Shown here piece by piece: positions 1 through 25,011 of a stretch of DNA of 25,011 nt (position 1 is the stretch's first letter; each line of letters opens with the position of its first letter). Position numbers and translations under genes: made by a program. This stretch comes from a virus. The DNA lies in IMG/VR virus record IMGVR_UViG_3300033143_003987, positions 1 through 25,011 of that record. One strand, written 5' to 3'. Below the pieces are notes generated by a model. It was not told the origin of the DNA. It searched no databases and saw only the letters and a list, made by a program, of their open reading frames with translations.

Positions 1-260
1 GGGTTCAAACCGCATAAGCACGCCAATGCGCCCTTCCAGAAATGGTTCTGTGGTGTGTACATCACCACAAGGGTATCAACCTAGTACATTAAGGGAGAAT
101 GTACCAAACCACCAGACCGGACAGAAGAACTGCCGGTAAACATCTTTGCTAACATAAAATATGCACAATAACAATAAGTATGTTAGTAATGAAAAAGTAT
201 GTTGATAATCCGACAGGTAGCAGCCCGTCAAACCATCAACATAGTCGGCATTTTTTTCGG
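1..260. ncRNA. Structured non-coding region with hairpins and an H-type pseudoknot
   Basis: No convincing gene is seen in the first 299 bases. The stretch holds successive perfect stems: 49-55/63-69 (7 bp), 84-90/98-104 (7 bp, 7-nt loop), 116-120/133-137 with inner 122-124/130-132, and two crossing stems, 198-206/235-243 (9 bp) and 210-214/244-248 (5 bp), which together make an H-type pseudoknot. On the plus strand the last stem is followed by a T run at 251-257, as in a terminator; on the minus strand, the sense of the neighbouring tRNAs, it would be a folded leader or stable RNA. The strand is unresolved. Phage T4 also has stable non-tRNA RNAs in its tRNA cluster, which is the closest precedent I know. 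Confidence 0.4.
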
Positions 261-299
261 ATACTGCTATACCCTACTATATTAGCCTTGCCTCGCAAC

Positions 300-360
300 A
301 GGATTTGAAACCTGTGTCCCCTAGCTCGCAGCCGGGTGACTTACCATTAGTCCATACGAT
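300..360 (-). pseudogene. Possible decayed tRNA
   Basis: On the minus strand there is a D-arm-like hairpin (stem GACT/AGTC around AATGGTA, 338-352) and a T-arm-like hairpin (ACAGG/CCTGT) whose loop has one extra T (TTTCAAAT instead of TTCAAAT). The acceptor strands do not pair, no CCA follows and the anticodon stem is mismatched, so this is at best a tRNA remnant. The anticodon cannot be assigned with confidence. Confidence 0.25.
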
Positions 361-364
361 ACTC

Positions 365-441
365 TGGTTCGATTGGGGGGATTCTAACCCCCTCTCCCAT
401 CAGGGAGTTTCAGGCTTAACCCCCGAGCTATTCAGGGACGA
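365..441 (-). pseudogene. Possible decayed tRNA ending in CCA
   Basis: The minus strand shows a strong T-stem (GGGGG/CCCCC) with loop TTAGAAT, where conserved C56 is replaced by A, followed by a seven-base acceptor strand CAATCGA, A73 and CCA. The 5' side of the acceptor (expected TCGATTG) is not present; only three of seven bases would pair. A hairpin CTCCC-TGAT-GGGAG lies where an anticodon or variable arm should be. The unit has tRNA length (77 nt) and sits in register with its neighbours, so I read it as a degraded tRNA. Confidence 0.35.
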
Positions 442-469
442 TACGTTCTAAAAGCCTAACCGTTAAACA

Positions 470-541
470 TGGAGCCGTGAAGAGGACTCGAACCCCCAAA
501 AGTCGGCTTCGTAGGCCAACGTGTTTCCAATTACCCACGGC
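470..541 (-). tRNA. tRNA-Arg(ACG)
   Basis: The acceptor GCCGTGG pairs with TCACGGC, followed by T73 and an encoded CCA. The anticodon stem TTGGC/GCCGA holds loop CTACGAA, giving anticodon ACG (read as ICG after deamination by a host TadA-type enzyme). The T-arm loop is TTCGAGT. Only 15 nt separate the acceptor from the anticodon stem, so the D-arm is shortened to about two pairs; the body is 69 nt instead of about 73. The gene lies just downstream of the small protein gene ending at 546. Confidence 0.85.
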
Positions 542-545
542 AGTG

Positions 546-731
546 TTAGTCATACCACTCATCATAATCCTTTTCTATAAGAGTAGCCGTTATTCCTAAT
601 TTAGACAGGAATTCTTGTATCCCATCTGGACTCTTATCAAAATCAGAATAATTACCCTCGAAAATATTAATACCATCATTTTCAATTCGCATCATATCCG
701 CGCCATCTTCATAAGTAATCGTTGTTGCCAT
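546..731 (-). CDS. Small acidic protein of unknown function (61 aa)
   Basis: I do not recognise this protein. It is short and acidic (many Asp and Glu) and ends in DEWYD. The ATG at 731 is chosen because AGAGG lies eight bases upstream; an in-frame TTG at 749 falls inside that ribosome-binding site. It sits between tRNA-Asp upstream and tRNA-Arg downstream, with only four bases between its stop and the tRNA 5' end, so it is probably carried on the same transcript as the tRNAs. There is no signal peptide or membrane segment. Confidence 0.7.
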   Translation of the reverse strand: MATTITYEDGADMMRIENDGINIFEGNYSDFDKSPDGIQEFLSKLGITATLIEKDYDEWYD

Positions 732-759
732 AATACATATCCTCTTCAAATAAAAAATC

Positions 760-833
760 TGGCGATTCTGCGGGGAATCGAACCCCGGACTCCGACTAGA
801 CAGGTCAGCGTATTACCATTTTACCACAGAACC
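760..833 (-). tRNA. tRNA-Asp(GTC)
   Basis: Acceptor GGTTCTG pairs with CAGAATC, followed by G73 and an encoded CCA. T-arm CGGGG-TTCGATT-CCCCG is perfect. The anticodon stem CTGAC/GTCGG holds loop CTGTCTA, so the anticodon is GTC. G73 fits aspartate identity. Position 37 is T, where nearly all tRNAs have a purine. Confidence 0.9.
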
Positions 834-842
834 AAAATTTCA

Positions 843-949
843 GGTTACTTTATCAGCACATCAGCCAGAACCACCCGGCCTTGTTTACTTCAATTTCACC
901 TTGGTAAATCGACTGCCGCGTCCGGTTTGAGGTGCGGGGCCGAATAACC
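843..949 (-). ncRNA. Folded element between tRNA-Asp and tRNA-Glu
   Basis: This gap of about 120 bases between two tRNAs has no gene but shows four nested perfect stems: 843-847/945-949, 875-880/938-943 (6 pairs including one G-U), 884-888/904-908 and 916-919/934-937. They are mutually compatible and form a closed multibranched structure. It may be a stable phage RNA excised with the tRNAs. Whether it is expressed as such is inference. Confidence 0.35.
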
Positions 950-953
950 AAAC

Positions 954-1031
954 TGGTGTTGAGTACGAGACTCGAACTCGCATCTACATGAGTGAAAGTC
1001 ATGTGTTCTATTCCACTTAAACTAACTCAAC
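954..1031 (-). tRNA. tRNA-Glu(TTC)
   Basis: Acceptor GTTGAGT/ACTCAAC is perfect, with A73 and encoded CCA. The anticodon stem CATGA/TCATG holds loop CTTTCAC, giving TTC. The T-arm is GCGAG-TTCGAGT-CTCGT. All standard features are present. It lies six bases from tRNA-Tyr and is certainly co-transcribed with it. Confidence 0.95.
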
Positions 1032-1037
1032 TAAATT

Positions 1038-1125
1038 TGGTGGGTTTGGAAGGAATCGAACCTACAGCCCACGAGGGGCACGGTTTTACAGACCGCTAGA
1101 GCTAACCACGTTACTCATCAAACCC
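1038..1125 (-). tRNA. tRNA-Tyr(GTA)
   Basis: Acceptor GGGTTTG pairs perfectly with CAAACCC, followed by A73 and CCA. The anticodon stem GCGGT/ACCGT holds CTGTAAA, giving GTA. The long variable arm (GCCC-CTCGT-GGGC) is as expected for a class II bacterial tRNA-Tyr. The T-arm loop is TTCGATT. Confidence 0.95.
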
Positions 1126-1333
1126 ATAATCTTATTTGAAAGAGGCTCTGGTTTTCATATGAGTCGTACACCAGATACCCCGACCGGGAGACAATAGCAG
1201 CATCAACATAACCCCTCCACCGCAACAGTACGGTTTCACAGGACGCACTCCACTCTGTTATAACTATGCCTGCCTCTTTCAAATAATATGAAATAGGAGA
1301 AGGATGGGACCATGCTATAGCGGTATCGGTCAT
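1118..1333 (-). CDS. Possible small protein (71 aa)
   Basis: An open frame of 71 codons starts at an ATG at 1333 and ends eight bases inside the 5' end of tRNA-Tyr. I do not recognise the product. Support is weak: the bases before the ATG are GGGGG with no well-spaced ribosome-binding site, and the frame contains both arms of a 15-bp inverted repeat (1132-1146 and 1272-1286). It may be a real gene, or the reading frame of a structured RNA. Confidence 0.3.
   Translation of the reverse strand: MTDTAIAWSHPSPISYYLKEAGIVITEWSASCETVLLRWRGYVDAAIVSRSGYLVYDSYENQSLFQIRLWV
1132..1286 (-). repeat. 15-bp perfect inverted repeat enclosing 125 bases
   Basis: TTATTTGAAAGAGGC at 1132-1146 is the exact reverse complement of 1272-1286. 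In RNA this would close a 125-nt domain. It lies between tRNA-Tyr and tRNA-Pro and spans most of the doubtful 71-codon frame. Function is unknown. Confidence 0.6.
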
Positions 1334-1405
1334 CCCCCGCGAGCTAATTCCTTCCCCTACTTGTTCTATACTACACTACTTATTCCCTGTTGTCTAGTGT
1401 TAATT

Positions 1406-1479
1406 TGGTCAGAATGGGAGGAATCGAACCTCCGTTACTCGTGTCCAAGACGAGGACATTACCACTATGCTACACTCTG
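1406..1479 (-). tRNA. tRNA-Pro(TGG)
   Basis: Acceptor CAGAGTG pairs with CATTCTG (one G-U), followed by A73 and CCA. The anticodon stem CTCGT/ACGAG holds CTTGGAC, giving TGG. The T-arm is GGAGG-TTCGATT-CCTCC. Confidence 0.95.
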
Positions 1480-1533
1480 TATTCTTTTGTACACTATTAT
1501 AATCTGTCCACTAATAATGTACATGTGTTTATT

Positions 1534-1602
1534 GTGTTCAATAATGTTCGGGAAAAATGAACACTGATATTTTTTGAACACTGTTAAACATTATTGAACA
1601 CT
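1534..1602 (-). repeat. Inverted repeat with TGAACACT iterons after the lar-like gene
   Basis: A perfect 15-bp inverted repeat pairs 1534-1548 with 1587-1601. The octamer TGAACACT occurs three times in the same orientation, at 1558, 1575 and 1595; the first two copies are followed by G. Another TGAACACTG lies at 1704 inside the gene upstream. The right arm overlaps the stop codon of the gene at 1601-1831, so its mRNA would end in this hairpin. It lacks a terminator U run and may be an RNA processing site or a protein-binding array. Confidence 0.6.
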
Positions 1603-1831
1603 ATGCCTCAAAATCAAACTGGTTTATCCCCGTTCTCCGGGTTTCTAATTGCTCCTGATAAGAAGCACGCCTGTTCCATTTATCAGCATTATAATCGTCG
1701 TTCCTGAACACTGACCCTTCAGTCCTCAAGCCACATTTCATGCACTCTACACGATGTTTATATATCCCCGTGTGCGCGTGAACAAACTTGGCTTCACCGG
1801 CACAACATGGACATGGTTTCAAAATACTCAT
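1601..1831 (-). CDS. lar: Lar-family restriction alleviation protein (zinc-binding)
   Basis: This 76-aa protein matches the Lar pattern from memory: an N-terminal LKPCPCC motif (residues 4-10), a second Cys pair CMKC about 25 residues later, a T-rich turn and a closing KWNRRA. The two CxxC pairs probably bind one zinc. Lar proteins of lambdoid prophages alleviate type I restriction, by a mechanism that boosts modification. Start at 1831 is preceded by AAGGATGATATT; a longer upstream frame runs into tRNA-Asn and is rejected. The family is broad and many phage members are untested, so the activity is inference. Confidence 0.65.
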   Translation of the reverse strand: MSILKPCPCCAGEAKFVHAHTGIYKHRVECMKCGLRTEGSVFRNDDYNADKWNRRASYQEQLETRRTGINQFDFEA

Positions 1832-1850
1832 AATATCATCCTTTTCTGTT

Positions 1851-1936
1851 TGGCTCCCCCGGTAGGCATCGAACCTACAAAGCATTGCTGCCACGCATTA
1901 ACAGTGCGCTCCGGTACCAGTTACGGTTACAGAGGA
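1851..1936 (-). tRNA. tRNA-Asn(GTT) with extended variable arm
   Basis: Acceptor TCCTCTG pairs with CGGGGGA (two G-U), followed by G73 and CCA; the same TCCTCTG start is found in E. coli tRNA-Asn. Anticodon stem GCGCA/TGCGT holds CTGTTAA, giving GTT. The T-arm is GTAGG-TTCGATG-CCTAC. The variable region is 14 nt with a small GCA/TGC stem instead of the usual 5 nt, so the body looks like a short class II tRNA. Confidence 0.88.
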
Positions 1937-1943
1937 ATAAAAA

Positions 1944-2020
1944 TGGTGGGTCGTGGAGGGTTTGAACCTACCACTCAATGAATTATGAGTTCACTGCTTT
2001 ACCAACTAAGCTAACGACCC
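1944..2020 (-). tRNA. tRNA with CAT anticodon (elongator Met or Ile2)
   Basis: Acceptor GGGTCGT/ACGACCC is perfect, with A73 and CCA. The anticodon stem GTGAA/TTCAT holds CTCATAA. Sequence alone does not separate elongator methionine from isoleucine decoded after lysidine modification of C34. Two mismatch-tolerant pairs occur in the T-stem. Confidence 0.93.
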
Positions 2021-2030
2021 GAAAATAAGC

Positions 2031-2100
2031 GCGTGGACTCTTTATAACCACTCATGGTAGTATCGACTGTGCGATGGTTGGTACCCCTATTACTACACGC
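2031..2100 (-). ncRNA. tRNA-sized folded element at a predicted transcript start
   Basis: The minus strand reads as a 70-nt unit closed by GCGTG/CACGC (2096-2100 with 2031-2035), with inner hairpins 2062-2065/2072-2075 and 2047-2050/2055-2058. It lacks T-loop and anticodon features of a tRNA. Its 5' end lies about eight bases downstream of the -10 box at 2108-2113, so it would form the extreme 5' end of the transcript that runs into the Met and Asn tRNAs. It could be a stable RNA or a 5' protective leader. Confidence 0.4.
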
Positions 2101-2107
2101 AATATTA

Positions 2108-2136
2108 ATTGTATAATACCAACAATCCGTTGTCAA
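2108..2136 (-). promoter_or_regulatory. Sigma70-like promoter
   Basis: The minus strand has TTGACA (2131-2136), a 17-base spacer and TACAAT (2108-2113). It lies between tRNA-Lys and the folded element at 2031-2100 and would drive that element, tRNA-Met, tRNA-Asn and the Lar-like gene. Confidence 0.6.
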
Positions 2137-2146
2137 TTTTTAAAAA

Positions 2147-2226
2147 TGGTGGGAGCGGTGGGATTTGAACCCTACGTTTATGCTAGATTAAAAGTCTAGT
2201 GCCTAACCTGACTCGGCAACACTCCC
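2147..2226 (-). tRNA. tRNA-Lys(TTT)
   Basis: Acceptor GGGAGTG pairs with CGCTCCC (one G-U), followed by A73 and CCA. The anticodon loop CTTTTAA is closed by CTAGA/TCTAG and gives TTT. The T-loop is TTCAAAT, but the outer T-stem pairs are mismatched. A phage tRNA-Lys is of interest because host anticodon nucleases such as PrrC attack tRNA-Lys. Confidence 0.88.
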
Positions 2227-2234
2227 AAAATACC

Positions 2235-2272
2235 CGCTAAACCGTATAAAACCTATTCTACACGGTTTAGCG
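2235..2272 (-). terminator. Stem-loop after the secreted-protein gene
   Basis: CGCTAAACCGT and ACGGTTTAGCG form an 11-bp perfect stem between the stop codon at 2281 and tRNA-Lys. On the minus strand only four T follow shortly after, so termination may be partial, or this may be a processing hairpin. Confidence 0.5.
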
Positions 2273-2280
2273 TATATTAC

Positions 2281-2583
2281 TTACTTGTAATAAGGATAGC
2301 TACCTTCAGGCCATCCATTAACACTATTGTCATCGTCCTTGTGCTTCGCATAGGCATTGTAGTCCCATGAGAAGCCAGTGCTGGCACGACCGTTACCTTT
2401 CCCATTACCATGGGTCAGTTGATTGTCATAGTCGTTGTAATTGCCGTACCGACCGTCATAAAACGAATCACCGGAACCTTCTGCTGACATTGACATCCCA
2501 AAGGACATTCCAACCTCAGAATCAGTTGCTGCTTGTGCCAGACCGGTAAACCCTATTGCTACTGCTAAAATTAATGCTTTCAT
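2281..2583 (-). CDS. Small secreted protein, Gly/Asn/Tyr-rich (100 aa)
   Basis: The first 19 residues form a clear Sec signal peptide (MKALILAVAIGFTGLAQA) with a predicted cleavage after AQA, so the product should reach the periplasm. The mature part is rich in Gly, Asn, Tyr, Ser and Asp and looks largely unstructured. AGGAGAACAAA precedes the ATG. I do not recognise a family. A small exported phage protein could act on the envelope, for example in superinfection exclusion or lysis control, but nothing in the sequence proves that. It has its own likely promoter (TATAAT at 2618) and is followed by a strong stem-loop, so it is probably transcribed alone. Confidence 0.8.
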   Translation of the reverse strand: MKALILAVAIGFTGLAQAATDSEVGMSFGMSMSAEGSGDSFYDGRYGNYNDYDNQLTHGNGKGNGRASTGFSWDYNAYAKHKDDDNSVNGWPEGSYPYYK

Positions 2584-2617
2584 TTTGTTCTCCTAAAAGT
2601 TAGTATATTAGTATTTC

Positions 2618-2623
2618 ATTATA
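2618..2623 (-). promoter_or_regulatory. Probable -10 box (TATAAT)
   Basis: A perfect TATAAT lies 35 bases upstream of the ATG at 2583. No good -35 box is seen at normal distance. The leader carries an imperfect palindrome (TTAGTATA and TATACTAA) overlapping the box, which could be an operator. Confidence 0.4.
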
Positions 2624-2679
2624 TACTAATTAGGTAACCTTTTAGGAAAAAGTTCAAAATAATCGAAAATAAATTTATT

Positions 2680-2754
2680 TGGTACCTCTGGACAGAATCG
2701 AACTGCCGTAAATGGTTTGTAATACCACCGTTCTACACATTGAACTACAGAAGC
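2680..2754 (-). tRNA. tRNA-Val(TAC)
   Basis: Acceptor GCTTCTG pairs with CAGAGGT (two wobble pairs), followed by A73 and CCA. Anticodon stem GTGGT/ACCAT holds ATTACAA, giving TAC. The T-arm is GGCAG-TTCGATT-CTGTC. Confidence 0.93.
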
Positions 2755-2755
2755 A

Positions 2756-2929
2756 TTAATCGTATATTCTCACCTCATTCTTACAATCATTGCATATCAT
2801 TTTGATTGCACCGTACATCCCTGTCCACGTACTACCCCAACCAAGGTCATTTTCTATGACCACATCATGAGAGCCGCACTGTTCGCACTCAATATCAAAT
2901 TTTTTCTTGTACTCAATTTCTGTGCTCAT
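2756..2929 (-). CDS. Small zinc-ribbon protein (57 aa)
   Basis: The 57-codon frame begins MSTEIEYKKKFDIECEQC and has two Cys pairs, CEQC (residues 15-18) and CNDC (residues 46-49), typical of a treble-clef or zinc-ribbon knuckle. AGGATATGAT precedes the ATG. The stop lies one base from the 5' end of tRNA-Val, and tRNA-Cys lies upstream. The product is probably a nucleic-acid or protein-binding zinc module; no specific role can be assigned. Confidence 0.75.
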   Translation of the reverse strand: MSTEIEYKKKFDIECEQCGSHDVVIENDLGWGSTWTGMYGAIKMICNDCKNEVRIYD

Positions 2930-2945
2930 ATCATATCCTCAAAAT

Positions 2946-3022
2946 TGGAACCAGTAGAGGGATTTGAACCCCCGAACAACCGTTTTGCAGACGGAGCCAT
3001 TAGACCACTCTGGCATACTGGC
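2946..3022 (-). tRNA. tRNA-Cys(GCA)
   Basis: Acceptor GCCAGTA pairs with TACTGGT, followed by T73 (a usual mark of tRNA-Cys, U73) and CCA. The anticodon loop is CTGCAAA, giving GCA. The T-arm is GGGGG-TTCAAAT-CCCTC. Confidence 0.93.
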
Positions 3023-3026
3023 AATA

Positions 3027-3242
3027 TTACACCCACCCATCGGAAGTATCATCCTTTCTCTTTATACGATAGTACCAATGTGGCACATATACAATTTCAT
3101 AATCCTCATGAACCTCTGGAGATTCTGTACTATAGTTCAGACCGGGAAGGAACCCGTACATATGATACTTGGTACCATACGCATCAGACCCTATCCGTTT
3201 CGCCAGCCTAGCGCATTTCTTTTCACTCCACACTTCGGTCAT
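3027..3242 (-). CDS. Hypothetical protein (71 aa)
   Basis: I do not recognise this basic, Tyr-rich small protein. It contains AYGTKYHMYGF, a segment resembling AYGTDKFGTKYDC in the product of 8171-8374, so the two may share an ancestor. Its ATG overlaps the stop codon of the upstream gene in an ATGA arrangement, so its translation is coupled to that gene. It ends five bases before tRNA-Cys. No membrane segment or cysteine motif is present. Confidence 0.7.
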   Translation of the reverse strand: MTEVWSEKKCARLAKRIGSDAYGTKYHMYGFLPGLNYSTESPEVHEDYEIVYVPHWYYRIKRKDDTSDGWV

Positions 3243-3595
3243 GAGATTTCACCCACCAAATCACCGAAAGAAATAAAACGGGAAGCCCATTCCTCATTTT
3301 CGTCAAGATACAAATCCCTAATGGAGTCCTCTTCGTTGCGCTTCTCAAATCCGAAATCCGCAACCTCGTACCAATCCCCATCAACTTCCATGAAATCCCC
3401 TACCGAAGTAGAGCGACGACCACCGGGGTAAGAAGTAGAGACCCCTTTGTTCAGTGCCCATGACTGAAATATGTTGTTGGTCTTGGTATAGGCTTCTTCC
3501 AGAGCCTCCATTACATTTTCACTGTCCGAAAGTACCATGGCAACTTTTACCATGCTGGTACCAAAAGCATTGTGAACCACTTTAATATTTTTCAT
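3239..3595 (-). CDS. Hypothetical conserved phage protein (118 aa)
   Basis: The protein starts MKNIKVVHNAFGTSM and has a central RRSTSVGDF segment followed by a Tyr-Glu-Val-x-x-x-Gly-Phe pattern, which I recall from small phage and plasmid proteins with no settled function. The ATG at 3595 is preceded by GAGGGGAG at good spacing; an upstream in-frame codon at 3613 would lie before that site and is rejected. A sigma70-like promoter is placed about 40 bases upstream. It is acidic, soluble and lacks cysteines. Confidence 0.75.
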   Translation of the reverse strand: MKNIKVVHNAFGTSMVKVAMVLSDSENVMEALEEAYTKTNNIFQSWALNKGVSTSYPGGRRSTSVGDFMEVDGDWYEVADFGFEKRNEEDSIRDLYLDENEEWASRFISFGDLVGEIS

Positions 3596-3635
3596 CTCAA
3601 TCTCCCCTCTCAATTAAAAAATAACCAACAACCCC

Positions 3636-3664
3636 AGTTTAACCCTTCCCTGTTTAGCTGTCAA
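3636..3664 (-). promoter_or_regulatory. Sigma70-like promoter
   Basis: TTGACA, a 17-base spacer and TAAACT precede the gene at 3239-3595. The -35 box overlaps the last codons of the upstream gene. Confidence 0.5.
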
Positions 3665-4043
3665 CCTTTCTAAATTCTCCCAGTAGACCACGTTTTTTCA
3701 GTTCATCCTCAAACACAAACCAAAATTTCAAAGCCAAATTAGCGCGGGGGGTATAGGCATTGCCACCCGGTGCTTCGTCTTTATCAACCACACCGCTCTG
3801 AACTTTGGCTCGGTTCAACAACTTCTTGTCCGACATCTTGGCCACTCGTGTGGCGAAATATTCTACAGTCAGACCGCGCTCTTCAACTTCAGCGTGTAAC
3901 TCAGTGAACTTATCACCAAGAATCTTTAACTCCTCTGTAACCACAGCCTCAGTTAATGACTCCGCACAAGCCAGCAACTCTTTTCTGGCATTATTCACTT
4001 CAACGAAAAGCTCTTCGTTACTAAGGGATTCAAACTTACTCAT
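3654..4043 (-). CDS. Hypothetical protein (129 aa)
   Basis: The start at 4043 is preceded by GGAG and ten bases. The N-terminal half is strongly helical and rich in Glu, Leu and Ala, suggesting a helical bundle or short coiled coil. The C-terminal half contains a PGGNAYTPRANLALKFW stretch and a charged end. I do not recognise the family. A good early-type promoter lies immediately upstream, and the gene is followed by the promoter of the next gene, so it is probably its own small unit. Confidence 0.75.
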   Translation of the reverse strand: MSKFESLSNEELFVEVNNARKELLACAESLTEAVVTEELKILGDKFTELHAEVEERGLTVEYFATRVAKMSDKKLLNRAKVQSGVVDKDEAPGGNAYTPRANLALKFWFVFEDELKKRGLLGEFRKVDS

Positions 4044-4077
4044 CTCAAACTCCAAAATAATTAACGACCATGAGCCA

Positions 4078-4106
4078 ATATTATAATCCTTTTTATTCCC
4101 TGTCAA
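4078..4106 (-). promoter_or_regulatory. Sigma70-like promoter
   Basis: TTGACA (4101-4106), a 17-base spacer and TAATAT (4078-4083) lie 35 bases upstream of the ATG at 4043. The same -10 hexamer and spacing recur at 14915-14943. A perfect TATAAT two bases nearer is an alternative -10. Confidence 0.65.
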
Positions 4107-4123
4107 CACCTTTCTGCTTTATT

Positions 4124-4195
4124 TGGCGACCCGATACGGAGTTGAACCGTACAATAAGAGGATTTGGAGTTCTCTTTGTTCCCAGAACACAGGCC
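4124..4195 (-). tRNA. tRNA-Trp(CCA)
   Basis: The T-arm TACGG-TTCAACT-CCGTA, a seven-base acceptor strand TCGGGTC, G73 and CCA are clear. The 5' strand GGCCTGT pairs at six of seven positions with two G-U. Anticodon loop CTCCAAA gives CCA; its stem has one A-C mismatch. Only 14 nt lie between acceptor and anticodon stem, so the D-arm is greatly reduced, as in tRNA-Arg(ACG) at 470. Confidence 0.75.
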
Positions 4196-4249
4196 AAAAC
4201 TTTATATGTTGCTTTTCTTCTACACCGCAACACTTGTGTTGCTTCATCC

Positions 4250-4257
4250 AATAAATA
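4250..4257 (+). promoter_or_regulatory. Late-promoter-like octamer on the plus strand
   Basis: AATAAATA differs at one base from the T4 late consensus TATAAATA and ends six bases before the ATG of the plus-strand gene. By T4 spacing, transcription would begin next to the ATG, which would give a leaderless message. A GCAACAC/GTGTTGC palindrome (4226-4241) precedes it. Confidence 0.35.
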
Positions 4258-4263
4258 TTACTT

Positions 4264-4653
4264 ATGGATAATCATGACTGCGACGACAAAGGCATTAAAA
4301 AATGGGAATTAATCGTTTTCCCCTCTCTCTTGGCATTCTTAATTTTAGCCGCATATTTCTTCTTTCTTATATACCAAGTCACCACAGACGTACACCGGAT
4401 AACCGAATCAGTTGATACCAACATGACAATAATGTCAACTACCATGGTCGATATATCCTCAACCATGAAAGAAATGAACTCCAAGGTCAACATACTGGCC
4501 ACCATGTCTTATGATATACGCAATATGTCTGAATCTGTCCATATGATGCAACAGGACATCCAAATGATGAATCATTCCACTTACAGGATGCAACAGGACA
4601 TTGGTACTGTTAGCAAACCCATGAGTATGTTCAATTCGTTTATGCCATGGTAA
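4264..4653 (+). CDS. Met-rich single-pass membrane protein (129 aa)
   Basis: This is one of only two convincing plus-strand genes. Residues 14-38 form one strong transmembrane helix with Trp and Tyr at its ends. The remaining 90 residues have Met, Ser, Asp and Asn at regular spacing (many M-x-x-M and M-x-x-x-M steps), as in a long amphipathic or coiled-coil helix, and the protein ends in MPW. I recall similar Met-rich membrane proteins in marine phages and bacteria but no function. There is no visible ribosome-binding site, so initiation may be leaderless. Its 3' end converges on tRNA-His nine bases away. It may be a separately acquired gene. Confidence 0.75.
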   Translation: MDNHDCDDKGIKKWELIVFPSLLAFLILAAYFFFLIYQVTTDVHRITESVDTNMTIMSTTMVDISSTMKEMNSKVNILATMSYDIRNMSESVHMMQQDIQMMNHSTYRMQQDIGTVSKPMSMFNSFMPW

Positions 4654-4661
4654 ATATATTT

Positions 4662-4739
4662 TGGGGTGACTATCGGAACTTGAATCCGAATCCTCCCGAG
4701 TCACAGTCGGGGACATTACTCCAATTATGTTATAGTCAC
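4662..4739 (-). tRNA. tRNA-His(GTG)
   Basis: Acceptor GTGACTA/TAGTCAC is perfect, with C73 and CCA. The anticodon stem CCCGA/TCGGG holds CTGTGAC, giving GTG. C73 is the histidine discriminator, but the base before position 1 is T rather than the G-1 that is normally encoded in gammaproteobacterial tRNA-His. Confidence 0.92.
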
Positions 4740-4755
4740 ACCAAAACACACTTCC

Positions 4756-4789
4756 AATAAAAAACCCCGTTCCTTTCGGTTCGGGGTTT
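4756..4789 (-). terminator. Rho-independent terminator
   Basis: AAACCCCG (4762-4769) pairs with CGGGGTTT (4782-4789), and on the minus strand the stem is followed by TTTTTTATT. It ends transcripts arriving from higher coordinates before tRNA-His. Confidence 0.85.
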
Positions 4790-4821
4790 CTAAGTGTTTA
4801 TTGTAAAACAGATGTTACTTC

Positions 4822-4923
4822 TTAGAATACCCCTCCGGTTGGATAAAAATCGCGCACAGAAGACCAGCAATCGGGATTCGATTGTTTATGGTTGTTCGGT
4901 TCTATGTGCATGAAGGTGTTCAT
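4822..4923 (-). CDS. Possible small peptide (33 aa)
   Basis: A short frame starts MNTFMHIEPNNHKQ and ends in FYPTGGVF. AGGA lies about ten bases before its ATG, and a late-promoter-like CATAAATA lies 40 bases upstream, the same spacing as the two good late promoters in this window. A terminator follows. This arrangement is the main support; the peptide itself is not recognised. The rest of the gap from 4790 to 5012 shows nothing else. Confidence 0.4.
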   Translation of the reverse strand: MNTFMHIEPNNHKQSNPDCWSSVRDFYPTGGVF

Positions 4924-4962
4924 TTCTGTTTAATTTTCCTGTTTAGTTCGTTATGTTAATAG

Positions 4963-4970
4963 TATTTATG
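4963..4970 (-). promoter_or_regulatory. Late-promoter-like octamer (CATAAATA)
   Basis: One mismatch to TATAAATA. It lies 40 bases upstream of the small frame at 4822-4923 and downstream of the gene at 5013. Confidence 0.35.
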
Positions 4971-5012
4971 TGATTTGTTGAACTTTTGACACCAAACGGT
5001 AAAAATAGTTCA

Positions 5013-5288
5013 TTATTTAGTTCGGTTATTCTTCTCCCCCAGCGCAAGAAAAGCCGGGTGATGGGAAATGAAATTTATAAATTCCTCAGTCACTTCAGCA
5101 TTAAAATTGTGTGAATTCTCATCAGCCACACGACGAACTGCTTTAGTCGGTACTCCGTTCTTCTCAAGAAAATCTGTCACAAAGGTTAAATTGAATAGCG
5201 CGTGCACTACCTCAGATTCTCTTTTGGATTCAATCTCCATAATCAATTTATATGGTCTGAAATCTTCTCTATCACTGGTAACTTTCAT
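5013..5288 (-). CDS. Hypothetical protein (91 aa)
   Basis: A soluble protein starting MKVTSDREDFRPYKL; I do not recognise it. The middle is predicted helical (EVVHALFNLTFVTDFLEKNGV), with an acidic Asn-rich stretch later. The ATG at 5288 is preceded by AGAGG and nine bases; an in-frame TTG at 5306 lies at the start of that site and is rejected. It follows three small genes on the same strand with little space between them. Confidence 0.7.
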   Translation of the reverse strand: MKVTSDREDFRPYKLIMEIESKRESEVVHALFNLTFVTDFLEKNGVPTKAVRRVADENSHNFNAEVTEEFINFISHHPAFLALGEKNNRTK

Positions 5289-5322
5289 AATATAATTCCT
5301 CTTCAAGTAAAATTACGACCAC

Positions 5323-5481
5323 CTATGGGGAATGTGGTTCTATACAGTCTTCCCCAAACCTTTTTTTAAGAACCGGGTACAACTCATCGTCAAACCAATC
5401 TTTAGACCAGCCATCGGACTGATGTAACCATTCTATCACTTCCATAAGAGAAGCAGTTTCTAGGTTAAGGTTATCTGCCAT
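5323..5481 (-). CDS. Small hypothetical protein (52 aa)
   Basis: The frame begins MADNLNLETASLMEV and ends in IEPHSP. It is acidic and Trp-rich (EWLHQSDGWSKDWFDDEL), suggesting a compact helical domain. AAGGATTTTAAA precedes the ATG. It is part of a row of three very small genes between 5323 and 5733. No function is recognised. Confidence 0.65.
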   Translation of the reverse strand: MADNLNLETASLMEVIEWLHQSDGWSKDWFDDELYPVLKKRFGEDCIEPHSP

Positions 5482-5482
5482 T

Positions 5483-5587
5483 TTAAAATCCTTCGTTGTT
5501 TTGAAGCCACTCTAAATTTTCTACGGCTTCTTCCCACGTCTGCTCACATTCATCACAGGGGAAAATAGTATATAACCCCCGAACCAT
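5483..5587 (-). CDS. Very small protein with a CxxC motif (34 aa)
   Basis: The frame MVRGLYTIFPCDEC continues through TWEEAVENLEW. Its single CDEC pair and EW-rich helix resemble the C-terminal half of a zinc ribbon. The frame stays open upstream, with two further Cys residues, overlapping the end of the 5602-5733 gene, so the true start could be a non-ATG codon nearer 5600. The site before the ATG is weak. It ends one base before the next gene's ATG. Confidence 0.5.
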   Translation of the reverse strand: MVRGLYTIFPCDECEQTWEEAVENLEWLQNNEGF

Positions 5588-5601
5588 GGTAACACCGTAT
5601 C

Positions 5602-5733
5602 TCAATTTAAACCCGCAAAGGCCATAACCAGTAAGACAAATACCACGAATGCTCCAATCATCAGAGCCGGTTTAGGTGCTTCTTTAACCAGAGCGACCGC
5701 TTTATCGAATACTTCTTTTGCTTTAGCTTGCAT
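5602..5733 (-). CDS. Small membrane protein (43 aa)
   Basis: The first 20 residues are a charged amphipathic helix (MQAKAKEVFDKAVALVKEA) and residues 22-41 are one transmembrane helix, ending GLN. AGAGGAAAGTAAA precedes the ATG. Small phage proteins of this build are often inner-membrane modulators, but no specific role can be read here. The gene begins two bases before the stop codon of the Mom-like gene ends at 5735. Confidence 0.7.
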   Translation of the reverse strand: MQAKAKEVFDKAVALVKEAPKPALMIGAFVVFVLLVMAFAGLN

Positions 5734-5734
5734 T

Positions 5735-6607
5735 TTACTTTCCTCTTAATTTGGGGTACGGAATAATTACCGACCCATTTTTCTCAACAAACATTCTTTT
5801 AAGTCTGCGGGTATCCCGCTTGTCTGTTCCTAATATATAGGCATATTTATGTTTGGGTTGAATGTCCCTAGAGACACAGCCTGCCATCACCGTTTTGGAT
5901 TTTTCTCGTAAATCTTTTTCTACCGGGTCTGGTATATTCTCCCAATACACTTTATCACCTTTACTCCAATCGGTTCCCCATTCCACTCCTAAGTCTTTAG
6001 CATATCTTTTGTATGCTGACCGGGAACGAAAACTCCTATCGGAAATCCATTTACCTGATACCGGTGACCTGTACTGTTTTTTGGCACCAAACTTCTGTCC
6101 CAAATAGATAAAATTACAAGCCTGATATATGGTACCCAACTCTTTTGCTTCTACATCAGAATACGCTGTAAACAGTTTATAGGGGGTATTGGCAGCACTC
6201 CACCTGATACTATACATAATCAGCGATGAAGCCAGTCCCTTCGGTGAGAAGCTAATACAGGCACCCCTGCTTATAAGCCTCTCCATCTGTTTGGTGTCTT
6301 CCCCCAACAACTTAGAAAACGCTGTCGGCATATCATGAAAGACCACCCCGGATAAAATCCCTTTATAGGTAGCGGTGAACAAATGGGTGGGATAATTTGA
6401 TACCGTACCCAACCACTCGTGCCGCTCTATAAATTGTTTCGCTTCACCGAACATGGATTTATCAACAGACAAATCATAAGCACGAAAGGTATAGTCTGGT
6501 ACCCGTAAAGATTCCAATTCTTCCTTATCAAAACCACTGTTGGCAATATCATCAGTTAAATTGCTCAGTCGTATATCATATTGCCAACAATGATTTTTAT
6601 CGTACAT
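5735..6607 (-). CDS. Mom-like GNAT-fold DNA modification enzyme candidate
   Basis: This 290-aa protein matches, from memory, the fold pattern of Mu Mom and related phage proteins: ISRGACISF (Arg114), then TAYSD (Asp151) and GTIYQACNFIYLG (Tyr161). The spacing of Arg, Asp and Tyr (37 and 10 residues) is nearly that of the Arg/Asp/Tyr set reported for Mom. Mom converts adenine in phage DNA to a carbamoylmethyl (acetamido) form that blocks many restriction enzymes. There is an extra N-terminal region (1-60) and a basic C-terminal extension (180-290) with RSFRSRSAYKRY that may bind DNA. The ribosome-binding site is weak; mom in Mu is also translationally limited. The general GNAT-like call is firmer than DNA modification itself. 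Confidence 0.6.
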   Translation of the reverse strand: MYDKNHCWQYDIRLSNLTDDIANSGFDKEELESLRVPDYTFRAYDLSVDKSMFGEAKQFIERHEWLGTVSNYPTHLFTATYKGILSGVVFHDMPTAFSKLLGEDTKQMERLISRGACISFSPKGLASSLIMYSIRWSAANTPYKLFTAYSDVEAKELGTIYQACNFIYLGQKFGAKKQYRSPVSGKWISDRSFRSRSAYKRYAKDLGVEWGTDWSKGDKVYWENIPDPVEKDLREKSKTVMAGCVSRDIQPKHKYAYILGTDKRDTRRLKRMFVEKNGSVIIPYPKLRGK

Positions 6608-6619
6608 AATAATTAAAGT

Positions 6620-7369
6620 TTACACCAACCGGTTTGAAAGATATGACAATACAAACTCCCGCTCATTTTTGTCACGGAATTTTGTGCTCCCTACAACTTT
6701 TTGAATTGCATCCACAGCCTCCATAGGAGTGTAGGATTTTTCGTCCTTTTTCTGTGGCTCTTTAGACTCAAAAAGCGTTTCTTGGGTGACAACTTCTTTC
6801 TTATTGGTCACCGGTATCACAGACGTTCTTTTTTGTGTCACCGATTGTGTAACTTTACTCAGGTTGTTTTTAGCGCAACCATTATCAAAGTACAGTTTAT
6901 CCTTACCAACAACAGGCCGGATTTTTATCTGCCAATCAGACTTTCTGGCAACCAGCCGTTTAAATTTGTCTTCTACTTCAGACAACTGTTTCCGGGGTAC
7001 CCGGAAAGGTACCGGGTTCCTTTTATAATCCCGAAATATTTTCTGGGATAAGGCAACCTGATAATCCTCTGCCATATCTCTAAAATACCCGGCATCATTA
7101 GTATTAAGACCTTTTGTGTTAGCTTGGAAATCATCAATAAACAAAGCCTCCATTACCTTGAGTTCATCAGCATTATCGGAATCGTGTAAAACAGAAACAG
7201 TCCAATCCGACATACGGGGACATTCTTTCATGTAAGAAGCCAGTTTATTTTTTCCCTTGCCAGCATTTGTTACCAGTGCTGCAAGCCGGAACTCTAATGT
7301 CTTTTCTGTGTGACCCACAAAGGCCACACCATATGGAACACATTCCATGATATATACAACACCCATCAT
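6620..7369 (-). CDS. GIY-YIG domain protein, possibly a homing-type nuclease (249 aa)
   Basis: The N-terminal 100 residues follow the GIY-YIG layout: GVVYIMEC, then VAFVGHTE where the YIG element is altered, an FRLAAL segment with the conserved Arg position, and VMEALFIDDF with the conserved Glu, followed by LNTNDAG. The remaining 150 residues are basic and low in hydrophobics, with a helical C-terminus (PMEAVDAIQKVV), and probably bind DNA. The start at 7369 follows AGGGTGAAT; a GTG at 7375 is possible. It ends 12 bases before the Mom-like gene, so both are probably on one message. The altered YIG element may mean reduced nuclease activity. Confidence 0.7.
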   Translation of the reverse strand: MMGVVYIMECVPYGVAFVGHTEKTLEFRLAALVTNAGKGKNKLASYMKECPRMSDWTVSVLHDSDNADELKVMEALFIDDFQANTKGLNTNDAGYFRDMAEDYQVALSQKIFRDYKRNPVPFRVPRKQLSEVEDKFKRLVARKSDWQIKIRPVVGKDKLYFDNGCAKNNLSKVTQSVTQKRTSVIPVTNKKEVVTQETLFESKEPQKKDEKSYTPMEAVDAIQKVVGSTKFRDKNEREFVLSYLSNRLV

Positions 7370-7396
7370 ATTCACCCTATATAATTTAAAATTAGT

Positions 7397-7473
7397 GGGA
7401 GCCTTATTGGATTATAAGGAAAGGCTCCCGTTAAAACCTCAGTTGCGATAGCGGATTAGGCTACCATTGCAAC
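7397..7473 (-). ncRNA. Two strong hairpins upstream of the GIY-YIG gene
   Basis: GGGAGCCTT (7397-7405) pairs perfectly with 7421-7429, with an alternative inner CCTTAT/ATAAGG stem. A second two-part hairpin pairs 7442-7446 with 7469-7473 and 7449-7452 with 7460-7463 around a 7-nt loop. Another stem (7588-7594/7611-7617) follows the truncated tRNA. The 7370-7615 gap holds no gene. These may be a terminator, a leader or a stable RNA. Confidence 0.4.
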
Positions 7474-7615
7474 GTCATAAACATCGTCATTTGCGTTTAT
7501 ATTTATTTTCACCGATTTTAACGTGTCTGTAACGTACCACGTATAGTCCATCTATCTTCGGTAGGTAGTCGATTCCAGAACAAGCCCCCTAAGCACACTT
7601 ATTAAAATACGCTTA

Positions 7616-7663
7616 GGTGGACTAGATGGGATTCGAACCCATGTGTTACCATCCTATTTTCAA
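7616..7663 (-). pseudogene. 3' half of a tRNA-Phe, cut at the anticodon loop
   Basis: The minus strand reads TTGAAAA (a tRNA-Phe GAA anticodon loop), then TAGGA, a variable region, a perfect T-arm ATGGG-TTCGAAT-CCCAT, the acceptor strand CTAGTCC, A73 and CC followed by T instead of CCA. No 5' half (expected to start GGACTAG and end TCCTA) adjoins it. Instead an HNH endonuclease frame ends eight bases upstream. I read this as a tRNA destroyed by insertion or deletion at the anticodon loop. Confidence 0.6.
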
Positions 7664-7670
7664 TTTCATA

Positions 7671-7976
7671 CTATAATAAATTTTGTATAATATCAATATA
7701 CTCCAATATTACGGTTTCGTCAAATCTATTTTTTGCATGATTAGTTGTTACACTAATCCATTGTAAATTACCTCTCATGTATCCCAAGGAAGAATCTTTT
7801 CTATCTAACGAAGCCGAATAATTCGGATTAGTCACTTTTGATTCTAATACAAGCAATACCCCTGTAACAGCACATTTCCTTTCTTGTTCGTCCCACAAGG
7901 TCTTTAAATATTGTTCATCTACATTATAATCTTTGTTGTTTTCTATGTGCCTATTTCTAACCAACAACTTTATCAT
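7671..7976 (-). CDS. HNH endonuclease-like protein (101 aa)
   Basis: Residues 34-85 carry a phage HNH-type core: CAVTG, then SASLDRKDSSLGYMRGNLQWIS and a closing TNHAKNRF. This pattern is common in small phage homing nucleases, where the SLDRID..GY..GN unit is conserved. The protein is AT-rich in codons compared with neighbours and lacks a clear ribosome-binding site. It abuts the half tRNA-Phe at 7616-7663, which suggests that it arrived by homing into a tRNA gene. Whether it is active is unknown; the usual first His of the motif is replaced by Arg in SLDRK. Confidence 0.7.
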   Translation of the reverse strand: MIKLLVRNRHIENNKDYNVDEQYLKTLWDEQERKCAVTGVLLVLESKVTNPNYSASLDRKDSSLGYMRGNLQWISVTTNHAKNRFDETVILEYIDIIQNLL

Positions 7977-7982
7977 ACGGAT

Positions 7983-8174
7983 TCAAAATTTATACTCCTT
8001 GTGTCCAGATGGCTTACCTTCTGGAATATGGGTATCACTACTCATCTCCCCACAGAAAACTGGTATCTGAGGACTCGCTAGAGCCTGTGTATCCTGTTTT
8101 ACCGTGACAACATAGTAACCACCAAGGTTCACCAGTATCACACCCGCTAAGAGGGTTTTACAGAGCGGCTTCAT
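7983..8174 (-). CDS. Small membrane or exported protein (63 aa)
   Basis: An N-terminal hydrophobic segment (about residues 6-25, TLLAGVILVNLGGYYVV) acts as a signal anchor. The rest is polar and short with a single Cys. It overlaps the upstream stop in an ATGA arrangement, so it is translationally coupled. I do not recognise it. Confidence 0.65.
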   Translation of the reverse strand: MKPLCKTLLAGVILVNLGGYYVVTVKQDTQALASPQIPVFCGEMSSDTHIPEGKPSGHKEYKF

Positions 8175-8374
8175 GGCACTACACTCTTGACGTGGGAGGT
8201 AACAACCCCGGTGGGGTGATACTCACCAAATTGTGCCATGGCCAAATCAACATTCTTCTGTATCTCTGGTTGAGACATCTTCTGTTCAATATGCCATTGC
8301 ACCGAGAAGGAGCAATCATATTTAGTACCAAACTTGTCGGTACCATACGCATTGAATATCAGATTATGTTTCAT
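8171..8374 (-). CDS. Hypothetical protein (67 aa)
   Basis: The protein begins MKHNLIFNAYGTDKFGTKYD and is otherwise a soluble small domain. The AYGT...KY segment resembles part of the 3027-3242 product. Its ATG overlaps the upstream TAA (TAATG), and the next gene overlaps its own stop, so it belongs to an operon of small genes running from 9448 down to 7983. No function is known. Confidence 0.7.
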   Translation of the reverse strand: MKHNLIFNAYGTDKFGTKYDCSFSVQWHIEQKMSQPEIQKNVDLAMAQFGEYHPTGVVTSHVKSVVP

Positions 8375-8490
8375 TATTTCTTACACTTTGGACTATTAGG
8401 ATGTCTTTTGCACCGGAAAGTTCCATGAGACGAGAATTTACGTCCTGCATTGTTACCGATACCTTTTTTCCCACGAGCTACTTTAGCCAT
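8374..8490 (-). CDS. Very small basic protein (38 aa)
   Basis: The frame starts MAKVARGKKGIGNNAGRK and has two Cys (FRCKRHPNSPKCKK) near the C-terminus. About one third of residues are Lys or Arg. AGGAGAATATA precedes the ATG, and the ATG overlaps the upstream TAA. Such basic peptides probably bind nucleic acid. It is too short to classify. Confidence 0.7.
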   Translation of the reverse strand: MAKVARGKKGIGNNAGRKFSSHGTFRCKRHPNSPKCKK

Positions 8491-8828
8491 TATATTCTCC
8501 TATATTCATCATTTAATGCTTCTACGAACAAAGCAAACATTGGTGTATATGAGCCAACCGGTACCAGCACCCCGGCACCATCAAAAGTAATACTGGCTAC
8601 AAACTCATTATCATTGTCTTCATCGACAAAGGTCATCAAGTTCTCAACCGCTTTTCCTGACTCTTTTTTTTCTTTCATTTTCCAATTATCAATACTCTGA
8701 AAAGCAGACTTGTTTGCGAACCCTTGGAATGTCATGGCACCGTCTTTGTTCAAAAACAGTTTACCAAAATATTCGGGTTCCCTTTTCACCACCTCTTCTG
8801 GCTTTGATTTTTTCATCCAGTTGAACAT
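8490..8828 (-). CDS. Hypothetical protein (112 aa)
   Basis: A soluble alpha/beta protein beginning MFNWMKKSKPEE. The N-terminal 20 residues are basic and the rest acidic, with a long polar helix (WKMKEKKESGKAVENLMTFV) in the middle. AAAGG lies about ten bases before the ATG. It is coupled to the next gene by TAATG. I do not recognise the family. Confidence 0.7.
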   Translation of the reverse strand: MFNWMKKSKPEEVVKREPEYFGKLFLNKDGAMTFQGFANKSAFQSIDNWKMKEKKESGKAVENLMTFVDEDNDNEFVASITFDGAGVLVPVGSYTPMFALFVEALNDEYRRI

Positions 8829-8834
8829 AATTCA

Positions 8835-9023
8835 TTATACCTTTTTCCGGTTAGAAAATCCAACTTTATCTGCAAAATTCCCTCTGACCATTCCGGGTGC
8901 CGATACCAGCCGGTGCATTTCATCACCACACTTACGACATTTCTGTGGCTTGAGGTCTTTAACAAACCTTTCCTCACAGAAATTACACCCCGGACAACAA
9001 TAATCAAAAAATTTGTAACTCAT
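8835..9023 (-). CDS. FmdB-like zinc-ribbon protein (62 aa)
   Basis: Two Cys pairs, CPGC (residues 10-13) followed by CEE, and CRKC (residues 29-32), followed by MHRLVSAPGM, match the FmdB/regulatory zinc-ribbon pattern, in which the second CxxC is followed by a hydrophobic and basic strand. The gene at 21939-22169 encodes a second member. The start is preceded by GGGGTTATATTAA and is directly next to the upstream stop. Function in phages is unknown. Confidence 0.7.
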   Translation of the reverse strand: MSYKFFDYCCPGCNFCEERFVKDLKPQKCRKCGDEMHRLVSAPGMVRGNFADKVGFSNRKKV

Positions 9024-9218
9024 TTAATATAACCCCTTTGCTGGTAACATGTCTTCCAAGTTCCAAACCCCTATTTGTCCATTACCGAAAAAATCAACCA
9101 CCACTCTACCTTTATCTGGCCGGGAGGTGGCAATCCACTCCAACTCTTTAATATAACCTAATTGGTCAATTTTTTCGTTGTACACCGGTTGGCCAATATA
9201 TGTGTCTCCGAATTTCAT
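9024..9218 (-). CDS. Hypothetical protein (64 aa)
   Basis: A small beta-rich domain (MKFGDTYIGQPVY ... VVVDFFGNGQIGVWNLEDML) that looks like an SH3- or KOW-type barrel by alternating hydrophobic strands and Gly turns; this is inference. It overlaps the upstream gene by ATGA and abuts the downstream zinc-ribbon gene. No family is recognised. Confidence 0.65.
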   Translation of the reverse strand: MKFGDTYIGQPVYNEKIDQLGYIKELEWIATSRPDKGRVVVDFFGNGQIGVWNLEDMLPAKGLY

Positions 9219-9448
9219 AATCTGGCCTCATATTCTTTCATGTTAACATCATACCGTTTACCCCACTCCACCTTACACTCTTCTCGGGTGTGGTTATCAT
9301 AGAACCCATCGTCTACCATGGAAGAAGAGGTCTTGGCATACATCGCTCTTGCGTGCGGCTTGTAATCTGGATTAAACCCGGCAGGAGGGTTTTTGTGCCA
9401 TGCCTCAAAGTGCCGTTCCAGTTTAAGCATAATTCTACTACTGCTCAT
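9215..9448 (-). CDS. Hypothetical protein (77 aa)
   Basis: The first gene of an operon (9448 down to 7983). It is small, soluble and rich in His, Lys and Tyr, starting MSSSRIMLKLERHFEAW. The ATG at 9448 follows AGGTGATGA; a longer frame to 9574 would run through the terminator and tRNA-Leu and is rejected. A perfect late promoter octamer lies 42 bases upstream. No function is recognised. Confidence 0.7.
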   Translation of the reverse strand: MSSSRIMLKLERHFEAWHKNPPAGFNPDYKPHARAMYAKTSSSMVDDGFYDNHTREECKVEWGKRYDVNMKEYEARL

Positions 9449-9489
9449 TTCATCACCTAAATTGCTAATCAATATTCCAACTCTACACC

Positions 9490-9497
9490 TATTTATA
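9490..9497 (-). promoter_or_regulatory. T4-type late promoter (TATAAATA)
   Basis: A perfect TATAAATA on the minus strand, 42 bases upstream of the ATG at 9448 and directly after the terminator at 9511-9535. In T4 this octamer is read by gp55-containing polymerase with the sliding clamp. Confidence 0.65.
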
Positions 9498-9510
9498 GTT
9501 TCCGTCAAGC

Positions 9511-9535
9511 AATAAAAAACCCCCGGAAGGAGGTT
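9511..9535 (-). terminator. Rho-independent terminator after the Leu tRNAs
   Basis: Stem 9529-9535/9518-9524 with a four-base loop (TTCC on the minus strand) and a following TTTTTTATT. It ends the tRNA transcript six bases after the CCA of the tRNA at 9541. Confidence 0.85.
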
Positions 9536-9540
9536 TAGTT

Positions 9541-9617
9541 TGGTGGGGAAGGTGGGAGTTGAACCCACAGACAAGGGATTTTAAATCCCCCAGCGTTTCC
9601 AATTAGCCTACAACCCC
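9541..9617 (-). tRNA. tRNA with TAA anticodon (Leu) and short variable arm
   Basis: T-arm GTGGG-TTCAACT-CCCAC, A73 and CCA are clear. Acceptor GGGGTTG p pairs with CTTCCCC at five of seven positions. The anticodon stem GGGGA/TCCCT holds TTTAAAA, giving TAA. The variable region is five bases, although bacterial tRNA-Leu normally has a long arm. D-arm and T-arm are close to those of the next tRNA, so the two are related by duplication. Confidence 0.8.
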
Positions 9618-9621
9618 AAAT

Positions 9622-9698
9622 TGGTACGAAGGGTGGGGGTTGAACCCACAGACCGATGATTTTGAATCAAAGAGCGTTTCCGATTAGCTTACCCTCGC
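9622..9698 (-). tRNA. tRNA with CAA anticodon (Leu) and short variable arm
   Basis: Acceptor GCGAGGG pairs with CCTTCGT (two wobble pairs), followed by A73 and CCA. T-arm GTGGG-TTCAACC-CCCAC is perfect. Anticodon loop TTCAAAA gives CAA, but the anticodon stem TTTGA/TCATC has only three pairs. The variable region is five bases. It is a paralogue of the tRNA at 9541. Confidence 0.75.
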
Positions 9699-9705
9699 AT
9701 TAAAA

Positions 9706-9785
9706 TGGTACTCTCGGTCGGGGTCGAACCGACACATAAACTGGGTCTAAGCCAGCCACCTCTGCCAGAATTGGGTTACGAGAGC
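9706..9785 (-). tRNA. tRNA-Leu(TAG) with short variable arm
   Basis: Acceptor GCTCTCG/CGAGAGT, A73 and CCA. Anticodon stem GCTGG/CCAGT holds CTTAGAC, giving TAG. T-arm GTCGG-TTCGACC-CCGAC is perfect. The D-loop is long, as in tRNA-Leu, but the variable region is only six bases. Confidence 0.82.
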
Positions 9786-9794
9786 ATTAATAAG

Positions 9795-9858
9795 TGATAC
9801 GTGCCACCAAAAATCTACTAGGATTTCCTGCACGTATCAACGGTAGTCCACCACTACC
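9795..9858 (-). ncRNA. Hairpin leader of the Leu tRNA transcript
   Basis: TGATACGTGC (9795-9804) pairs perfectly over 10 bp with 9830-9839, with an inner AAATC/GATTT stem and six-base loop, and is preceded on the minus strand by a second hairpin (9842-9846/9854-9858, seven-base loop). It sits between the stop at 9932 and the first Leu tRNA. The remaining gap to 9931 has further short palindromes but no gene. Confidence 0.45.
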
Positions 9859-9931
9859 CTCACCTTGTTCTCAAGACTTACGGGTTTAACCCTGCTCAAG
9901 TCAACGACAACTACACCCTCACCGGAGTGTT

Positions 9932-10195
9932 CTACCCTACTAAGAGGGAATGTACGCTACGTCCTGTTACACGACACTTGCGAATGCTGGACTCTTCAGA
10001 CACACGACCAGCTTTCATTAGTTCGCTTACCCGGCCACACACGGCATTGATACCGAACCCGGTGACGTTGGCAATTTCTTGCCGGGTAATATCCTTGTGG
10101 AAACGGATAGTCTGGAACACAAACTCCTTCTGGGTTTCGCCTTTACCTTTAACTTTCAGTTCCCAGTAGGCTTCGATTGTTGCTTGATTTTTCAT
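9932..10195 (-). CDS. Winged-helix DNA-binding protein (87 aa)
   Basis: Residues 24-65 follow a winged helix-turn-helix pattern: FVFQTIRFHKDITRQEIANVTGFGINAVCGRVSELMKAGRV, in which ITRQEIANVTG is helix 2 and the turn, and NAVCGRVSELMKAGRV the recognition helix and wing start. This layout is typical of small phage transcription regulators. The ATG at 10195 has GAGGAACAAAGTT upstream; a TTG at 10210 lies inside that site. It is the last gene before the hairpin leader of the tRNA-Leu cluster. Confidence 0.75.
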   Translation of the reverse strand: MKNQATIEAYWELKVKGKGETQKEFVFQTIRFHKDITRQEIANVTGFGINAVCGRVSELMKAGRVSEESSIRKCRVTGRSVHSLLVG

Positions 10196-10206
10196 AACTT
10201 TGTTCC

Positions 10207-10581
10207 TCAATTAATTTTAGTTGTTTGACCAGAACCGAACTTACCATGATTCCAGCCACCTGTCAACAGGTCATTTGCAGAGTGCATGTGAATAGTACAT
10301 CCACCACTATCACGCACATGCCCCGACCATGTACTCATCAGGTAATCACACTCATACCAAGACTTGTGACCTTCTGGCACATCAGTTTTTAAGATGACCG
10401 GGATATAATAAGGCAATTTAACTATCTTGTATTCGTCTCCATACTGAACACCGACAGAATAACTGTTTACCTCGTGGAAATAAACTGCTTCCACAAATTC
10501 CTCTGCGGCCACCTCAGTTATCTTTGGTGAGCAACCGGAAAGGGTCAATCCAACGGCCATGGCCAACAAAAACCTTTTCAT
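10207..10581 (-). CDS. Lipoprotein (124 aa)
   Basis: The N-terminus MKRFLLAMAVGLTLSGC is a signal peptide with a lipobox (LSGC), so the mature protein should be lipidated at Cys17 and anchored in the inner or outer membrane. The mature part has several Cys and His (WYECDYLMSTWSGHVRDSGGCTIHMH) that could form a disulphide. The start at 10581 has GAGGAGTATTAT upstream; the longer frame to 10626 lacks one. Phage lipoproteins of this size often exclude superinfecting phages, but no family is recognised here. Confidence 0.75.
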   Translation of the reverse strand: MKRFLLAMAVGLTLSGCSPKITEVAAEEFVEAVYFHEVNSYSVGVQYGDEYKIVKLPYYIPVILKTDVPEGHKSWYECDYLMSTWSGHVRDSGGCTIHMHSANDLLTGGWNHGKFGSGQTTKIN

Positions 10582-10591
10582 ATAATACTCC

Positions 10592-11557
10592 TCAATCAAA
10601 AATTTTATCAATGATAGCTGACACATACGTACTGTTTATCTTTGATGGGTCAACATCCTTTAACGCTTGAACCAGTTCGTACATATAAGCCATGTCCACC
10701 CCGGTCAACTGTTCGCGCAACACCTCGTAGTTGGAAAGGTCTAACTCGGATATTTGCCACATTATTTTCAGTTGCTGGCCAGCGGTGATTCTCCACCCAC
10801 GCTCCAAGAACTTCTTGGTGCGGAAAATACTGGCTACAGGATACAGACTGCCACGATACACCAAAGTTCGGCTTAGAAGAGCTTCCATGGCTTCTGCCGG
10901 GAGTTCCAGCACTTCGTTTGCATGGTCCCAGTAACAAGTGGCATGAACAAAATCATAATTGTCATGAATCTCGTTTGGTTCACCATAAAACCTAACCACT
11001 ATCTGAAATTTATCCGACAGGGTGATGGCATTTTCTGAAAGAAAAACGGGTCTGAATTTCTTTCTAACCGGGTCAATAGCCTGTGAGTGAATATCCTCAA
11101 CCGTTGAAGCAACAAATTCAGCAGCGGCATCCTGACCCATAGATTCAAAATAACTGTATTCACTTTGTTCTTCTGAGGCTACCCCAGCAGATTTCATGAA
11201 GATTATTACCCGGTTTTCTGTCTCGCCCCGGACATTCACAAGGGATTCTGTGCGAACCTCTGGCTTATAGTCTGTGACACCAGCGGAAGTCTTCAGCGAA
11301 TTCTTCTTGTTGAACTGGTCTACATAATACTGAGCCACCACTTTGGTGGTCTGATGATTACGGAAATACACATCGTAATCGTTTACCTGTTCACCCAGTA
11401 GCATAGAGGCAATGGAACCACCGGTGACAATAACATCACGTCGAGCTACGGTCTGAACATCAATGTCTTCTATTGACTCCAACCATTCCTCTACCTTCTT
11501 CTTCAATTCCATACGTATTCCTTTACGCTTACGGCCATACTTAATTTCATTATTCAT
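10592..11557 (-). CDS. Pol-beta superfamily nucleotidyltransferase (321 aa)
   Basis: Residues 43-65 read VIVTGGSIASMLLGEQVNDYDVYF, the signature of the CCA-adding/poly(A) polymerase head domain: GG-S loop (46-48) and metal-binding D60 and D62. The later YRGSLYPVASIFRTKKFLERGWRI resembles the arm and neck segment of these enzymes, and the C-terminus is helical. The expected role is addition of nucleotides to RNA 3' ends or to small molecules. All intact tRNAs in this window already encode CCA, so simple CCA addition is not obviously needed. The ATG overlaps the upstream stop (ATGA) and has AGAAGGTGACTC before it. Substrate is unknown; a third catalytic Asp was not located with certainty. Confidence 0.7.
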   Translation of the reverse strand: MNNEIKYGRKRKGIRMELKKKVEEWLESIEDIDVQTVARRDVIVTGGSIASMLLGEQVNDYDVYFRNHQTTKVVAQYYVDQFNKKNSLKTSAGVTDYKPEVRTESLVNVRGETENRVIIFMKSAGVASEEQSEYSYFESMGQDAAAEFVASTVEDIHSQAIDPVRKKFRPVFLSENAITLSDKFQIVVRFYGEPNEIHDNYDFVHATCYWDHANEVLELPAEAMEALLSRTLVYRGSLYPVASIFRTKKFLERGWRITAGQQLKIMWQISELDLSNYEVLREQLTGVDMAYMYELVQALKDVDPSKINSTYVSAIIDKIFD

Positions 11558-11736
11558 GAGTCACCTTCTTCTGCTAATCCTATCATAGCAACTATGGCTA
11601 TCGCACCCACACCCAGCATACCCAAAAGTGCCCACCAGCTACCGATTGCACCGGCAATGGACAGGGATAAAACAACATACCCACCATACCCCGACATAAT
11701 CAACGGGTGTTTCTTTACAAAATCTATATTAAACAT
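11554..11736 (-). CDS. Small membrane protein (60 aa)
   Basis: Two hydrophobic stretches separated by a WW pair (about residues 16-30 and 36-52) suggest one long or two short transmembrane helices. The ends are charged and acidic (EEGDS). AGAGGTGAGAT precedes the ATG. It overlaps the nucleotidyltransferase gene by ATGA. No function is recognised. Confidence 0.7.
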   Translation of the reverse strand: MFNIDFVKKHPLIMSGYGGYVVLSLSIAGAIGSWWALLGMLGVGAIAIVAMIGLAEEGDS

Positions 11737-11762
11737 ATCTCACCTCTTCATCATATAAAAAA

Positions 11763-11847
11763 TGGTAGCGAATTTCGGAGTTAAACCGTTCTAATGGGTT
11801 ATGCACCCACCGTGCTAAGACGCGCCTTTTCGTTACACTAAATCGCT
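11763..11847 (-). pseudogene. Degenerate tRNA-Met(CAT) with D-loop insertion
   Basis: Acceptor AGCGATT/ATTCGCT, A73 and CCA are preserved. The D-stem GTG/CAC encloses about 21 bases, as if about 12 bases were inserted in the middle of a normal D-loop. The anticodon loop is TGCATAA, with G instead of the universal T33, and the T-loop is TTTAACT, with T instead of C56. A functional relative would read CTCATAA and TTCAACT. The combination indicates decay. Confidence 0.6.
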
Positions 11848-11853
11848 ATTGTT

Positions 11854-11929
11854 TGGTTGCGGAAATCGGAGTTGAACCGAATGTTTCTAGGTTATGAGCC
11901 TAGCGTGTAAGCCGTTTCACTCTCCCGCT
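11854..11929 (-). tRNA. tRNA with CAT anticodon and an A1-A72 mismatch
   Basis: D-arm GTG/CAC, anticodon stem CTAGG/CCTAG with CTCATAA, T-arm TTCGG-TTCAACT-CCGAT, A73 and CCA. Standard numbering gives acceptor AGCGGGA against TTCCGCA, leaving A1 opposite A72. An unpaired 1-72 position is a mark of bacterial initiator tRNA, but the three G-C pairs of the initiator anticodon stem are absent. It could be elongator Met, Ile2 or an initiator-like form. Confidence 0.85.
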
Positions 11930-11938
11930 TTAAATTGT

Positions 11939-12015
11939 TGGTGGTACAGAAGGGAATCGAACCCTAAGCTCTTTCTTATGAGGAAAGCGTGTTCTCCAAT
12001 TTACACCATAGTACC
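11939..12015 (-). tRNA. tRNA with CAT anticodon (Met or Ile2)
   Basis: Acceptor GGTACTA pairs with CTGTACC at five of seven positions, followed by A73 and CCA. D-stem GTGT/ACAC, anticodon stem CTTTC/GAAAG with CTCATAA, T-arm TAGGG-TTCGATT-CCCTT. Its first base overlaps the stop codon of the gene at 12015. Confidence 0.88.
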
Positions 12016-12260
12016 TAAAATTCTAGTTCTGCTAACATCCCCTCATACGCATTAAAATGAAATTCTATTGCCGCTTGATGAGCTTTTAATCTTGCCAGAG
12101 GATACTTGGTGGTATGGTCTCCCGTCAGCCGGTTTTTAGCATACCAAAAAACATCATTCTCTTTATCGACAACTATACCATATTCAACCATCTGTAAAAA
12201 ACCATGGCCATACCGAGACGCTACTTCATATCGGTCTCTATCCATCACAAAATAATTCAT
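12015..12260 (-). CDS. Hypothetical protein (81 aa)
   Basis: A small soluble protein, rich in aromatic residues, with a predicted beta-rich N-terminal half (YFVMDRDRYEVASRYGHGFLQMVEYGIVV) and a C-terminal helix (ARLKAHQAAIEFHFNAYEGML). The ATG overlaps the upstream TAA, so it is coupled to the cysteine-protease-like gene. Its stop codon overlaps the first base of a tRNA, so RNase P cleavage at that tRNA would cut directly at the end of this message. Family unknown. Confidence 0.7.
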   Translation of the reverse strand: MNYFVMDRDRYEVASRYGHGFLQMVEYGIVVDKENDVFWYAKNRLTGDHTTKYPLARLKAHQAAIEFHFNAYEGMLAELEF

Positions 12261-12676
12261 TACTCACTACCTCCAAAACGAACCGCGTGGACACTGTGAA
12301 CCTTTCTTTGGTCTCGCTTGCGCGGGTCAGTATCCACTGTGGTTTCACCGTTCTTATCCATCAACATAGCGTGGCAGTAAGAAGCACCGGCCAACACTAC
12401 AAAATATACCGTACCCGATTCATCCAACTTCTTAATGGCCTTTCTGCAAGACCCAACCGTAGGATTCTTCGGCATTTTACTTTTCCGGCTCCGGGCAGTG
12501 AACCCAAACCGATTCAAGATACCGAGATAATTCGGTTTTCTCAAAGTCCCGGTGACATTAAAGCCACTAAAAGGAACACCGATGGCAGTTAAACAAGCCG
12601 TGACACACACGGTTTTAAATTTCCCGCTTGGGTGTCTGATATGGTCTTGCATAACAACAGGGGAACATAATTTCAT
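12260..12676 (-). CDS. Papain-like cysteine peptidase-fold protein (138 aa)
   Basis: The order Cys (C24 or C28 in TVCVTACLTAIG), then GASYCHAMLMDKNG (H102) and VDTDP (D115), follows the Cys-His-Asp order of papain-like and C39-type peptidases, with a helix after the Cys and a strand-turn-strand around the His. I recall similar small phage proteins annotated only as hypothetical. It might process a phage or host protein, or be a transglutaminase or amidase relative. A sigma70-like promoter lies 31 bases upstream of the ATG. The fold call is inference from spacing only. Confidence 0.5.
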   Translation of the reverse strand: MKLCSPVVMQDHIRHPSGKFKTVCVTACLTAIGVPFSGFNVTGTLRKPNYLGILNRFGFTARSRKSKMPKNPTVGSCRKAIKKLDESGTVYFVVLAGASYCHAMLMDKNGETTVDTDPRKRDQRKVHSVHAVRFGGSE

Positions 12677-12706
12677 ATTTTTTCTCGGTTAACACTCTAT
12701 AACCCC

Positions 12707-12735
12707 ATTATCTAATATATCTTACTGGGTGTCAA
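12707..12735 (-). promoter_or_regulatory. Sigma70-like promoter
   Basis: TTGACA (12730-12735), 17 bases and GATAAT (12707-12712), directly downstream of tRNA-Ile and 31 bases before the ATG at 12676. Confidence 0.6.
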
Positions 12736-12747
12736 CCCTTTTAAAAT

Positions 12748-12821
12748 TGGTACCTTCGAGAAGAATCGAACTTCCGTCTCTCGGTTATCAGCCGATTGCG
12801 CTACCGTTGTGCTACGAAGGC
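12748..12821 (-). tRNA. tRNA-Ile(GAT)
   Basis: Acceptor GCCTTCG pairs with CGAAGGT, with A73 and CCA. Anticodon loop CTGATAA gives GAT, on stem ATCGG/CCGAG with one outer mismatch. The T-arm is GGAAG-TTCGATT-CTTCT. Confidence 0.93.
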
Positions 12822-12830
12822 ATAAAACTT

Positions 12831-13031
12831 TTACCACTTTGAATAATCTGTCACATCGAACTCCATGCCACAAGCACACTTCGCTTGTGTAACCACTCCC
12901 AGCCCGGTAGGAGTGAATTCATAAGATATTCTACCTCCTATGGCTCCGTGGGACTGTAAAGAACACTCATGGTCAACCACCCAATGTTCTATAAGCTCAT
13001 TGTCTTCGTCTGAAATAACAAACTTTTTCAT
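12831..13031 (-). CDS. Small protein with a CxC motif (66 aa)
   Basis: An acidic protein with Cys23 and a C-terminal AKCACGMEFDV; together with His residues at 16, 21 and 28 these could bind one metal. It overlaps the upstream alarmone hydrolase gene by ATGA, so the two are translated together. No function is recognised. The gene ends ten bases before tRNA-Ile. Confidence 0.7.
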   Translation of the reverse strand: MKKFVISDEDNELIEHWVVDHECSLQSHGAIGGRISYEFTPTGLGVVTQAKCACGMEFDVTDYSKW

Positions 13032-13453
13032 GATGACAGATACACAAAAGCTCTGTGATATTTTTCAATCCTGTCGAAATCCTTTTTCCTCAAACCCTTT
13101 ATCCGGGTGATGTCAGAATTATGTGCCAAGTCTGCCAGCTTCACTTTAACCGCATCCGGGTTATTGGATATGGTCTTGATATACTGGTCGTAGGACTCCT
13201 CTAACCGATGAGTAAGGGTATCGACAGCAGTTAGTACCCGATTGCTGAATCCCTTCTGCTCAAGGTCGCTCATAGTCCATCTGGTGTCCTCTACCACATC
13301 ATGAAGCACTGCAATGGTCATCAGCTCCGGGTCATCCGATGGCATCTGGTTCATCACATGTAAGCAATGAAGGATGTAAGGATTGCCACCTCTGTCAGTT
13401 TCACCTTCAAAGGCCACAGCAGCAATACGAATCGCAGTTGATAATTTTCTCAT
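13028..13453 (-). CDS. Small alarmone hydrolase-like HD protein (MESH1/SpoT type, 141 aa)
   Basis: The HD-domain set of RelA/SpoT hydrolases is present in order: H29 in ILHCLH, H51-D52 and E55-D56 in HDVVEDT, and D108 and N112 in KLADLAHN, with the usual helix GFSNRVLTAVDTLTH between. Members such as MESH1 and SpoT hydrolyse (p)ppGpp to GDP or GTP plus pyrophosphate, using Mn2+. There is no synthetase domain. In a phage this would keep the host out of the stringent response, or remove alarmone-like toxin products. GAGGAAGTGAA precedes the ATG. It follows tRNA-Gly. The HD family is firm; the exact nucleotide substrate is inference. Confidence 0.8.
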   Translation of the reverse strand: MRKLSTAIRIAAVAFEGETDRGGNPYILHCLHVMNQMPSDDPELMTIAVLHDVVEDTRWTMSDLEQKGFSNRVLTAVDTLTHRLEESYDQYIKTISNNPDAVKVKLADLAHNSDITRIKGLRKKDFDRIEKYHRAFVYLSS

Positions 13454-13476
13454 TTCACTTCCTCATAATTTAATGT

Positions 13477-13552
13477 TGGTGCGGGTGACAGGAGTCGAAC
13501 CTGCATCAAGAGGGTGGAAGCCTCCTGTGTTACCGTTAAACACTACACACGC
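13477..13552 (-). tRNA. tRNA-Gly(TCC)
   Basis: Acceptor GCGTGTG pairs with CACCCGC (one mismatch), with A73 and CCA. The anticodon stem GGAGG/CCTCT holds CTTCCAC, giving TCC. T-arm GCAGG-TTCGACT-CCTGT. Confidence 0.93.
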
Positions 13553-13559
13553 ATTGTTT

Positions 13560-13874
13560 CTATTTCCAGCCAGCTTTCTTGGCAAAGTCTAAACCCTCTT
13601 TCAAGAATTCTGGGACACCTTCCATGGTGATGCTGGTGATATTATCAGTATTAATGAACACTCGGACACCATGGGAGGTGATATTAAACGAAGACATCTT
13701 GCTGATACCAGCATCCAGTATATCCAATATTTTGGTTATACTATCCATAATATTATTCATATGGACACCATCGTCTACCGAGCGTTCTTTTCGTTGTGAT
13801 TTAAGCGATGTCATAAAAGATGTGTTATCACTGTACAAAACATCACCATTAACCATTGCTACTTTTGTTCTCAT
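13560..13874 (-). CDS. Hypothetical protein (104 aa)
   Basis: A soluble protein beginning MRTKVAMVNGDVLYSD, with a polar helix in the middle (NNIMDSITKILDILDAGI) and a beta-rich C-terminal half (HGVRVFINTDNITSITMEG). It resembles a small two-domain scaffold, but I do not recognise a family. GAGAGGTAATTTGAA precedes the ATG. It sits between tRNA-Ala and tRNA-Gly on the same strand. Confidence 0.7.
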   Translation of the reverse strand: MRTKVAMVNGDVLYSDNTSFMTSLKSQRKERSVDDGVHMNNIMDSITKILDILDAGISKMSSFNITSHGVRVFINTDNITSITMEGVPEFLKEGLDFAKKAGWK

Positions 13875-13898
13875 TTCAAATTACCTCTCAAATAAAAT

Positions 13899-13974
13899 TG
13901 GTGGAGAATACCGGACTTGAACCGGTCAGGCTAGAATCTTGCAAGGATTCTCCGGGTACCCATGCCCATTCCCC
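13899..13974 (-). tRNA. tRNA-Ala(TGC)
   Basis: Acceptor GGGGAAT pairs with ATTCTCC (one G-U at position 3-70, the G3-U70 pair that defines alanine identity), with A73 and CCA. Anticodon stem GAATC/GATTC holds CTTGCAA, giving TGC. T-arm ACCGG-TTCAAGT-CCGGT. Confidence 0.96.
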
Positions 13975-13981
13975 AAATCTT

Positions 13982-14055
13982 TGGTTCCCAGTAACGGAAT
14001 CGAACCGATGACTCTTCCTTACCATGGAAGTGTGATACCACTTTACCAACCGGGA
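13982..14055 (-). tRNA. tRNA-Thr(GGT)
   Basis: Acceptor TCCCGGT pairs with ACTGGGA, with A73 and CCA. The anticodon stem CTTCC/GGAAG holds ATGGTAA, giving GGT. T-arm ATCGG-TTCGATT-CCGTT. It is the first tRNA of its transcript. Confidence 0.94.
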
Positions 14056-14122
14056 TTAATTAATTCTACACAAAGGACATTGCATCTTACAAATTCGATG
14101 ACAAATCTTATCCTTTATATCA

Positions 14123-14150
14123 TATATATGCGAAAATACCCAAAATGCAA
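14123..14150 (-). promoter_or_regulatory. Possible sigma70-like promoter for the Thr-Ala tRNA transcript
   Basis: TTGCAT (14145-14150), 16 bases and TATATA (14123-14128). The gap 14056-14189 holds no gene; it also has a 9-bp inverted repeat AAATTCGAT/ATCGAATTT around this site. Confidence 0.4.
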
Positions 14151-14189
14151 TCGAATTTATCAAATCGGGTATAAAAAGTATAAACCGCA

Positions 14190-14426
14190 TCAGGCTATTT
14201 TATACAAATCAGGGTCAACATTATCAAGTTCACCCTTATAAGACACCAGCTTTACAACACGACCAAAATACTTGTTGAACACGGCCAGCACGTTATCGTA
14301 ATCACCTTCCATCATTTGAGAAGTGATATAATCACCGTCAAAGTCCAGTTGTCTGGCTAAGGATTTGGCAACACCCATAATCGCAAACGCATTACCACCG
14401 GAACCACTAATATCATATTCTCTCAT
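14190..14426 (-). CDS. Conserved phage small protein (78 aa)
   Basis: The pattern DISGSGGNAFAIMGVAKSLARQL, followed by MMEGDYDNVLAVFNKYFGRVVKL, is one I recall from many phage and plasmid small proteins without known function. The protein is acidic and predicted all-helical until the C-terminal strands. GAGAGGGTAGAAAA precedes the ATG. A hairpin with a UUCG tetraloop separates it from the gene upstream. Confidence 0.75.
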   Translation of the reverse strand: MREYDISGSGGNAFAIMGVAKSLARQLDFDGDYITSQMMEGDYDNVLAVFNKYFGRVVKLVSYKGELDNVDPDLYKIA

Positions 14427-14461
14427 TTTTCTACCCTCTCGTTATCTATATCTTTATTATA

Positions 14462-14479
14462 ACCCCTCCGAAGAGGGGT
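14462..14479 (-). terminator. Stem-loop with UUCG tetraloop
   Basis: CCCCTC and GAGGGG enclose TTCG on the minus strand, with one more flanking A-T pair. It lies between the stop at 14488 and the gene at 14426. The tail TTATAATAAAG is only weakly U-rich, so it may be a partial terminator or an mRNA-stabilising hairpin of the sort common in T4. Confidence 0.65.
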
Positions 14480-14487
14480 AGCAATGG

Positions 14488-14874
14488 TTAATCCAACCGG
14501 GAATCAGCATAAACTCTGGACAATCCAAAGTCAGAAAGAACTCCCGCGAAGGCTCCGGCATAAGCAGCCTTCAAATCTACAGACTGACCAAACTCATGAA
14601 TCGGAAACTGGAACCCACCACCATAAGCCGCGAACCCACCTTTGTTGGCCTTCAACCATTTGGCAAACTTGATGTTAGCAGGACGGATGGTGACCCAAGC
14701 GAACCCACACAGACCGGGAATGGTGTAACTCTTACCACCGGGCTTGGGGTTTCCAAACACATCAGTCTCAACTATACCAATCTCGGGAACCTTGGTCTTT
14801 TCCGCAGCTTCCATACCAGCAGCACTCGCAGCAGCAAAAACCTCTTCACATTTTTTCGTAGACCATGTAGCCAT
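14488..14874 (-). CDS. Conserved phage protein of unknown function (128 aa)
   Basis: Starts MATWSTKKCEEVFAAASAAG, then a CGFAWVTIRPAN segment, a FAAYGGGFQF Gly-rich turn and a closing SRLD. I recall this architecture in a widespread phage family in which the QS-x-x-x-K-x-A-Y-A-x-A-F-A-x-V-L segment is conserved, but its role is not established. GGAGTTTATT precedes the ATG, and a good sigma70-like promoter lies 41 bases upstream. Soluble, no membrane segment. Confidence 0.78.
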   Translation of the reverse strand: MATWSTKKCEEVFAAASAAGMEAAEKTKVPEIGIVETDVFGNPKPGGKSYTIPGLCGFAWVTIRPANIKFAKWLKANKGGFAAYGGGFQFPIHEFGQSVDLKAAYAGAFAGVLSDFGLSRVYADSRLD

Positions 14875-14914
14875 AATAAACTCCTAAACCAAAAGAAAAA
14901 CAACCTACACCTAC

Positions 14915-14943
14915 ATATTACTCCTGTCTAGTGTAGGTGTCAA
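14915..14943 (-). promoter_or_regulatory. Sigma70-like promoter
   Basis: TTGACA (14938-14943), 17 bases and TAATAT (14915-14920). The same spacing and -10 box as at 4078-4106. Confidence 0.65.
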
Positions 14944-14949
14944 CCGGTA

Positions 14950-15267
14950 TCACTCAACCCGGTCATGAACAGAAACCGGGTTCCAACCATATACATCTTT
15001 GAAACGACCATCAGAAGTATAAACAAAGTTACCACCAGCCATAGCCCACCGCTTCTCACCACGAACACTGAAACGTACAGGACAGCCCTTGAAAGCCGGA
15101 GCCATTGGCTCTAATACAACATAACCCGCTTCCACCACATCCTCTTCGGTCACGTTACCACTCTCGCAAGGAACAACCAGTTTGTTGGTTGGGTCAGAAG
15201 TTACACCACCAAGGGTACAGTCACCATATTCGGTATTGGTATAAACAGAAACATGTAAATAATTCAT
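14950..15267 (-). CDS. Conserved phage protein of unknown function (105 aa)
   Basis: MNYLHVSVYTNTEYGDCTLGGVTS, then a VPC motif, and PVRF, WAMAGGNFVYTSDGRF and VHDRVE near the C-terminus, a beta-rich small domain. I recall this pattern from phage and plasmid small proteins that often sit next to the family encoded at 14488-14874. GAGGTTTCGTT precedes the ATG. Function unknown. Confidence 0.78.
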   Translation of the reverse strand: MNYLHVSVYTNTEYGDCTLGGVTSDPTNKLVVPCESGNVTEEDVVEAGYVVLEPMAPAFKGCPVRFSVRGEKRWAMAGGNFVYTSDGRFKDVYGWNPVSVHDRVE

Positions 15268-15313
15268 AACGAAACCTCAATAAAACCAAAAGAAATAACT
15301 CACACTGAATATA

Positions 15314-15499
15314 CTACTCGTCTTCTTCCTCATCGTCAACTTTTAAATCTGGGTCAGGATTAACTTTGGGTGGATTGCTCGGGTTAAATATCGGCTCGGG
15401 TGGTTTCTCAGACGAATCCAGAAAATCATACCCATCATAATAACTGCCACCACATTCCATCTTCTCTACGAACCCCACCACGTCAAAATAACCGTTCAT
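15314..15499 (-). CDS. Small acidic, Pro-rich protein (61 aa)
   Basis: The C-terminal half is Pro-, Asp- and Glu-rich (PPEPIFNPSNPPKVNPDPDL ending DDEEEDE), likely disordered. The N-terminal half has one Cys and many aromatic residues. GGAGTAATGT precedes the ATG. A negatively charged tail of this kind may mimic DNA, but no such role is shown here. Confidence 0.7.
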   Translation of the reverse strand: MNGYFDVVGFVEKMECGGSYYDGYDFLDSSEKPPEPIFNPSNPPKVNPDPDLKVDDEEEDE

Positions 15500-15530
15500 A
15501 CATTACTCCAATAGATTAACTTATGAGTAC

Positions 15531-15558
15531 AATTTACCACAACAACCCCAAAAGTCAA
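15531..15558 (-). promoter_or_regulatory. Possible sigma70-like promoter
   Basis: TTGACT (15553-15558), 16 bases and TAAATT (15531-15536), 31 bases before the ATG at 15499. Confidence 0.45.
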
Positions 15559-15562
15559 GCAC

Positions 15563-15823
15563 TTATACTCGATTCTCGTAAATAAATCTGTTGTACTCTT
15601 GTTTATTCATACCCCAGAGGTAGTTGTTGATAATCTCCGGGGTGTAATCGGCAGAGGTCTCCAGAGAAACCAGTATTGCATCCATGGCATCAGCTTCAAT
15701 CTTCTGAGCACGCACAAAAAAGTACGCATCTCGGGTAAGATGAATCTTGTGTAGGTCACTGACAATACTTGGCCGGGTTGGATTGCCCACCGGCTTCACC
15801 GCGAAAATGTAATAGTTTTTCAT
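15563..15823 (-). CDS. Hypothetical protein (86 aa)
   Basis: Soluble alpha/beta protein starting MKNYYIFAVKPVGNP. The C-terminal third (TPEIINNYLWGMNKQEYNRFIYENRV) is helical. The ATG at 15823 is preceded by GGGGGTC; the longer frame to 15853 lacks a ribosome-binding site. It follows the lipoprotein gene. No family recognised. Confidence 0.68.
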   Translation of the reverse strand: MKNYYIFAVKPVGNPTRPSIVSDLHKIHLTRDAYFFVRAQKIEADAMDAILVSLETSADYTPEIINNYLWGMNKQEYNRFIYENRV

Positions 15824-15875
15824 GGCCAGACCCCCAATGTAATAGTGGTGCACACAACATAATAATTTTTCATGA

Positions 15876-16124
15876 TTAAAACCTAATAGTAGAGTCTTTG
15901 AATATCAAACCGGAACACACTGTACCGGAAACCATTTTACCTGCCGGGTTCCTTGCCGTGAATCCAGTGTGGAAAAAATCGCTGTCATCACAAGCAAAAA
16001 ATTTATACCCGGTGGTTGCTATCTCAGAGAACCCGGCACTATCCAGCGCGTGCTCTGCATCACTATGGTTGGAACATCCACTGATACCCCATACCATCAA
16101 CATAATCAATATCACTTTTTTCAT
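15876..16124 (-). CDS. Small lipoprotein (82 aa)
   Basis: MKKVILIMLMVWGISGC is a lipoprotein signal ending in the lipobox ISGC. The mature part has two further Cys, FACDDSDFFHTGF and GTVCSGLIFKDSTIRF, that could pair. I recall similar short lipoproteins (A-x-x-x-L...G-x-x-x-C) in phages and plasmids. GGGAGATGAT precedes the ATG. It could act in envelope exclusion, which is inference. Confidence 0.78.
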   Translation of the reverse strand: MKKVILIMLMVWGISGCSNHSDAEHALDSAGFSEIATTGYKFFACDDSDFFHTGFTARNPAGKMVSGTVCSGLIFKDSTIRF

Positions 16125-16133
16125 ATCATCTCC

Positions 16134-16472
16134 CTACAGGCTTGTACGCAAGCCAGTGAATTTTTCAAAGGTCTTCTTCAGACCATCTACCTGTACCCGA
16201 ACCTTCTTGATAGGCTCGAATGCTTTATCATAAGCATCGTCATCCATCTTACCCAGCTTGGCCGCAGTAGGAACCTTGTAGAACTCCATGATGTATTCAT
16301 CACCGGCTGTCAGAGTAATCTTAACCTTGTTAGCCTTACGCGAACCCTTGAACGCGAACGATACCCAGTTCTTATCAGTAACAAACTGTCTGGCACCCAA
16401 CATGGCCTTCAGTTTACCTTGTCCATTTGCACCACCAGATAATTGGTCTAGTGCCATTTTGTAATCAAACAT
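16134..16472 (-). CDS. Conserved phage protein of unknown function (112 aa)
   Basis: Starts MFDYKMALDQLSGGANGQGKL, followed by ARQFVTDKNWVSFAFKGSRKANKVKITLTAGD, a beta-rich core and a helical C-terminus. I recall the pattern ...NGxxKLKAMxGAxxF... from other phage small proteins. It is basic and may bind nucleic acid. AAAGGTATAAAGAT precedes the ATG. Confidence 0.72.
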   Translation of the reverse strand: MFDYKMALDQLSGGANGQGKLKAMLGARQFVTDKNWVSFAFKGSRKANKVKITLTAGDEYIMEFYKVPTAAKLGKMDDDAYDKAFEPIKKVRVQVDGLKKTFEKFTGLRTSL

Positions 16473-16484
16473 ATCTTTATACCT

Positions 16485-16841
16485 TTATGAGAGTTTTCTA
16501 ATTAATAGATAATTGTTTACTGAGGCTCCGATAAACACAGCACCGGTAAACACCATTGCCAGACTCGGGTGGAGTATAACAGTATTTTCAAACTCTGTCA
16601 TCACCGATGTCCATGTCTGTGCCCAAACCAGAAATCCTATGAATGCCAGATGGGTTCCCCACATGGTAATCGTTGGGTTAGCAACTTTCATTATTGCTCG
16701 CATGAGCGGGTTCGCTTCAGAAGCACCGGGGAGTTTAAGTGCCTCTATTGTGGTGAACGCATCCCCCAGTATCCCAATAATCAGTAAAACGAATACCGGG
16801 ATACTCAACCAACTTAAATCTATTACGTTTATCATGTCCAT
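16485..16841 (-). CDS. Multi-pass membrane protein, DUF5658-like (118 aa)
   Basis: Three or four hydrophobic helices (about residues 8-26, 49-68, 80-92 and 93-112) with conserved GDAFTT in helix 1 and EANPLMR after it, the D..TT...EANP pattern of DUF5658-type membrane proteins. AAAGGTATTTTA precedes the ATG, which overlaps the stop of the 16841-17896 gene. Its function is unknown. Confidence 0.75.
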   Translation of the reverse strand: MDMINVIDLSWLSIPVFVLLIIGILGDAFTTIEALKLPGASEANPLMRAIMKVANPTITMWGTHLAFIGFLVWAQTWTSVMTEFENTVILHPSLAMVFTGAVFIGASVNNYLLIRKLS

Positions 16842-17896
16842 TAAAATACCTTTAGTAGTATGGTGTCTTTGTTTATTCTTCCTGTCATTGTTTTTCCCTT
16901 GGCTCGGATGGCATTGAACAGTTCTAATGTCCTCTTCCCCGGAGCACTCACAAAAGGTCGAATAGTGTCGTTTGGCTTCCTAACAGTCTTCTGTTCTGAA
17001 CTAAACTTGAATCCCTGTAAAGTAGACCCCTTAACACTTATACCACCACCATCAGCAGCATGATAAATTCCCAGCTTGCGGTTCTTGGTGTTAAACACCA
17101 GCACGTTCATAGCCCCCACAATTTCTCGCGGGTCAATCGAAACCAGTTTATATTCTGTGCACTCCTTTTGGTAAATCAATTTCTTGACTCTTTCCGCAGG
17201 GGTGTACACCTTACGCCTTCTGGGTGCACGCTCTTTTACCGCACCGGTCAACTGAGCAATAATACCCTCATACGCGCGTACCAGCCTGTTTAAGACTGTC
17301 TTGTCCCATGGGAAGGCTTCGTGGTAGTCGGCCTTACCTCTGAGCGCGTCATGAACCTCACACAGCTCCGTCTCATAATGTGCAATCAGCTCTTGTTGTT
17401 GTGGCTTGGTAAAAATCTCATCTACCACCGGGAGATTTACCTGTAGCACACCATGCACAATCTCATCAATGAAGTTATCAAAGATTTCCATGACTCCACC
17501 GAGCTTCACGTCGATAGGATTTACCGTGGCCACTTTCTTTACTGTGGTCACCGGTATATCGACATGGAATCTGTCCACAAGTTCTTTTACCCCCGTGGCA
17601 ATTCTGGCGAGGTCTTGGTCATTCAAAGGAAAATTCATTTCCTTTATACGTGCGAGAGTCCCCAACGATATGCAATACACATCAGGAACAAGGTTTATAT
17701 CTGTCTTGCTGTAGCCAGCGGCCAGTGCCCATGACCCAAACCATTTCTTTTTATGGTTCTTGTCAACGGCACCGGCATACCAGTTCAACAGCTTACTTAA
17801 TTCTACAGTATAGTGCTCTGGCACGTAACCGTCTGGAAAAGATTGTTCCTCTCCAAACATGGCCTCTGTAGTATTACGGAACTTACGTCTTGCCAT
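16841..17896 (-). CDS. Hypothetical phage protein (351 aa)
   Basis: I do not recognise this long protein. Residues 1-100 contain an aromatic-rich region (FPDGYVPEHYTVELSKLLNWY ... KKWFGSWALAAGY); the middle is helical and acidic (VMEIFDNFIDEIVHGVLQ); a basic linker (KERAPRRRKVYTPAERVKKL) leads to a beta-rich C-terminal third with KNRKLGIYHAADGGGISVKGSTLQGF. The last part has KTRKPND-type basic residues and may bind nucleic acid. GGAGAATCAT precedes the ATG, and a strong sigma70 promoter is 33 bases upstream. The following membrane gene is coupled by TAATG. Confidence 0.7.
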   Translation of the reverse strand: MARRKFRNTTEAMFGEEQSFPDGYVPEHYTVELSKLLNWYAGAVDKNHKKKWFGSWALAAGYSKTDINLVPDVYCISLGTLARIKEMNFPLNDQDLARIATGVKELVDRFHVDIPVTTVKKVATVNPIDVKLGGVMEIFDNFIDEIVHGVLQVNLPVVDEIFTKPQQQELIAHYETELCEVHDALRGKADYHEAFPWDKTVLNRLVRAYEGIIAQLTGAVKERAPRRRKVYTPAERVKKLIYQKECTEYKLVSIDPREIVGAMNVLVFNTKNRKLGIYHAADGGGISVKGSTLQGFKFSSEQKTVRKPNDTIRPFVSAPGKRTLELFNAIRAKGKTMTGRINKDTILLKVF

Positions 17897-17928
17897 ATGA
17901 TTCTCCGAATATAGACTCGATTAATTAC

Positions 17929-17957
17929 ATCATACAGGAATCCGCACAAGCTGTCAA
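17929..17957 (-). promoter_or_regulatory. Strong sigma70-like promoter
   Basis: TTGACA (17952-17957), 17 bases and TATGAT (17929-17934), 33 bases before the ATG at 17896. Confidence 0.72.
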
Positions 17958-17968
17958 GCTATTGTTTT

Positions 17969-18328
17969 TTAAGCAAATATAGCGTTCAGCTTATCGACCA
18001 TGGTTCCTTTGGCTCCGACGAATCGTAAAACACCTTCGTCACGAGACAGCCCCGCAGCATCACACGCACGCAACAGGACGTTCTTTTGGCTATGGCCTTT
18101 TTTCAGCAGTACCATACCCACACTGGTCACCCAATCTGCGGCAACAGCTTCGGTTTCAACAACCACAGCGGTTTCTTCCACCTCGACAGGGGTTTCTTCC
18201 GCTTCAACGGTCTCTACAACCTCTTCTACGACTTCTACTACTTCTGGTGATGCTTCCACCACTTCTTCTGTTACAACGGCTTCTACAGGTTCTACAACCT
18301 CTTCAGCCTTACTTTTACGTCTTGTCAT
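17969..18328 (-). CDS. Acidic Val/Glu-rich repeat protein (119 aa)
   Basis: Residues 9-65 are an imperfect repeat of EEVVE, TVEAEE and VEETAV units, almost only Val, Glu, Ala, Thr and Pro. The first residues are basic (MTRRKSKAEE) and the last 50 form a normal folded domain with GHSQKNVLLRACDAAGLSRDEGVLRFVG. The domain resembles a small helical module of the kind found after charged linkers in phage capsid or internal proteins. AAGGAGAATAGA precedes the ATG. Repeats in the coding strand make this region prone to length change. Confidence 0.7.
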   Translation of the reverse strand: MTRRKSKAEEVVEPVEAVVTEEVVEASPEVVEVVEEVVETVEAEETPVEVEETAVVVETEAVAADWVTSVGMVLLKKGHSQKNVLLRACDAAGLSRDEGVLRFVGAKGTMVDKLNAIFA

Positions 18329-18338
18329 TCTATTCTCC

Positions 18339-18857
18339 TTAAAGATGTTTTTTCAGTTTGGTAATGGTCTGTTTTGGGTTTTTGTGTAAAATCACGTTTC
18401 CACCGGCTCCGTGGAACGGTTTAACAGATTTTTCACGGTCATCCACTAGAACAACACCATCGTTAGCATATTTAGCCTTGTCTTTTGAGTGGATTACAAA
18501 AATGGTTTCTGCTCCACCAAAATGTTTTTTGAGCCATGTGGCCTTTTCTTTCTTAATGATATTGGAAATATGCTCCCCTGTCGCACTAAGAATTTTAAAG
18601 CGGAAATGTTGCTTGATAAAAGAGAACAATTCCTTGGCTCCCGGCATAGGGTCGAGAGAAGGGAAAAAGTCGGTTTCATAATGCTCCTTCTTCACTTTTT
18701 TCCAACCGGCATTACCCACCACGCTCAGGGGTTTACCCAATCGTTTATCGGCTTCTTTTTCATAGTCAGCCAATACCCCATCCATGTCCAAGTAAATCAA
18801 CGGACGTGAATCTTTTGCCTTCTCATCTTTCTCTTGTAAATATGTCTTGAATTCCAT
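18339..18857 (-). CDS. HAD-superfamily phosphatase, 5'(3')-nucleotidase-like (172 aa)
   Basis: Motif I LDMDGVLADYE (D24 and D26), motif II LSATG, motif III Lys in HSKDKAKY and motif IV VDDREK are all present, the layout of phage 5'(3')-deoxyribonucleotidases and of the phosphatase half of T4 Pnk. The N-terminus FKTYLQEK resembles the short N-terminal signals that direct T4 internal proteins into the capsid. The gene overlaps the stop of the kinase gene by one base (TAAATG), so the two are translated together. Substrate is unproven: nucleotide monophosphate or RNA/DNA 3'-phosphate. Confidence 0.75.
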   Translation of the reverse strand: MEFKTYLQEKDEKAKDSRPLIYLDMDGVLADYEKEADKRLGKPLSVVGNAGWKKVKKEHYETDFFPSLDPMPGAKELFSFIKQHFRFKILSATGEHISNIIKKEKATWLKKHFGGAETIFVIHSKDKAKYANDGVVLVDDREKSVKPFHGAGGNVILHKNPKQTITKLKKHL

Positions 18858-19760
18858 TTATTTCTTCCAGTCAGATTTAGCTTTAGAGGGAACATATGCT
18901 CGAACCTTTCTCATCATATCTTTACCGATGTTATCAAAGTTCAGAAGATTCCCTCCCTTGTTTTTAATCTTGATGTGACGGGATTTTTTGAAGTAACCAC
19001 CTTTACCCTTACCGTTTTTCTTGACCCCTCCTTTTTTAGAGAACACAATACCTTTTTTGGTTTGCTCGCTCTCTATCCATTCGTTGTCAACACCTTCCTT
19101 GTTGAATACTATCCAAAAATCACCATCCATATAAGATTTTATACTAGATGAGGTTTTAAGTAAAGTCTGCATGGTCATACTGACACCCTCATGAGTCATC
19201 AATAAGATGTCTGCCGGTACCACTCGGTCACGCTCTTTGTTCTGTTTTACTGCAATCTCATAATCGTTCAGAATCCAGACGACATGAATATTATCTTTGC
19301 TGTAACCAGCATCAACCACATCATTAACCAGATTGCTTAATTTTTTGGTGTCTTTCAGAGTGACATCAAAAATGATATTAGGCTTACGGTCTAAGGGAGC
19401 CAGTGCGTAGGAAACCAGTTTATTTTTCTTGTTGCGGTCTGGTATATTATACTTGTCTGCCAGTAACGTATGTAACAGCTCTACGTTATCCGAGTCTTTC
19501 AAAGAGAAAGTCTCCTTGGAAATGTCAACACCGGTTTCGTCTTTGATACGCTTTTTTAGATGTACACTCATTTGTACAAGTGTTTTAAGCTCATCAACAT
19601 CAAAACTCTCACCATCAATAGCAAGCAATTTGTTTTTGATGAAACCTTTACCGCTTCCGGCACCCCCGGCCAAGATTACAACATTGCCGAATTTTGGGTA
19701 CATTTTCTTGCCGAAAGTAACGGCCATTTCTGATAATAGGTGGTCTTTGAATGATAACAT
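18858..19760 (-). CDS. P-loop kinase, zeta-toxin/polynucleotide kinase-like (300 aa)
   Basis: Walker A is GGAGSGKG (residues 32-39), preceded by VVILA. FDVDELK (about residue 53) is like the aspartate/Glu segment of zeta toxins and polynucleotide kinases, and the lid-like RDRVVPADILLMTH fits this class. The C-terminal 90 residues are very Lys- and Gly-rich and probably bind nucleic acid. The N-terminus SFKDHLLSE resembles the HAD protein start and capsid-targeting signals. GAGGCATAAA precedes the ATG. It may phosphorylate RNA or DNA 5' ends, nucleotides or sugars. Confidence 0.75.
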   Translation of the reverse strand: MLSFKDHLLSEMAVTFGKKMYPKFGNVVILAGGAGSGKGFIKNKLLAIDGESFDVDELKTLVQMSVHLKKRIKDETGVDISKETFSLKDSDNVELLHTLLADKYNIPDRNKKNKLVSYALAPLDRKPNIIFDVTLKDTKKLSNLVNDVVDAGYSKDNIHVVWILNDYEIAVKQNKERDRVVPADILLMTHEGVSMTMQTLLKTSSSIKSYMDGDFWIVFNKEGVDNEWIESEQTKKGIVFSKKGGVKKNGKGKGGYFKKSRHIKIKNKGGNLLNFDNIGKDMMRKVRAYVPSKAKSDWKK

Positions 19761-19761
19761 T

Positions 19762-20184
19762 TTATGCCTCTAGCTCGAAATGGAGACCATCATAAAAAGA
19801 AGTCTCCTTGAAGTTTTTATCTCGTTTGGTAGACCAATTACCACCCCAACGAATTCGTTTGTCCATCTTACCCTGTGTATATAGGGTGTCAGCAATACCA
19901 AGACATAGACCAGCGAAATAATAGCTGTAGTCAGTGTCCCATGGGTTCACACCGGGTACATAGGGTACCAAGTCGATAGCCTCAGACGGGAACGAATTGT
20001 GTCTTGACATCGGATATTTTAACTGAGACTTTTTTGCATCATACAAATCGTTCTGGGTTTTTTCGTCTCGGTTTCCCCACACAACAGTGCAATCGTGCAC
20101 GGCCAGTACCGCATTGGCAAATACAATTATGTCCGGGGAACAGGTGTCTAAATTTGATTGAGAGGTGCTTGACCATTTATTCAT
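19762..20184 (-). CDS. Endolysin, M15-type L-alanyl-D-glutamate peptidase (140 aa)
   Basis: Zinc-site pattern of the VanY/M15 family: SRHNSFPSEAID (H62, D71), and near the C-terminus YDGLHFELEA (D132, H135), with a WGGNW turn between. Such proteins cut the stem peptide of peptidoglycan and act as endolysins in phages of Gram-negative hosts. The start at 20184 overlaps the upstream stop as ATGA; a longer frame to 20307 would lie in that gene. There is no signal peptide or holin nearby, so export at lysis would need an outside holin. Confidence 0.82.
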   Translation of the reverse strand: MNKWSSTSQSNLDTCSPDIIVFANAVLAVHDCTVVWGNRDEKTQNDLYDAKKSQLKYPMSRHNSFPSEAIDLVPYVPGVNPWDTDYSYYFAGLCLGIADTLYTQGKMDKRIRWGGNWSTKRDKNFKETSFYDGLHFELEA

Positions 20185-20558
20185 GTTTGTATCAGGCAAG
20201 TATCTGCCATTTCTCCTATTGTTATGGTGGAAACATATTTTATTTTCACATCCATAATTTCCATGGTGATGCTGGCATAGGTTAATCCAATAGGACAACC
20301 CATCCATGTTTTCACCACAGATACAGATTCAACAAACATAGGAGCAACACTATCCAACCCCTGTACAAATTCTATGTCTTGGTACCCGATAATACAGCTA
20401 CCGACAGACCCTATCAATTCATTCTGATAGGAGTATATCGGCTCACCATAGATAGGACACCAAGATTCATTAACGTAATTAATCATGCAGTGGTCATACG
20501 GATTTATAACCAACGGGTCATAAGGAAGTATTACATCAAAACCACTGCATGTAGTCAT
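20181..20558 (-). CDS. Hypothetical protein (125 aa)
   Basis: Soluble, with six or seven Cys and many Tyr, Ile and Val, starting MTTCSGFDVILPYDPL. It ends IGEMADTCLIQT. I do not recognise it; a disulphide-linked beta sandwich is a guess. The ribosome-binding site is weak. It lies between the DUF3293-like gene (two bases after its stop) and the endolysin, to which it is coupled, so a role in lysis is possible. Confidence 0.6.
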   Translation of the reverse strand: MTTCSGFDVILPYDPLVINPYDHCMINYVNESWCPIYGEPIYSYQNELIGSVGSCIIGYQDIEFVQGLDSVAPMFVESVSVVKTWMGCPIGLTYASITMEIMDVKIKYVSTITIGEMADTCLIQT

Positions 20559-20559
20559 A

Positions 20560-21540
20560 TCAATCGCGTAATTCAGCGTACTCTTGTAATGAATACAATC
20601 CCGCGACCGTAGACAGCTCTTCAGCCTCTACCACAAAAGTCTTCCCTTTAACCTTGGTGAAATAGGTACCAGTCTTGCCCCATTTTACCCGGCCAACATT
20701 ATCACGCTTACCAAACCCCGGATGCGCCTTGGGACATTTATTGGTACCGATAAAATAGCCTTTGTTAGTACCCTTGTCGATAAACATAACCGCGTCTTGG
20801 TCATATTTGAATCCAAGTTTACGCATGTCAGCGACCAGCTTACCACTACCCTTTCGGTCAACAACAAAGAAACCGGGTTCCAGTACAACCTTCTGGTCTT
20901 CCTTTTTTGCTTTGAGGTTTTCAATAAAGCCCCCATCGGACTTCACCACATCATACCCCAAGGATTTAATCCCGGTCAGCAGTTGCTTGTTACGGGTAAG
21001 ATTCTCGGAGCGAGTATATTCTTTACCCTCTCCACAGTCTCGGGAATCACGGAACGCTGTTATCACAGCCACATCATGATTGTTCATATCCTCTTCAGGA
21101 TTGTCCACCTTTTCATTAATAGATTCAGTCATACCGAATTTCAACTCCGTAACAGTAAAAGAAAACATTTTGTCGGTCTTTAGAACCAACACCTTCACCG
21201 GTGAATGAGGACCAGAGAACCGATACTTCTCGGCCAGTTCAGCCCATTTAGACAGGACTGCTTTTTCTCTTCGTGTCCACCTTTCAAGGGTAACAGACCA
21301 GAATCTACCATAAAACCGAATACGAATCCAACCCTTTCCGACTAAATTTCGTATCAATTCCTCTCTGGCTTCACCATCCCGGCCAACTTGTTCGCCATAT
21401 TTCTCATAAACCTTGGCTATACTTTCCTTGGTTAATCCGAATTTTGCCGGGGATTTCACCACAGCAGTAATATGGTCGGTAACACCTATCTGGACAATTT
21501 TTCCAGAAGGTTCTATCCAATAAGCATCATACTGAGCCAT
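20560..21540 (-). CDS. DUF3293-like protein (326 aa)
   Basis: The N-terminal part (MAQYDAYWIEPSGKIVQI ... HITAVVKSPAKFGLT ... GWIRIRFYGRFW) is a domain I recall from large phage proteins. The C-terminal half reads AVITAFRDSRD..., NKQLLTGIKSLGYDVVKSDGGFIEN..., EPGFFVVDRKGSGKLVADMRKLGFKYDQDAVMFI, the DUF3293 pattern. The role of these proteins is unknown. The ATG at 21540 has GAGGAAGATTTTG before it and overlaps the upstream zinc-ribbon gene by 14 bases. It leads an operon to the endolysin, kinase and phosphatase. Confidence 0.7.
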   Translation of the reverse strand: MAQYDAYWIEPSGKIVQIGVTDHITAVVKSPAKFGLTKESIAKVYEKYGEQVGRDGEAREELIRNLVGKGWIRIRFYGRFWSVTLERWTRREKAVLSKWAELAEKYRFSGPHSPVKVLVLKTDKMFSFTVTELKFGMTESINEKVDNPEEDMNNHDVAVITAFRDSRDCGEGKEYTRSENLTRNKQLLTGIKSLGYDVVKSDGGFIENLKAKKEDQKVVLEPGFFVVDRKGSGKLVADMRKLGFKYDQDAVMFIDKGTNKGYFIGTNKCPKAHPGFGKRDNVGRVKWGKTGTYFTKVKGKTFVVEAEELSTVAGLYSLQEYAELRD

Positions 21541-21682
21541 CAAAATCTTCCTCTTGTTCGACTTCAATGTCTATGCTACCACAATTAGGACAATACTCAA
21601 CCACAAATTCCCCCACTACCCAATCTGGTTTCGTCACTTCAAATACCGCTTCACAACTATTACATTCCAGCCTATGCTTCAT
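21527..21682 (-). CDS. Small zinc-ribbon protein (51 aa)
   Basis: The frame MKHRLECNSCEAVFEV ... EYCPNCGSIDIEVEQEED has CNSC (residues 7-10) and CPNC (residues 32-35), a clear zinc ribbon, then an acidic tail. Its ATG overlaps the upstream stop as ATGA and its end overlaps the DUF3293-like start by 14 bases. It could act as a small transcription or translation factor of the phage, but this is inference. Confidence 0.78.
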   Translation of the reverse strand: MKHRLECNSCEAVFEVTKPDWVVGEFVVEYCPNCGSIDIEVEQEEDFDGSV

Positions 21683-21942
21683 CTGTATACCTTTAAAATT
21701 ATTTTATATCCGATACTACTGTTAAGGTTCAGGGAATAACTATCCACAGTTTTTCCCAGCTTAACTACGATTTTGTCCTTCATTCGATTTATAATTGTGT
21801 CCATTTCATAGTCTTCCATGCCAAGGCCAAGGTCTTCATACTCGTTGAGTATTCTTTCCAGAGCGTATTCAGCCAGAAATTCTTTAGGTTCTGAAAATCC
21901 ATCATATTTCAGTTGTACCTTGCTATATTTATCAGAAGTCAT
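21679..21942 (-). CDS. Hypothetical protein (87 aa)
   Basis: Soluble, acidic protein starting MTSDKYSKVQLKYDGF, predicted helical (EFLAEYALERILNEYEDLGLG) then beta. No recognised family. It is linked to genes on both sides by ATGA overlaps, so it is part of a fixed operon with two zinc-ribbon proteins. Confidence 0.68.
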   Translation of the reverse strand: MTSDKYSKVQLKYDGFSEPKEFLAEYALERILNEYEDLGLGMEDYEMDTIINRMKDKIVVKLGKTVDSYSLNLNSSIGYKIILKVYR

Positions 21943-22169
21943 CTTTTGTACCCCTTCAAATACTTGCCATTACCCACATAACTGGCCAAGTCTTTATTGT
22001 TCTTGGGGTAATCATCCTGTGTCGCATACGCGCGTGCGGGTGCCGGAGCAATTCTGGTCTGGTTTTCTGTATCACCACATTCAGGACATTCTAATGCACT
22101 GGTGGTTTTAATCAGCCAAACTTCATGGGTGTTTCCGCATTCTTCACATTTGTAATCGTACACAGGCAT
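21939..22169 (-). CDS. FmdB-like zinc-ribbon protein (76 aa)
   Basis: MPVYDYKCEECGNTHEVW and LECPECGDTENQTRIAPAP give two Cys pairs (CEEC and CPEC) and the YDYKCEECG start typical of FmdB. The C-terminal third is a basic, Tyr- and Lys-rich tail. The ATG is preceded by GGAGAAATATT, and a perfect late octamer (22202-22209) is 33 bases upstream. It heads the operon going down to the endolysin and phosphatase. Confidence 0.8.
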   Translation of the reverse strand: MPVYDYKCEECGNTHEVWLIKTTSALECPECGDTENQTRIAPAPARAYATQDDYPKNNKDLASYVGNGKYLKGYKR

Positions 22170-22201
22170 AATATTTCTCCGCTAAATAGGGTTATTAATC
22201 G

Positions 22202-22209
22202 TATTTATA
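22202..22209 (-). promoter_or_regulatory. T4-type late promoter (TATAAATA)
   Basis: Perfect octamer on the minus strand, 33 bases before the ATG at 22169. It would drive the FmdB-like gene, the DUF3293-like gene and the lysis and kinase genes late in infection, which fits an endolysin. Confidence 0.7.
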
Positions 22210-22218
22210 GGGGATATT

Positions 22219-22692
22219 ATGTGGATTTATAAGGGTGAAGTGTTTGAGGAAGAGCAAATCGGAGACAATTATGGATTTGTGTATATCATTACCAATGGAG
22301 TCAATGGTAAAAAGTATGTTGGCCGGAAGTATTTCTTCTCCAAAACCAGCAAACCCCCTCTGAAGGGTAAGACCCGGAGAAGACATTTCATCAAACCTTC
22401 AAACTGGAAAACCTATTGGGGAAGCAGCAAAGTAGTGGCAGAGGAAATGGATAACCACGGACACGAGAATTTCACCCGTGAGATAGTCTCTCTTCACTGT
22501 GACAAGGCTTCTACCAACTACCATGAGCTATCCCTCCAAATCCACTTAAATGTGCTGGAGGCTGTCAATGAGGACGGGGAACGGAAATTTTACAACAGCA
22601 ATATCATGACAAAGTTCTATTCGTCTGAAAAATACCACGACGAACGAATAGAACTATCTGAGGTGTACCGAAATTATGGCACCGGGATGTAA
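22219..22692 (+). CDS. GIY-YIG endonuclease, plus strand (157 aa)
   Basis: GFVYIITN (residues 19-26) and KYVGRKYFF (residues 33-41) are the GIY and YIG elements, followed by Arg-rich RRRHFIKPS, WKTYWGSSK, and the Glu in YHELSLQIHL. The WKTYWGSS segment is a mark of the Seg-type homing nucleases of T4-like phages, from memory. AGGGGATATT precedes the ATG. It lies opposite to all neighbours and its 3' end overlaps the gene at 22674-22898 by 19 bases, as expected for a mobile or inserted nuclease gene. Cut site unknown. Confidence 0.8.
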   Translation: MWIYKGEVFEEEQIGDNYGFVYIITNGVNGKKYVGRKYFFSKTSKPPLKGKTRRRHFIKPSNWKTYWGSSKVVAEEMDNHGHENFTREIVSLHCDKASTNYHELSLQIHLNVLEAVNEDGERKFYNSNIMTKFYSSEKYHDERIELSEVYRNYGTGM

Positions 22693-22898
22693 GTGATACT
22701 CCACCCATTCGTAACCCTAACCTCATCACCGTTCACCTCAAAGGGTATAGAATTAATACCCTGTATGTTTAACAGTGCATCTGCGACCATCTCTGACACA
22801 GATATTACCCTCTCGTGCCGGTAAACCGTGTGGAACAGGTCTATAACATTCTTCCGGTGACCCAATTTAATATTCTTTATGTTATCATTTAATTTCAT
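22674..22898 (-). CDS. Hypothetical protein (74 aa)
   Basis: Soluble, basic and helical at the N-terminus (MKLNDNIKNIKLGHRKNVI), then a beta-rich C-terminus with EVNGDEVRVTNGW. Its ATG overlaps the Dda stop as ATGA. Its 3' end overlaps the convergent GIY-YIG gene by 19 bases, so its last codons are fixed by two reading frames. No family recognised. Confidence 0.65.
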   Translation of the reverse strand: MKLNDNIKNIKLGHRKNVIDLFHTVYRHERVISVSEMVADALLNIQGINSIPFEVNGDEVRVTNGWSITYIPVP

Positions 22899-24169
22899 AA
22901 TATTATGTATACGTTATTACGCGCTCGGGTGATACCCACATAAATCAACCGGAAAATGGTGTCCTTGTCGTAATAAGGGTTATTAGGGTTACTGAGGTCA
23001 GACAAATCCAAGTAAACATTGTCCACCGTAGACCCCTGTAACCGATGTAGGGTGCTGGCATAATTGTACCGGACATTGGCATACACGTCTTTGGTGGAAT
23101 AATACGACTTCCACAACACTCTACGTCGAGCGGTATCCTTTTCGGCTTTGGCCTTCTTAATCATCTTCTCCAAGGTCTCATCAAACTTTTCTTTAGACCC
23201 GGCATCAATGACCCGGTAAGATTCATTATCAGTATCCCTTACGTTCCAATAATATATGTTGTGCCGAGCGTGCTTCTCTTTTGTGCATGACACTACCTCG
23301 CTTATATCAGCATTGAGGTGTATTAAATCATTACCAGCAAACAGGGTATCATGAAACACAAACATCTCTCCGGGTACCACAGACGCATCCGGGTTACACA
23401 TGATAACACTTCGGAAATAGTCATTATAATTCTGTACTTTGATGTTGGTGTAAGTACCCAATATACGGTCATCAGTATCAGACAGGTACCGGTCAACCAA
23501 TTCTCTCCGATTCTTAACCACGGTCAAATCATCAAACAGTGTGTGTAAAGGTGGATAATCTTTATCCTTTATATGCTTTTTGATGCGGGAAGCCGTGGCA
23601 ATGATGGGGTTGTCTTCGGCCTGCCGGACTATCTCAGTGAGCATATAATCATGGTCATTGGAAATATGTTCCGAAACAGTGTCATCGTCTACCGGCTTTA
23701 GCTGGAAGGTGTCTCCAACCAACACAACCACTTTAACGGTACCTTCGCTGATACGGTCATCACAGTAGCCAAGCAATTCATTTGATACCATACTGGATTC
23801 ATCACAGAACAATATGTGCACTCGGTTCACCGGTTTACCCGTAGGCTTCAGTTCTGGTTTACCTGTGTTATAATCTGGCTGTAGCTTGAGACTGAGGAAA
23901 GAATGTATTGTCCGGGTGTCGATATGAGGAGCATCATTATCATGTAATGTATCACGAATCACCTTAACCGCTTTATGGGTGGGTGCTGTTAAACACATAT
24001 TATAATCCCCATGAAACTTCTTTATGATTTCCGCAAGCATAAAGGTTTTACCGGTACCCGCAGAACCAGATAAAGACAGCATAGAGAAATCTTTATTACC
24101 GTCAATACCTTTCTGTATGTCGGTGGTAAGCCTATCAAATATACCTTGTTGGTGTTCAGTCAGTGACAT
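22895..24169 (-). CDS. dda: Dda-like SF1 DNA helicase (424 aa)
   Basis: Walker A GSAGTGKT (residues 35-42), Walker B CDESSMV, motif III GDTFQLKPV, and the UvrD/Dda-type C-terminal motif HRLQGSTVDNVYLDL and IYVGITRARNNVYII, all in order, length close to T4 Dda (439 aa). Dda moves 5' to 3' on single-stranded DNA and removes proteins in T4 replication initiation and recombination. The start at 24169 has AGGAAGAAAATA before it; a longer frame lies in the Cys-rich gene, which it overlaps by 14 bases. Identification is firm to family. Confidence 0.9.
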   Translation of the reverse strand: MSLTEHQQGIFDRLTTDIQKGIDGNKDFSMLSLSGSAGTGKTFMLAEIIKKFHGDYNMCLTAPTHKAVKVIRDTLHDNDAPHIDTRTIHSFLSLKLQPDYNTGKPELKPTGKPVNRVHILFCDESSMVSNELLGYCDDRISEGTVKVVVLVGDTFQLKPVDDDTVSEHISNDHDYMLTEIVRQAEDNPIIATASRIKKHIKDKDYPPLHTLFDDLTVVKNRRELVDRYLSDTDDRILGTYTNIKVQNYNDYFRSVIMCNPDASVVPGEMFVFHDTLFAGNDLIHLNADISEVVSCTKEKHARHNIYYWNVRDTDNESYRVIDAGSKEKFDETLEKMIKKAKAEKDTARRRVLWKSYYSTKDVYANVRYNYASTLHRLQGSTVDNVYLDLSDLSNPNNPYYDKDTIFRLIYVGITRARNNVYIIL

Positions 24170-24335
24170 TATTTTCTTCCTGCTCAAGTTTAGTGGTACC
24201 ATACGCGCAATCGCTACACGTACCCGCACGCTTGTCACCTATGAATAATATTCCACACATATGACACGTACAGGTATAATTACCGGGTGCCCACCAGTCC
24301 TTTTGAGGTCTGGTATCAGGGTCACCCATATTCAT
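24156..24335 (-). CDS. Small Cys-rich zinc protein (59 aa)
   Basis: Pattern WWAPGNYTCTCHMC, then GDKRAGTCSDCAYG, with five Cys (CTC, HMC, CSDC) and His, like a compact zinc finger that I recall from other phages. The ATG at 24335 is preceded by GAGTGATATA; a TTG further up overlaps the Tad2 stop. Its end overlaps the Dda start by 14 bases. Role unknown. Confidence 0.75.
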   Translation of the reverse strand: MNMGDPDTRPQKDWWAPGNYTCTCHMCGILFIGDKRAGTCSDCAYGTTKLEQEENNVTD

Positions 24336-24339
24336 TATA

Positions 24340-24618
24340 TCACTCAACGGTTTCCCAGTCCATAGCTAACATGTCAGTCTGTGTACACGACCACGGTACA
24401 ATTTTACTATCAGCGGTTTTCATGTCCACATGAGCATGGTAATCAATCTGGGTACCAGCGGGGAAAATTCCCATTAGAGGTGCGCGATTAACCTTGAAGG
24501 TGGAACCCCCAACAAGAAAAATAAACATCTCTTTGCCGTTCCACCCGGCTCTGGCAACCTTCACACCGGCTTTAATCTTTTCCAACGCTTCACTAAAACT
24601 CATACCACTATGCTTCAT
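24340..24618 (-). CDS. tad2: Tad2-like anti-Thoeris protein (DUF2829, 92 aa)
   Basis: The whole length follows the DUF2829 pattern: SFSEALEKIKAGVKVARAGWNGKEMFIFLV, then NRAPLMGIFPAGTQIDYHAHVDMKT and IVPWSCTQTDMLAMDWETVE. Members named Tad2 sequester cyclic ADP-ribose isomer signals of the Thoeris defence so that the effector is not triggered. The ATG at 24618 has AGAGGTGTAC upstream; earlier frame to 24654 lies inside the neighbour. DUF2829 is also in prophages. Activity against a given Thoeris type is not proven by sequence. Confidence 0.85.
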   Translation of the reverse strand: MKHSGMSFSEALEKIKAGVKVARAGWNGKEMFIFLVGGSTFKVNRAPLMGIFPAGTQIDYHAHVDMKTADSKIVPWSCTQTDMLAMDWETVE

Positions 24619-24994
24619 GTACACCTCTTCTAAGTTCACCCGCAAATTCCACACAGGCTTCGACGTTTAATTTTACCCGGACAAAATCGTCAAATTCCTC
24701 CAGTCCTTTGGCTATGGTAGCCATGTTATTAAATCTTAAAGCAGCTTTATTTACCAAAGCCCCAAGATTAACATTACGAGCCGTTGCTTTACGGTAATCA
24801 TCACCACAAGCACACAAATCATTTTCAAGGTCTCTGGTCACGGCAAGAAGGGCAGCGCATTCTTTACGTGCCTCAACCACCATGCTATTTTTAATCTCAT
24901 TGTCTCTCTGGAATGCGATTGTCCGGTTTTTATGATACTGGACATCATACCGAAGAGACCTAATCATTGCTTTCATTTCTGATTTTTTACTCAT
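24608..24994 (-). CDS. Coiled-coil protein of unknown function (128 aa)
   Basis: Residues 1-70 form a long charged helix (MSKKSEMKAMIRSLRYDVQYHKNRTIAFQRDNEIKNS), then a CACGDDY segment, then more helix. AAGGTGAAAAT precedes the ATG. Its end overlaps the Tad2-like start by 11 bases, so the two are coupled. I do not recognise it; the helical build fits a small structural or adaptor protein. Confidence 0.7.
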   Translation of the reverse strand: MSKKSEMKAMIRSLRYDVQYHKNRTIAFQRDNEIKNSMVVEARKECAALLAVTRDLENDLCACGDDYRKATARNVNLGALVNKAALRFNNMATIAKGLEEFDDFVRVKLNVEACVEFAGELRRGVHEA

Positions 24995-25011
24995 ATTTTC
25001 ACCTTATTTAA

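Follow-up and report, generated by a model that had tools for sequence, protein, structure and literature searches.

A Mom-type gene beside a nuclease gene

The Mom protein of bacteriophage Mu places a chemical tag on the DNA of its phage, which is thereby shielded from cutting by bacteria. In the window analyzed here (the whole stretch of DNA, a virus record of 25,011 bases), an open reading frame (ORF) at 5735..6607 on the (-) strand encodes a protein resembling this enzyme, and a gene for a GIY-YIG-type protein lies immediately upstream. Such a locus raises two questions, namely whether the protein truly belongs to the Mom family, and whether the adjacent nuclease gene is its matched partner or an independent neighbor.

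Family assignment and predicted fold

Counted from its ATG, the ORF encodes 290 amino acids. The Pfam Mom profile PF25680 matches the protein with 42.3 bits (E 8.8e-11; curated cut-off 27.1 bits) and phrog_1384 (PHROG 1384, "Mom-like DNA modification protein") matches it with an E-value of 3e-16, both scores lying far beyond chance. No match was returned for this protein by PADLOC, and comparison of the window DNA with phage records gave no close DNA match. The initial annotation had recognized a Mom-like enzyme from Arg114, Asp151 and Tyr161 together with a GTIYQA segment. The residues are as stated, the segment occupying positions 158-163, and the two profiles, the alignment and the predicted fold all agree with that reading. 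To this list can be added S127, which aligns with S124 of Mu Mom, the residue mutated in PDB 8bv8 ("inactive mutant S124A"). Taken together, R111, S124, D149 and Y159 of Mu Mom (sequence from NC_000929) align with R114, S127, D151 and Y161 of the window protein, which are its predicted, putative catalytic residues. We take this set to be that of the Mu Mom literature, corresponding to R101, S114, D139 and Y149 in the 231-residue numbering.

Across 34 aligned sequences, R114, S127, D151, G158, the block Y161-F166 (to which position 167 is given as the exception in one alignment), Y168 and G170 are invariant. The same is true in the C-terminal part of K252, H253, Y255, Y284 and P285, which fall within a KHxY...YPK motif spanning residues 252-286.

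An AlphaFold2 model built from 33 aligned sequences has a mean pLDDT of 90.7 and a pTM of 0.85, and its GNAT core is predicted confidently. The comparison of a predicted structure with Mom, which the initial annotation had proposed, singles out 8bv8 (Mu Mom S124A) as the top PDB match, both in Foldseek (7.7e-8) and in VIA-align (Z 16.4, rmsd 3.4 over 185 residues), with about 15% overall identity in the structural alignment. In a library of viral structures, the best match is the "Mom" of Salmonella phage FSL SP-031. An acyl-CoA site is thus a prediction from the GNAT fold, and at that level the outcome that the initial annotation had named as refuting, a fold lacking such a site, was not seen.

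Enzymes of the GNAT type have diverse substrates, and the model can be aligned with hundreds of GNAT chains. It has to be considered, then, that this Mom-fold acyltransferase might act on a protein, an RNA or a small molecule instead of on phage DNA. Against this, the next-best GNAT enzymes in VIA-align reach only Z 12.9, placing Mu Mom 3.5 Z units above all others, and two features in common with Mu, the R/S/D/Y residues and the YQAxNF motif, are invariant. A substrate other than phage DNA is thus very improbable. Mom-family DNA modification is strongly supported, because sequence, active-site residues and predicted fold point the same way, and the gene encodes a genuine relative of Mu Mom, adding one member to an already known family.

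N-terminal arm, insert and C-terminal segment

The initial annotation had also credited the protein with a large basic extension absent from Mu Mom, a description that for the most part does not hold. The C-terminal KHKYAYILG...YPK segment of the window protein aligns with the C terminus of Mu Mom, which likewise ends in YPK, and it is the Mu protein that is the more basic, with a net charge of +19 over 241 residues (+11 within residues 171-241) vs. +12 for the window protein. What does differ is an N-terminal arm and part of an insert. The arm (residues 1-36) is acidic, with a net charge of -4, and is missing from Mu Mom; the insert (residues 176-250) is mildly basic (net +6), and Mu Mom lacks part of it. 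Arm and insert recur regularly in the long-form relatives from viral contigs and are shared by dozens of phage relatives. Since both differ from Mu, the specificity for base or sequence could differ as well. Acidic arm, insert and KHxY...YPK motif are therefore the parts that separate the long form from Mu Mom or link it to it, and the window protein is a well-supported addition to this large and mostly unannotated long form of the family.

The upstream GIY-YIG gene

The gene preceding that of Mom on the same strand is listed as an ORF at 6620..7375 (-) opening with a GTG at 7375; the ATG at 7369 is the likely start, giving a gene at 6620..7369 (-). The GIY-YIG domain sits at the N terminus of its product. 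Matches to PF01541 are borderline, with 22.2 bits for the protein and 24.2 bits in the genome scan for a cut-off of 22.6. An alignment with two other GIY-YIG proteins shows Arg, Glu and Asn at the catalytic positions, and Phe in place of the Tyr of the second motif. On this basis, the gene can be described as that of a GIY-YIG-type nuclease and a candidate homing-type endonuclease. Relatives of the protein were found neither in the phage nor in the viral-contig collections, PDB sequences gave no convincing match, and PADLOC returned only a weak match to UzuA (E 0.0081). A single-sequence AlphaFold model was unusable (pLDDT 38.7).

That Mom follows the GIY-YIG protein on one message, as previously proposed, is partly borne out: the nuclease gene precedes that of Mom on one strand, 12 nt separate it from the Mom ATG, and no terminator-like site was found on that strand. 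The shared message itself is no more than plausible, and the argument carries little weight, because the likely genes of the stretch all share one strand. The two genes are possibly cotranscribed.

Mom neighborhoods and the question of a nuclease partner

The partnership idea amounts to a two-part, restriction-like system, in which Mom would mark the phage DNA and the GIY-YIG protein would destroy unmodified DNA of the host or of rival phages. The tight spacing of the two ORFs on one strand speaks in its favor, as do Mom proteins of other phages that are fused to DUF7487 and PD-(D/E)XK domains. Several contigs (L015, L020, L085 and others) encode such fusions, about 650 amino acids in length, in which DUF7487 repeats and a PD-(D/E)XK-like segment accompany a long-form Mom domain at the C terminus. 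Pfam matches identify the DUF7487 repeats and the Mom domain, and the nuclease segment was read from the sequence (PDFY...IVEIKS). Jumbo-phage Mom domains fused to REase-fold domains have been predicted to play this same restriction-like role (Iyer et al., 2021, PMC7824862). The idea of combining Mom with a nuclease is therefore already known, and the window is no example of the fused form, no nuclease domain being found within its Mom ORF.

The neighborhoods of other Mom genes tell against a matched pair. Among 120 Mom-bearing records (26 + 44 + 50, long and short forms together), a GIY-YIG gene within 5 kb of Mom can be found in the window only, the nearest one in any other record lying 7.5 kb away. 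Because many of the surveyed sequences are short fragments and some nearly duplicate one another, the survey may miss distant genes, although most adjacent ones would show. Mom relatives mostly stand alone, many of them in replication, nucleotide or methylase neighborhoods. Next to long-form Mom genes are found those for DNA polymerase A, DnaE and ribonucleotide reductase, for an N6/N4 DNA methylase and DNA polymerase B, and GroEL-like genes, the last read from sequence. A nuclease partner kept beside Mom across relatives was not seen in the 120 records.

Phylogeny leads to the same view. In a tree of 101 rows, the window protein belongs to a group of 49 stand-alone phage Mom proteins (branch value 99), and the fusions form a single clade (98) from which it is excluded. 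An earlier tree of 35 rows had joined the window protein, that of Vibrio phage 501E54-1 and the nuclease fusions in what looked like a nuclease-linked subclade, which dissolved once sequences were added. With, moreover, a GIY-YIG protein devoid of relatives in the phage and viral-contig collections and carrying Phe for the second-motif Tyr, a two-part system is unlikely. The matching nuclease that would destroy unmodified DNA, as the initial annotation had envisaged, is not borne out by a pairing unique to the window among these records, and the GIY-YIG gene looks like a chance neighbor of Mom. Adjacency to a nuclease gene calls for a check of relatives before a restriction pair is assumed. 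Most likely, the GIY-YIG gene encodes a homing-type nuclease that is independent of Mom and was acquired sporadically.

Mom genes in other genomes and mobile elements

Various arrangements of Mom genes were encountered in the same searches. Tandem pairs, in which a long-form Mom lies beside a more distant paralogue, occur in L028 (7133-7942 and 7926-8903, (+) strand, by sequence) and in L211 (5035-5580, by Pfam); in L028 the pair is preceded by a 2OG-Fe(II) oxygenase-like gene (24.9 bits, cut-off 27). In L185 (5193-6137, (+) strand), a PAPS-reductase-like gene (58.9 bits) lies directly downstream of a long-form Mom gene. The accessory genes of Charybdis elements include both PAPS-reductase-like and MOM-like types.

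The most surprising by-find is that of Mom-carrying elements in Bdellovibrionota. A Mom match was obtained in 17 of 369 genomes of this group, several of the copies containing stops. In L104-L107, L117-L122 and L135-L137, mostly metagenome-assembled genomes (MAGs), long-form Mom carries an HTH_17 (excisionase-like) domain fused to its C terminus, one or two tyrosine recombinase genes come next, and coding sequences with Rhs-type repeats are often adjacent; in L105 and L135, a gene for an FtsK-like ATPase lies upstream as well. The array has the appearance of a mobile element. In MAGs of Oligoflexia and Bacteriovoracales (L108:3730-6019 and L109:3-2458), the combination of Mom, HTH_17 and recombinase is arranged in a second way, with Mom and the HTH_17-type domain in separate ORFs and a single tyrosine recombinase gene. 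A literature search for the Bdellovibrionota element found no description of it. The Charybdis elements, whose "MOM-like" genes have been published, were considered and are a different element.

With regard to the window, it can be asked whether the GIY-YIG and Mom genes travel together as a homing or mobile unit, in which Mom would be cargo protecting the recipient copy of the target. The adjacency of the two genes is compatible with this, HNH-type homing genes lie near a few other Mom genes (0.35 to 3 kb away in four records; an HNH_3/AP2 endonuclease in Vibrio phage 501E54-1), and the Bdellovibrionota relatives are located in tyrosine-recombinase elements. Most Mom relatives, however, have no adjacent nuclease gene. 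A search for an empty site in ten contigs sharing a gene with the window provided no related phage with such a site, only that gene or little more being shared, with no synteny and no Mom. We therefore consider such a unit improbable. A broader speculation, to which we likewise give little credence, is that long-form Mom is a modification module repeatedly recruited by selfish DNA, beside or fused to GIY-YIG, HNH and PD-(D/E)XK nucleases or tandem tyrosine recombinases. The DNA of the element itself would be marked in this way, making the action of its nuclease or recombinase selective, and the window pair would be a minimal two-gene version.

Other features of the window

A 335-residue protein encoded at 20560..21567 (-) has a SAM-lyase-like C-terminal domain (PF23780, 35.9 bits, cut-off 28). 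Judging from this match, the phage possibly has in it an anti-restriction function in addition to Mom. SAM depletion together with a SAM-independent self-protection by Mom would be a coherent pairing, a link that we infer. Upstream of the GIY-YIG gene, a permuted (two-piece) tmRNA can be found at 7456..7675 (-) with RF04321 (79.5 bits, gathering score 47) and ARAGORN, the latter predicting the tag ANDDVYDVAMVA. Two-piece tmRNAs are known from marine phages such as Melnitz (PMC9004378); here the tmRNA is context, outside any Mom system. ARAGORN also identifies 20 tRNA genes among small ORFs between 293 and 14055 (-), including three adjacent tRNA-Leu genes, and Rfam places 16 tRNAs of the window above threshold.

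Proposed function

The locus is probably best explained by a stand-alone, long-form Mom serving as an anti-restriction DNA modifier of a tailed phage, beside an independent, sporadic homing-type nuclease gene. Family, residues and fold can be read from the protein itself; its timing, substrate and donor can only be proposed, the last two, like the protection conferred, from Mu Mom. The enzyme would presumably be made during infection. By analogy with Mu, it may use a CoA-type donor to attach a small acyl-derived group to adenines of the phage DNA at their N6 position, and this DNA would then escape cutting by host restriction enzymes. If long-form Mom proteins are active, many environmental phages would carry an adenine modification resisting common restriction enzymes, and this modification could affect base calling in sequencing.

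Comparison with known systems

The window protein shares with Mu Mom (NP_050657; PDB 8bv8) the Mom domain, the fold, the R/S/D/Y set, the YQAxNF motif and a basic C-terminal segment ending in YPK. It differs by its low identity, by its acidic N-terminal arm (HCWQYDIR) and by a longer insert before the C-terminal motif, Mu Mom being more basic overall. Moreover, no Com gene was recognized upstream of the window Mom gene, the GIY-YIG gene being found there instead.

Among phage proteins, tblastn revealed weaker relatives, annotated as Mom-like, in Klebsiella phages and cyanophages. The "Mom-like DNA modification" proteins of Klebsiella phages RaK2 and K64-1 share the Mom core with the window protein, but the identity is low, at about 30%, and covers half of the protein. 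A full-length relative of the long form, with 53% identity, is held by Vibrio phage 501E54-1 (CAH9014377, annotated as "conserved hypothetical protein"). There, a 55-residue ORF and the HNH_3/AP2 endonuclease gene, not a GIY-YIG gene, lie upstream of Mom and, unlike the window, the region contains no tRNA or tmRNA. Finally, the DUF7487-PD-(D/E)XK-Mom fusions resemble the window protein by their long-form Mom domain (about 43-48% identity), while in these proteins, as in the REase-fold fusions of jumbo phages (PMC7824862), the nuclease is part of the same polypeptide.
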